A stretch of 64,000 bases of DNA from contig JARKPC010000241.1 of the NCBI GenBank assembly GCA_029975435.1, forward strand, positions 1 through 64,000. The letters are read 5' to 3'. Both the position numbers and the translations under genes were made by a program. The notes beneath the pieces are model-generated. The model was given only the letters and a program-made list of their open reading frames with translations, did no database searches and was not told the DNA's origin. Below, in pieces: positions 1 through 64,000 of the stretch (positions within the stretch are counted from its first letter, which is position 1; every line of letters begins with the position of its first letter). This stretch comes from Propionivibrio sp. Its GTDB lineage: Bacteria > Pseudomonadota > Gammaproteobacteria > Burkholderiales > Rhodocyclaceae.

Positions 1-971
1 TCGGCGCTGGCGCCGTACTTGGCGTAATCGTAGTTGATGAACTTGATCGACTTGAAGTCAGGAACGCGCGGGTCGACCTTGGCGTTCTTGTTCGACGGCA
101 ACTGGAACTGCTTGGCCGCCGCCGCCATTTCCTGCGCGGCCGGGGTCAGGGCCCATTCGTAGAACTTCTTGGCGGCTTCGAGATTGCGCGCGCCCTTGAT
201 GATGCTCATCGAGCCGATTTCCGCACCCGTGCCTTCGCTGGGAGTGACGGTCTCGACCGGGAAGCCGGCCATCTTCTCGCCCGGCGCATCGTGTACGAAG
301 CTGATCGAGACGGCGGTTTCGCCCCGAGCCACGGCCTTGATCGGGCCGGTGCCGGAACGGGTGTACTGGCCGACGTTGCGGTGCAAGGCTTTCAGGTACT
401 CGAAGGCCTTGTCCTCACCCATCAGTTGCACCAGCGTGGCGACCATCGTGTAGGCCGTGCCGCTGGAAGCCGGGTTGGCGACCTGAATGTCGCCCTTGTA
501 TTCGGGCTTGAGCAGATCGGCCCAGGATTTCGGCACGGGCAGTTTTTTCTTGGCCAGCAGTTCCGGGTTGTAGCCGAAGCCGAGCGGGCCGGAATAGATG
601 CCGACCGTCTTGTACTTGGCTTGTTCCGCCTGTTGTTGCGCCCACGGATGCAGTTGCGGCAGGCTGGGCGACTTGTATTCCAGCGAGAGTCCTTGTTCCG
701 CGGCCTGCAGGTGCGGATCACCGGTGCCGCCGAACCAGATGTCGGTCTTGGGGTTGTCCTTCTCGGCGATGAGTTGCGCGAGCGCCTCGCCGGAGCCCTT
801 CATCGTCACGTTGATCTTTGTGCCGGTCGTGCGGGCATAGACGGTACCGATCATGTTGCACCACTCGGCCTGCACCGAACATATGATGTTGACCTGGTCG
901 GCCGCCTGGGCGCCGCCAGCGCCAAAGCCTACGGCCACAGTTGCTGCAATAATGCGGAGAGTGTTTTTCAT
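1..971 (-). CDS. ABC transporter substrate-binding protein (Fe3+/phosphonate-type, periplasmic), 3' end outside window
   Basis: Reverse-strand reading from ATG at 971: MKNTLRIIAATVAVGFGAGGAQAADQVNIICSVQAEWCNMIGTVYARTTGTKINVTMKGSGEAL...; signal peptide plus family 1 solute-binding style; frame open to the window edge. Confidence 0.85.
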   Translation of the reverse strand, partial: MKNTLRIIAATVAVGFGAGGAQAADQVNIICSVQAEWCNMIGTVYARTTGTKINVTMKGSGEALAQLIAEKDNPKTDIWFGGTGDPHLQAAEQGLSLEYKSPSLPQLHPWAQQQAEQAKYKTVGIYSGPLGFGYNPELLAKKKLPVPKSWADLLKPEYKGDIQVANPASSGTAYTMVATLVQLMGEDKAFEYLKALHRNVGQYTRSGTGPIKAVARGETAVSISFVHDAPGEKMAGFPVETVTPSEGTGAEIGSMSIIKGARNLEAAKKFYEWALTPAAQEMAAAAKQFQLPSNKNAKVDPRVPDFKSIKFINYDYAKYGASA

Positions 972-1170
972 CTTGGACCCCTTGTCGTTATCTGATTGTC
1001 GGAAAAACGTCGATCGCTTTTTCAATCTATTCCGTCCCTTCGTGCCTGTCCAGGCGAGGCGGCACCGGACGACAGTATGAAGCGGCTTGCCGATATCGCG
1101 CAAATCAGGAATCGTGATGGGCAGCATAAGCGTTTTCAGGGGGCGAGATGCCATCCGACGTGCGATGGCC

Positions 1171-1199
1171 CTTGAAAAGCGCCGTCCCCTCCCCCATTT
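1171..1199 (+). promoter_or_regulatory. sigma32 (heat-shock) promoter of clpB
   Basis: CTTGAAA (1171-1177) - N14 - CCCCATTT (1192-1199), 37 bp before the clpB ATG. Confidence 0.88.
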
Positions 1200-1235
1200 C
1201 GTCGTCATTCGGATACTTCACCAAGGAAGTTCGCC

Positions 1236-3815
<2,580 letters not shown>

Positions 3816-4001
3816 GCTCGGCCGGGCGGTGCGTGACGGTCGTGCGCGTCAACACCGCCTCCTTGCTGGGGGCGATTACGCGGTGCAACGGTCAAGATTC
3901 GATCAGTGATTGCCTCGATCAGGTAGACGTGTGGTGCTGACGCGGCCAATATGCAAACTGGTACGCGTGGGTCTCGCTCAACCTGAATGGAGTCGATTTC
4001 G

Positions 4002-5159
4002 ATGATTGCATTGACCACAACGGCTTCTTCCTCGCAGGACCGCATCGGCTGGATCAGGCTTGCCTCAGTGAATCTGCCGCTCAAAACCCCGGTGAGCGAT
4101 GCCAAGGTGCTCACTGGCCGTCAGGCCGCGCTGAAGGACGTGGCGCTTCTGTTTGCCGAAGTTGAAACGGCGGGTGGTCATACCGGGCTAGGTTTTACCT
4201 ATACCCTGCGCACCGGCGGCCCGGCGCAGTTTGCGCATGCGTCGGAAGTGGCCCCGTTACTGGTCGGCGAAGACCCGAACGATATCGGCCGCCTGTGGGG
4301 CAAGCTGGCGTGGGCGAGCGCATCGGTCGGACGCAGCGGTGTGGCGGTGCAGGCCATTGCCGCCCTCGATACTGCACTGTGGGATCTGAAAGCCAGGCGT
4401 GCGGGTTTGTCGCTGGCCAAGCTGCTCGGCGCGCATCGGGATCGGGTGAAGTGCTACAACACCTCGGGCGGCTATTTGCAAGCGTCGGTCGAGGAGGTCC
4501 TGGAAAAATCCACGCAGTCCCTGGAACGCGGCATGGGAGGCATCAAGATGAAAGTCGGCCACCCGGACCGCGCAACTGACCTGGCGCGCGTCGCGGCGGT
4601 GCGCAAGCATATCGGCGATCAGGTGCCGTTGATGGTGGACGTCAACCAGCAATGGGATCGCACCACCGCGCTGCGCATGGGCATGGCCATGGAACAGTTC
4701 AATCTGGAATGGCTCGAAGAGCCGCTGGATGCCTACGATATCGAAGGGCACGCGGCGCTGGCGGCCCAGTTGGTCACTCCCGTTGGCACTGGGGAGATGC
4801 TGAGTAGTGCCGGTGAAGTCGCCGCCTACATCAAGCGTGGCGCGATTGACCTAGTGATGCACGATGCCCCGCGCGTCGGCGGAATCACGCCGTTTCTGAA
4901 AGTGGCGGCGATGGCGGAGGACGCCGGTCTGGTGCTGGCCCCGCATTTCGTGATGGAAATTCACCTGCAACTGGCGGCTGCCTATCCGCATGCCGCGTGG
5001 GTCGAGCATTTCGAATGGCTTGAGCCGGCTTTCAACGAACGGCTGGAAATCCGGGACGGCCATATGATCGTGCCGAACCGGCCGGGACTGGGCCTGTCCC
5101 TGAGCGAACGGCTCGGCGAATGGACGGTGGCGAAAAGCGAATTCGGCAAGCGCGCGTGA
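4002..5159 (+). CDS. Mandelate racemase/muconate lactonizing enzyme family (enolase superfamily), sugar-acid dehydratase-like
   Basis: KMKVG, DVNQQWD, EEPL, GTGEML and APHFVMEIH motifs; upstream in-frame ATG at 3987 also possible. Confidence 0.85.
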   Translation: MIALTTTASSSQDRIGWIRLASVNLPLKTPVSDAKVLTGRQAALKDVALLFAEVETAGGHTGLGFTYTLRTGGPAQFAHASEVAPLLVGEDPNDIGRLWGKLAWASASVGRSGVAVQAIAALDTALWDLKARRAGLSLAKLLGAHRDRVKCYNTSGGYLQASVEEVLEKSTQSLERGMGGIKMKVGHPDRATDLARVAAVRKHIGDQVPLMVDVNQQWDRTTALRMGMAMEQFNLEWLEEPLDAYDIEGHAALAAQLVTPVGTGEMLSSAGEVAAYIKRGAIDLVMHDAPRVGGITPFLKVAAMAEDAGLVLAPHFVMEIHLQLAAAYPHAAWVEHFEWLEPAFNERLEIRDGHMIVPNRPGLGLSLSERLGEWTVAKSEFGKRA

Positions 5160-5231
5160 TCCGGCGGTGGCGCGCTGCGCTTGCTGTAAAGGCAGTCTCG
5201 GTTCTGCCGGAAACCGCAGCGAAAGAGACGG

Positions 5232-5663
5232 CTACGGTCCGTAAACCTGTGTGTCCTCGATGATTTCGAGACCGGAACTGGCCAATCGTGATCTGGCCTC
5301 GGGAATGTCCTGGACATCGACCATGAAGAACGCGCTGCCGCCTTCATTGACGATGCGACCGTAGGCGTTGGTGAAATTGACGCCCGCACCGGCGATGGCT
5401 TTGAGCAAGACGTCGAGTCCGCCCGGCTTGTCGTCCATCTTGAGCACCACGATCTCGCGCAGCGCCGCCGACATGCCGCTCGCGTTGAGTTTTTCGCAAG
5501 CCAGTTCGGGCCTAGATACGACGAGATTAAGGATTCCCCAATCGTTCGCCGTATGGTTGAGGTGGATCGAGCGGATGTTGATTTCCGCTTCGCGCAGCAC
5601 GGCCGTGACCTTTTCCAGTCGGCCCAGACGGTTTTCGAGGAATACCGATACCTGATAGGTCAT
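5232..5663 (-). CDS. ACT domain-containing protein
   Basis: 143 aa, two ACT-like repeats (VSVFLENRLGRLEKVTAVLREAEINIRSI...; LKMDDKPGGLDVLLKAIAGAGVNF). Confidence 0.8.
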   Translation of the reverse strand: MTYQVSVFLENRLGRLEKVTAVLREAEINIRSIHLNHTANDWGILNLVVSRPELACEKLNASGMSAALREIVVLKMDDKPGGLDVLLKAIAGAGVNFTNAYGRIVNEGGSAFFMVDVQDIPEARSRLASSGLEIIEDTQVYGP

Positions 5664-5682
5664 TTTCGAACTCCTGATGTGT

Positions 5683-6981
5683 TCATTTCCTGCGTTGGTC
5701 GAGAACCCGCACGGCTTTCCCTTCCGCCTTGGGAATCGATCCCGGCTCGACCAGCCTGATCAGCGGGCGCACCAGAACCTCGTCGCGGACCAGGTGGGTG
5801 ATGCGTTTCTGCAGGCGATCGAGCAAGGTCAGGTCGCCGCGGAACCACTCCTTCTTGACTTCGACTTCGACGATCATTTCATCCTGGTCGTCGATCGTCC
5901 GGAGGATGATGCGGTAGTCATCGCCGACTTCCGGCAGCTTCATCAGGATGCCCTCGACCTGCATCGGGAAGACATTGCAGCCCTTGATGATGAACATGTC
6001 GTCCGAGCGGCCGGAAATGCGGTCCAGGCGTCGATGGGTGCGTCCGCAGGGGCAGGGGCCGGGAAGGATGCGCGTCAGGTCGCGCGTGCGGAAGCGGATC
6101 ACCGGCATGGCCTGCCGGTCGAGCGTGGTCATGACCAGTTCGCCGATTTCGCCGTCCGGGACCGGCTCGAGAGTGTCCGGATCAATGATTTCGACCACGA
6201 AGGCGTCTTCCCAGACGTGCAGCCCGTTCTGTTCGGTGCATTCGAAGGCCACGCCGGGGCCGTTCATTTCGGAGAGCCCGAAGGAGTTGAATGCCCGGAC
6301 ACCGAACATCTCCTCGATGCGGCGGCGGTGCTCTTCGGTGTGCGGCTCGGCGCCGATGACTAGCGTGTGAAGGTGGGTGTCCTCGCGCGGATCGAGACCT
6401 TCTTCCTTGAACACATCGAACAGCCGCCCGAGATAGCTCGGGATGGCGTGCGCAACGGTCGTGCCGAAGTCGCGCATCAACTTGATCTGGCGCGGGCTGT
6501 TGCCGGCCCCGGCCGGGATACTCAGGCAGCCGAGCCTCTCGATGCCGTACTGGAAGCCGAGTCCGCCGGTGAACAGGCCGTAGCCGCAGATATTCTGGAA
6601 GACATCCGTCTCGCGCACCCCGGCGGCGTAGAGCGAGCGGGCCATCAGGTTCGCCCAGCTGTCGAGGTCGTGCCGGTTGTGATAGACCACGGTCGGGTTG
6701 CCCGTCGTGCCGCTGGAACTGTGCAGGCGGACGACATCCTTCTTGTCCGCCGCGAGAAAGCCCCATGGGAAATCGCGCCGCAGATCGTCCTTGGTGGTGA
6801 AGGGCAGGTCGCGGATCTGCTCGATCGATATGATGCCGGAATCAAGCAGGCGCCCGATCGCGGGGCATCTCCCGTAATGCGAAGAGCGGACGGCCAACTG
6901 CAGCGAGTTCGTCAGGCGTTCGAGTTGCAGATTCTCAAGGCTGTTGCGGTCGAGCGTTTCCAGCGAATGTTCCCAGTACAT
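5683..6981 (-). CDS. Phenylacetate-CoA ligase-like (aryl-CoA ligase, PaaK family)
   Basis: LHSSSGTTGNPTVVYHNRHDLD AMP-binding motif, SFGLSEMNGPGVAFEC, C-terminal FPMQVEGILMKLPEV; start chosen at MYWEHSLE. Confidence 0.88.
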   Translation of the reverse strand: MYWEHSLETLDRNSLENLQLERLTNSLQLAVRSSHYGRCPAIGRLLDSGIISIEQIRDLPFTTKDDLRRDFPWGFLAADKKDVVRLHSSSGTTGNPTVVYHNRHDLDSWANLMARSLYAAGVRETDVFQNICGYGLFTGGLGFQYGIERLGCLSIPAGAGNSPRQIKLMRDFGTTVAHAIPSYLGRLFDVFKEEGLDPREDTHLHTLVIGAEPHTEEHRRRIEEMFGVRAFNSFGLSEMNGPGVAFECTEQNGLHVWEDAFVVEIIDPDTLEPVPDGEIGELVMTTLDRQAMPVIRFRTRDLTRILPGPCPCGRTHRRLDRISGRSDDMFIIKGCNVFPMQVEGILMKLPEVGDDYRIILRTIDDQDEMIVEVEVKKEWFRGDLTLLDRLQKRITHLVRDEVLVRPLIRLVEPGSIPKAEGKAVRVLDQRRK

Positions 6982-7085
6982 GACAACCTCGGTGCGATGA
7001 AGGATGGTGCGCGCTGATGACCCTGATGGCAGGACAGGTACTATCCCCGACCGATACGGTTCAGTCAAACCCGTGTCAGAGTGAA

Positions 7086-7106
7086 ACGGGAGCCCGAAGG
7101 CTCCCG
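7086..7106 (-). terminator. Intrinsic terminator downstream of symporter gene
   Basis: Minus strand GGGAGCC-TTCG-GGCTCCC (UUCG tetraloop) followed by GTTTCACT. Confidence 0.6.
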
Positions 7107-7116
7107 CACATCGAAG

Positions 7117-8709
7117 TCAGTCCGGGAAACACGCCGCCAGATGGGCATCTCCGAGCCTCGGCGTGAACAGGCTGACGACCACCGCAAAGAGCAGCGAAAC
7201 CGGCACGGCGAAGATCAGCGGGTCGATGTTGCCGAGCGGCGTTCCGGCGCCCAGGGTGGGCACCCCGAATAACGCTTCGCACAGCCCCAGCGGCTTGGCC
7301 ACCTTCTCGAACACGAAGAAGAGCACGAACAAACTGACCAACAGGCCGCTGATGAAACCGCTGACCGCGCCGGCTCGGGTGATTCCCTTCCAGAAGAGGC
7401 CGAGTGCATAGATCGCGAGGAAGGCCCCGGCGCAAAGGCCGAAGAACAGCGCAGTGCCGTTCACGATGATCGTGGCCCCGGACTTGAAGAATGCCGGGAG
7501 GTAATGCGCCGTCAGCGTGGTGATCAGAATGCCGGCGAGCATGGCGATGCGCACCACGCGTACCGGCCGCGCCGATTTCCGCCCCAGGCCCTTTTCCAGG
7601 ATGTCGTGGCCGATTGCCGAGCCCATGGTGTGGAACTGCGAGCTCATGGTCGACATCGCTGCCGAGAGCAGGGTGATCATGAAGACGGCGGTGAACCACT
7701 CGGGGAGATTCTGCTTGATGAACAGCGGGATGACGTTGTCCGGTGATCCCGCGGCGGCCACGGCGATCTTGCCCGCGGAACTGAAGAAATAAACGTTCGA
7801 CAAGGCGCCTACGACGAAGGCCACGCCGGTCATCAGCATGATGAAGAGTCCCCCGATCACCACGCCGCGATTGAGTTCTCGGTCGCTCTTGACGGTCATG
7901 AAGCGTACCACCAGCTGCGGCTGCGCCAGCACGCCGATGCCCACCCCCAGCACCACGGTCGAGATCAGCGTCCACCACAACGGAGAGAACAGCTCGGGCA
8001 TGGCTGTCCAGCCGCGGTGCCCCTTGCCGGTGAGTGCTGCCGGAACCTTGTCGGCCATGGCGGTCAGCTGTTCGTGGGCGGTGACGACACCACCCAGGCC
8101 GCTGTAAGCGAACCACACCAGAATGGCCATGCCGACGACCATGATCCCGCCCTGGAAAGCGTCGGTGTACAGCACGCCTTTCATTCCGCCGAACATGACG
8201 TACAGGCCGACGATCAGCACGATGGTCAGCAGCGCCATGTTCTGCGTGAGTCCAAGCGCCACGGTCAGGAAGCTCACGCCGCCCAGCATGACCGCGCCGG
8301 CATAGAGCGGCATCGCGATGAAGATGACGGCGGCGGCCGCCACTTGCAGGAAGGTCGAGTCGAAGCGTTTGCCGAGAAATTCGGGGAACGTGTGGGCATC
8401 GAGCTTGTGTCCCATGCCGCGCGTGCGTTTGCCGAAGACGATGAATGCAATGAAGATGCCGAGGAAGATGTTGAGCACGGTCAGCCACAGGATGCCCATG
8501 CCGAACACGGCTGCCGCGCCGCCGAAACCGACGATGGCGGCGGTCGAGATGAACGTCGAGCCGTAGGAAACGGCCATGATTACCGGGTGCACTTTGCGGC
8601 CGGCCAGCAGATAGTCCTTGGCGCTGGCGGTCTGGCGGTAGCCCAGATATCCCAGGGCAGCGGTGATCGTAAGGTAGAACAGGGTTGTAACGGCCACGGT
8701 CGCATTCAT
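7117..8709 (-). CDS. Sodium:solute symporter (SSS family)
   Basis: 530 aa, about 13 TM helices, SSS-type sequence (YGSTFISTAAIVGFGGAAAVFGMG...). Confidence 0.88.
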   Translation of the reverse strand: MNATVAVTTLFYLTITAALGYLGYRQTASAKDYLLAGRKVHPVIMAVSYGSTFISTAAIVGFGGAAAVFGMGILWLTVLNIFLGIFIAFIVFGKRTRGMGHKLDAHTFPEFLGKRFDSTFLQVAAAAVIFIAMPLYAGAVMLGGVSFLTVALGLTQNMALLTIVLIVGLYVMFGGMKGVLYTDAFQGGIMVVGMAILVWFAYSGLGGVVTAHEQLTAMADKVPAALTGKGHRGWTAMPELFSPLWWTLISTVVLGVGIGVLAQPQLVVRFMTVKSDRELNRGVVIGGLFIMLMTGVAFVVGALSNVYFFSSAGKIAVAAAGSPDNVIPLFIKQNLPEWFTAVFMITLLSAAMSTMSSQFHTMGSAIGHDILEKGLGRKSARPVRVVRIAMLAGILITTLTAHYLPAFFKSGATIIVNGTALFFGLCAGAFLAIYALGLFWKGITRAGAVSGFISGLLVSLFVLFFVFEKVAKPLGLCEALFGVPTLGAGTPLGNIDPLIFAVPVSLLFAVVVSLFTPRLGDAHLAACFPD

Positions 8710-8912
8710 TGTCTTTCTCCTAGCGTCTTGGTCGTCTCGCCCATTTCAACCAGCTCGGCCATCTCCCAGGCTTCCTCCTCGGCGATTTCACGCGCCTCTT
8801 CGGCCGGAGCCGGTTTGTTCCAGTTCAAGAAACCGTAGACGGCACACAAGGCCGCCGACCCCAGCGTCAGCACGAATGCCAGACCGACTCCCCAATCCCC
8901 CAAACCCAACAT
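8706..8912 (-). CDS. Small membrane protein accompanying SSS symporter
   Basis: 68 aa, one TM segment (VGLAFVLTLGSAALCAVYGFLNW); 4-bp overlap with the symporter start. Confidence 0.75.
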   Translation of the reverse strand: MLGLGDWGVGLAFVLTLGSAALCAVYGFLNWNKPAPAEEAREIAEEEAWEMAELVEMGETTKTLGERQ

Positions 8913-8930
8913 GGCGCCCCCCCAGAAAGT

Positions 8931-8950
8931 GACCGACTGGCGAGTCGGTC
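8931..8950. promoter_or_regulatory. Palindromic operator candidate (TetR-type) upstream of symporter unit
   Basis: GACCGACT-GGCG-AGTCGGTC, perfect 8-bp arms. Confidence 0.7.
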
Positions 8951-8969
8951 GTTTTTAAAAATTTTTTCC

Positions 8970-9611
8970 CTACCCTGCGTTGCCGGACTCTTGCCGACGA
9001 TAAATGCCTCTGGCCAACACCGAACAGAAGAAGGCCCACTCGTCGAGATAGGCGCGGCGCACTTCTTCGGGCGAACGTCCCGCCTCCATTTCCATGAGCA
9101 CATCCTTGCGCGTCTTGGCCAGCAGCCACTGGATCAGATCGATCAACTGCTCGAGCGGATGACCGAGTCGGGATACATCGAGGCCGGAAAACACCTCAGC
9201 AAAGTGGGTCTCGAATACGGCTTGGGCCTTGAGCGCCAGTTCATCCCGCGGCAGGCGGGCAATACGCACCAGCAGGCCGAGCATCGGGCGATTGACCAGA
9301 TACCATTCGATGGCGATCCGGGATACGCTCAGGAAGCGTTCAAGGATGTCGGCCGGCAGGGGCGTTTCCGCCAGGACGATCTGCTCGCGGATATGGCGGT
9401 ACAGATCGCTCCATGTCCGCTCCATGCAGTAAAGGTACAGTTCTTCCTTGGAAGCAATGTATTCGTACAGGCCGCCTTTGGAGATTCCGGCTGCGGCGAC
9501 GATACGGTCCAGTGAAGCGGCGGCGTAGTCGTTCGCGCCGAACTCGGCCAGCGCTGCGGCAAGGATGGTTTCCTGCTTTTCCGGGGGAAGATGAAAGAAA
9601 GCCTGTTTCAT
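8970..9611 (-). CDS. TetR/AcrR family transcriptional regulator
   Basis: 213 aa, N-terminal HTH ILAAALAEFGANDYAAASLDRIVAAAGISKGGLYEYIASKEELY. Confidence 0.92.
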   Translation of the reverse strand: MKQAFFHLPPEKQETILAAALAEFGANDYAAASLDRIVAAAGISKGGLYEYIASKEELYLYCMERTWSDLYRHIREQIVLAETPLPADILERFLSVSRIAIEWYLVNRPMLGLLVRIARLPRDELALKAQAVFETHFAEVFSGLDVSRLGHPLEQLIDLIQWLLAKTRKDVLMEMEAGRSPEEVRRAYLDEWAFFCSVLARGIYRRQESGNAG

Positions 9612-9617
9612 GCCGGG

Positions 9618-9640
9618 TCACCGACTGACAAGTCGGGTGA
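9618..9640. promoter_or_regulatory. Palindromic operator candidate upstream of tetR
   Basis: TCACCGACT-GACA-AGTCGGGTGA, sharing CCGACT-N4-AGTCGG with the 8931-8950 site. Confidence 0.7.
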
Positions 9641-9668
9641 ATTTAGACCCTGCTGACAATAGTGTCAA
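9640..9668 (-). promoter_or_regulatory. sigma70-like promoter of tetR
   Basis: Minus strand TTGACA - N17 - TAAATT, -10 adjoining the palindrome. Confidence 0.55.
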
Positions 9669-9765
9669 TCGAAAGCATGCGCGAGCGTGTGAAGCTCGTC
9701 GGATGATGTCGCCGCGAGTTGAGAATACAGCTTCGGGCCGGATTGATGCGCCGGGACTCCGGCCG

Positions 9766-10615
9766 TCAGGGCTTCAGGCGGAACAGGCGCGCTGCGTTGC
9801 CCCAGGCAATCTGCCGCGCAACTTCAGGCGGCAGTTGCGCGAGCCAGGGACGGTAACCGCCCATTATTCGTGCGTAGGAATCCCAGCGCTCGTCGATCCA
9901 GGTGTCGGAACCGAGCAGGAAACGGTCCGGGTGGCTTTCAAACAACCGCCTCCAGTCGCCGGAGATTGCTCCCGAGCTGTCGGTAATTCCGCTTCGGTAG
10001 GACAGCTCGGCGATTAACCCGGGGTAGGTGCGCAACATGCGGTCTACCTCGTCAGCCGGCAACGAAAACCCGGTGTGCGCCCAGATGATGCGCGCCTCGG
10101 GGTAAAGTCTGAACAGAATGTCCAGCGCCGGGACATCGCTGTGGGCGTGCAGCATCATCCGGTGTTCCCGGGCGAAACGTACCATGTCGGCTACGACCGG
10201 GCTGCGGGTTTCATCGCCGTGCAGGTGGAACTCGCCGATTCCGGCGAAATAGCCGTGCTGGAACTCGTCGCGGATCAGCGTCATGGTCTCCGGGTTGTTG
10301 AACCAGTTCGTGACATCTGCGCGAACCCGGTACGGACGCAGGAAGGGAACGACCTGGAGCGCTTCGGAACGCTTGGCGTACAACGCGTGGGTGCCCGCAT
10401 TCGGCCGGCTGTTAGCCAGAATGCCGCGTACTCCGGTACGCTTGAAGAGTTCCAGGGCCTGATCGAGCGGTACCCGCGGCGACGGCTCCCAGTTGTAATG
10501 CAGGTGGGCGTCGAAAAGCGGCAAGGCGGATTCGGAGGCCGCCGGTTGGGCACGGGCGCCAAGGCCGAGTGAACACAGGAAAACGAGCAACAGGAGGCGG
10601 GTCAAGGCGTTCTCT
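9766..10615 (-). CDS. Amidohydrolase family protein with signal peptide
   Basis: LFDAHLHYNW metal motif, HAHSD, IIWAHTGF, LLGSDTW; TTG start after GGAGAG proposed. Confidence 0.75.
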
Positions 10616-10739
10616 CCGTTGATGTGCTTCTCTCTGACCCGGACGTTGCAGGATTGTTCCAGCGCCTGCTGCGGGGACAATTGAACAGCGTGGGGCGATG
10701 GGGTAGCCTGCCGGGCATGCATTCCTCTTCGTGCCATCC

Positions 10740-11492
10740 ATGTGCCTGATTCTCGTTGCCTGGCAGATTCATCCGGATTATCCGCTGGTCGTTGCCGCCA
10801 ATCGGGACGAATTCCATGCTCGCCCGACGGCGGCCGCCGCCCGGTGGCGGGAAGTTCCTTACGTTGTTGCCGGGCGGGATTTGGAAGCCGGAGGAACCTG
10901 GCTCGGGGTTACGGAAACGGGACGTTTCGCCGCGGTGACCAATGTGCGGGAGCCGGGGAAACCCAAAGGGCTGCAATCGCGCGGGTGTCTTACGCGCGAT
11001 TTCCTGACCGGAACGATGTCGCCCAGGGATTTCTCCGCGAGCATTACGGACGCGGCGTTTTCCGGTTTCAATCTGCTGGTCGCCGACGCCGAGACACTTT
11101 GCTATTGCTCCAACCGCGACGGCCCGCCGCGCGTTCTGCCGGCCGGCATCTACGGCGTCTCGAACCATCTGCTGGATACGCCGTGGCCCAAGCTGACGAC
11201 TGCCAAAGCCCGTTTCGCGAAGGCGCTCGAACACCTGCCTGTCGAACGGCCTTTTTTCGATCTCCTCGCCGACGACGAGATTGTTCCCGATGAGGCCTTG
11301 CCGGCAACGGGTGTTTCGCTGGATTGGGAGCGGCGCCTGTCGGCCGTATTCGTCCGCTCGCCGGATTACGGAACCCGGGCGTCGACGTTGCTGCTGTGCC
11401 ATCGCGACGGGGCGGGAGTGCTGATCGAACGTGGCTTCGGCCCGGACGCCAATATTATCGGCGATGTCCGTGTGACGTTTGGCCGGGACTGA
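10740..11492 (+). CDS. NRDE family protein (TANGO2-like)
   Basis: MCLILVAWQIHPDYPLVVAANRDEFHARPT... contains the NRDE motif. Confidence 0.9.
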   Translation: MCLILVAWQIHPDYPLVVAANRDEFHARPTAAAARWREVPYVVAGRDLEAGGTWLGVTETGRFAAVTNVREPGKPKGLQSRGCLTRDFLTGTMSPRDFSASITDAAFSGFNLLVADAETLCYCSNRDGPPRVLPAGIYGVSNHLLDTPWPKLTTAKARFAKALEHLPVERPFFDLLADDEIVPDEALPATGVSLDWERRLSAVFVRSPDYGTRASTLLLCHRDGAGVLIERGFGPDANIIGDVRVTFGRD

Positions 11493-11726
11493 AAATTCGA
11501 CCGATAACCCGCGGCTGGCGCGGGCACGCGATGTGAAAGCCGGCGCTTCCCGAGAATGCTTGAACTTTGCCGGATCTCTGCCAGTCTGTAGTTATAGGAC
11601 GTATTTGCTTTTGCTTGAAATGTGAAGAAGCGGACTCATCTTCCTTCCCGAAAGGGATGAATGCCTGGCGCCTGTCGATGGAACCAACGAGTCAGGCCTT
11701 GTCGTGCAACGGAGAAAGGAGTCGAG

Positions 11727-11960
11727 ATGAACATAGTCTATAACAGCGAGCATTACGCCATTGTGGCCTATCCCGTCCGGGCGGCCTTTGAACTGGTGGA
11801 CAAGCTGGGAAGGCGTTCACTGTTCGTCCAGGGCTCGGTGGCCATCGGGTTGCGCGAAGCTATCGACAATATTCCCGAGGACGAACGCGACATCGAATCG
11901 ATTGACTCGCTGCTCGACGATTATTGCGCCGGCGTGGCGAAGCCGATTGCGTTTCACTGA
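11727..11960 (+). CDS. DUF3567-like small protein
   Basis: 77 aa MNIVYNSEHYAIVAYPVRAAFELVDKLGRRSLFVQG..., RBS AAAGGAG upstream. Confidence 0.75.
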   Translation: MNIVYNSEHYAIVAYPVRAAFELVDKLGRRSLFVQGSVAIGLREAIDNIPEDERDIESIDSLLDDYCAGVAKPIAFH

Positions 11961-11991
11961 ACGCCTGTTTTCACTGAAAGGAGGGGGTTTG

Positions 11992-12183
11992 ATGGCGATT
12001 TACCAGTCGGAATTCGAGAAATTCCAGCTGGAAATGCGTGCCAAGCACCCGGAGTGGGAAAGCGAGCAACGCGAAGGCATGAGCCTGTTGTGGAACAAGA
12101 AGGTCAATTTTGCCGAACTGAAGGTCTTTCGCGAGGCCACTGAGCAGCAGAATCCGTATCCTTACGACGTGCACTTCGAGTGA
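11992..12183 (+). CDS. DUF3460-like small protein
   Basis: 63 aa MAIYQSEFEKFQLEMRAKHPEWESEQREGMSLLWNKKV..., RBS AAAGGAGG. Confidence 0.75.
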   Translation: MAIYQSEFEKFQLEMRAKHPEWESEQREGMSLLWNKKVNFAELKVFREATEQQNPYPYDVHFE

Positions 12184-12233
12184 GCCGGCATTTGGGCGGG
12201 CGATTGTGTCGCCACTGATGTCGGAGCAAGACG

Positions 12234-12268
12234 GATCGGCCTGGCAGAGATGCCCGGCCGATCTCTTT
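12234..12268. terminator. Hairpin between convergent genes
   Basis: GATCGGCC ... GGCCGATC followed by TCTTT; lies between DUF3460 gene (+) and tesA (-). Confidence 0.5.
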
Positions 12269-12298
12269 GATGCTGCTGCTACGCGGAGACGGGTCGTT

Positions 12299-12916
12299 CT
12301 ATTTCAGCAATGGCTCCAGTCCGCGCCAGACATTGTCGAGCAGGCGCGGTTGAGCCGCAGCGGTGGGGTGCAGGTTGTCCGGCTGGAACAATTCGGGAGT
12401 CAGTGCGACCCCCTCGAGCAGGAATTCGACGAACGCCGTTTTGCCGGCCTTGGCGACTTCGCCAAAAGCCTGGTGAAACTGGTCCGCGTAAGGACCGTAG
12501 TTGGGCGGAAGGCGCTGGCCGACGATGAGCACGCGGGCTTTCCGCTTTTGCGCCATCGCGGACATGCTCAGCAGGTTTTCGCGCATGGTGGCGACGGGCA
12601 GACCGCGCAGTCCGTCATTCGAGCCGAGCGCGATTATGACGATGCTGGGGGAGTGCTTGTTGAGAGCGTCCTCCAGGCGAGCCCGGCCGCCGTTGGTGGT
12701 TTCTCCTGAGATGCTGGCATTGACGACGCTATAATCGAGCTTCCTCTCCTGCAGCCGCTTGGCCAGCAGGCTGGGCCAGGCGGCGTCCTGCCGGATCCCG
12801 TAGCCTGCCGAGAGCGAGTCACCGAACACAAGAATGGTGCGTGCGGCCATTACGGTCGGCGCGGCCAGCAAGAGGCCGGTGAACAGCAGGGAACGAAAGG
12901 AAGACAATCGGAACAT
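12299..12916 (-). CDS. tesA: Arylesterase / acyl-CoA thioesterase I (SGNH hydrolase)
   Basis: Signal peptide then ILVFGDSLSAGYGI, GSNDGLRG and DNLHPT SGNH motifs; start at MFRLSSFRS. Confidence 0.9.
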   Translation of the reverse strand: MFRLSSFRSLLFTGLLLAAPTVMAARTILVFGDSLSAGYGIRQDAAWPSLLAKRLQERKLDYSVVNASISGETTNGGRARLEDALNKHSPSIVIIALGSNDGLRGLPVATMRENLLSMSAMAQKRKARVLIVGQRLPPNYGPYADQFHQAFGEVAKAGKTAFVEFLLEGVALTPELFQPDNLHPTAAAQPRLLDNVWRGLEPLLK

Positions 12917-13601
12917 GAGTGTGCCAGAAACAAAAGTGGTGGAAGTCAGCGGCCTGACCAAGAGCGTCGATAACGGTGGCGAGCCGCTGGTTATTCTGCA
13001 CGAGAATTCATTCTCCGTGGCTGCCGGCGAAACGGTAGCCATCGTTGGCGCATCCGGCTCCGGAAAATCGACGTTGCTCGGTCTGCTGGCCGGGCTGGAC
13101 CTGCCGAGCAGCGGATCAGTGACGCTGTCCGGCGAGTTGCTGAACGATCTCGATGAGGATGCTCGCGCCGTGCTGCGTGGGCGCCTGCTCGGGTTCGTAT
13201 TCCAGTCGTTCCAGTTGCTGCCCTCGCTCAATGCCATCGAAAACGTGATGTTGCCGCTCGAACTCGCTGGAATGTCGAATGCCAACTCCGAAGCGCAATT
13301 CTGGCTGGAACGGGTCGGCCTGTCGCACCGCCTGCGTCACTACCCAAAGCACCTGTCCGGGGGCGAACAGCAACGCGTAGCTCTGGCCAGGGCGTTCGCG
13401 CCGAAACCGACGCTGATCCTGGCTGACGAACCGACCGGGAACCTCGATGCGGCGACTGGCCACCAGATCATCGAACTAATGTTCGCCATCAACGCGGAGC
13501 GCGGGACGACGCTGATCCTCGTCACTCACGACGAGGAAATCGCTGCGCGCTGCGGGCGCCGGTTGCGCATGCATGCCGGTACCATTGAAGAAGTTGTCTG
13601 A
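12915..13601 (+). CDS. ybbA: ABC transporter ATP-binding protein, YbbA-like
   Basis: GASGSGKSTLLGLLAG Walker A, LSGGEQQRVALARA signature, LILADEPTGNLD; divergent from tesA. Confidence 0.87.
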   Translation: MSVPETKVVEVSGLTKSVDNGGEPLVILHENSFSVAAGETVAIVGASGSGKSTLLGLLAGLDLPSSGSVTLSGELLNDLDEDARAVLRGRLLGFVFQSFQLLPSLNAIENVMLPLELAGMSNANSEAQFWLERVGLSHRLRHYPKHLSGGEQQRVALARAFAPKPTLILADEPTGNLDAATGHQIIELMFAINAERGTTLILVTHDEEIAARCGRRLRMHAGTIEEVV

Positions 13602-13628
13602 CCTGTCCGTCTAATTGGAGCCCCATTG

Positions 13629-14774
13629 ATGAAATTTACGTATTCCAACCCGACTGTTATCCACTTTGGCCAGGGAATGATTTCGGCGATCGCCAAGGCC
13701 ATCGATCCGGCGAAGAAAGTGCTGGTGATCTACGGCGGCGGCTCGATCAAAAGCAACGGCGTCTATGATCAGGTTGCCGCTGCCCTGTCCGGGCACAAAT
13801 GGATGGAATTCTCCGGTGTCGAGCCGAACCCGACGGTGGAAACGCTGGATCAGGCCGTGGCGCTGATCCGCAAGGAAGAACTCGACTATATTCTTGCCGT
13901 CGGCGGCGGCTCGGTCATCGACGGCAGCAAGTACGTGGCCGCGGCGGCGTGCTACGACGGCGACGGGTGGGACATCCTGCTCGGCAAGCATCGCGTCAAG
14001 CAGGCTTTGCCGCTCGGTGCCGTCCTGACCCTGCCGGCGACAGGTTCGGAATCGAATGGCGGCGCGGTCATTACGCGCAAGTCGACCAGGGAAAAACTGG
14101 TTTTTTCGTCCAACGCCGTGTTTCCGCGATTTGCCGTGCTCGATCCGGATGTGATCAAGTCACTGCCCGAGCGGCAGGTCGCCAATGGCCTCGTCGATGC
14201 CTTCGTGCACGTCTGCGAGCAGTACCTGACCTATCCGGTTCAGGGATGGGTGCAGGATGGATTCGCCGAGACGCTGCTGCGTAATCTGGTCAATCTGGCG
14301 CTCCAGTTCAAGCAACGCGACAACGATGCTTGGCGCGCCAACTTCATGTGGACGGCCAATCAGGCGCTCAACGGGCTGATCGGCGCCGGCGTGCCGCAGG
14401 ACTGGGCAACGCACATGATCGGTCACGAACTGACCGCTGCCTATGGTCTCGACCATGCCCGCACGCTGGCCATCGTTTTGCCGTCGCTACTGCGCAACCA
14501 GCTCGACAACAAGAAGGTCAAGCTGGCGCAGATGGGGCGTGCCGTTTTCGATCTGGCGCCGGATGTCGGTTTGGCGCAGCGTACCGTCGACGCGATCGAA
14601 AATCTGTTCCGCAGCCTCGGTGTGCCGGTACGTCTCAGCGAGGCCGGTGTCTCCGATCAGGAGGCTCCGGAGCTGATTGCGGCCGGTATCGACAAGCACG
14701 GCATGGCCAAGTTGGGCGAGAAGGGTGCAATCACGCCGGATGTGGTGCGCGACATTGTCTCGGCGGCTGCGTAA
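13629..14774 (+). CDS. Iron-containing alcohol dehydrogenase (YqhD/BDH-like)
   Basis: GGGSVIDGSKYVAAA, ATGSESNGGAVITRK, metal-binding DAFVHV / HMIGHELTAAYGLDHA. Confidence 0.9.
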   Translation: MKFTYSNPTVIHFGQGMISAIAKAIDPAKKVLVIYGGGSIKSNGVYDQVAAALSGHKWMEFSGVEPNPTVETLDQAVALIRKEELDYILAVGGGSVIDGSKYVAAAACYDGDGWDILLGKHRVKQALPLGAVLTLPATGSESNGGAVITRKSTREKLVFSSNAVFPRFAVLDPDVIKSLPERQVANGLVDAFVHVCEQYLTYPVQGWVQDGFAETLLRNLVNLALQFKQRDNDAWRANFMWTANQALNGLIGAGVPQDWATHMIGHELTAAYGLDHARTLAIVLPSLLRNQLDNKKVKLAQMGRAVFDLAPDVGLAQRTVDAIENLFRSLGVPVRLSEAGVSDQEAPELIAAGIDKHGMAKLGEKGAITPDVVRDIVSAAA

Positions 14775-14917
14775 GGTCATTCGGACGTTGGACAGCTGTC
14801 CAGCCCCAGCGTAATATCGCCCGGCTTCCGGGTTCCTTGCTGGGGACTTTTCGGGTCGTCGCGGACGGCCGGCATGCTTCTAATTGAGCTATCGATCGGA
14901 TCGATCGGTAAGGAGAC

Positions 14918-15181
14918 GTGGTTTTGGATATCGATGCGAGGGTTGGTCTTACGTTACTGTCGTGGCTGGTTGTCGTGGCGGTGACCTCGCTGGTCATCGG
15001 TCCGGAACGCAAGAGCAAGTGGTTCCGCATGCGCGACACGTCGAAGAGTTTTCTCAACCGTCGGGGGTTCCTCGGCGACTTCATGCACTTCGGCGTTCCG
15101 CGCACCCGTGAAGGTTGGGCGATCTGCGCGGGGTTCCTGGTAATGATCCTGGTCACCGGCTATATCGCCATCAGGACCTGA
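14918..15181 (+). CDS. Hypothetical small membrane protein
   Basis: 87 aa with two hydrophobic segments; alternative non-ATG start possible. Confidence 0.5.
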   Translation: MVLDIDARVGLTLLSWLVVVAVTSLVIGPERKSKWFRMRDTSKSFLNRRGFLGDFMHFGVPRTREGWAICAGFLVMILVTGYIAIRT

Positions 15182-15212
15182 TCCGCGCCGAACAATACGT
15201 GAGCCGCGGAGC

Positions 15213-16502
15213 CTAATGCCGTCCGAGAATTGCCCGGGCCGCCGCGACTCCGCTTCGAATCGCGCCTTCGAGTGTCGCCGGGTAGTCGGCGCAGACATAG
15301 TCGCCGGCCAGCCACAGGCCATGCCGCGGCGTCCTTGATTCCGGGCGGGGGAGCCCCGGTTGGCAGGAAAACGTGGCGCGGCGTTCGCGGATGACCTTGT
15401 GCCATAACGGTTGGGGTAGCGGGCGTCCGAGCGTTTCCTGCAACTCGGCATGCAGTGTTGCTGCAAGCGCATCGCTGTCGCGTTCGTCCCACGCGCCTTC
15501 GGCGCTGAGCACGCAGCCCATGACGCCCTCGGCGTCGCCGAGCTGGCCCCTGTCAAATACCCATTGACCAAGACGGTCGGGCGAATCGACATCCATACCG
15601 AGCATCGGAAGAGGAAGGCGAACTCCTGCCGGGTAGCCGAGATAGACCGTGCCGATTGGTTCGTACCGGTAGTCGCCGAGCATTCCGGCGATGGCGGCCG
15701 TTTGTGGATGGTCTTGCAGCAGGACGATGGCGTGTTGCGGGGCGGTAGCAATCACGATGTCATCGAAGGCTTCACCGGCGATGTGCAACGGCTGTTCGAT
15801 ATGTTCCACGCGCTCGGACAGCCTTATCGTTCCTCCGTGCCCGGAGATGAAACGGGCGGCGGCATCGGGGAATACCGCGTTGAGATCGGCATTCGGCAAC
15901 AGCAGATCGGTGTCGGGGCGTTCGCCGCCGAGGCTGTCGCGCAGGACGTTGGCGAATACCTGCGCCGAAGCCCTTTCCGGCGGAGTGTTGAGTGCGGCCA
16001 GGCACAGCGGCTCCCACATGAAGCGGCGGAGGCTGCCAGTCTGGCGTTGTTGGTCGAGCAGTTCGGCGACGGAGATGTCCTCGGCCAGGCGATACTTCCT
16101 TGTCTGCAGCGAACGCATGAACTTTGCAGCGGCAATCTTTTCTCCCGCCGAGCAACCTCTTGCAGTCGTGAGCCCGATGACCAGGTTCAGCGGCGCAGGA
16201 ATCCGTGGCAATCGCAGGCGGAAGCCGTTGCCGGGATACTTCAATTCGAGCGGCAGGCGTTGGAGCACGCTCTCGGGATCGGTTCCCGCCAGGCGCATGA
16301 GGCGCAGTGTTTCGCGGTAGGCTCCGATCAGGATATGCTGGCCGTTGTCCAGCGTGTGGCCATGCGTATCGACGCGGCGTGCCCGGCCACCCAGTTGTTT
16401 CGCAGCTTCAAACAGGCAGGTCCGAACGCCTGCAGCGGTCAGTTCCACCCCGCAGGCGAGCCCGGCCCAGCCCCCACCAACGATGGCAACGCGCCGGGTC
16501 AC
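15213..16502 (-). CDS. hpnE: Hydroxysqualene dehydroxylase HpnE
   Basis: VAIVGGGWAGLACGVELTAAGVRTCLFEAAKQLGGRARR FAD motif; GTG start overlapping hpnD stop by 4 bp. Confidence 0.9.
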   Translation of the reverse strand: MTRRVAIVGGGWAGLACGVELTAAGVRTCLFEAAKQLGGRARRVDTHGHTLDNGQHILIGAYRETLRLMRLAGTDPESVLQRLPLELKYPGNGFRLRLPRIPAPLNLVIGLTTARGCSAGEKIAAAKFMRSLQTRKYRLAEDISVAELLDQQRQTGSLRRFMWEPLCLAALNTPPERASAQVFANVLRDSLGGERPDTDLLLPNADLNAVFPDAAARFISGHGGTIRLSERVEHIEQPLHIAGEAFDDIVIATAPQHAIVLLQDHPQTAAIAGMLGDYRYEPIGTVYLGYPAGVRLPLPMLGMDVDSPDRLGQWVFDRGQLGDAEGVMGCVLSAEGAWDERDSDALAATLHAELQETLGRPLPQPLWHKVIRERRATFSCQPGLPRPESRTPRHGLWLAGDYVCADYPATLEGAIRSGVAAARAILGRH

Positions 16503-17344
16503 CCCTTGATCCACGTCCGCCAGGCGATCCACAGCTTGCGCAGCGGGGTCAGCGAGGTGCGCTGGCTGAGCACCTGGCACCCGTCGCGCTTGATTTCGTC
16601 GAGCAGGGTGCGGTAGATCGCCGCCATGACCAGCCCCGGTCGCTGTGTCTTGCGGTCGATGGGCGGAAGCTGCGCCATGGCCTGGGTGTAGTAATGCTCT
16701 GCACGCTCGATCTGGAATTCCATCAGCTTGCGGAAATTGTCCGAATAGCGGGAATTGAGAATGTCGGCGACCGGCACGTCGAAGCGCTGCAATTCGTCGA
16801 TGGGCAGATACACGCGCCCGCGCCGGGCGTCCTCCCCGACGTCGCGGATGATATTGGTCAACTGGAAAGCCATGCCCAGATCGTGGGCGTATTTCTGCGT
16901 CTGGCGGTCGGTGTAGCCGAAGATTTCGGCGGCGAGCAGGCCGACGACGCTGGCCACCCGGTAGCAATAGAGGGAAAGTGCCTTGAAGTCGAGATAGCGC
17001 GTCTGCTGCAGGTCCATCTCCATACCGTCGATAATTTCCAGCAGTTGCTCCTGCGGCAGGCTGAATTCGGGCAACACGCGTTGCAGCGCCTGCGTGACGG
17101 GATGCTGCGGCTGGCCGGCGTACAGGCGGTCGAGTTCCTGCCGCCACCATACGAGTTTGCTGGCAGCGAGTTGCGGGTCGCTGCATTCGTCGACGACGTC
17201 GTCGACCTCGCGGCAGAAGGCGTAGAGTGGGGTGCTGGCCCGCCGCCGGTCCGGAGGCAGGAACAGGAAGCTGTAGTAGAAGCTCGAACCGCTCGATGCG
17301 GCTTTCTGCTGGCAGTACTCGTCTGGGGTGATGTGGCGTTTCAT
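16499..17344 (-). CDS. hpnD: Presqualene diphosphate synthase HpnD
   Basis: Squalene/phytoene synthase family: DVVDE..., QLTNIIRDVGEDARRGRVYLP. Confidence 0.9.
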   Translation of the reverse strand: MKRHITPDEYCQQKAASSGSSFYYSFLFLPPDRRRASTPLYAFCREVDDVVDECSDPQLAASKLVWWRQELDRLYAGQPQHPVTQALQRVLPEFSLPQEQLLEIIDGMEMDLQQTRYLDFKALSLYCYRVASVVGLLAAEIFGYTDRQTQKYAHDLGMAFQLTNIIRDVGEDARRGRVYLPIDELQRFDVPVADILNSRYSDNFRKLMEFQIERAEHYYTQAMAQLPPIDRKTQRPGLVMAAIYRTLLDEIKRDGCQVLSQRTSLTPLRKLWIAWRTWIKG

Positions 17345-17364
17345 GGAGTGGTAGCCCGCGATTC

Positions 17365-18174
17365 TTACATAAACAGGGCACGTCCGCCCATGCGCAGCCA
17401 ATCAACGGGGCCGAGCATCGGGCGTTGCCGGAATATGTCGCCGCGTACGTGTTGGATGCGCTCCAGGATGCGCAACCCGCCCTGCACGGTCAGGCGGATT
17501 TCCCAGCCGAGCCGGCCGGGCAACTCGTGGACGAGCGGTGCGCCCGACAGCATCAGGGTCCGCGAACGTTCAATCTGGAAGTCGAGCAGCGCGGTCCACT
17601 CCGGCGTACAGCGCCGCTCGGCGATCTGGCTTTCGGAAATCCCGAAGCGGACGAGATCCTCTTGCGGCAGGTAGACGCGATCCTTGGCCCAGTCGACGAC
17701 AATGTCCTGCCAGAAGTTGATCAGTTGCAGCGCCGAGCAGATGCAGTCGGAGCGGCGCAAATTGTCGTCGCTGGCGCGGTCGAAAAGGTGCAGCAGCAGG
17801 CGGCCGACGGGGTTGGCCGAGCGCCGGCAGTAGTCGAGTAGCTCCGGGTAGTCTGCATAGCGCTTCTGCACCACGTCCTGGGCGAAGGCGTCGAGCAGAT
17901 CGCGAAAAAGCTGAAGCGGCAGTCGCCATTCCCTAATGACCGCCGCCAACTCGCCAAATTCCGGGGAATCCGGGCGTTGCCCGCGTTCGATGCGGTCCAA
18001 CTCGGCGCTGTACCGGGCCAGTCCCTGCAGGCGTTCTTCATTGCCGGCCGAGCCCTCATCGGCAATGTCATCCGCACCGCGCGCGAAACGGTAGATGGCC
18101 TCGACCGGGCGGCGGAGTTTTGCGGGCAACAGGAACGAGGCGACGGGGAAGTTTTCGTAGTGTTCGACGGGCAT
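17365..18174 (-). CDS. hpnC: Squalene synthase-like HpnC
   Basis: FARGADDIADEG, QLINFWQDIVVDWAKDRVYLPQEDL; adjacent to hpnD/hpnE. Confidence 0.9.
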   Translation of the reverse strand: MPVEHYENFPVASFLLPAKLRRPVEAIYRFARGADDIADEGSAGNEERLQGLARYSAELDRIERGQRPDSPEFGELAAVIREWRLPLQLFRDLLDAFAQDVVQKRYADYPELLDYCRRSANPVGRLLLHLFDRASDDNLRRSDCICSALQLINFWQDIVVDWAKDRVYLPQEDLVRFGISESQIAERRCTPEWTALLDFQIERSRTLMLSGAPLVHELPGRLGWEIRLTVQGGLRILERIQHVRGDIFRQRPMLGPVDWLRMGGRALFM

Positions 18175-18255
18175 TGCGACGATATGCCGGGAAGCGGCGA
18201 CAGGTTTCGGGCGGCTGACAGTATAGGTTGTTCTCGGGTAGAATGGCCGATTAGC

Positions 18256-18340
18256 GCGAGAGTGGCGGAATTGGTAGACGCACTGGATTTAGGTTCCAGC
18301 GCCGCAAGGCGTGGGGGTTCGAGTCCCTTCTCTCGCACCA
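18256..18340 (+). tRNA. tRNA-Leu (anticodon TAG)
   Basis: GCGAGAG...CTCTCGCACCA acceptor, anticodon stem CTGGA-TTTAGGT-TCCAG, variable arm, GGTTCGAGTCC T-arm, encoded CCA. Confidence 0.95.
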
Positions 18341-18425
18341 TATTTTTCAACCCATACCCTGTGCGGACGATTTTACGCACGTTTTTCTCAGCCAAAATTT
18401 TCAGAGACTTTAAGGAATCTTCTTA

Positions 18426-19757
18426 ATGGAAACCAACGCGACAACCACCAATGCCGAAGCCGCACCGCAGCCCAGCGCACTCGAACGCACTCTGGAACTG
18501 TCGGTAGTCATCGCCGACCTCGACAAGGAAATTGATCAGCGCCTGAAGCGGCTGGGCAAGAACGTCAAGATGCCGGGTTTTCGCCCGGGCAAGGTGCCGG
18601 CCAACATCATCAAGCAGCAATATGGGTACGAAGCCCATATGGAAGCTCTGAACGAGGCTCTGGAAAAGGCGTTCAAGGAAGCAGTGAAGGCACAGCAGAT
18701 GCGAGTTGCCGGAACCCCGAAGATCGAACCGAAGAAGACCGAGAGCGAAACCCAGCTCGAATTCACCGCAACGTTCGAGGTTTATCCCGAAGTCAAGGTT
18801 GCCGATCTGAAGGAAGTGGAAATTGAGCGTCCGGTCCTTGAAGTCGGTGCAACCGAACTGGAAAACACCTTGAATGTTCTGCGCAAGCAGCGTGTCCGCT
18901 ATGAGCCGGTCGACCGCGCGGCGGCCACGGGCGATCGCGTGACTGTGGACTTCCTCGGCAAGAAGGGCGGCGAGCCGTTCCAGGGCGGCGAGGCCAAGGA
19001 TTATCCGTTCGTGATTGGCGAAGGGGCCATGCTGGCCGATTTCGAGAATGCCGCTACCGGCCTCAAGGCGGGCGAGTCGAAGACCTTCGAGATGACCTTC
19101 CCGGCCGACTACCATGCCAAGGATCTGGCGGGTCAGGCAGTAACGTTCGATATCACGGTCAAGCAGGTGAGCGAGGCGATCCTGCCGGAGATCGATGCCG
19201 AATTCGCCAAGTCGCTGGGCATTGCCGATGGCGATACGCAGAAGATGCGCAACGAAATCGAAACCAACCTCAAGCGCGAAGTGAAGAGCCGCCTGAAGAG
19301 CCGCGTCAAGAACCAGGTGATGGATGCGCTGCTCAAGACCAATCCTATCGACGTTCCGAACGCGCTGGTCGAAATCGAGATCGACCAGCTGATGCAGAAT
19401 GCGCGGCAGGATATGGAACAGCGCAGCGGCAAGAAGATGAAAGACTTCCCGATGCAGCGCGAGTGGTTCCTTGATCAGGCCAAGCGCCGCGTCAGCCTCG
19501 GGCTGGTGTTGTCCGAGATCGTCAAGACCAAGGAGCTGCATGCCAAGCCCGAGCAGATCAAGTCGGTCGTCGAGGATGCGGCGCAGAGCTACGAGCATCC
19601 GGAAGAAGTCATCCGCTGGTACTACGCCCAGCCGCAGCGTCTGGCCGAGATCGAAGGCGTGGTTATCGAGGACAATGTCGTAGAATGGGCGCTGTCGAGC
19701 GCCAAGGTTCTCGACAAGGCCATCGCTTTCGACGAACTGATGGGGCATCGGGGCTGA
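18426..19757 (+). CDS. tig: Trigger factor
   Basis: 443 aa, [17 protein letters not shown] ribosome-binding motif, FKBP domain, C-terminal chaperone domain. Confidence 0.96.
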
Positions 19758-19789
19758 TAGGGGAATTATCCCGAAGGAGAGGAGCTGGA

Positions 19790-20428
19790 ATGAATTTTGA
19801 TCGTATGGGAACGGAAGGTCGCTGGGATCCGCAGGCGCTGGGCATGGTGCCAATGGTCATCGAGCAGAGCGGTCGCGGCGAACGGGCGTATGACATCTAT
19901 TCCCGCTTGCTGAAAGAGCGCGTCATCTTTCTGGTCGGCCCGGTCAATGATGCGACGGCCAATCTGGTCGTTGCGCAGCTTCTCTTCCTCGAAGCAGAGA
20001 ATCCCGACAAGGACATCCATTTTTACATCAACTCGCCGGGCGGCTCGGTCTCTGCCGGGCTGTCGATCTATGACACGATGCAATTTGTCAAGCCGGACGT
20101 GTCTACGCTGTGCCTGGGGCAGGCCTGTTCTATGGGCGCTTTCCTGCTGACGGCCGGGGCCAAGGGCAAGCGTTTCGCCCTGCCGAACTCGCGTGTGATG
20201 ATCCACCAGCCGATGGGCGGTTTCCAGGGGCAGGCGTCGGACATCGCCATCCATGCCAAGGAAATCCTGTCGTTGCGGTCCAAGCTCAACGAAATCATGG
20301 CACACCATACCGGGCAGCCGGTCGAACGGATCGAGCGCGATACGGACCGCGACAATTTCCTCTCGGCGCAGGAAGCGGCAGAATACGGACTGATCGACAA
20401 GGTATTGCTCAGTCGCGATGCAGGTTGA
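19790..20428 (+). CDS. clpP: ATP-dependent Clp protease proteolytic subunit
   Basis: 212 aa, [14 protein letters not shown] (Ser), [16 protein letters not shown] (His). Confidence 0.97.
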
Positions 20429-20483
20429 TGTTTTGGGTTGTTGCTTCGCAATCTGACTGAACCAAGGAATGAGGTAAGCCAAG

Positions 20484-21755
20484 ATGGCGGAAAAAAAAGG
20501 TGGCGGCGAGAAGCTGCTGTACTGTTCGTTTTGCGGCAAGAGCCAGCATGAGGTCAAGAAGCTGATCGCCGGCCCGTCGGTATTCATCTGCGACGAGTGC
20601 ATCGATCTGTGCAACGACATCGTTCGGGATGAGCTTTCTTCCGACAAGGATGGCAAGGCGGCAAAGAGCGATCTGCCGACGCCGAAGGAGATATCGGCGC
20701 TGCTCGACCAGTATGTGATCGGGCAGGAACAGGCCAAGCGCATCCTGGCCGTGGCCGTATACAACCACTACAAGCGGCTGCGCCACCACGGCAAGACGAG
20801 CGACGACGTCGAACTCGCCAAGAGCAACATTCTGCTCATCGGTCCGACCGGGTCGGGCAAGACTTTGCTCGCGCAGACCCTGGCGCGCATGCTCAACGTG
20901 CCGTTCGTGATGGCTGACGCCACCACGTTGACCGAGGCCGGTTACGTCGGCGAGGATGTCGAGAACATCATCCAGAAGTTGTTGCAGAAGTGCGATTACG
21001 ATATCGAGAAGGCGCAGCAGGGCATTGTCTACATCGACGAAATCGACAAGATTTCGCGCAAGTCGGACAACCCGTCGATTACCCGTGACGTTTCCGGCGA
21101 GGGCGTACAGCAGGCGCTGCTGAAGCTGATCGAAGGCACCGTGGCGTCGGTGCCTCCGCAAGGCGGGCGCAAGCATCCGAACCAGGACTTCGTGCAGGTG
21201 GATACGACCAATATCCTTTTCATTTGTGGCGGCGCTTTTGATGGACTGGAAAAGGTCATCCGCAACCGCTCCGAACCCGGAGGCATGGGGTTCGGCGCAG
21301 AAGTGAAGAGCAAGGACGACAAGAAAGCCATCGGTGAAGTCCTGCGTACGGTGGAACCCGAGGATCTGATCAAGTTCGGCCTGATTCCGGAATTGATCGG
21401 TCGCTTGCCGGTCATCGCCACGCTGGAAGAACTGTCTACCGAGGCCTTGGTGCAGATCCTGATCGAACCGAAGAATGCGCTGGTCAAGCAGTATCAGAAG
21501 CTGTTCTCGATGGAAAATGTCGATCTGGAGATCCGCCCCGCCGCGATGACGGCGATTGCCAAGCGGGCATTGGAGCGCAAGACGGGGGCGCGCGGCCTGC
21601 GGTCCATTCTTGAGTCGGTGCTGCTGGATACGATGTACGAACTTCCGGGAATGGAGAATGTCTCAAAAGTCGTGATCGACGAGAACATGATCGCATCCGA
21701 CGCCAAGCCGATCCTGATCTACGCGGATCAGCCGAAGGTTTCCGGCTCCAACTGA
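20484..21755 (+). CDS. clpX: ClpX ATPase subunit
   Basis: N-terminal zinc finger [34 protein letters not shown]. Confidence 0.97.
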
Positions 21756-21783
21756 GTTCCGCTGCCGTTGCCGTGGCCTGCGG

Positions 21784-21810
21784 CTTGAAATACGTTCTTG
21801 TGCCCCCAAG
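21784..21810 (+). promoter_or_regulatory. sigma32-like promoter of lon
   Basis: CTTGAAA - N13 - CCCCAAG, 35 bp before lon ATG. Confidence 0.7.
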
Positions 21811-21844
21811 TTGAGGGGGCATTCACATCTTAAGAGCCCAAGTA

Positions 21845-24259
21845 ATGACCACGAATTTTTCCCCCTCCGACGAGACCGTCGAACTGCCGCTGCTGCCACT
21901 GCGCGATGTGGTGGTCTTCCCGCACATGGTGATTCCGCTGTTCGTCGGGCGGCCCAAGTCGATCAAGGCGCTCGAAGTGGCCATGGAGTCCGGCAAGGGC
22001 ATCCTGTTGGTGGCACAGAAATCAGCCGTCAAGGATGAGCCCGAGGCTGAGGATCTCTACGGCATCGGTTGCGTGGCCAATATCCTGCAGATGCTCAAAT
22101 TGCCCGACGGGACGGTCAAGGTGCTCGTCGAAGGGACACGCCGGGCGCACATCGGTGGAATCGAAACCCGCGACGGCATGTTCGTTGCCCAGGCGAGTGC
22201 GGCGGATGTCGAGGAAGGCGTCGATCATGAGGTTGAAGCGTTGCGCCGGGCGGTGATCGCGCAGTTCGACCAGTACGTGAAGCTGAACAAGAAGATTCCG
22301 CCCGAAATTCTGACCTCGATCGCCGGCATCGAAGAAGCCGGGCGTCTGGCCGATACGATCGCCGCGCACCTTCCGCTCAAACTCGAGCAGAAGCAGGAAG
22401 TGCTGGAGATGTTCGACATCCGTTCGCGTATTGAGCGGCTGCTCTCGCAACTGGAAACCGAGATCGACATTCTGCAGGTCGAAAAGCGCATCCGCGGCCG
22501 CGTCAAGCGCCAGATGGAGAAGAGCCAGCGCGAGTACTACCTCAACGAACAGGTCAAGGCCATCCAGAAGGAGCTAGGCGAAGGCGAGGATGGGGCCGAT
22601 TTCGAGGAACTCGAAAAGAAGGCCAAGGATGCCGGCATGAGCAAGGAAGGCATGGCCAAGGTGCAGTCCGAATTGAAGAAGCTCAAGCTGATGTCGCCGA
22701 TGTCGGCGGAAGCGACTGTCGTGCGCAACTTCATCGAAACGCTGATCAGCCTGCCATGGCGCAAGAAGACGCGCATCAGCCGGGATCTTTCCGCCGCTGA
22801 GAAGACCCTCGACAAGGACCACTGGGGGCTGGAAAAGGTCAAGGAACGCATCATCGAATACCTGGCCGTGCAACAGCGCGTTGACCGGCTCAAGGCGCCG
22901 ATTCTCTGCCTAGTCGGGCCTCCCGGCGTTGGCAAGACTTCGCTGGGGCAGTCGATCGCCACGGCGACCGGTCGCAAGTTCGTGCGCATGAGCCTTGGCG
23001 GCGTGCGCGACGAGGCCGAGATTCGCGGTCACCGCCGCACCTACATTGGTTCGATGCCGGGCAAGATCCTGCAGAACATGACCAAGGTCGGTGTGAAGAA
23101 TCCGCTGTTCCTGCTTGACGAAGTCGACAAGATGGGCCAGGACTTCCGCGGAGACCCGAGTTCCGCCCTGCTGGAAGTGCTTGATCCGGAACAGAATTCG
23201 ACCTTCGTCGATCACTACGTCGAGGTCGAGTATGACCTCTCCGAAGTGATGTTCGTGGCTACGGCCAATACGATGAACATTCCGGCGCCGTTGCTCGACC
23301 GCATGGAAGTGATTCGCCTGTCCGGCTACACCGAGGACGAGAAGATCAACATCGCGCACCGCTACCTGCTGCCCAAGCAGATGAAGTCGAACGGCCTGAA
23401 GAAGACCGAACTGACGGTGGCGGAAAGCGCCTTGCGCGACATCGTGCGCTATTACACCCGCGAAGCCGGGGTGCGTAGCCTGGAACGCGAAATTTCCAAG
23501 ATCTGCCGCAAGGTGGTCAAGACCCTGCTGCTCAAGAAGAGCCAGAAACGGATTGCGGTATCGTCCCGCAATCTCGACAAGTTCCTCGGGGTGCGGCGCT
23601 ACAACTTCGGCGTTGCCGAGCGCGAGAACCAGGTCGGGCAGGTGACCGGTTTGGCGTGGACCGAGGTGGGTGGCGAGTTGCTGACCATCGAATCGGTCGT
23701 GCTTCCCGGCAAGGGCAAGACGATCACGACCGGAAAACTCGGCGAGGTCATGCAGGAATCAGTGCAGGCCGCGCTTTCGGTCGTACGGAAGCGTTCGCGC
23801 TCTCTCGGCATCGTCGATGACTTCTATCAGAAGAACGACATTCACATTCACTTGCCGGAAGGCGCTATCCCAAAGGATGGCCCTTCGGCGGGCATCGGGC
23901 TGTGCACGGCGATCGTATCCGTGCTGACTGGCATTCCGGTGCGTTGCGACGTGGCCATGACCGGCGAGATCACCTTGCGCGGTGAAGTCCTGCCGATCGG
24001 TGGGCTCAAGGAGAAGTTGCTGGCCGCCGTGCGTGGCGGGCTGCAGCGCGTGCTGATTCCCGAAGAGAACGTTCGCGACCTCGCCGAGATACCGGAAAAC
24101 ATCAAGAACAAGCTCGAAATCATTCCGGTCAAGTGGATCGACAAGGTCCTCGAACTGGCGCTGGAGCGCATGCCGGAAGCTCTGCCAGAAGAAAATGCAA
24201 CGCCTGCGGTGGGTGCTGCATCCGAGAATGGGTCTGCACAATCCATCGTTACTCATTGA
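21845..24259 (+). CDS. lon: Endopeptidase La (Lon protease)
   Basis: 804 aa, [44 protein letters not shown] catalytic Ser. Confidence 0.97.
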
Positions 24260-24268
24260 TTCGTAATC

Positions 24269-24312
24269 AAAGCATGCCGGAAGCGGTTTTCCGGCATGCT
24301 TTTGTCTTTTTT
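24269..24312 (+). terminator. lon terminator
   Basis: AAGCATGCCGGA-AGCGGTTT-TCCGGCATGCTT followed by T-rich tract. Confidence 0.8.
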
Positions 24313-24341
24313 GCGGATCAGGGAAATCACCGGGTTTTCGC

Positions 24342-24371
24342 TTGACACAAGGATTTTTGCCTTGCTATAAG
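24342..24371 (+). promoter_or_regulatory. sigma70 promoter of hupB
   Basis: TTGACA (24342-24347) - N18 - TATAAG (24366-24371). Confidence 0.65.
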
Positions 24372-24419
24372 GGCGTTTGCAGGGCTTCCTGTACTTCAAC
24401 TTTATAACGAGGGGTCAAC

Positions 24420-24692
24420 GTGAATAAATCTGAATTGATTGATCAAATTGCCAGTTCAGCGGATATTTCCAAGGCCGCGGCCGGCCGTGCTGTGGATGCC
24501 ACGATAGCGGCCGTGAAAACGGCGCTAAAGAAGGGCGGTTCGGTTTCGCTGGTTGGTTTTGGAACTTTTTATGTCGGTAAGCGGGCTGCGCGCACCGGCC
24601 GCAATCCGCAGACTGGCGCGTCGATCAAGATCAAGGCAGCGAAGGTGCCGAAGTTCCGGCCTGGAAAAAACCTCAGGGATTCGGTACAATAA
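24420..24692 (+). CDS. hupB: DNA-binding protein HU
   Basis: 90 aa [33 protein letters not shown]...GFGTF...RTGRNPQTG. Confidence 0.97.
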
Positions 24693-24717
24693 TCGTTTTT
24701 GTGCTTCGGCGCGGTAT

Positions 24718-24793
24718 GGGTGCTTAGCTCAGTTGGTAGAGCGCTAGCCTTACAAGCTGGATGTCGGCGGTTCGAGCCCGTCAGCACCCACCA
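24718..24793 (+). tRNA. tRNA-Val (anticodon TAC)
   Basis: GGGTGCT...AGCACCCACCA acceptor; anticodon loop CTTACAA. Confidence 0.95.
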
Positions 24794-24840
24794 GAAGAAG
24801 AACAGAATCATACGGTTTGTATGGCAAGACTGTGAAATAT

Positions 24841-24917
24841 GGAGTGGTAGTTCAGTTGGTTAGAATACCGGCCTGTCACGCCGGGGGTCGCGGGTTCGAG
24901 TCCCGTCCACTCCGCCA
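24841..24917 (+). tRNA. tRNA-Asp (anticodon GTC)
   Basis: GGAGTGG...CCACTCCGCCA acceptor; anticodon loop CTGTCAC. Confidence 0.95.
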
Positions 24918-24923
24918 TTATCG

Positions 24924-24953
24924 AAAGGCGAACGCAAGTTCGCCTTTTTTGTT
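24924..24953 (+). terminator. Terminator after tRNA-Val/tRNA-Asp
   Basis: AAGGCGAAC-GCAA-GTTCGCCTTTTTT. Confidence 0.85.
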
Positions 24954-24990
24954 ATTGCATCGACTTTAATTGATCTAGCGGACATTCATC

Positions 24991-26898
24991 ATGTTTGACG
25001 CCGTACGCAACAACAAGCGAATTGTTCAGATTTTCCTGGGATTGATTACCCTGCCTTTTGCCTTCTGGGGGATCGATTCCTACATCAGGAATAGCGGAGC
25101 CGGCAGGGATCTGGCCAGCGTGGGAGACTCGAAGATCAGTATCCCGCAGTTTGAGCAGGCCTTGCGTGAGCGGCAGGACCAGATGCGCCAGTCCATGGGG
25201 GCTTCGTTCAAGCCGGAAATGATGAATCTGCCGGAAGTGCGACTGGGTATTCTCAATTCGCTGATCGATCAACGGCTCCTGCTGCAGGAGGCGGCCAAGA
25301 ATCGCCTGATGATGAGCGACGAGGCGCTGCGCGATTTCATCAGTAATGTTCCGGCCCTTCAGGAAAACGGCAAGTTCTCGATGTCGCGCTATGAGTCTGT
25401 ATTGCGCTCGCAAGGGATGTCGCAACCGCAATTCGAGGCGAGGGTGCGCCAGGATCTGACCTTGCAGCAACTGGTCGGGACGATCGGTTCGTCGGCCTTT
25501 GTGTCATCGACGCAAGCCGAGGCGATGTTGCGCCTGCAGTCTGAGGAACGCCAGTTCAGCGAGTTCAGGATTGCGTCCGACCAATTCGCGGACAAGATCA
25601 AGATCGAAACGGCAGCCGTGCAAAAGTTCTACGACGAGAACAAGAGCCGCTTTGAAATCCCGGAACAGGTCAAGGCCGAGTACGTCGTTCTGTCCCTTGA
25701 CGCGTTGCTGCCACAGGTGACGGTGAGCGATACCGAGATCAAGGCCTGGTTCGAGGGGCATCAGGACCGTTACCAGCAGGCCGAGGAACGGCGGGCCAGT
25801 CACATTCTCATCCAGACCAACGGGGATACCGGGAAGGAAAAAGCCAAGGCCAAGGCGGAGGAAGTGTTGAAGGAACTCCAGAAGGCCCCGGCCAGATTCG
25901 CGGATCTGGCCAAGCAGTATTCCCAGGATCCCGGTTCGGCGCAAAAGGGTGGCGATCTCGGGTTTTTCGGTCGCGGCATGATGGTCAAACCGTTCGAGGA
26001 TGCCGTATTCGGGCAGAAGGAGGGCGAGATTTCCGGACTGGTCGAATCCGACTTCGGCTATCACATCATCAAGGTTACAGGGATCAAGGCGGCGAAGCAG
26101 CGCCCGCTGACCGAAGTTCGTGCCGAAATCGAAGGGGAACTGAAGCGGCAGGCAGCTACCCGCAAGTTCGCCGAAGCGGCGGAAAGTTTCAACAATATGG
26201 TTTATGAGCAGTCCGATAGCCTGCAACCGGTTGTCGACAAGTTCAAATTGAAGATTCAGCAGAGTGGCTGGCTGCAGAAAAATGCCGATCCGCAGACGCT
26301 GGCAGCATTGGGTCCGCTGGGAAATGAAAAAGTGGTGACGGCCCTTTTCTCGGAAGATTCCGTCAAGAACAAACGGAACACGGAAGCGGTCGAGGTGGCT
26401 CCGAACACGCTGATTGCCGCGCGTGTCGCGGAGCACGTTGCTGCCTCCACGCGTCCTTTCGAATCGGTCAAGGGCGACATCGAGAAATACCTGAAGGCGC
26501 AGGAGGCGCAGGCACAGGCCAAGGCGGCGGGTGAAGCCCGGTTAGCTGAGTTGATCAAGGGCGAAGACAAGATCGCTTGGTCCGCCACGCGCAGCGCGTC
26601 ACGGTTGCAGGCTCGGCAACTGCAACTTCCGCCCGCTGCCCTGCAGGCGATCTTCAAGGCCGATGTGCAGAAACTGCCGGCTTATGTTGGGGTCAGCGTG
26701 GGCAATGTCTATGCGCTTTACAAGATCACCAAGGTCAGCCAGCCGGAGAAGATCGATGAAAACCAACTCAAGGCGCTTCGCGCCGAGTACGGGTCGATCG
26801 TCGCACAGGAAGATTTGTCGGCCTATCTGTCGAGCCTGCGTGCACGCTATAAGATCGACGTCAACAAGGCGGCGCTCGAGCCGAGAGAGCGCCAGTAA
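24991..26898 (+). CDS. ppiD: Peptidylprolyl isomerase PpiD (SurA_N / rotamase)
   Basis: 635 aa, single N-terminal TM, parvulin domain [11 protein letters not shown]...[21 protein letters not shown]. Confidence 0.92.
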
Positions 26899-26926
26899 TC
26901 GGTAGTTTCTTTTCCTGAGTCCAGAC

Positions 26927-26975
26927 ACGACAACGCCGGCTGAGTTTCCTCAGCCGGCGTTGTCGTTTTGTCTTC
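26927..26975. terminator. Bidirectional terminator between ppiD and fabI
   Basis: GACAACGCCGGCTGAG-TTTC-CTCAGCCGGCGTTGTC followed by GTTTTGTCTT; genes converge here. Confidence 0.85.
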
Positions 26976-26987
26976 TTGCCAGAAGGA

Positions 26988-27788
26988 TTACTGGGGCAGC
27001 GGGTCGGTATTGCCCAATGCCGTGGTGTTCAGCCCGCCGTCAACGTACATGATTTCGCCGGTGATGCCGCTGGCCAGGTCGGAGAGCAGGAAAGCTGCGG
27101 CGTTGCCCACTTCCTCGATGGTCACGTTGCGACGCAGCGGCGCATGGTGCGAATTGTAGGCGAGCAGCTTGCCGAAGTCGCCGATCCCCGAGGCGGCAAG
27201 CGTCTTGATTGGGCCGGCCGAAACGGCGTTGGCGCGGATGCCCTGCGGACCGAGACAGAAGGCCAGATAGCGCGTCGCCGCTTCCAGACTGGCCTTGGCG
27301 AGGCCCATGGTGTTGTAGTTCGGCATCGTACGCTCGGCGCCGAGGTAGGTCAGTGCCAGCAGGGCCGCGTTGTTGCCCTTCAGCAGCAGAGGCCGGGCTG
27401 CCTTGGCCAGCGCAGGGTAACTGTAGGAAGAAATGTCGTGGGCGATGCGGAACGATTCGCGTGAAATGCCCTCCAGAAAGTCGCCTTCGATCGCTTCCCT
27501 CGGTGCGTAGCCTATTGAATGGACCAGCCCTTCGAGTCCTTCCCAGTGCGTTGCCAAATCGGCAAAGAGCTTGTCGATCTGTTCATCCTCGGCGACATCG
27601 CAGGGGAATACCAGTGTGCTGTCGAATTCGGCGGCAAATTTGCTGACGCGTTCCTGGAAACGTTCGTTTTGAAAGGTAAAGGCCAGTTTGGCGCCTTCAC
27701 GATGGCAAGCCTTGGCGATACCGTAGGCAATCGAGTGCTTCGACAACAAACCGGTGATCAGGATGCGCCTGTCGGCAAGGAATCCCAT
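26988..27788 (-). CDS. fabI: Enoyl-[acyl-carrier-protein] reductase FabI
   Basis: 266 aa [40 protein letters not shown]...; [14 protein letters not shown]. Confidence 0.95.
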
Positions 27789-27941
27789 GAATTCTCCCGT
27801 AACTGAATGATGATGGAATTGGAGTACTGGCCGGGAAACGGCCCGACACGGCATTATAGGGGAATTTTTCCCTTTTTCGGGCATGGATTCTTGATTTGCT
27901 TCAATCGGAAATCCTGGCTGGCCTGCGTTACACTTCGCTCC

Positions 27942-30113
27942 ATGCTTGGTTTTCGCGCTGCCATCCTGTTGCCGCTCCTGTTGCTCGCCGCCTGTGGGAA
28001 CGAGCAGAACGATCCTTATCCGGCCAGAGAGCGTGGCCAGAATATCCTCTATTCGGCCTTCACCGAACGGCCAAAACACCTCGATCCGGCGCGCTCCTAT
28101 GCCGAGGACGAGAGCGTTTTTACGGCGCAGATTTACGAGCCGCCGCTTCAGTACCATTACCTGAAGCGGCCATACGTCCTTGTTCCGGGGGCTGCGGCGG
28201 AGGTTCCGGAACCCGCGTATTTCGATGCCGCAGGCACGCCATTGCCGGCCGATGCGCCGCAGGGAACGATTGCCCACAGCGTTTACGAGATCCGCATTCG
28301 CCCCGGCATTCGCTACCAGCCGCATCCCGCGTTTGCCGTGGATGGTGAAGGCAGACCGGTCTACACCGATCTTGAACCGTCGAAGCTTGCCGGGATCGAG
28401 ACGCTTGGTGACTTTGCCAGAACCGGCACGCGCGAACTGACGGCCGACGACTACATTTACCAGATCAAGCGACTGGCGCATCCGCGCCTGCATTCGCCGA
28501 TCTACGGGACGATGGCGGCGCATATCGTCGGGTTGAAGGAACTTGGCGAGACGTTGCAGCGAGAAATCGGCAAATTGCCGGACGGCGCCTGGATCGACCT
28601 GGACCGCTATCCGCTCGAAGGCGTGGAACGCGTCGACCGCCATACGTACCGTATCAAGCTCATCGGCAAGTACCCGCAGTTCCGCTATTGGCTGGCGATG
28701 CCCTTTTTCGCCCCCGTGCCGCGTGAGGCCGACCGCTTCTACAGTCAGCCGGGCATGGCGGAAAAGAACCTGACCCTCGACTGGTATCCGGTCGGGACCG
28801 GTCCCTTCATGCTGGTTGAAAACAATCCGAACAGTCGCATGGTTCTCGCGCGCAACCCGAATTTTCACGGTGAAACCTACCCCTGCGAGGGCGAGGAGGG
28901 CGACCGCGCTGCCGGGCTGCTGGCTGATTGCGGCAAGCCGCTGCCGTTGATCGACAAAGCGGTTTTCACTCGGGAAAAGGAAAGCGTCCCATACTGGAAT
29001 AAATTCCTGCAGGGGTATTACGACGCCTCCGGCATCTCGTCCGACAGTTTCGACCAGGCGGTGCGCTTCGACGTGGGTGGGGGGGTGCAGATTTCCGAGG
29101 AAATGCAGGCGAAGGGAATCCGCTTGCTGACCCGGGTACGCGCATCGACTTTCTACATGGGTTTCAATTTCCTCGATCCGGTAGTCGGCGGCAGGGACGG
29201 CGTGAGTGAGGCACGGGCGCGCAAGTTGCGCCAGGCGCTGTCGATTGCCATAGACCAGGAGGAGTTCATTTCGATCTTCCTGAACGGGCGGGGCATTGCA
29301 GCCATGAACCCGCTGCCGCCGGGAATTTTCGGCCATGCGGAAGGAGAGGCGGGCATCAACCCCGTCGTCTACGACTGGAAGGACGGCAAGGCCGAGCGCA
29401 AGCCGATCGCGGTAGCCAAGAAGCTGTTGGCCGAGGCTGGCTGGCCGAATGGTCGTGACGCCAGGACCGGAGAGCCTCTGGTGCTCAACCTCGATACGAC
29501 CAGTGGGGGCATGGGCGACAAGTCGACGCTCGACTGGCTGACGCGGCAGTTTGCCAAACTCGACATCCAGCTCGTCGTGCGATCGACCGATTTCAATCGC
29601 TTTCAGGAAAAGATCCGCAAGGGTGCTGTGCAGATCTATTTCTTTGGCTGGAACGCCGATTATCCGGATCCGGAGAATTTCTTTTTCCTGCTTGCCGGAC
29701 CCGAAGGCAAAGTGGCGTCGGGCGGCGAGAATTCCTCGAACTATGTCAATCCGGAGTACGACCGGCTGTTCGTCGAGATGAAGGACATGGACAATACGCC
29801 GCAGCGGGCGGAGATCATCAACCGAATGAATCGTATCCTGCAGGAGGACGCGCCGTGGGTCTTTGGCTTCCATTCGAAGAGTTACACCCTGGCGCATGCC
29901 TGGCTGCACAACCGTAAGCCGAACGACGTGGCCAACAACATCCTCAAATACCAGCGCATCGATGTGGCCGAACGTGCCAGACTACGGCACGAATGGAATG
30001 CGCCGGTGGTGTGGCCGTTAGTCCTGATTGGGGCGGTGCTGGCGTCGGTAGCCGTGCCGGCGGTACTCGCCTATCGCCGCCGCGAACGCGGCACGGCGCG
30101 GAATTGGCGGTAG
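27942..30113 (+). CDS. Peptide ABC transporter substrate-binding protein (family 5), lipoprotein
   Basis: Lipobox LLLLAAC, SBP_bac_5 fold text, operon with two permeases and an ATPase. Confidence 0.88.
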
Positions 30114-30128
30114 AGGAGACATCCACGC

Positions 30129-31109
30129 ATGCTTGCCTACATTGCACGCCGTCTCCTCTACGCGATCCCGATCCTGATCGGCGTCAATCTCATCACCTTC
30201 GCGCTGTTTTTCATCGTCAATACGCCGGACGACATGGCGCGCATGCAGTTGGGGGTGAAGCGCGTGACGCCGGAGGCTATCGAGAAGTGGAAGACCGAGC
30301 GCGGTTATGACAAGCCGCTGTTCGTCAATGGCAAGGCGTCGGGCGCTGCCATGCTGACCGACACGATTTTCTTCACCAAATCGGCGCGCATGTTCGTCGG
30401 CGATTTCGGGCGCGCCGAGGACGGGCGCGACATCACTCGGGAAATCGCCTTACGCATGGGGCCGTCGCTGGCCATCGCGCTGCCGACTTTTGTCCTGGGG
30501 TTGTTCGTGACCGTGAGCTTCGCCTTGCTGCTGGCCTTCTTTCGTGCGACCTATCTGGATTTCTGGGGCGTCGTGCTGTGCGTGGCGATGATGTCGATCT
30601 CCGGCCTGTTCTACATCATTGGCGGACAATACCTGATCAGCAAGTTGTGGCGGCTGGTGCCGATATCGGGCTATGCCGCCGGGCTCGATGCATGGAAGTT
30701 CCTGATCCTGCCGGTGGCGATCGGCGTCATTTCCGGCATCGGTTCGTCGACACGCTGGTACCGTACCATCTTCCTGGAGGAAATCGGCAAGGACTATGTG
30801 CGCACGGCGCGGGCCAAAGGGCTATCGGAGATCACCGTGCTTTTCCGCCATGTGCTGCGCAACGCACTGATCCCGATCCTGACCGGAGTCGTCGTTGTCA
30901 TCCCGCTGCTGTTCATGGGTTCACTGCTCACTGAATCGTTTTTCGGCATTCCGGGACTGGGCAGCTACACCATCGACGCCATCAACGCGCAGGATTTCGC
31001 CGTGGTGCGGGCGATGGTTTTCATCGGGTCGGTGCTCTACATCCTCGGGCTGATCCTGACCGACATTTCCTACACTGTTGTCGATCCAAGGATAAGGTTC
31101 GACCGATGA
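30129..31109 (+). CDS. ABC transporter permease (DppB/YejB-like)
   Basis: 326 aa; EEIGKDYVRTARAKGLSEITVLFRHVLRNALIPI EAA motif. Confidence 0.9.
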   Translation: MLAYIARRLLYAIPILIGVNLITFALFFIVNTPDDMARMQLGVKRVTPEAIEKWKTERGYDKPLFVNGKASGAAMLTDTIFFTKSARMFVGDFGRAEDGRDITREIALRMGPSLAIALPTFVLGLFVTVSFALLLAFFRATYLDFWGVVLCVAMMSISGLFYIIGGQYLISKLWRLVPISGYAAGLDAWKFLILPVAIGVISGIGSSTRWYRTIFLEEIGKDYVRTARAKGLSEITVLFRHVLRNALIPILTGVVVVIPLLFMGSLLTESFFGIPGLGSYTIDAINAQDFAVVRAMVFIGSVLYILGLILTDISYTVVDPRIRFDR

Positions 31110-32538
31110 CGTTCATGGATGTTCTTCCCGTGCTGCTGTGGTCCGACGTGCTGGTCTGGCTGCTGGTGCTCGCTGGATTAGTGTTGGGCGCGCTGTCGTG
31201 GCGTAATCTGCCGCTGCGCGCGGCCTGGCGGCGCGTGGGGCGCAGCCGGCCGGGAATGGCTTCGGCCACGGTGCTCGTCGTCTTTGTGCTGATTGGTTTG
31301 CTCGATTCCCTGCACTACCGGCCGCGCCTGGAGAATCGCGATCCCGGTCAACCTGTGGCTTATGCCATCGAGGTGCTGTCGGTACTCGACGCCATGGCTT
31401 CACCGCTGCGCACCCGCAATGAGAAAACCTATTCAGGACCCCTGGCCACGCGTGCCTATGCCAAGGAGTCCGTCGAAGTGCGCGAGGCCGATGGCCGCGT
31501 GAGTACGACGCGCGATTTCCCGCGCCTTAAATTCGGCGGAGCGCATTTAGGCGAAGCCGAGGAGAAACGCGATGCCGATGTGCTGCAAAGGGTGCTGGCC
31601 GCGGAGGCGCTGGCCTTGGCCGTTCTGGGCATTGCATCGTTGGGGAGCGCGTGCTTGTTGGCTCGTCGGCAGGGTGTTCTTGCGCGGCAGGCGTGGAACC
31701 GCCTCTGGAAGGGCGAGACGGAATTTGCCTGGAACGCCGTGCTGCTAACGCTCGGCTTCCTGCTGCTGGTCTGGCTGCCGGTATTGGCGCTGTGCGTCGA
31801 CTACCACGTTTTCGGCACCGACAAGGTGGGGCAGGACGTCTTCTACCAGATACTCAAGAGCGTGCGCACGGCGCTGGTCATCGGGCTGGTGACGACGCTG
31901 GTGACGCTGCCTGTGGCCATTATGCTCGGCATCCTCGCAGGCTACTTCCGCGGCTGGGTGGATGACGTGATCCAGTATCTCTACACGACGTTGAGCTCGA
32001 TCCCAGGCGTGCTGCTGATCGCCGCTGCAGTGCTGATGATGCAGGTGATCATCGATACTCACCCGCAATGGTTCGCCACAGCCGCGGAACGGGCCGACCT
32101 GCGCTTGCTGTCGCTATGCTTCATCCTCGGTCTGACCAGCTGGACCGGCCTGTGTCGCCTGCTGCGCGGTGAGACGCTGAAACTGCGCGAGCTCGAATAC
32201 ATCCAGGCAGCGCAGGCTTTCGGCGTCGCCGATCTGCGCATCCTGTTGCGCCACATCCTGCCCAACCTGATGCACATCGTGATCATCGCGCTGGTGATGG
32301 ATTTTTCCGGGCTGGTCCTGGCCGAGGCAGTGCTTTCCTACATCGGCATCGGCGTCGATCCGACGATGATCAGCTTCGGAACGATGATCAACAACGCACG
32401 CATGGAACTGGCGCGCGAACCGATGGTGTGGTGGTCGCTTATTTCCGCCTTTGCGTTCATGTTCGCTCTGGTCCTGGCCGCCAACCTGTTGGCGGATGCC
32501 ATGCGCGACGCCTTCGATCCTCGTTTGGCGGGGGCATC

Positions 32539-32542
<4 letters not shown>
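31106..32542 (+). CDS. ABC transporter permease (DppC/YejE-like) with long N-terminal insertion
   Basis: 478 aa; LRELEYIQAAQAFGVADLRILLRHILPNLMHIVI EAA motif; 4-bp overlap with preceding gene. Confidence 0.88.
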
Positions 32543-34569
<2,027 letters not shown>

Positions 34570-34612
34570 CTGCAGCATCAGGGACGGTTCTTCTCGTTTG
34601 TCAGTTGTCAGA

Positions 34613-34649
34613 ATTTCGGCGCGATTGGCAGAGCAACTCGCGCCGAAAT
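34613..34649. terminator. Stem-loop between convergent genes
   Basis: Perfect 12-bp arms ATTTCGGCGCGA / TCGCGCCGAAAT, 13-nt loop; no T tract. Confidence 0.45.
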
Positions 34650-34740
34650 CTTGCATTCAGGGCAGGAACCATCACGGCAATTCGACAGCTTTGAATTGCT
34701 GAATCGCCTTCAAGCACGATGCCTGCCCGAGTCATCCCTC

Positions 34741-35025
34741 TCAGGGTATGTATACTTCGTACTCGGTCGGTTCATCCGTAAGGAGGTCGATCTGGTTCTG
34801 GATTTCCCTTCTCTCTTCGCTGTTGAACCACTTGCGCCAGTCGTCAACATTTTGCCAGGTGCTGATGACCAGACTCTGGCCCTCCTCATCGAAGCGCCGA
34901 TAGGTTTCTCCGGAGATGTAGCCTTTCTGGCTCACTGTCGCCGCTCTCAGCTTCTTGAGAAGAAAATCCAGCGCATCCAGATTTTCATCCTTGATCTTGC
35001 GTTTGATCAGAATCTTGACTGCCAT
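34741..35025 (-). CDS. Small antibiotic biosynthesis monooxygenase (ABM)-like protein
   Basis: 94 aa MAVKILIKRKIKDENLDALDFLLKKLRAATVSQKGYISGETYRRFDEEGQSLVISTWQNVDDWRKW; RBS AAGGAGG. Confidence 0.75.
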   Translation of the reverse strand: MAVKILIKRKIKDENLDALDFLLKKLRAATVSQKGYISGETYRRFDEEGQSLVISTWQNVDDWRKWFNSEERREIQNQIDLLTDEPTEYEVYIP

Positions 35026-35342
35026 GGTGTGTGCCTCCTTGTGTTGATCATTGTTTATCGGACTTGCACGTACAAATGGACAACAAACAATCTTCCGAGG
35101 TTCCGCCTCTTTCCATCCTCGGCGTTTCTTCCTTCCCTGTCTTGACAAGAGCCACAACGGGAGCAGGAAAGCTCTGTGTTCCCGCATGGCGGATCGTCTC
35201 AAGGACGGCGGGCATTCAACCCCGAATCTTGCGGATGACATCTGTCATTCGAAGGTCCGTGATCCCAGTATAGACAGAATTATCGGGGCGTTCGGCGCAA
35301 CGTCAATTTCGGATATCACCAGTCATCGGGTCTTGCCGGCGT

Positions 35343-37106
35343 TCACGGATTCTGCGCAAGCCGGATGGTCAACTCGGTTCCGGGCCTAAGGGCATTGGAC
35401 GACAGGCGATTCCAGCGCAGCAGGTCTTCGATGGCGACCTTGAACTGGCGGGCTATCGAATATACCGTGTCGCCGCGGCGGACGATGTAGCGGGTGGTTT
35501 TCGGCGGTTGGGCGACCGGCTTTTGCAGGGCGGCCCGGGCTGTCGGGGCTGTTGCGCCTTTCGAGACCGTGCTTGTTCCGCTGGTCTTCTCGACGACGAC
35601 CCTGGTCTTTGCGTCCGATGGCTTGGTGATGGCCACCTTGAGGCGGGTTCCGGCAGGAACTGCATCGCTTCTGAGATTGTTGGTTCGCTTGAGTTCGGGG
35701 ACGCTTGTTCCATAGCGTCGGGCGATTTCAGCCAGCGTTTCTCCCTTGCGTACCGAATGCATCACTATTTTTCCGCGGGGTTCGGGGTCTGCTTCCGGGA
35801 GTCGTGGTTGCTCCGGCAGTGCAGCCATGCTTGGGCTCTTGCCGTTTTCTTGTCCGGCAACCAGCAGCGTCAGACCCGGCGGGAGCGGAATCTTGCCCTT
35901 GATGCCATTGACAGCCTTGAGGTTGGCCACGGTCATGCCGAAGCGCGGGGCGATCTTTTCCAGTTTGTCGCCTGGGCGAAGCGTATAGGTTTGCCACGCG
36001 GAAAGCGGTTTGTTGTCTTCCTCGTGAGCTTCCAGGTTGCTGACGAAGGTTTCCAGTTTTTCGGCGGGGATGACCAGCGGCGTTTCCGGTTTTATGACCG
36101 GGCGGTTGTGCGCCGGATTGAGAGCGACGAACTCATGCACCGGCATCTCTGCCAATTTTGCCGCCACCTTGACGTCGATGTGCGAATCGGTGGTGACCGT
36201 GGCGAAGAACGGGCGGTTGGGGACTTTCGGCAGGTCCAGTTCGGCCAGCAGGGAGGGATTGCGGAAGATGTTTTTCAGGGCTTGCAGTTTGGGGACGTAG
36301 TTTCTTGTCTCGTTGGGCATGGTCAGGCTCAGGTAGTCGGTCGGCAAGCCACGTGCGACGTTTTTGCCGATGGCTCGTCCGACGGCTCCCTCGCCCCAAT
36401 TGTAGGAAGCCAGGGCCAGATGCCAGTCTCCATGCATTTCATAGATTGACTGCAGATACTCCAGGGCGGCGGAAGTCGAGGCGACGATGTCGCGCCGTTC
36501 GTCCTTCCACCAGTCCTGATCGAGGTTGTAGCGCTTTCCGGTGGCCGGGATGAACTGCCACAGGCCGGATGCCTTGGAGCGGGAGTAGGCCATGGGGTTG
36601 TAGGCGCTCTCCACCATGGGCAGAAGCGCCAGTTCCATCGGCATGCCCCGTTTGTCGAGCTCTTCGACGATGTAGTGCAGGTAACGGCTGCTGCGGTCAA
36701 CCATGCGGCGCAGGTAGTCCGGGCGGTTCATGTACCACTGCTGGTGATACAGCACGAGGTCGTCGTGCAGGTCAGGCATCGCGAAACCTTGGCGCATGCG
36801 TTGAAACAGGTCGTCAGGGTCTCCTGTCAGGTCGATCGGGAGCGGGGGGCGCGGCTGCTCGGGTATTTCGACCTTGGGCAGCGTGGTATCGAGAACGGGT
36901 TGCCAGTTGTTGCGCGGCGCGCGCGCGCGTGCGTCTGGCGCTGTCGGCTGGTCTGCGACGCGCAGGCTGGGAAGGGTCTCGGATTGTGACGGCGAAGGCG
37001 ACGATTCCGCAGTGGGTGCGAGGTTCGCACAGCCCGACAGCAATGCGCCAGAGCAGCAGAGACTGAGGACCACGCGGGCCACTGCAGAATTGAGTCGTTT
37101 CGTCAT
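35343..37106 (-). CDS. mltD: Membrane-bound lytic murein transglycosylase (MltD-like) with LysM repeats
   Basis: SLT domain (LALLPMVESAYNPMAYSRSKASGLWQFIPATG) and LysM repeats near C-terminus; lipobox-like N-terminus. Confidence 0.92.
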   Translation of the reverse strand: MTKRLNSAVARVVLSLCCSGALLSGCANLAPTAESSPSPSQSETLPSLRVADQPTAPDARARAPRNNWQPVLDTTLPKVEIPEQPRPPLPIDLTGDPDDLFQRMRQGFAMPDLHDDLVLYHQQWYMNRPDYLRRMVDRSSRYLHYIVEELDKRGMPMELALLPMVESAYNPMAYSRSKASGLWQFIPATGKRYNLDQDWWKDERRDIVASTSAALEYLQSIYEMHGDWHLALASYNWGEGAVGRAIGKNVARGLPTDYLSLTMPNETRNYVPKLQALKNIFRNPSLLAELDLPKVPNRPFFATVTTDSHIDVKVAAKLAEMPVHEFVALNPAHNRPVIKPETPLVIPAEKLETFVSNLEAHEEDNKPLSAWQTYTLRPGDKLEKIAPRFGMTVANLKAVNGIKGKIPLPPGLTLLVAGQENGKSPSMAALPEQPRLPEADPEPRGKIVMHSVRKGETLAEIARRYGTSVPELKRTNNLRSDAVPAGTRLKVAITKPSDAKTRVVVEKTSGTSTVSKGATAPTARAALQKPVAQPPKTTRYIVRRGDTVYSIARQFKVAIEDLLRWNRLSSNALRPGTELTIRLAQNP

Positions 37107-37387
37107 CCGTTTTCCTGATCTGTCCGCTGGCTGTAGAGACTACCGCCAGCGGCGGATTGCCCAGGTGCAACCGGCGGATTATATAGCAAGCATCCGGAGG
37201 GTGTCGGCGCGGCGATCCGGGAAGAGAAGGGCATGGAAGAGAAACTTCCGGACTGATTGGGAAATCGAATTTCGCGGTCATATACTGGGAAAAGAATCGT
37301 TGGTGACTGGATCCCGTTTCTGCTCATCCGGATCGTTCTGGAAGACTCGCCGCTGGATCTGGAAACAGACCTTATCGAGGACTGCCC

Positions 37388-39907
37388 GTGGTCAAAATGG
37401 CTGGAAAAGGAGCAACTGGCGACGAACGTTTGCACAGCGTCGAGCGCATCCATCGTTTGCTGAACCGGCTCAGCTGGATCTGGCCATTGGTCGTGCTCTC
37501 GGCTCTCGTAACGTTCGCCGCCGCAGTCTATCTGCTGCAGGCTCGGCCGCAGGCGCAGGCGAATACCTTGTGGCGGGTGCATGCGGCGGCGCGTGAAACG
37601 CAGAGTCATGTCGAAAAACTGATCGCCGATGTGGAGCAAGCCCTGCTGGCGACCCAGGAATGGAGCCGGGACGGTTTGCTCGGCGTAAGCGATCCGGCGA
37701 CGTTCAATCGCCTGCTTATCCCCTTGATCGGCAAGTGGCCGGTCAGCGCAGTACAGCTTGCCAACGACGAAGGGCGCGCCATGCTGCTGCTGCGAACGGC
37801 GGAAGGTTGGGCCAACCGCATGACCGACGTGCAGAAGCTCGGCCCGCAGCAGCGCTGGTTGCGTTGGAAGGATGCGAGCACCCGCCTGGGTGAAGAGTGG
37901 AAAAAGGAAGATTGGGATCCGCGTCAGCGGCCCTGGTACACGGGGGCAATGGTGGTGCCGGAACTGCAGCCCGTGTGGATGGCGCCTCACGTCCTGCAAG
38001 TCAACGAAGAAGCGGTGATTTCGGCTTCAGTGCGCTGGTATGACGTTCGCGGCCATCAGTGGGTCATCTCGTTTTCCATTGATCTGGTCGGGCTGTCGCG
38101 GTTGGTTGCCCAGCATTCCGTCGGCGAGAACGGGCTGGTGGCGCTGCTGACCGCGGACAACAAGCTGCTGGGATTGTCTCGGCATCCACTCTTCGCCACG
38201 CCGGAAACGATCCGGCAGTCCCTGTTGCAGGAACCTGCAAAACTCGGCTTGCACGTGCTTGATAGCGTCCTGCGACTGTCCTTGCGGCAGCGCGCCGCGA
38301 CCGAGGGTGAAAGCGCGCGGAGACTGATTGTCTCCGCGGAAGATTCGGGGGACGGGCAAGACTGGCTGGCCAGTACCACGACGTTTGCCGCGGGGCGCCA
38401 GCCGTTGCGCGTCATTGCGCTGACGCCGGCGGCCGACGCGAGTGCCTTCTCCGCGCGGCGGGGGTGGGGGCTGGCCGCGTTGATCGCCGGCATCGGTCTG
38501 CTGTCCGTGCTTGCCGGGCAACTGCTGGCCAGGCCCGTACGGCTAATGTTGACCCGTTTGTTCGCCCGTCTCGAAGAAAAACGAGGTGAAGCCGAAAACC
38601 AGGTGGAACGGCGCAATACGGTGGCGGCCATCACGGCGCGCATGCAGCAGGCGCAGAATCCCCATGAACTGGCTTACTCCCTGCTCTGCGAGTTGGCACC
38701 GCGCCTCGGGCTGGGGCAGGCCATGTTCTGCCTGTGGGATGAATCGCCGGGACAGCTGAGCGTGGCGGCCAGTTACGCCGGCGAGGAAGGCGGGGTGGAA
38801 GACCTGCGAACGGGCAACGTGCCGGCTGCCCACACCGGACTCCTCGGGCAGTGTGCCCGGGACCGGCGCCTGATTGTCGTGCGCGATCCCGGCGCGGACT
38901 ACATGCGCATACGTTCCGGCCTCGGCGATGCCGTTCCGGCGGTTATCGTCCTGTTCCCCGTGCAATATGGCGGACGGCTGTTCGCCGTCATGGAACTTGC
39001 CGGCATGCGCGAATTTTCCGAAGACGATCGCTTGCTGCTCGCCGATCTGGAACCGATCATCGCGCTGAACCTGGATATCCTCCTGCGCGCCGAAAGGACG
39101 TCCGACCTGCTGGCGCAGACCGCTGCGAATGAAGAGAGGCACCGCCTGATCCTCGGCGCGGTGGCTGACGGCATCTGGGGAATGGACGCCGACGGACGCA
39201 CCGGTTTCGTCAATCACACGGCGCTGGAAATGCTCGGGTACAACGAAGACGAAGTGGTCGGGCGGGACATGCACTCCCTGGTGCATGCCCGATATCCCGA
39301 CGGCGGCGATTATCCCGCAGAGGCTTCTCCGATAAGCCTGACCGCGCTCGACGGGGTGCCGCGCACCGTCGACGACGAAGTCTTCTGGCACAAGGATGGA
39401 CGACCCGTGCATGTCGAATACACCACGACCGCGGTGCATCGCCTGGAGGAGATCGTCGGGGTCGTCGTGGTGTTCCGCGACATCGGAGGGCGCCGGGCGG
39501 CCGAACAGTCGATGAAGGAGAGCGAGGCCCTGCTCTGGCAGATCGTGGAGGACAGCCCCGCGGCCGCGGCCATCGTGACCGAGGATGGACGGGTGTTACG
39601 GTGCAACCGGCGCTTCCTGGAAATCCTCGATGTGCCGCTGGATCACTTCGACACGCACCGGATGGCCGAATCCTGGGAGCACCCCGAAGAACGCGCCGCG
39701 TTCGTCGAGGAGTTGAAGCAGAAAGGCGTCATACGCAACCATGACGCGCGTTTTCGCCGGGGCGACGGAGTCCTGATTCCAGTCGTCCTCAATTCCCGGT
39801 GGGTAGTGCAGGGCGGGCAGCGACTGCTGCTCTCATGGATGACCGAGGCGGCGCCGCGCGACGCAGGAGAGCGGGCTGCACCGAATGGCTCGGGAGACGG
39901 ATCATGA
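37388..39907 (+). CDS. Membrane sensor protein: periplasmic Cache-like domain, TM, GAF, two PAS; no kinase domain
   Basis: 839 aa; GAF ([42 protein letters not shown]), PAS x2, no H-box/N-box. Confidence 0.8.
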
Positions 39908-42900
39908 AGCTGCAGTCGGTCAACCGCCTGGTCGTTTGCGCCTATGTCGCGCTGATGCTGCTCAACGTGGGCAGCTTTGCCGTCTTCGATGCCTTGCGCG
40001 ACGAACAACAGATTGCCATGCAGCGGCAGCAGCAGGCAGGCCGGCAGGCGGATATCCTCATCGACGGCTCGAAGCAGCTGACTGCCAGTGTTCGGGCGTT
40101 TGCCGCGACAGGCGATGCGCGCCATGAGAAGGAATACTGGAAGGAGGTCAGGGTGTCGCGTAGCCGTGACAAGGCCGAAGCCGAGTTGCGCAACATGGGT
40201 CTGCAATCTCAGGAGATTGCCCTGATTGAGACGGCCAAGCGCAATTCCGACCGACTGATCGAGGTCGAAGAGCAGGCTTTCGCGGAAGGACGGCGCGGAA
40301 ACCGCGCGCGCGCCGTCGAACTTGTCTTCGGCGAGGAATACAGCCGCGCCCTCGAGGGCATATATGCGCCGGTCGAACAGTTCCGGGATCTTCTGGCGAA
40401 GCGCCTGCAGGACGAGTCGGTGGTGGCGGGCGAACGGCTGCGGCTGGCCTGGCGAACCGGTCTCGGCCTGACGGCGTTCAACGTGCTGCTGACCATCGGC
40501 ATTCTTGGCGTTTTTTACCGGCGGCGCGTGTTTCGTCCTCTGGCGGAATTGAACGCGCAGATTCGTTCGTTCAACGATGAAAAGAATGCCAAGCCTCTGG
40601 GGTATCTCGACGATACGACCGAAATCGGAGAACTGGCACGCTCCTTTGCCGCCTATCGTCAGGCCGGCGCAGACATGGCTAACGAGCAATGGGTGAAGAC
40701 CCAGCAGGCGAGCGTGGCAGCGCATCTGCAGGCGGCCGGCAGTTTCAGCGAGCTGGCGCAGGATTTCCTCGCCAAGGTCGCGCCTCTGGTCGGTGCCGGG
40801 CACGGCGTTTTCTACATCTACGAAGAAGATCGCCGTCTGCTGCGCATGCTGGCCCACTACGCCTACAACGAACGCAAAAGCCTGGCGCAGACCTTCGGAC
40901 TGGGCGAAGGCCTGGTTGGCCAGTGTGCCCTGGAAATGGCCCCGATCGTCATCACCCGGCCGCCGCCCGACTATGTGCGCATCCGCGCCAGCCTTGGCGA
41001 GGCGGCACCCTGCGCCATCATGGTCTTGCCGGTGCTTAACGGCCAGCGTGTGCTGGCGGTCGTGGAACTGGCCTGTTTCAAACCGTTCGAGAAGCGCGAA
41101 CGCGATCTGCTGGAGGGGTTGATGCCGGTGGTCGGCATGAACCTGCAGATACTGGAACGCAATGTCAGGACGCAACGCCTGCTGGAAAAAACACAGCAGC
41201 AGGCCGAGCGCATGGAGGAGCAGGCGGCCCAGTTGCAGGAGCAAACCGTGGCGATCGAGGAACAGCGTAATTCGGTAGCCGCGCTGCTGGACGAGCAGAA
41301 TGCCATCTTCGAGTCGGTCTCCAGCGGCATCGCCGTGATGCGTGACCGCATCCTGCAGAAATGCAATGCCCAGCTCGGCAGGATCTTCGGACGTCAGCCG
41401 GAGAGCCTGATCGGGCAATCCACGCGTGACTGGTATGCCGACGAGCAGACGTCCTTCGACATGGGCAAGGTTTACGATCGACTCAGGCAAGGCGATTCGG
41501 TGCGTCACGAAGTGCAGATGCAGCGCGCGGACGGCACCAACTTCTGGTCGCGTCTGAGCGGGCGGGCAATCGACCCGAATGATCTTTCGCGCGGGGTGGT
41601 GTGGACCGTCGAGGACATCACCGACGAGCGCGCGACTGCCGATGCCATGAGCGAAGCGCGGCAGATCGCCGAGGATGCCGCGCGCACCAAGAGCGATTTC
41701 CTGGCCAACATGAGCCACGAAATCCGCACCCCGATGAATGCCATCATCGGTATGGCCCACCTGGCACTGAAGACCGGACTCAATCCGCGTCAGGCCGATT
41801 ACATCCGCAAGATCCAGCAGTCGGGCCAGCTTCTTCTGGGCATCATCAACGACATCCTGGACTTTTCGAAGATCGAGGCCGGCAAGCTGACGATCGAATC
41901 GACCGACTTCGAACTGGGCCGGGTGCTCGACAATGTGGCCGTGCTGATTGCCGAAAAAGCGTCGGCCAAGGGCCTGGAATTGATCAACGAAGTGGCGTCC
42001 GACGTGCCGGAAACCCTGGTGGGCGACCCGTTGCGCCTGGGGCAGATCCTGATCAACTATTGCAACAACGCCGTCAAATTCACCGAACGCGGGGAAGTCG
42101 CGATCAAGGTGGCCAAGACCGAGGAGACGTCGGAGGACATCGTCCTGCGCTTTGAGGTTCGGGATACCGGCATCGGGCTGGCGCCGGAGCAGAAAGAGAG
42201 GATGTTCCAGAGCTTCACCCAGGCCGATACCTCGACGACGCGAAAATACGGCGGCACCGGGCTGGGACTCGCTATCTCGAAGAATCTGGCCGAGCTGATG
42301 GGCGGGCACGTCGGGGTCGAGTCCGAGCTGGGCAAAGGTTCGACCTTCTGGTTTACGGTGCGGCTGCGCAAGAGCACGAGCCGCAAGCGCAAACTGGTCC
42401 CGCGGCCCGATCTGCGTGGCCGGCGAATGCTCGTGGTCGATGACAACGAACATGCCTGCACGGTGCTCACCGGCATGCTTGCCGGAATGAGCTTCGTGGT
42501 CGATGCCGTGAATAGCGGCCGGAGGGCTGTCGATGCCGTGCGCCTGGCGGCGGAAACCGGGCGTCCCTACGATGTGGTTTTCCTCGATTGGCAGATGCCG
42601 GAGATCGACGGTACGCAGGCCGGCCGGAACATCCTCGAACTCGGCCTGGTTCCTCCTCCGCGCCTGATCATGGTGACCGCGTACGGCCGCGAGGAAGTGA
42701 TTGCCGGCGCCCGCGCGGCGGGTTTCGATGACGTACTGATCAAGCCGGTCAATCCGTCGGTGTTGTTCGATGCTGCGGTGCGCGCGCTCGGGGCGCTGCC
42801 GGAAGAAATCGAAACCGCCACAGCCGAGGTGCCGGGGCGGGGCGTCGATGTCTCGGCGATTGCCGGTGCGCGGCTATTGCTTGCCGAGGACAACGAGATG

Positions 42901-43917
42901 AATCAGGAGGTCGCGGTAGAACTGCTTCGCGATGCCGGGTTTGCGGTCGACGTCGCGGAAAACGGGCAGGTTGCGCTGGATATGCTGCAACAGCACGCGG
43001 CCGACTACTATGCCGCAGTACTGATGGACATGCAGATGCCGGTGCTCGACGGTCTTTCCGCCACCAGCGAGATTCGCAAGCTGCCACGGCTTGCGGGACT
43101 GCCTGTGGTGGCCATGACGGCCAACGCCATGGAACAGGACCGGGAACGTTGCCTGGCCGCGGGCATGAATGACTACGTTGCCAAGCCCATCGATCCGGAC
43201 GAATTGTCCCGCGTGCTGCTCAAGTGGATCCGGCCGGGGGCGTTCCAGGCGGCGCGTTTGCCCGCGGAGACGTCGATGCCCTCGGCAGAGCAAGTTCGCG
43301 AACTGCCGCGTCACATCGACGGCCTGGATGCCGAGCTCGGCTTGCGCCACGCCAACGACAAGTATTCGCTGTATGTTTCCATGCTGCGCCGTTTCGTCGA
43401 GGGGCAGCGCTCGGTCATCGGCGAGATCGCCGTTGCGCTGGACAAGGACGACTGGCCGGCCGCGGAGCGGCTGGCGCATACTCTCAAGGGCAATGCGGGC
43501 AACATCGGTGCGACTTCATTGCCGGTCGAGGCTGCGGCGCTGGAGTCGGCGCTCAGGAACAGGCAGCCGCGCGAGGTGATCGAAAGTCTGCTGGCAGCGC
43601 CGGCGGCACAATTGGAGGCCCTGGTCACCTCAATAAACGCCTGGTTGCCGCCGGAATCGCCTTCCGCGGCGGGGGTGGAAACCGTCAGACAGGATTTCGA
43701 TGAGGTGGCGCTGAAAACCGAACTGGCGCGCTTTTCCCGCCTGCTGGCCGACGGCGATTCGGTCGCCACAGAGTTTTGGGATGAGCACGCGGAAATGTTC
43801 CGGTCGGCTTTTCCGGAGCGATGGCGTGCGATCGAACAGGCCGTTCGCCAGTTCGATTTCGAGGTTGCTCTCGAAGCGTTGAGGGCGGCGGCCTCTTCAC
43901 GTGGACTGGAGGTCTGA
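39904..43917 (+). CDS. Hybrid sensor histidine kinase: TM, GAF, PAS, HisKA, HATPase_c, two REC, Hpt
   Basis: [21 protein letters not shown]-box, [14 protein letters not shown]-box, REC VVDDNEH.. and [10 protein letters not shown].., Hpt [18 protein letters not shown] overlap with previous gene. Confidence 0.92.
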
Positions 43918-43919
43918 AC

Positions 43920-45872
43920 ATGCGATTCCTGTTCGAGTGGCTCCTCCGTCTTACCCGCCTCCGCGAATCCTATCTTCTGGCATTGCTGGTGGCTTCCATC
44001 CTGGGGCTTGCCGTCAGCGAGATATATCACTGGAGCATGGAGGAGGATTACCGCCAACGGTTCAATGACCAGGCCTGGTTTGCGGCCAGCAATCTTGAAA
44101 CCGAGACCATGCATGGCCTGGCCATGGGGTCGGCCCTTCTGCTCGGGCTCAACGAGTCGGAATTGAAGGACGTCGCGCTGGGCAAGCGCAGCCAGGACGA
44201 CCCTGATGCTCTGCGCCGCTTGCGCGCGCTGCGTCTGCTGCTCAACGCCGACGGGGTTTTCGTTTTCAACAACCTAGGCGACGTGGTGGCACACGAAACG
44301 CCATACACCTCGATGACCGGAACCAATGTCTCCTATCGCCTCTACTGGGACCAGGCGATCCGGGGCAACCTGATCGTCTACCCGGCTGTCGCGACGCAGA
44401 CGGTCGACCGCAAGCTGTTCATTGCCGCCCCGGTTCGTGCCGGCACCACGCCAGTGAGCGAGCTTATTGGTGCGGTGGTCGTGGAGACTCCTGCCGACTA
44501 TCTCGATTACCAGATCGGCGTGGGCGGGCACCCGGCGCTTTTGATGTCGCCGGACGGCGTGGTGTTCGCCGCCACGGACGCGAAATGGTTGTTCCGGCTG
44601 GCCCAACCGCTGGACGCGGACCGCCTGGATACGCTGCGTCGACTGCGCCAGTTCGGCGCCGCGATTCCCAGCGCATTGCCGCCGGAGATGCTGCCGTTCG
44701 ATCTGAGCCGTAATGTCGTCGAGTTCGGCGGCGAGCGCTACGCCAGGGCCATGGCGCCGGTGCGCTGGAACGATCCGTCCGGCGACTGGGCCGTGGTGGT
44801 CTTCGGCGACCTGCGGGCTGCCGTATCGCTGAGACAGCGCGCCATCGTCGGAGCGGTGGTCGCCCTGATGGCCCTGGCGTTGATGGAACTGTTCCGGCGG
44901 GCCATTCACTACGAGGCGGCGCGTCGCGATGCCGTGGCCAAAGCCGAGACCGTGGCGGAGGAACTGGCGGCGGCGGCACGCCAGAAACTGCAACTGTCCG
45001 AGATTACCATCGGCTTGCAGCAGGCACGCGATCCGGCCGCCCTGGCTGCGCTGTTTTTCCGGCAACTGGCGGGGCTGGTGCCGCTACATCAGGGCACCCT
45101 TTACTTCATCGATAGCGTAGGCGATGACCGGCGTACTCTGTGTCTGGCAGGAAGCTACGGAACCGGGGAGGTTCCCGATAGGGTTGGCATTGATGATGGC
45201 CTGCTTGGACAGTGTGCCCGGAACGGCCAAACACTCGTTTTTTCAAACGTTCCTCCGGGTTTCTGGCGAGTGTCGTCCGGCCTCGGGGACGCCGCGCCCG
45301 GCAGTCTGATGCTGTTTCCCCTCAAGAGCAACCAGGTGCTGATCGGTGTGCTCGAGATCGCTTCGCTGGATAAGCAGTTTGACGTCGGCCGGCCGCTTGT
45401 CGAGGGCTTGCTGCCAGTATTGAGCATGAACTTGGAAATACTCCTGGCTGAGCGGCTTTCCGCCCACAAGTCGGTCGAAGCCTTTACCAAGGCCGAGGAA
45501 TACAAAGCCTTGCAGCAAAGCGGCAAGGAAATCGAAAACTGGTATCACAGCGTCATTGACGGAGCCCCCGACGGGCTCCTGGTAATCGACATCGCGGGGC
45601 GGGTGTTGCTTTCCAATCCGGCCGCCAACTCGCTCTTCGGTTACGCCGATGAAGAGATGCTCGCGCTGGGCGTGGCCGATCTGATTCCGGAGATGCGTCA
45701 ACTCGAATGCCTTCCGGAGGAAACCACGGGGTGCTGGCGATCCGGCGTGAAGGGCAAGCATCGCGATGGAACCGACCTGGAGCTTGCTATCGCGCAGGCC
45801 CGGCTGCCGGCCACTGCCTTGCACGGGGATTGCGCTTGCGTGATGGTCAGATCCTGCGTCGCACTTTTATGA
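43920..45872 (+). CDS. Membrane sensor protein: periplasmic sensor, TM, GAF, PAS; no output domain
   Basis: 650 aa; GAF ([42 protein letters not shown]), PAS IENWYHSVIDGAPDGLLVIDIAGRVLLSNPAANSLFGY; ends abruptly. Confidence 0.78.
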   Translation: MRFLFEWLLRLTRLRESYLLALLVASILGLAVSEIYHWSMEEDYRQRFNDQAWFAASNLETETMHGLAMGSALLLGLNESELKDVALGKRSQDDPDALRRLRALRLLLNADGVFVFNNLGDVVAHETPYTSMTGTNVSYRLYWDQAIRGNLIVYPAVATQTVDRKLFIAAPVRAGTTPVSELIGAVVVETPADYLDYQIGVGGHPALLMSPDGVVFAATDAKWLFRLAQPLDADRLDTLRRLRQFGAAIPSALPPEMLPFDLSRNVVEFGGERYARAMAPVRWNDPSGDWAVVVFGDLRAAVSLRQRAIVGAVVALMALALMELFRRAIHYEAARRDAVAKAETVAEELAAAARQKLQLSEITIGLQQARDPAALAALFFRQLAGLVPLHQGTLYFIDSVGDDRRTLCLAGSYGTGEVPDRVGIDDGLLGQCARNGQTLVFSNVPPGFWRVSSGLGDAAPGSLMLFPLKSNQVLIGVLEIASLDKQFDVGRPLVEGLLPVLSMNLEILLAERLSAHKSVEAFTKAEEYKALQQSGKEIENWYHSVIDGAPDGLLVIDIAGRVLLSNPAANSLFGYADEEMLALGVADLIPEMRQLECLPEETTGCWRSGVKGKHRDGTDLELAIAQARLPATALHGDCACVMVRSCVALL

Positions 45873-45902
45873 TGACGATTTGATTTTTTCTGGATAAAAG
45901 CG

Positions 45903-47045
45903 ATGGAACTTCATGCCGATGTTGCAGAAAAGCCAGTGGCGCCTACGGTGCTCGTGGTCGATGACACCCCGGACAATTTGTCGCTGATGAGTGAACTGCT
46001 GCGCGACCTGTACCGCGTCAAGGTGGCGAACAGTGGCGAGCGGGCATTGAAGATCGCCCAGGCTGATCCGCGCCCTGACCTGATTCTGCTCGACATCATG
46101 ATGCCGGGAATGGATGGCTACGAGGTCTGCCGCCGTCTCAAGCAGGATACGACGACCCGCGACATCCCGGTGATCTTCCTGACCGCGCTGGCTGAGATGG
46201 AGGACGAGAGGAAGGGGCTGGAAATGGGGGCGGTGGACTACATCACCAAGCCGATCAGCCCGCCGATCGTCCTGGCTCGCGTCAAGAACCACCTAGCGCT
46301 GAAAGCCAGCGCCGATTTCCTGCGTGACAAGGCGCAATACCTCGAAGGCGAGGTCGCCAAACGCACCAAGGAAATCATGGCTATCCAGGATGTGACCATC
46401 CTGGCCATGGCGTCGCTGGCCGAGACGCGCGATTCGGATACGGGCAGCCATATCCGGCGCACGCAGTTCTACGTCAAGGCGCTGGCGGAAGAAATGCGCA
46501 ACAATCCGAAATACGCCGCACTGCTCGATGACCACTACATTGCCATGCTGTTCAAGTCGGCCCCGTTGCACGATATCGGCAAGGTGGGGATTCCCGACCG
46601 TATTCTTCTCAAGCATGGGCGCCTGGATGCCGAGGAATTCGGCATCATGAAGATGCACGCCGCCCTCGGGCGCAATGCCATCCAGTCGGCCGAAAACCAA
46701 CTCGGCATGAAGGTCGAGTTTCTGACGATGGCCAAGGAGATTGCCTACTGCCACCAGGAAAAGTGGGACGGCTCCGGTTATCCGCAGGGTCTGTCCGGGG
46801 AGGCCATTCCACTGTCGGCCAGATTGATGGCGCTGGCGGACGTCTACGACGCGCTGATCTGCCGGCGCGTCTACAAGGAACCGATGAGCCACGAGGAGGC
46901 CGCGAAAATCATCCTCGAGGGCAAGGGGCGCCACTTCGATCCGGATGTCGTCGACGCCTTCCTTGCTCGGCAGGAAGAATTCCAGGACATTGCCCGGCGC
47001 TTCGCCGATGCCGGGGGACCGCACGCGGTAGAATCCCCCGCTTGA
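45903..47045 (+). CDS. Response regulator with HD-GYP domain (putative c-di-GMP phosphodiesterase)
   Basis: REC LVVDDTPDNLSLM...LLDIMMPGMDGYE; HD-GYP HDIGKVGIPD ... HQEKWDGSGYP. Confidence 0.92.
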   Translation: MELHADVAEKPVAPTVLVVDDTPDNLSLMSELLRDLYRVKVANSGERALKIAQADPRPDLILLDIMMPGMDGYEVCRRLKQDTTTRDIPVIFLTALAEMEDERKGLEMGAVDYITKPISPPIVLARVKNHLALKASADFLRDKAQYLEGEVAKRTKEIMAIQDVTILAMASLAETRDSDTGSHIRRTQFYVKALAEEMRNNPKYAALLDDHYIAMLFKSAPLHDIGKVGIPDRILLKHGRLDAEEFGIMKMHAALGRNAIQSAENQLGMKVEFLTMAKEIAYCHQEKWDGSGYPQGLSGEAIPLSARLMALADVYDALICRRVYKEPMSHEEAAKIILEGKGRHFDPDVVDAFLARQEEFQDIARRFADAGGPHAVESPA

Positions 47046-47064
47046 GCCTTTCTTTCGGACGATC

Positions 47065-48090
47065 ATGACCCATTCATTGCACGACTTCATTCGCCGCCTG
47101 CCCAAGGCGGAACTGCACCTGCACATCGAAGGTTCGCTCGAGCCCGAGATGATGTTTGCGCTTGCCCAGCGCAACGGAGTCTCGCTTCCCTACGCCTCGG
47201 TGGGCGAGCTTCGCGCTGCGTACAACTTCACTGATCTGCAGTCCTTCCTCGATCTGTACTACGCCGGTGCCGCCGTGCTTCAGACCGAGCAGGATTTCCA
47301 TGACCTGACGATGGCGTACGTGCGGCGCGCACTCGCCGACAACGTGCGGCACGCCGAACTTTTCTTCGATCCGCAGACGCATACCGTGCGGGGCGTTCCC
47401 ATGGCCACCGTGTTTGCCGGTATCGCCGGTGCCTTGCGGCAGGCGCGTGCGGAGCAAGGTTTTTCCAGCCGCATGATCCTCTGTTTCCTGCGTCACCTGT
47501 CCGAGGACGATGCCTTCGCCACCCTCGAAGCGGCGTTGCCGCTGCGCGCCGAGTACGCTGACCTGTGGATCGGCGTCGGGCTGGATTCCGGAGAAGTCGG
47601 CAATCCGCCGGAGAAATTCGCCAGGGTGTTCGCCCGTGCGCGCGAACTGGGATTCCGCGTCGTGGCGCATGCCGGGGAGGAGGGGCCGCCAGCCTACGTG
47701 CATGGTGCGCTGGATGTCCTGCAGGTGGAGCGCATCGACCATGGCGTGCGTTCCGAGGAGGATCCTGCGCTGATGCAGCGGCTGGCGCAAAGCGGCATGC
47801 CTCTGACGGTGTGCCCGCTATCCAACCTGAAGCTTTGCGTGGTGAAGGATCTGCGCGAGCACAATCTGGCGCGCCTGTTGCGGGCGGGCCTGTGCGTGAC
47901 GATCAATTCCGACGATCCAGCGTATTTCGGCGGCTACATGAACGCCAATTTCCTGGCGACTGCCGATGCGCTGGAACTCTCCCGTGAGGAGTTGGTAGAG
48001 CTTGCACGGAACGGCTTCACGGCGGCTTTCGTGACGGAGGAAGAAAGGCGCCCGTGGCTGGACGAATTGCAGGCTGTGGCGGCGGAATGA
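47065..48090 (+). CDS. Adenosine/adenine deaminase family (adenine deaminase type-2/AAH1-like)
   Basis: HLHIEGSLEPEMMFALAQRNG, FFDPQTHTVRGVP, VAHAGEEGPP, ERIDHGVRS, NSDDPAYFGGY. Confidence 0.88.
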   Translation: MTHSLHDFIRRLPKAELHLHIEGSLEPEMMFALAQRNGVSLPYASVGELRAAYNFTDLQSFLDLYYAGAAVLQTEQDFHDLTMAYVRRALADNVRHAELFFDPQTHTVRGVPMATVFAGIAGALRQARAEQGFSSRMILCFLRHLSEDDAFATLEAALPLRAEYADLWIGVGLDSGEVGNPPEKFARVFARARELGFRVVAHAGEEGPPAYVHGALDVLQVERIDHGVRSEEDPALMQRLAQSGMPLTVCPLSNLKLCVVKDLREHNLARLLRAGLCVTINSDDPAYFGGYMNANFLATADALELSREELVELARNGFTAAFVTEEERRPWLDELQAVAAE

Positions 48091-48097
48091 CCGCACG

Positions 48098-48931
48098 ATG
48101 AGTCTTGCGCGGGATTATCGGCGCTGCGCCGAACTGATCGCTCAGGCGGACGGTTTGCTGGTCACCGCGGGCGCCGGCATGGGCGTCGATTCCGGGTTGC
48201 CGGATTATCGCGGTCCGCAAGGGTTCTGGCGGGCCTATCCGGCGCTCGGGCGGGCGCGCATCGCCTTTGAGCGCATTGCCAATCCGGCGGCATTCGAGAG
48301 CGATCCGGGGCTGGCCTGGGGGTTTTACGGGCATCGCCTGAATCTCTACCGGGCCACGGTGCCGCACGACGGTTTCCACATCCTGCGCCGGATCGGCGAA
48401 CGTCTGGCGGAAGGCTGCTTCGTGTTCACCAGCAACGTCGACGGGCATTTCGCCAGGGCCGGGTTCGACGGAAACCGCATCGCCGAATGCCACGGTTCGA
48501 TCCACCACCTGCAGTGCCTGGATGGATGCAGCGGCGAAATCTGGCCGGCGGATGATTTTCATCCGCAGATTGACGAGGAAAATTGCCGGCTTGTGTCGGA
48601 CTTTCCTCGCTGTCCGCATTGCGGCGGTATTGCCCGGCCGAATATCCTGATGTTCGGCGACTGGGGCTGGCTGGGAGCTCGTAGCGAAGCGCAGCACCGG
48701 CGCTTGCAGAACTGGCTGCACAAGGTCGAACGCCTGCTGGTAATCGAGACCGGCGCGGGCACCAACATCCCGACCGTGCGCCTGACGAGCGAATCGGCTG
48801 GCGGCTGGTTGATCCGCATCAATCCGGACGAGCCGGGTCTGGGAAGCGCGGAAGGAGTGTCCCTCCCGTGCGGTGGACTCGAAGCTCTGCGCTCGATCGA
48901 AGCGGCCTGGCAGGAAATCAGCGGCGAATGA
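48098..48931 (+). CDS. SIR2 family NAD-dependent protein (divergent sirtuin)
   Basis: GAGMGVDSGLPDYRG, FTSNVDGHF, ECHGSIHHLQC..., CPHC zinc ligands. Confidence 0.85.
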   Translation: MSLARDYRRCAELIAQADGLLVTAGAGMGVDSGLPDYRGPQGFWRAYPALGRARIAFERIANPAAFESDPGLAWGFYGHRLNLYRATVPHDGFHILRRIGERLAEGCFVFTSNVDGHFARAGFDGNRIAECHGSIHHLQCLDGCSGEIWPADDFHPQIDEENCRLVSDFPRCPHCGGIARPNILMFGDWGWLGARSEAQHRRLQNWLHKVERLLVIETGAGTNIPTVRLTSESAGGWLIRINPDEPGLGSAEGVSLPCGGLEALRSIEAAWQEISGE

Positions 48932-49000
48932 CACATCAGCGGCCAATGATGACCGAAGCGACAGGCGTCTCGCGTCCCGCAGGAGGGAGTGAGTAAGGCC

Positions 49001-49900
49001 ATGCACGCTGCGCTTCCCCTTTCCCATTTCTTCCTCGCCCTGGCGGTGGTGACCATCTGGGGAACCAACTTCGTCGTCATCAAGTTTGCCCTTGGCGGGT
49101 TGCCTCCTTTGTTGTTTGCCGCGTTGCGCTTCAGCCTGGCGCTCATTCCGGCCATGTTCTTCCTGCCGCGTCCGGCCGTAAAGTGGTGGAATCTGGCGCT
49201 GTACGGAATATTCATCGGCGTGGGCCAGTTCGGGCTGCTGTACATCGCCATGAACGGCCACATCTCCCCGGGCATCGCTTCGCTCGTCATTCAGACGCAG
49301 GTGTTCTTCACCATCGGGCTGTCGATGAAACTGGATCGGGAACGTGTGCGGCCGTTCCAGTGGCTGGCGCTGCTGCTGGCGACGGTGGGCGTGGCGAACA
49401 TCCTGATGCACACCGACGGAACCACCACCCCGCTGGGCTTGGCCTTGGTCCTGATGGCCTCGTTCTCTTGGGCGGGCGGGAATATGGCCGCCAAGCACGG
49501 GCGCCCGGAGAGCATGCTGGCCTACGTGGTCTGGTCCAGCGCCTTTGCCATTCCGCCGCTATTTGCCCTGTCGCTGGCGGTCGAAGGATGGGAAGCCGCC
49601 CTGGCGGGAATTCGCCAGTCCGACGCGCTGACATGGGCGGCCGTCGCCTGGCAATCCTGGGGCAACACGCTGTTCGGCTATGTCGCCTGGGGCTGGTTGC
49701 TGGCGCGCCATCCGGCGGCAACCATTACGCCGATGGCCTTGCTGGTGCCCGTGTTCGGGATGGGAGCCTCAGCCCTGCTGCTGGGGGAGGCTTTGCCCGC
49801 GTGGAAACTTGTCTCCGCCGCACTGGTCATGACGGGGCTGGCCATGAACCTGCTCTGGCCGCGCTTGCATGCCGGGCTCGCGAGAATCTCCAAGGGGTGA
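49001..49900 (+). CDS. EamA/DMT-family transporter
   Basis: About 10 TM; VVTIWGTNFVVIKFALGGLPPLLFAALRFSLA. Confidence 0.88.
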   Translation: MHAALPLSHFFLALAVVTIWGTNFVVIKFALGGLPPLLFAALRFSLALIPAMFFLPRPAVKWWNLALYGIFIGVGQFGLLYIAMNGHISPGIASLVIQTQVFFTIGLSMKLDRERVRPFQWLALLLATVGVANILMHTDGTTTPLGLALVLMASFSWAGGNMAAKHGRPESMLAYVVWSSAFAIPPLFALSLAVEGWEAALAGIRQSDALTWAAVAWQSWGNTLFGYVAWGWLLARHPAATITPMALLVPVFGMGASALLLGEALPAWKLVSAALVMTGLAMNLLWPRLHAGLARISKG

Positions 49901-49903
49901 GTC

Positions 49904-50659
49904 ATGGAAGAAACGTATCGCGAAATAGCCGCAAGGCTGCGTGAAGCACGCCGGATCCTCTTCATCACCGGGGCCGGGATATCGGCCGATTCCGGGTTGC
50001 CGACCTATCGCGGAGTGGGCGGGTTGTACAACGATGAAGCTACGGAAGACGGCCTGTCCATCGAGGATGCGCTATCCGGCGAGTGCATGTCGATCCGCCC
50101 GGAAATTACCTGGAAATATCTGGCGCAGGTCGAGCGCAATTGCCACGGCGTTCAGCCAAATGCCGCGCATTTGGCGATTGCCGGGCTGGAACGGCAATGC
50201 GAGGTGGTTGTTCTCACGCAGAATATCGACGGCCTGCATATCAAGGCCGGCAGTTCAAACGTGATCGAGATCCACGGCACACTGGAAGCGCGCTATTGCG
50301 CACACTGCGGAACGCCGGCCGACGCTCGCGACGACCGAGTTCCGCCACGGTGCAAACAATGCGGCGAAATCGTGCGTCCGCGCGTCGTGCTGTTCGGCGA
50401 GATGCTCCCGGAAACGGCCCTCAACCGGCTTTACGACGAACTCGCACGCGGTTTCGACATGGTGTTCGTCATCGGCACGACCGCCGTTTTTCCCTATATT
50501 GCCGAGCCGGTACTGCGTGCGGCTCGTGCAGGCGTCCCGACGGTCGAGATCAACCCGGCGCGGACGCGCCTGAGCGATCTGGTGCGGTACTACATCCCGG
50601 AGCGGGTGGCGGTGGCCTTGCCGGAGTTGAGCCGGCTCACGCTGCCCGGCGATCGGTAG
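49904..50659 (+). CDS. SIR2 family NAD-dependent protein deacylase (CobB-like)
   Basis: GAGISADSGLPTYRG, LTQNIDGLH, EIHGTLEARYCAHCG, CKQCG. Confidence 0.92.
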   Translation: MEETYREIAARLREARRILFITGAGISADSGLPTYRGVGGLYNDEATEDGLSIEDALSGECMSIRPEITWKYLAQVERNCHGVQPNAAHLAIAGLERQCEVVVLTQNIDGLHIKAGSSNVIEIHGTLEARYCAHCGTPADARDDRVPPRCKQCGEIVRPRVVLFGEMLPETALNRLYDELARGFDMVFVIGTTAVFPYIAEPVLRAARAGVPTVEINPARTRLSDLVRYYIPERVAVALPELSRLTLPGDR

Positions 50660-50825
50660 CACCGAGGCGCCGGTATCCCATGGCGGCCATCAGTCTTTCG
50701 AATTGAGCCAGCGAGGCGTCGGAGACCTCTTGGGTGTGCCGTGAGAACCAGCTGCGGCCTTGTTGGCTGACACCCGACGGAGTCATGGTGATTACAGTCT
50801 TGGCGTATTCGTTTGCCTGGGTCAT
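50637..50825 (-). CDS. Small protein, paralogue A of a tandem pair
   Basis: 62 aa MTQANEYAKTVITMTPSGVSQQGRSWFSRHTQEVSDASLAQFERLMAAMGYRRLGATDRRAA; RBS TTTGGAG. Confidence 0.65.
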   Translation of the reverse strand: MTQANEYAKTVITMTPSGVSQQGRSWFSRHTQEVSDASLAQFERLMAAMGYRRLGATDRRAA

Positions 50826-50892
50826 GGCGTGTTCTCCAAATTCAGCCAGAAGCACAAATACGGACGATAGACAGGCGCTCTGGTCTTGTACA

Positions 50893-50920
50893 TACGGGTG
50901 TGCGCCTACGGGTATACGCC
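50893..50920. repeat. Tandem 14-bp direct repeat upstream of paralogue A
   Basis: TACGGGTGTGCGCC / TACGGGTATACGCC. Confidence 0.8.
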
Positions 50921-50956
50921 TATGTCCGTACGCTTCCGGCTGGCCTTGAACGGAAA

Positions 50957-51169
50957 TCATCCACCGCGTGCGGTGACCGTTGCTCCGGAGGTGGCTTGAG
51001 TGACCGGCTCGAGTGGCCGATATCCCATGAAAGCCATCAGTTGCTCGAACTCGGCGAGCGAGGCGTCGGAGACGTTCTGGGGATGCCGCGCGAACCAGCT
51101 GCTTGGCTGGTTGGTGTCCGATGGGGTTGTGTCAGTTGCAGTTTCGCCGCTTCCGTTTGTCTGAATCAT
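50957..51169 (-). CDS. Small protein, paralogue B of a tandem pair
   Basis: 70 aa MIQTNGSGETATDTTPSDTNQPSSWFARHPQNVSDASLAEFEQLMAFMGYRPLEPVTQ...; RBS TTTGGAGGA. Confidence 0.65.
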   Translation of the reverse strand: MIQTNGSGETATDTTPSDTNQPSSWFARHPQNVSDASLAEFEQLMAFMGYRPLEPVTQATSGATVTARGG

Positions 51170-51328
51170 GGTCTGTCCTCCAAACTTGGTCAGAGACACG
51201 AAAATACGAGAATGCAAAAGGAATAATGGCATCGGGTTAGAGCAATGTATACCCGTACTTTCCGCCGAATCTTGCGGAGAATACCTGAGTGGATTGTGCT
51301 GTTTCGACGCAGCTTGGCCGGGATGTCC

Positions 51329-52873
51329 TCAGCCTTTCAAGCCCAGTCGGCGCGACAGCTTGTGCAGGTTGCTGGCGTCGATGCCGAGCACGCGTGCGGC
51401 GCCGGCCCAATTGCCGTCACACCTTGCAAGCGCCTGCCTGACGAGCTGGCGCTGGTAGGCTTCGAGTGCGGTCTTTAGCGATACGTTCACGGCTCCCGGC
51501 TGCTCGCCGGATGGCGCTGCGATCTCCGGAGATGACGGCTCTATCAGCGGCACGTCGAGGTCCAGCAGTTCCGGTTCCAGGGTAACGATGTCGGTACGTA
51601 CGGCGCCGCGGCTGATGGCGCGCAAGGCGGCGCGGCTGATGACGTGTTCGAGTTCACGGACATTCCCCGGCCAATGGTAGGCGCACAGGGCGGTTTCGGC
51701 CTGCGGCGACAGGCGCAGGCCGCGCAGGCCGAGGCGGGTGCGGTTGAGTTCGAGGAAGCTGCCGGCCAGAAGCAGCACATCGTTGCCGCGATCGCGCAGC
51801 GGGGGTATCTGCACGGGGTAGACCGAAAGCCGATGATAGAGATCGGCCCGGAAATGCCCTTCGCGCACACGTTCCGGCAGTTGTCGGTTGGTGGCGGCAA
51901 CGATCCTGACGTCGACCGTGTGCGGCTGGTCGGCGCCCAGACGCTGAATCTCGCCGTTCTGCAAAGTGCGCAACAGCTTGGCCTGGACGGCGAGCGGCAG
52001 TTCGCCGACTTCGTCGAGGAACAGCGTACCGCCTTCGGCGGCCTCGATGCGACCGGAGCGCTCGCCGTGCGCGCCCGAAAAAGCCCCCTTGACGTGCCCG
52101 AACAGTTCGCTTTCGGCCAGCGATTCGGGCAGGGCGGCGCAATTGACCTGCACCAGCGGCCCGTCGGCGCGACGCGATGCGCGGTGCAGATGGCGGGCAA
52201 ACAGTTCCTTCCCGACTCCCGTCTCACCCAGCAGCAACACGGGCAGTTCGGAATCGGCCACGACATCGAGTTCGTTCAGCAATTCCAGCAACTGCGGGCT
52301 TTGTCCGATGATCTCCGCGTCACCCGGTTGACCGGTGAGCGAGGAAGGCGTTTCCTGATCGAGCCGCCCTGCGCGCAGACGGCGGTTTTCCTCTTCGATT
52401 CGGGTCATCCGCACGGCGGTTTCGACCATCAACGCCAGGCGCGCCAGGTCGTGGTGCGCGGATTGGCCGAAAACGTCGCCGCTGAGCGCGTCGAGCGTGA
52501 GTGCCCCCCAGCTCTTTCCATCCTGGTTCAGGCGGATGCCCATGCAATCATGCACCGGCAAGGGTTCGCCCAAATGGTGGTCGAGCAAACCGTCGTAAGG
52601 GTCGGGCAGCGAACTGCCCGGCGGAAAGTGTACCGGCGCGCGGCTGGCCAGGATGGCTGACAGGCGCGGGTGTTGCGCGATGACAAAACGGCGCCCGAGC
52701 GTTTCCTGGGCCAGCCCGTCGACGGCCAGAGGACGCAGGCTGTCGCCCTCGAGTTTCAGCAAGCCGACCGCTCCGCAGCCGAAATGTGCGCGAATGGCAT
52801 TCACCAGGCGCTGGAGGCGAACGGTGTGCGGCAATTCAGTGGCCAGGTCGGCCAACAGCAGTGATGTGATCAT
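51329..52873 (-). CDS. norR: Nitric oxide-responsive sigma54-dependent regulator NorR
   Basis: N-terminal GAF, GETGVGKELFARHLHRAS, ELFGHVKGAFSGA (GAFTGA-like), C-terminal Fis HTH. Confidence 0.93.
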   Translation of the reverse strand: MITSLLLADLATELPHTVRLQRLVNAIRAHFGCGAVGLLKLEGDSLRPLAVDGLAQETLGRRFVIAQHPRLSAILASRAPVHFPPGSSLPDPYDGLLDHHLGEPLPVHDCMGIRLNQDGKSWGALTLDALSGDVFGQSAHHDLARLALMVETAVRMTRIEEENRRLRAGRLDQETPSSLTGQPGDAEIIGQSPQLLELLNELDVVADSELPVLLLGETGVGKELFARHLHRASRRADGPLVQVNCAALPESLAESELFGHVKGAFSGAHGERSGRIEAAEGGTLFLDEVGELPLAVQAKLLRTLQNGEIQRLGADQPHTVDVRIVAATNRQLPERVREGHFRADLYHRLSVYPVQIPPLRDRGNDVLLLAGSFLELNRTRLGLRGLRLSPQAETALCAYHWPGNVRELEHVISRAALRAISRGAVRTDIVTLEPELLDLDVPLIEPSSPEIAAPSGEQPGAVNVSLKTALEAYQRQLVRQALARCDGNWAGAARVLGIDASNLHKLSRRLGLKG

Positions 52874-52931
52874 GGTAAGAAATACCATTAAAAGGTCAAA
52901 AATACCGCTAAATAATACGGTAAAAAAAACC
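52874..52931 (+). promoter_or_regulatory. Three NorR enhancer boxes (GGT-N7-ACC)
   Basis: GGTAAGAAATACC (52874-52886), GGTCAAAAATACC (52894-52906), GGTAAAAAAAACC (52919-52931). Confidence 0.88.
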
Positions 52932-52971
52932 GTATTGCAAAGTTTGTTCTATAAATCAGTTTATTAGCTGA

Positions 52972-52987
52972 TGGCACGCGGTTTGCA
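52972..52987 (+). promoter_or_regulatory. sigma54 (-24/-12) promoter of ytfE
   Basis: TGGCAC-N5-TTGCA, 41 bp upstream of ytfE ATG. Confidence 0.9.
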
Positions 52988-53027
52988 TTAGTACGGATGT
53001 CACTGACTCAACCAAAGGATTTCCACC

Positions 53028-53693
53028 ATGAGCCTGCTAGAACAACCGATCGGGCAACTTGCCTGCGCATTGCCGGGCGCCACCCGGATATTCCATCAGC
53101 ACAAACTCGACTTCTGCTGCGGCGGCCACAAGAGTCTGCGCGAAGCGGCCGAGAAGCGCGGGGTGAATCCGGAAGCGCTTTTGTCCGAACTGGAAACCCT
53201 ACAGAACGTCGATCCACGCAACCGTGATTGGCGCTCGGCGTCTTCCGGCGAGCTGATCGAACATATCCTGCAGCGTTATCATGAGCGGCACCGTGAGGAT
53301 CTGCCCGAACTGATCCGCCTGGCACGCCGCGTAGAACAGGTGCACGGCGAACGCGCGGATTGCCCGGCCGGGCTGGCGGACCATCTCGAAGCAATGTTCC
53401 ACGAACTGCTCAGTCACATGATGAAGGAGGAGCAGGTGCTGTTTCCGATGCTGCTCGCGGCGAATGACGGAGAGGCGCGGTCGCCCATTTCGTTGATGCG
53501 TTTTGAACATGACCAGCACGGTGAAGCGTTGGCACGGCTGGAAGCGCTGACCGACGACATCCATGCACCCGTGGATGCCTGCAACACGTGGAATGCCCTG
53601 TACGCCGGCCTTGCCAGGCTGCGCGAAGACTTGATGCAGCACATTCACCTGGAGAACAACGTGCTTTTTCTTAACGCGGAACGGACCATTTGA
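53028..53693 (+). CDS. ytfE: Iron-sulfur cluster repair di-iron protein (RIC/YtfE/ScdA; NorA-like)
   Basis: N-terminal DUF542 motif (FHQHKLDFCCGGHKSLREAAEKRG), hemerythrin-like C-terminal domain. Confidence 0.93.
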   Translation: MSLLEQPIGQLACALPGATRIFHQHKLDFCCGGHKSLREAAEKRGVNPEALLSELETLQNVDPRNRDWRSASSGELIEHILQRYHERHREDLPELIRLARRVEQVHGERADCPAGLADHLEAMFHELLSHMMKEEQVLFPMLLAANDGEARSPISLMRFEHDQHGEALARLEALTDDIHAPVDACNTWNALYAGLARLREDLMQHIHLENNVLFLNAERTI

Positions 53694-53712
53694 GCCATAC
53701 TGGACCATATCC

Positions 53713-54249
53713 ATGACCGATTCCCTTCTGCCACACGCGCCCGCGCTCGACGAACCGCTTGAAATGCTTGAAGCGTGCCATGAGCGAATCGAAGCGCAAT
53801 TAAAGACGCTGGAACGCTTGGCAGCGTACCTCCCGGACCATGGCGCGGACGAGCAGTCCCGCCAGGCGGCTAGGGCGATCCTTCGCTATTTCGAGATGGC
53901 GGGACCGAACCATCATGAGGACGAAGAACAGAACCTCTTCCCCATGCTTGTCAGCAGGGCCGGGACTGAAGACCGGGCGGCAGTGGATGCTCTGGTCAGC
54001 AACCTGCTGGCCGACCACGTAAAGATGGCGTCCGCCGTCGGGGCCATGCGCGAGCAGCTGATTCCGATTGCCGATGGAACCGCCGCGATGCTGGATCCGG
54101 CATCGGTGTGCCTGATGACAACCGTGTACCGGCGGCACATTGAAAAGGAGAATCGGGAACTCCTTTCGTTGTCACGAAAGCTGCTGACGTCGCAGGATGT
54201 TGAAGACTTGAGTCGTGCCATGACCGCGCGCCGGAGTCGAAAGGACTGA
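53713..54249 (+). CDS. Hemerythrin domain-containing protein
   Basis: 178 aa; EACHERIEAQLKTLERL..., NHHEDEEQNLFPML, HIEKENRELL. Confidence 0.9.
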   Translation: MTDSLLPHAPALDEPLEMLEACHERIEAQLKTLERLAAYLPDHGADEQSRQAARAILRYFEMAGPNHHEDEEQNLFPMLVSRAGTEDRAAVDALVSNLLADHVKMASAVGAMREQLIPIADGTAAMLDPASVCLMTTVYRRHIEKENRELLSLSRKLLTSQDVEDLSRAMTARRSRKD

Positions 54250-54258
54250 CTTCCAGCG

Positions 54259-54462
54259 ATGGCCAAGAAATTCCCTTTGCATCCAAAGCACCCGGAACGG
54301 ATTTGTTGGGGCTGCGACAAATATTGCCCGGTTGATTCGCTAGGATGTGGCAATGGTTCCGATCGTACCCAGCACCCGATCGAGTTGCTCGGCGACGACT
54401 GGTATGAACACGGAGACTGGGGGATCGTCGATCCCGATGCGGCGGCGTTCAAGAAGTCCTGA
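54259..54462 (+). CDS. DUF3079-like small Cys-rich protein
   Basis: 67 aa MAKKFPLHPKHPERICWGCDKYCPVDSLGCGNGSDRTQHPIELLGDDWYEHGDWGI. Confidence 0.8.
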   Translation: MAKKFPLHPKHPERICWGCDKYCPVDSLGCGNGSDRTQHPIELLGDDWYEHGDWGIVDPDAAAFKKS

Positions 54463-54472
54463 TCGGATCCAA

Positions 54473-54520
54473 GTCACGTCGCGCGGGTCGGCGCTGATCG
54501 TCTTTTGATCGCGACGTGAC
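54473..54520. repeat. Inverted repeat downstream of the norR-regulated unit
   Basis: GTCACGTCGCG ... CGCGACGTGAC, perfect 11-bp arms, 26-nt spacer. Confidence 0.8.
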
Positions 54521-54765
54521 ACCAGCGCAACGTTTTTGCGCCATTCCCTTGGCCATTCGTTGCATTCTGTTTTTAAGTGATGCCGGATACGTGTAGCATC
54601 AACCCCGTCACTCGCGCCCGGCGTCATCAGATGAAGAAGCATTTGGCTTCTGCCTCCCATCGAAACGACGCTTGTGACAAAGGGCTGTCTGAGTCTTCAG
54701 GCTTTGCATGAAAGATCGCAGACTTTCAAAATACACAGGACTCCGCGCTGACCACTCGCCGCGAC

Positions 54766-56097
54766 ATGTCGATAAAGCAAGAAAACCACGCCGGGCACGC
54801 GTTGATTGCCTGCCACGAATGCGACCTTGTGCAGCGGGTGGTTGACTCTCTTCCGGGGGCGACGCTTCGTTGCCGGCGCTGCAATCACGTGCTTTATCGC
54901 CATTCCGACAAGCCCCTGGATCATGCGGTAGCATGGAGTCTGGCCGGGTTGATTCTGTTGGTCCTCGCCAACGTCTTTCCGGTCGTGAATCTTTCGGTGG
55001 GTGGCCATCAAACGCAAACCTCGCTCTTTTCGGGAGCGATTGCCCTTTCGCGTGCCGGGCAGTTCGGCGTGGCGGCCCTGGTGATCGGAGTGCTGATCGT
55101 GGCGCCGGCACTTCTCTTCCTGCTCCAGATAGCCATCCTGCATCCCCTGCGCCAAGGGCGGCTGGTTCCGCATTTCGTGCAGCTCATGCGTGTTCTTTCG
55201 AGTCTCAACCACTGGCTGATGTTCGATGTGTTCATGCTGGCCATCATCGTCGCCGTCGTGAAGCTTTCACACCTGGCCCAGGTTTCCCCGGGAGAAGGCT
55301 TGTGGGCGTTTCTCGGGCTGATGGTGGCCTCGATCGTGTCGATCACCTCCTATGACACCCATTCGGTCTGGGAGCGCTATTCCCGCCTGTCCAGGAAAAA
55401 GGCGGGTTTCACCGTGTCCGAAGCGCCTGCCGAGCACAAATCGTTCGCTCCACGGACTCGACGTACCGCCTTGTCGCGAGGCTTGGTCTGCTGCCATGCG
55501 TGCGGCCTGCTCAGCCACTGGCGCCATGGTCCGGGCGGTTCGCATTGCCCTCGTTGCGGAGCATCCCTCCATCTGCGCAAGACAGACAGCCTGACGCGTA
55601 CCTGGGCTCTGCTGATTGCCGGTTACGTCCTGTTCGTCCCGGCCAACCTGCTGCCGATCACCATCACCAGTTCCCTTTTTGGCGTGCAGGCCGACACGAT
55701 CATGAGCGGGGTGGCGTATTTCTGGAACGAGGGGGCCTACGACCTGGCGATCGTCATCTTTACCGCCAGCATTTTCGTACCCTTGGCCAAACTGCTGTCG
55801 CTGACCTATCTCACCTATAGCGTACAGAAACGCACCACATGGGAACCCCTGCAGCGCACGCGCCTGTACCGCATGGTGGAATTTGTCGGCAAGTGGTCCA
55901 TGCTCGATATCTTTGTGGTGGCCATGCTGGCGCAACTGGTGCAGTTTTCGTCGCTGGCGGCGATCGAGGCGGGGCCGGGCGCGATCGCCTTCGCCTCGGT
56001 GGTGGTGGTAACGATGTTCGCCGCCATGTCGTTTGATTCGCGGCTCATCTGGGATCCGTTGGAGAAAAACCGTAATTCAGGAGAGAAACGTGGCTGA
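54766..56097 (+). CDS. pqiA: PqiA-like membrane protein
   Basis: Two zinc-ribbon + PqiA membrane domains (CHECDLVQ..CRRCNHVLYR; CHACGLL..CPRCGASLHLR). Confidence 0.92.
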   Translation: MSIKQENHAGHALIACHECDLVQRVVDSLPGATLRCRRCNHVLYRHSDKPLDHAVAWSLAGLILLVLANVFPVVNLSVGGHQTQTSLFSGAIALSRAGQFGVAALVIGVLIVAPALLFLLQIAILHPLRQGRLVPHFVQLMRVLSSLNHWLMFDVFMLAIIVAVVKLSHLAQVSPGEGLWAFLGLMVASIVSITSYDTHSVWERYSRLSRKKAGFTVSEAPAEHKSFAPRTRRTALSRGLVCCHACGLLSHWRHGPGGSHCPRCGASLHLRKTDSLTRTWALLIAGYVLFVPANLLPITITSSLFGVQADTIMSGVAYFWNEGAYDLAIVIFTASIFVPLAKLLSLTYLTYSVQKRTTWEPLQRTRLYRMVEFVGKWSMLDIFVVAMLAQLVQFSSLAAIEAGPGAIAFASVVVVTMFAAMSFDSRLIWDPLEKNRNSGEKRG

Positions 56098-57667
56098 ACT
56101 ATCCGAGTCCCCCCAAGACGACTATCCAAACGCAATCGCCGAACCGAAAAAGAAAGGGTGGTCACTGGTCTGGCTGGTGCCGATCATTGCCATTCTGGTC
56201 GGTGTGGGACTGGTCGTGCGAACCGTGCTCGAGCGCGGCCCCGATATCACCATCACGTTCAAGACCGCGGACGGAATCGAACCGGGCAAGACCAAGGTGC
56301 GCTACAAGAACGTGGAGATCGGCGCCGTTGAGCGCGTGGAACTGGCGGACGATATGCAGAAGGTCAAGGCGGTCATTCGCATGAGCAAGTCGGCGAAGCC
56401 TCTGCTGGTAGAGGACGCGCGCTTCTGGGTCGAGCGGCCGCGGGTCAGCGGCACCAACATCGAGGGATTGGGAACCTTGTTGTCCGGCGCCTTCATCGGC
56501 ATGGATATCGGCAAGTCGGCCAAGGCGCGGCAAAGCTTCGATGGGCTGGATCGCCCCCCGCTGGTGAAGTTCACTGAACCCGGCCGCACGTTCCAGTTGC
56601 GTGCCGAACAACTCGGCTCGCTGGATTCCGGTTCGCAGATCTACTATCGGCGCGTCGCCGTCGGCCAAGTCGTGCGCTACGAGATGGAAAAGGATGGTCA
56701 CGGTCTGAATTTCGAGATTTTCATCAAGGCGCCGTATGACCGTTTCGTCAATTCCGAAACGCGTTTCTGGGAGGCCAGCGGTGTCGACGTCGAATTCAGC
56801 GCCCAAGGTTTCAGGGTTGAATCACAATCCCTGAACGCGATTCTTTCAGGGGGCATCGCCTTCGAGACACGCGGCAATCCGAGCAAGGCGAAGCCTGTGG
56901 AACCGGACACCAGCTTCCGGCTATATGAGAAGAAGGCCGATGCGTTGAAGTTCGAAGACACTGAAGTGGTGCCCATGCGCCTGGTGTTCAACGAGTCGGT
57001 GCGCGGGTTGTCGGAAGGCGCGCCGGTCGACTTCCGCGGCATCGAAATTGGGCGCGTGAGTTCGATCGGTGCCTCTGTCGAGCAGAAGACGGGGCAAATC
57101 TTGATGATTGTCGACATCGACCTCTTCCCGAACCGGCTGCGTTCGATCGACGTCAAGCAGCGGGGAAAAGCCGTGTCCGTGCGTGAGGGCATGGATTTGC
57201 TGGTTGCCGGAGGATTGAGGGGGCAATTGCGTACCGGAAACTTCGTGTCCGGCCAGCTTCTGGTGTCGTTGGACTACTTCAAGGGAACTCCCAAGGCGGC
57301 CGTGAAATGGGATAGCGATCCGCCAATACTGCCAACCATTCCGGGATCTCTGGTGAAATTCGAGCAACAGGCTGCCGATCTGATCCAGTTGGTGGGCGAA
57401 CTGGTCAAGAAACTCGAGTCGCTGCCGCTCGAACAGATCTCCGAAGATGTGCGGACCACAGTCAAGTCGCTCGACAATACGCTGAAGACGGTCGACACCA
57501 CGTTGAAGACGGTGGACCGGCAGCTTGCCGACGATTCGATGCTGCAGCAGGATCTGCGCGACACCCTCCGCGAAGTGTCGAAGGCGGCGGCGGAAGCGCG
57601 CGCGCTCCTCGAGTACCAGTCGAGACACCCGGAAGCCCTGATCCAGGGCAAGGCCAAGGAGGAATAA
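56090..57667 (+). CDS. pqiB: PqiB-like MCE-domain protein
   Basis: Three MCE repeats after one TM; GTG start overlaps pqiA end by 8 bp. Confidence 0.92.
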   Translation: MAELSESPQDDYPNAIAEPKKKGWSLVWLVPIIAILVGVGLVVRTVLERGPDITITFKTADGIEPGKTKVRYKNVEIGAVERVELADDMQKVKAVIRMSKSAKPLLVEDARFWVERPRVSGTNIEGLGTLLSGAFIGMDIGKSAKARQSFDGLDRPPLVKFTEPGRTFQLRAEQLGSLDSGSQIYYRRVAVGQVVRYEMEKDGHGLNFEIFIKAPYDRFVNSETRFWEASGVDVEFSAQGFRVESQSLNAILSGGIAFETRGNPSKAKPVEPDTSFRLYEKKADALKFEDTEVVPMRLVFNESVRGLSEGAPVDFRGIEIGRVSSIGASVEQKTGQILMIVDIDLFPNRLRSIDVKQRGKAVSVREGMDLLVAGGLRGQLRTGNFVSGQLLVSLDYFKGTPKAAVKWDSDPPILPTIPGSLVKFEQQAADLIQLVGELVKKLESLPLEQISEDVRTTVKSLDNTLKTVDTTLKTVDRQLADDSMLQQDLRDTLREVSKAAAEARALLEYQSRHPEALIQGKAKEE

Positions 57668-57670
57668 TTC

Positions 57671-58267
57671 ATGAAGATCGTTTTTTGGGCTCTGATGCTC
57701 GCCACCATTCTCGTCGCCGGCTGCGGCACGACTCCCTCGTCGAGGCTCTACACGCTTGGCGCCGATGCCGGCGAGAGCGACGGGGTCGCGGCGGAAAAGC
57801 GGCGCATCGAAATCGTGGCTGTGCGCATTCCTGAACTCTGGGATCGGCCGCAGCTTGTCCTGACAAAATCGGCGAACGAAGTCAGCGTGAGCGAATTTCA
57901 CCGTTGGGCCGCCCCTCTGCGGTCCGAAATTCCGCGGGTCGTGGCGCGCAACCTCTCGCGAATTCTGGACAACCAGACCATCTGGCTGCGCGAGGACTTT
58001 GCCGGAGCCAAGCCGGAATTGCGCGTGCAGGTGATGATCGAGAGGATCGACGCGGTGGCCGGTGAGAGTGTTCAACTCGACGCCGCGTGGACGATCCGCC
58101 GCGCGGGGAGCGACACGGCGACAGTTGGCCGCGCGGCGATCGTCGAATCGACGGCGGGAACCAGTCACGAGGCAGTGGTCACGGCCCTGCGCCGCGCACT
58201 GTTGCGGATGAGCACTGCGCTGGCGAAGGATATTGCCGCGATGCCGAAAGGCGCTGATGGTCGGTGA
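57671..58267 (+). CDS. pqiC: PqiC-like lipoprotein (ABC-type transport auxiliary)
   Basis: 198 aa, lipobox LVAGCG, follows pqiB. Confidence 0.88.
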   Translation: MKIVFWALMLATILVAGCGTTPSSRLYTLGADAGESDGVAAEKRRIEIVAVRIPELWDRPQLVLTKSANEVSVSEFHRWAAPLRSEIPRVVARNLSRILDNQTIWLREDFAGAKPELRVQVMIERIDAVAGESVQLDAAWTIRRAGSDTATVGRAAIVESTAGTSHEAVVTALRRALLRMSTALAKDIAAMPKGADGR

Positions 58268-58366
58268 TATCGATAAATGGGCTTTGCCTGGCCAGAGGTA
58301 GCTGGCTGGCGCAGCCCTTCGATGTCAGACCGGGCGCCGATTCGAAGAAACGTCCAGATTCGCGGC

Positions 58367-59377
58367 TTAACCGGGATGGACTTTTGCACCTGGTGAGATT
58401 TGGGCAGAAAGTCGGGCAGATGCTGTGCTTTGAGAGTTCCCTGCTCGATCTGCGCTGCGGCGCAGCCCTTCGATGTCCCTTCTTGGGGGCATGCCAAAAA
58501 GCCGGGCGTACTCTCGGCTGAATTGGGACGGACTCTCATAGCCGACCTCGAACGCGGCGCTCGCCGCGTCCAGATGCTCATTGAGCATCAGGCGACGCGC
58601 TTCATTCAGGCGCAACCACTTCTGGTACTGCAAGGGGCTCATGGCGGTGAGTTGGCGGAAGTACTGGTGCAGGCTCGATGGGCTCATCTGCACATGAGCG
58701 GCGAGGTCATCGATGCGCAGTGCGGCCGTGTAGTTCGCTTTCAGCCAGTCGATGGCCTTGGCGATGCGATGCCCCTGACTGCCCACTGAAGCGATCTGCC
58801 ACAGGCGCGCGGCCTGGTCGCTTCTGAGCAGGCGATAGTGGATTTCCCGCTCAATGAGCGGTGCCAGCACGGGAATCGTTTCGGGCTCATTGAGCAAATC
58901 CAGCAGGCGCTTGAATGGCTCGAGCAAGACCGGTGTGACCGTGCCGATACCGACGCTTCTGTCATTTGTACGTTCCGTCGGCAATGGCAAGCCTCCCTGC
59001 GCGATCAACTCCGCCATGATGCGCAGATCCAGCTTGAGAACCAGTCCCAGGCACGGCTTCTCCGGGCTTGCCGACACAATCTGCGAATTGGCGGGAAGAT
59101 CGAGCGACGTGATCAGGAAGCGATGGATGTCGTAAGGGTAGGCTTCGCCGCCCACCAGCATCTGCTTTTCGCCCTGGACGACGAGAACGATGCTGGCCTC
59201 CACCAGGCAAATCGTCGGCGGCATCGGCATCTCGCGCCGGAAGAACACAAGGTTCGCGATCGGAGTCGGGCTGTCCGAGTTGTCGACAGTCCGGCGCCCG
59301 ATGCGTTCAACCATCGCCTCGCGCAAGGCGTCGAGCGTCCCGGCTTCATGGTGTTCAACCTGTTCTTGTTTCGGCAT
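58367..59377 (-). CDS. AraC family transcriptional regulator (YqhC-like)
   Basis: AraC_N domain then HTH IDDLAAHVQMSPSSLHQYFRQLTAMSPLQYQKWLRLNEARRLM; divergent from Fe-ADH. Confidence 0.9.
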   Translation of the reverse strand: MPKQEQVEHHEAGTLDALREAMVERIGRRTVDNSDSPTPIANLVFFRREMPMPPTICLVEASIVLVVQGEKQMLVGGEAYPYDIHRFLITSLDLPANSQIVSASPEKPCLGLVLKLDLRIMAELIAQGGLPLPTERTNDRSVGIGTVTPVLLEPFKRLLDLLNEPETIPVLAPLIEREIHYRLLRSDQAARLWQIASVGSQGHRIAKAIDWLKANYTAALRIDDLAAHVQMSPSSLHQYFRQLTAMSPLQYQKWLRLNEARRLMLNEHLDAASAAFEVGYESPSQFSREYARLFGMPPRRDIEGLRRSADRAGNSQSTASARLSAQISPGAKVHPG

Positions 59378-59543
59378 GGCAATTCTCCTTGCAACGTTTG
59401 CCCAAGAATATCCGCTTGAAGTGCTGATTCCAACCAGTAATCCCATGGTGTGGAGGATCAGGCAAGAAATGTCCAGGATTGGTATATCGATGAGCGGGCT
59501 GGATGGCGAAAAATGCTCCTCGGACTTCAATGAGGACAGCCCC

Positions 59544-60692
59544 ATGGAAAACTTCACCTTCTTCAATCCCACCAAGATCGAATTTGGTACCGGCAAGGAA
59601 CAACTGATCGGCCAGCATCTGGCCGAGCATGGCATCAAGAGAGTTCTGCTCTGCTATGGCAGCGAGCGCATCAAGCGCGAGGGGCTTTTCGATGTCGTGA
59701 GCAAGAGCCTCGCCGAGAAAGGCGTCGAACTCGTCGAGTGCGGCGGCATCGTCAGCAACCCCCTCGTCTCGAAGGTGCGCGAAGGCATTGCCCGGGCGCG
59801 GGCGCATCGGGTCGACGCCATCCTGAGCGTGGGTGGCGGGTCGGTACTCGACAGTTCCAAGGCGATTGCCGCGGGCGTCCGTTACGACGGCGATGTCTGG
59901 GATCTGTTCGTCGGCAAGGCACCGGTCGAATCGGCGCTGCCCGTGTTTTCCATCCTGACGCTGGCCGCAACGGGCAGTGAAATGAACGCGGGGGCGGTGG
60001 TCACCAATGACGAAACCAGGGAAAAATTCTTCATCATGGCGGCGCCGCTGTTTCCCCGGGTGTCGATCGTCAATCCGGCATTGATGCAGGGCGTGTCGCG
60101 CGACTATCTCGTCTATTCGGCTTCGGATGTCATCGCCCATCTGATCGAGGCATATTTCACCGCGACCGTGCATCCGAAGCTGCAATCGCGACTCGTCGAA
60201 TCGCTGATCAACACGGTGATCGAGACGACCGAGGCGCTGCTCGCCGATCCGGCCGACTACGGTGCACGCGCCGAGTTTGCCTGGGCCGCGACCCTGGCCT
60301 TGAACGGCCTGACCTTTTCCGGAGCCGCTGGCTTTAGCTATCCCAACCACGCCATCGAGCATGCGCTCTCCGCGCTGTTCAACGTGCCGCACGGCGCCGG
60401 CCTGTCGGTGATCGTACTGGCCTGGATGAAGTGGTATCGCGACCGCAACCCGGCCCAGTTCGAGCGCTTCGCCAAAAACGTGTTCGGCGTCGACGGAGGG
60501 GAACAGGGAATCGCGGCGCTGCAGGCGTGGTACGACAAGATCGGCACGCCGACGCGCCTGCCGCAACTGGGCATCGAGGAAACCGACCTGCCGGCCATCG
60601 TCGAAAACGTCCAGAAGAACGTACGCGTCTTTGGCATCGCCGAGACCTACACCCCGGAAGTGGTGACGGCCATTCTCAAGAATGCGCTGTGA
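59544..60692 (+). CDS. Iron-containing alcohol dehydrogenase (YqhD/BDH-like)
   Basis: 382 aa; GGGSVLDSSKAIAAG, ATGSEMNAGAVVTN, NHAIEHALSALFNVPHGAGL. Confidence 0.92.
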   Translation: MENFTFFNPTKIEFGTGKEQLIGQHLAEHGIKRVLLCYGSERIKREGLFDVVSKSLAEKGVELVECGGIVSNPLVSKVREGIARARAHRVDAILSVGGGSVLDSSKAIAAGVRYDGDVWDLFVGKAPVESALPVFSILTLAATGSEMNAGAVVTNDETREKFFIMAAPLFPRVSIVNPALMQGVSRDYLVYSASDVIAHLIEAYFTATVHPKLQSRLVESLINTVIETTEALLADPADYGARAEFAWAATLALNGLTFSGAAGFSYPNHAIEHALSALFNVPHGAGLSVIVLAWMKWYRDRNPAQFERFAKNVFGVDGGEQGIAALQAWYDKIGTPTRLPQLGIEETDLPAIVENVQKNVRVFGIAETYTPEVVTAILKNAL

Positions 60693-60732
60693 TCCCCCGA
60701 CTCTCACTATCCACACCCAGGTGAAAACCCAT

Positions 60733-61815
60733 ATGAGTACTCTGCTTTCCCGCAAGAAGTTCCTCCAGGGCGCCATCGTTGCCTGTACCGCGATGTGTGT
60801 CGGCGCCCCCGCCGTTCTGGCACAGACCAATCCCGCTTCAACCGCGGGCACGACCTTGAAGTTGACCCAGGAATGGGACAAGACCTTCCCGAAAAGCACC
60901 AAGGTCGATCATCAGAAAGTGACCTTCAAGAACCGCTACGGCATCACGTTGGCGGGCGATCTGTATCTGCCGAAAAACCGCGGCAACCAGCGCCTGCCCG
61001 CGCTGGCCGTGGGCGGTCCTTTCGGCGCGGTGAAGGAGCAATCCTCCGGGTTGTACGCGCAGACCATGGCCGAGCGTGGCTTCGTCACGCTTGCTTTCGA
61101 CGCGTCCTACACCGGCGAGAGCGGTGGCGAGCCGCGTAATGTCGCCTCGCCGGACATCAACACCGAAGATTTCAGCGCGGCCGTGGATTTCCTCGGCCTG
61201 CACGTTTCGGTCGACCGCGAGCGCATCGGGATCATCGGCATTTGCGGCTGGGGCGGCATGGCCTTGAATGCCACGGCCGTGGATAAGCGCATCAAGGCCG
61301 TCGTCGCCAGCACCATGTACGACATGACCCGCGTCATGTCCAAGGGCTACAACGATAGCGTGACCCTCGAACAGCGTACGCAAACGCTGGAGCAACTGAG
61401 CCGGCAACGCTGGCAGGATGCGGAAAATGGCGCGCCGGCCTACCAGCCGGCCTACAACAAACTGAAGGGCGGCGAAGCGCAGTTCATGGTCGACTACCAC
61501 GACTACTACATGACGCCGCGCGGCTACCACCCGCGTGCGGTCAACTCCGGCAATTCCTGGACGCAGACTACGCCGCTGTCGTTCATGAACATGCCTATCC
61601 TCACCTACATCAAGGAAATCTCGCCGCGCCCGCTGTTGTTGATTCATGGCGAGAACGCGCATTCGCGCTACTTCAGCGAGACCGCCTATGCTGCCGCTGC
61701 CGAGCCCAAAGAACTGCTGATCGTCAAGGGCGCCAATCACGTCGATCTGTACGATCAAGTGGACAAGATCCCGTTCGACAAGATGGCGGATTTCTTCGGC
61801 AAGAATCTGAAGTAA
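60733..61815 (+). CDS. Alpha/beta hydrolase, exported
   Basis: Signal peptide with RKKFLQG; GICGWGGMALNATAVD nucleophile region, LLLIHGENAHSR, GANHVDLYD. Confidence 0.85.
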   Translation: MSTLLSRKKFLQGAIVACTAMCVGAPAVLAQTNPASTAGTTLKLTQEWDKTFPKSTKVDHQKVTFKNRYGITLAGDLYLPKNRGNQRLPALAVGGPFGAVKEQSSGLYAQTMAERGFVTLAFDASYTGESGGEPRNVASPDINTEDFSAAVDFLGLHVSVDRERIGIIGICGWGGMALNATAVDKRIKAVVASTMYDMTRVMSKGYNDSVTLEQRTQTLEQLSRQRWQDAENGAPAYQPAYNKLKGGEAQFMVDYHDYYMTPRGYHPRAVNSGNSWTQTTPLSFMNMPILTYIKEISPRPLLLIHGENAHSRYFSETAYAAAAEPKELLIVKGANHVDLYDQVDKIPFDKMADFFGKNLK

Positions 61816-61825
61816 CTGGCGCAGG

Positions 61826-61860
61826 CCACCTGGAAGCTGAGACTATTCGCTTTCAGGTGG
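61826..61860. repeat. Strong hairpin upstream of SMR gene
   Basis: CCACCTGGAAGC-N11-GCTTTCAGGTGG, 12-bp stem with one G-U. Confidence 0.7.
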
Positions 61861-61878
61861 TCTCCACGGATTGGAATC

Positions 61879-62214
61879 ATGCTCAAGAACTGGCTTTTCC
61901 TGCTGACGGCAATCGTCAGCGAAGTCATCGCGACTTCAGCGCTGAAATCGAGCGACGGCTTTTCGCGCTTCTGGCCGTCGGTGGCCGTGGTCATCGGCTA
62001 CGGCATCGCGTTCTATTGTCTGGCACTGACGCTGCGCGTTATCCCGATGGGCGTGGTCTATGCCATCTGGTCGGGCATCGGCATCGTGCTGATCACCCTG
62101 GTTGGCTGGTTTTTGTTCGACCAGAAGCTCGACCTGCCAGCCTTGCTCGGTATCGGGCTGATCACCGCGGGCGTCGTGGTGATGAACGTCTTTTCAACGA
62201 GCCTGGGACACTGA
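61879..62214 (+). CDS. SMR-family multidrug efflux transporter (EmrE/Qac subtype)
   Basis: 111 aa, 4 TM; AIVSEVIATSALKSSDGFSRFWPSVAVVIGYGIAFYCLALTLRVIPMGVVYAIWSGIGIV. Confidence 0.92.
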   Translation: MLKNWLFLLTAIVSEVIATSALKSSDGFSRFWPSVAVVIGYGIAFYCLALTLRVIPMGVVYAIWSGIGIVLITLVGWFLFDQKLDLPALLGIGLITAGVVVMNVFSTSLGH

Positions 62215-62264
62215 AGCACGGTCGCTCGTAATCATTGCGAATGCTTGACGGTTTCCCTCTGACC

Positions 62265-63218
62265 TCAGGCTTCGTATTCCTTGAGCGCCGAAAGCGGAAC
62301 GTGCAGTTCCTCAAGCCGGGCAAACGTCTCCAGCAGATATTCGACGGTGACGCGAACGCGCGGGGCGATTAACGCGCGATGCGGATACTGGAGCGTCATT
62401 TCAAAACTGCCGGGATGGTGCGAATCGAGCAGGAGCACCTTGAGTCGTCCCGTGCGCAGATGGCTCCATGCGTGATGCACGCCCACTTCCGCGATGCCGG
62501 CCCCGGCGAGCGCGGATTGTGCCAGCGTTTCCGGCGACGAGAGGGTCATCACCGCGTTCTCGCAGTCGAGGGTCGTGATGCTGCTGTCGGCTGCCCTGAA
62601 ATTCCACAGTGACATGCGCCCGCCAAGAAAACGCCGCATCAGCAAACGGTGTCGCGCCAACTCATCCGGCGCTTTCGGGACGCCGTAACGAGCGAGGTAT
62701 TCGGGCGACGCCACGAGCACCATGTTGAACTGACAGATGGGGCGCGCCACCAGCGACGAGTCGGCGATGCGTCCGCCGCGCAGCGCCATGTCGTAACCAT
62801 CTTGCACGAGATCGATAACGCGATCGTCGAAATCGACCTCCACTGCGAGTTCCGGATACTTCTCCAGCAAACCCGGCAGAGCCGGGGCGAGTTGCTCACG
62901 GCCGAACCCCACGCTCGTCGAAATTCGAACCTTGCCCGCCGGTGTGGCCCGATGGGCAATGACCGCGTCCGTGGCGGCATCCAGCGCCTCCAGCGCAATG
63001 CGGGCTTGGCGCAGGAAGGCGGCGCCTTCTTCGGTCAGATTCAGGGTCCGGGTCGTGCGGTTCATCAGCCGCACACCGAGCGCCTTTTCCAGGCCAGCGA
63101 TGTTCTTGCTGACGGCGGCCGACGAAATGCCAAGTGCCCGTGCAGCGCCCGCGAAACTGCCGGCGTCCGCCGAATGAACGAAGGAAAGAATGGCGCGAAC
63201 GCGTTGGGAGGAATCCAT
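62265..63218 (-). CDS. LysR family transcriptional regulator
   Basis: 317 aa; N-terminal HTH FVHSADAGSFAGAARALGISSAAVSKNIAGLEKALGVRLMNRTTRTLNLTEEG. Confidence 0.93.
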   Translation of the reverse strand: MDSSQRVRAILSFVHSADAGSFAGAARALGISSAAVSKNIAGLEKALGVRLMNRTTRTLNLTEEGAAFLRQARIALEALDAATDAVIAHRATPAGKVRISTSVGFGREQLAPALPGLLEKYPELAVEVDFDDRVIDLVQDGYDMALRGGRIADSSLVARPICQFNMVLVASPEYLARYGVPKAPDELARHRLLMRRFLGGRMSLWNFRAADSSITTLDCENAVMTLSSPETLAQSALAGAGIAEVGVHHAWSHLRTGRLKVLLLDSHHPGSFEMTLQYPHRALIAPRVRVTVEYLLETFARLEELHVPLSALKEYEA

Positions 63219-63245
63219 GAGAAGGGCTCGTATCGTGGATGGGGG

Positions 63246-63271
63246 GATTAATAACCTTAAGTTGATTAATC
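63246..63271. promoter_or_regulatory. LysR-type operator candidate
   Basis: GATTAAT-N12-ATTAATC dyad in the divergent lysR / Fe-ADH intergenic region. Confidence 0.55.
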
Positions 63272-63349
63272 ATAAACCGAATATGGCGTTCCGGTAGCGA
63301 ATGGCGTTCGGCACAATGCCGTCACCTCAACTTCCAACGGATAGCGACC

Positions 63350-64000
63350 ATGCTCAACTTCGAATTCCAGAATCCAACCCGAATCGTTTTCGGCAAGGAC
63401 ACCGTCTCGTCGCTCGACAAGCTTGTTCCGGCCGACGCCCGCGTCCTGATCCTCTACGGCGGCCAGAGTGCCGAGCGCACCGGCACCCTGGCCGAAGTGC
63501 GCGCGGCACTCGGAGGGCGCACGTGCTTCGAGTTCGGCGGGATCGAGCCGAATCCGACCTTCGAGACGCTGACGAAAGCGGTCGCGCTGGCGCGTGCCGA
63601 ACGCGTCGACTTCCTGCTTGCCGTCGGTGGTGGTTCGGTGATCGACGGAACCAAGTTCGTTGCAGCGGCCGCCTGCTTCGAGGGCGATCCCTGGCAGATC
63701 CTCGAGAGCTTAGGCGGCGCGGTGCAAAACGCCTTGCCGCTGGGTGTGGTGCTTACCCTGTCGGCCACGGGCTCCGAGATGAATGCGGGGGCGGTGGTGA
63801 CGCGCAAGGAGACACACACCAAGGCCTTCTTTTCTTCACCGTGGGTCTTCCCGCAGTTCTCCATTCTCGATCCAACCAAGACCTACACGCTGCCGGCGCG
63901 TCAACTGGCCAACGGCGTCGTCGATGCCTTCGTGCACGTCGTCGAGCAATACCTGACCTATCCGGTCGATGCGCGCGTGCAGGACCGCCTCGCCGAAGGG
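63350..64000 (+). CDS. Iron-containing alcohol dehydrogenase (YqhD-like), 3' end outside window
   Basis: MLNFEFQNPTRIVFGKDTVSSLDKLVPADARVLILYGGQSAE...GGGSVIDGTKFVAAA...ATGSEMNAGAVVTRK; open to the window end. Confidence 0.9.
   Translation, partial: MLNFEFQNPTRIVFGKDTVSSLDKLVPADARVLILYGGQSAERTGTLAEVRAALGGRTCFEFGGIEPNPTFETLTKAVALARAERVDFLLAVGGGSVIDGTKFVAAAACFEGDPWQILESLGGAVQNALPLGVVLTLSATGSEMNAGAVVTRKETHTKAFFSSPWVFPQFSILDPTKTYTLPARQLANGVVDAFVHVVEQYLTYPVDARVQDRLAEG

Follow-up and report, generated by a model that had tools for sequence, protein, structure and literature searches.

The window examined here, a stretch of 64,000 nucleotides from contig JARKPC010000241.1 of Propionivibrio sp., contains two small minus-strand genes (A and B), and the promoter of A is common with the chemotaxis genes of the genus. 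Judged from this promoter, co-regulation of A with the chemotaxis genes is very probable. The best explanation as a whole is that A and B belong to one small-protein family, that A is part of a chemotaxis regulon, and that these proteins may dock on CheY, a reading to which we give a probability of roughly 0.3. What can be read from the sequence by itself is a coding family, a conserved core and a promoter architecture common with chemotaxis genes. The promoter of A is the new finding; it was missed in the preliminary description of the locus, as was the relation of A and B to a larger group of small proteins (the DRR/ERR family, see below).

Annotation often overlooks small proteins, and only a minority have been linked to a pathway. 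For this family without a description, the chemotaxis-type promoter supplies both a pathway and, in CheY docking, a molecular idea that can be tested. The promoter further hints at a chemotaxis regulon that appears to do without FlhDC in Accumulibacter-like bacteria, which are important in wastewater phosphorus removal.

Genes A and B and their relatives in the genus

The features of the two genes and of the DNA upstream of them are as follows.

50957–51169, minus strand: gene A, 70-aa small protein (ORF with TTTGGAG RBS; relatives, purifying selection)
51178–51184, minus strand: RBS of A, TTTGGAG, ahead of the ATG
51017–51073, minus strand: helix core of A, VSDASLAEFEQLMAFMGYR; the family members in the genus conserve it, and a helix is predicted at residues 35–47
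51223–51231, minus strand: extended −10 of A, TGCCATTAT; its distance from TACGG, 26 nt, is that of the chemotaxis promoters
51248–51286, minus strand: palindromic regulatory element of A, with right arm GCGGAAAGTACGGGTATA at 51248–51265 and a degenerate left arm
50637–50825, minus strand: gene B, 62-aa paralogue of A (ORF with RBS; E = 3e-13 to A; no changes in 186 bases in G018)
50834–50840, minus strand: RBS of B, TTTGGAG, ahead of the ATG
50670–50726, minus strand: helix core of B, VSDASLAQFERLMAAMGYR, aligned with A and the relatives
50886–50905, minus strand: upstream of B, what may be a decayed copy of the element, GCGCACACCCGTATGTACAA, by sequence inspection only

Two minus-strand ORFs of 62 and 70 aa with a shared core, each preceded by TTTGGAG, had been reported earlier and are present as described. 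Their paralogy was borne out by a search of the whole genome, in which A and B showed 51% identity (E = 3e-13) and were the only two copies detected at this level. The build proposed for them, a variable N-terminus with a conserved core (WFARHPQNVSDASLAEFEQLMAFMGYRPL in A vs. WFSRHTQEVSDASLAQFERLMAAMGYRRL in B), was likewise confirmed. The likeness of A and B goes beyond chance: the pair was found again in Candidatus Accumulibacter sp. UBA704 (G018), a member of the same genus, at 99% and 100% amino acid identity, and dN/dS is low. An alternative upstream ATG of A at 51232 would give a protein of 91 aa; this start is unsupported by an RBS or by the start sites of relatives. At its 3' end, B runs 23 bp into the convergent sirtuin gene.

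The family had been called unannotated, and rightly so: no Pfam or NCBIfam model matched A or B even at E ≤ 10, and the family as a whole had no relevant match in Pfam, NCBIfam or PHROGs. A PDB sequence search with the family gave nothing meaningful, a plasmid search contained no family members, and a scan of genome contigs using A alone found nothing. In the searches for relatives, a weak match was counted only when its ORF had the full core, and was otherwise put down to chance. One distant relative (ISDASRCEFEHLMTSMGFR) is present in G024 in a different context. A profile search of the genus added 61-aa relatives in G010, G002, G003 and G006, which have the form MARKRMSDRR..GPPSGCAERR..DRRKTEVSEATYEEFEMLMTALGFR. 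The small gene is found in only 7 of the 29 genomes of the genus (the pair in two, distant relatives in five).

The promoter of A and the chemotaxis genes of the genus

The half-site GCGGAAANTACGGRT is located ∼80–105 bp ahead of the start codon of A and of each of the genus's five distant relatives, despite their differing neighbours. In A and four of the five relatives, it is followed after exactly 26 nt by an extended −10 (TGnnAnnnT); in the fifth, the G024 gene, the spacing is off by about one. A follows the order of half-site, 26 nt and TGnnAnnnT to the letter. The same 26 nt from TACGG to TGnnAnnnT are also fixed in PAS-chemoreceptor, Hpt and HD promoters; L147, L148, and L153 are examples of the Hpt, cheY, chemoreceptor and HD gene promoters of the genus that carry the element.

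A search of the 29 genomes by pattern only (GCGGAAANTACGGRTRYA, at most one mismatch) gave 24 matches vs. 4 for the reversed control. Matches away from the small genes were mostly upstream of chemotaxis genes; a few were inside genes and look like chance. In eight genomes the element precedes an Hpt gene heading a response-regulator/CheD operon, and it is also found before two chemoreceptor genes and one HD-domain gene (Pfam confirmed examples, with Hpt, Response_reg, CheD, MCPsignal, and HD). A looser scan of selected loci detected it before cheY too, with the Hpt operon and cheY of the window's own genome included. At the chemotaxis genes the element usually takes the form of a palindrome, CCGTAnTTnCCGCA-N7-GCGnnAAnTACGGATGCA. 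Compared with the 39-bp palindrome consensus, A has six mismatches, mostly in the left arm, which is degenerate (AGGTATTCTCCGCA; consensus left arm CCGTAnTTnCCGCA at 7 nt). Most small-gene relatives have no clear left arm. Upstream of B the pattern searches did not detect the element, and only a degenerate copy was seen by eye.

A would be transcribed with the chemotaxis genes from a promoter that is probably activator-dependent, with a palindrome upstream and an extended −10. This common promoter very probably places A in the chemotaxis regulon and not in the neighbouring nitric-oxide response set. FlhDC was considered as the regulator of the element and judged unlikely, because FlhC was found in just 1 of the 29 genomes of the genus and is missing from the other 28, the window's own genome (G000, 82% complete) among them. 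A palindrome on contig C136 of G002 was considered as the relic of a lost small gene; this was dropped, since an HD-type gene lies on the opposite strand and the palindrome makes more sense as its promoter. Within the literature collection searched, nothing relevant was found on the DNA element, on RR-motif small proteins or on Accumulibacter chemotaxis.

The genus is equipped for flagella, with FliM in 27 and CheZ in 27 of the 29 genomes. FliM was also found in all 15 tested genomes holding wider-family members or near-members. This co-occurrence says little, since 84% of family genomes have CheZ anyway.

The core helix and the CheY-binding peptides of CheZ and FliM

AlphaFold2 predicted one fairly confident helix in A (residues 35–47), with the remainder mostly unstructured; the mean pLDDT of this model, which drew on only five sequences, was 58, and the helix alone is usable. 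A and B are members of a family of 60–70 aa proteins, hitherto without description, in which the N-terminus varies and a single short amphipathic helix, [VI]S[DE]A[ST]xxEFExLMxx[LM]G[FY]R, is conserved. Docking on CheY was proposed from the likeness of the core to the CheZ and FliM peptides, from a permutation test, and from the common face of CheY that CheZ and FliM bind in similar modes (PMC3774744).

The C-terminal CheY-binding peptide of CheZ (SQQQVDDLLDSLGF in this genus; ASQDQVDDLLDSLGF in E. coli, residues 200–214, PDB 1KMI chain Z) and the family core have the spacing h-[DE]-x-L-[LM]-x-x-[LM]-G-[FY] in common. Up to 7 of 14 residues are identical, as in the G010 relative compared with the CheZ tail of its own genome (SRGQFETLMSSLGF vs. 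SQQQVDDLLDSLGF). The motif ends the protein in CheZ, whereas in the A/B family it is followed by an Arg and a tail. The four-helix phosphatase domain of CheZ is absent from the A/B family, and the Pfam model of the CheZ domain (PF04344) did not match A, B or their relatives at E ≤ 10. The N-terminal CheY-binding tip of FliM reads SQDEVDALL in the FliM of the genus vs. SLAEFEQLM in A; the A/B family is without the FliM domain and carries the motif internally.

When a profile of the CheZ tail was run against 7689 ORFs, the G010 relative was the top non-CheZ match at 18.4 bits, and an unrelated protein reached 17.1 bits. A and B scored 5.3 and 8.9 bits, respectively, with many unrelated ORFs above both. 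Of 20,000 permutations in which the hydrophobic pattern was retained, four reached the family mean, which becomes roughly p = 0.01 after allowing for ∼50 possible offsets, for an idea formed after seeing the data. The likeness of the core to CheZ and FliM is partly due to generic helix capping and amphipathicity, and the LGF end is missing in most members of the wider family.

In the proposed mechanism, A/B-type proteins would bind CheY-type receivers via the core. We put forward CheY binding by the family, and an effect of that binding, as a tentative proposal to which the statistics lend modest support. It is doubtful, though conceivable, that these are free-standing small CheY-docking proteins which are co-made with the chemotaxis genes and compete for, or sink, phosphorylated CheY. 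If so, they would be peptide regulators of the flagellar switch within a palindrome-driven regulon.

CheY docking is the single most specific mechanism; taken as a class, other partners in the chemotaxis network are somewhat more probable. A would then still belong to the chemotaxis regulon, and its helix would bind a chemoreceptor, CheA, CheW, an Hpt/response-regulator pair, or an HD-domain or c-di-GMP protein, or would act on another motility-linked target. This comes close to an even chance: the promoter evidence does not rest on the CheY likeness, and the targets of the element include chemoreceptor, Hpt, CheD and HD-domain genes, but the sequence shows no sign of any other partner.

The wider DRR/ERR family of Betaproteobacteria

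When a profile made from the G010, G002, G003 and G006 sequences alone was run on the window genome, it detected both B (E = 1.1e-6) and A (E = 6.8e-4). The same four-sequence DRR-type profile brought in a wider betaproteobacterial family, with matches at E ≤ 0.001 in 14 of 399 genomes of the order and the pattern DRR-x6-GPPxGWxERRxxxERRxPEVxExSxxEFExLM. We define this previously unnamed group here as the DRR/ERR small-protein family of Betaproteobacteria. Its members are similar in size to A and B and have the C-terminal segment PEVxExSxxEFExLM in common with them; A and B agree with the conserved part xVxExSxxEFExLM. Most members are without the LGFR end, whereas A, B and the G024 protein are without the DRR/ERR segments (no DRR..GPPxGxxERR..DRR was found in these three). 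L077 (ERRRQPDRRLPELTDASFEQFELELAALGK) is an example of an intermediate that joins the A/B-type and DRR-type sets. The most plausible reading is that A, B and the G024 protein form a subgroup which lost the DRR segments, and A and B are at most a derived subgroup within the DRR/ERR family.

Several other forms of the module were observed. A further DRR/ERR small protein, of 80 aa, is encoded in the window's own genome (contig C11, 12007–12114, L099). A 125-aa protein in G265 (L102, 1276–1653) has two tandem DRR/ERR modules, and an ankyrin-repeat protein in G178 (L091, 1393–1947) carries the module on its C-terminal side, so that it also exists as a fusion. In another genus, DRR-type small genes (L097, L098, and L100) are preceded by a conserved CRP/FNR-like palindrome, GTGAGTTATTTCAC; L077 and L078 have GTGACATTACGCAC.

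Wherever members of the wider family were checked, their neighbours and upstream motifs differed from those of A. One could suppose that the family has a general function, e.g., nucleic-acid or membrane-surface binding via the DRR/ERR segments, and that the chemotaxis link is a regulatory accident of the genus. The varied neighbours, the other upstream motifs (CRP/FNR-like palindromes included) and the fusion to ankyrin repeats agree with such a function. We regard it as improbable, since A and B are without the DRR/ERR segments and their helix core is nevertheless under purifying selection.

Gene neighbourhood in the window

The pair had been placed between the sirtuins and norR. This is correct in the window, where A and B are flanked by a Sir2-family gene and a NorR-like regulator, but the location is not kept in other genomes and carries little functional information. 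Positions 51329–54249 of the window hold a probable nitric-oxide response cluster: the NorR-like regulator (GAF, sigma-54 activator, Fis HTH) and, divergent from it, a ScdA_N/hemerythrin (RIC-like) gene and another hemerythrin gene. A viral scan with the NorR-like protein returned sigma-54-type regulators only and nothing on A or B.

A and B lie directly downstream of this GAF/sigma-54-activator/Fis-type regulator and near the ScdA_N-hemerythrin genes, which would suit a role in the nitric-oxide response set (NorR-like regulator, RIC and hemerythrin genes). Such a role is quite unlikely: A has its own chemotaxis-type promoter, and the relatives in G024, G010, G002, G003 and G006 sit elsewhere, without nitric-oxide response neighbours.

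Coding status and age of the duplication

The cores of A and B differ with pS 0.52 and pN 0.14 (dN/dS ∼0.18). Among the relatives, dN/dS was 0.06 for L048 vs. L049 and 0.20–0.24 for L047 vs. L048 and L049. The range of 0.06–0.24 covers the estimable pairs only; for pairs with L050, saturation of the synonymous sites left no ratio to report. We concluded from this range that A and B are coding. B has no changes in 186 bases between the window genome and G018, and the adjoining intergenic DNA does vary. Homologues with a conserved protein sequence are thus present, and dN/dS indicates purifying selection on them. That the two ORFs are untranslated, being spurious or antisense to the sirtuin gene, would fit the lack of an annotation-library match, but is extremely improbable in view of dN/dS values of 0.06 (L048/L049) and ∼0.2 (L047 pairs, A/B core) and of the conserved RBS and length.

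The duplication had been thought recent, which did not hold. Both copies are already present in the second genome, the dS of the core is ∼0.9, and the element upstream of B is at best a decayed copy of that of A. With both copies in place before the window genome and G018 diverged, and with a core dS this high, the duplication is old.
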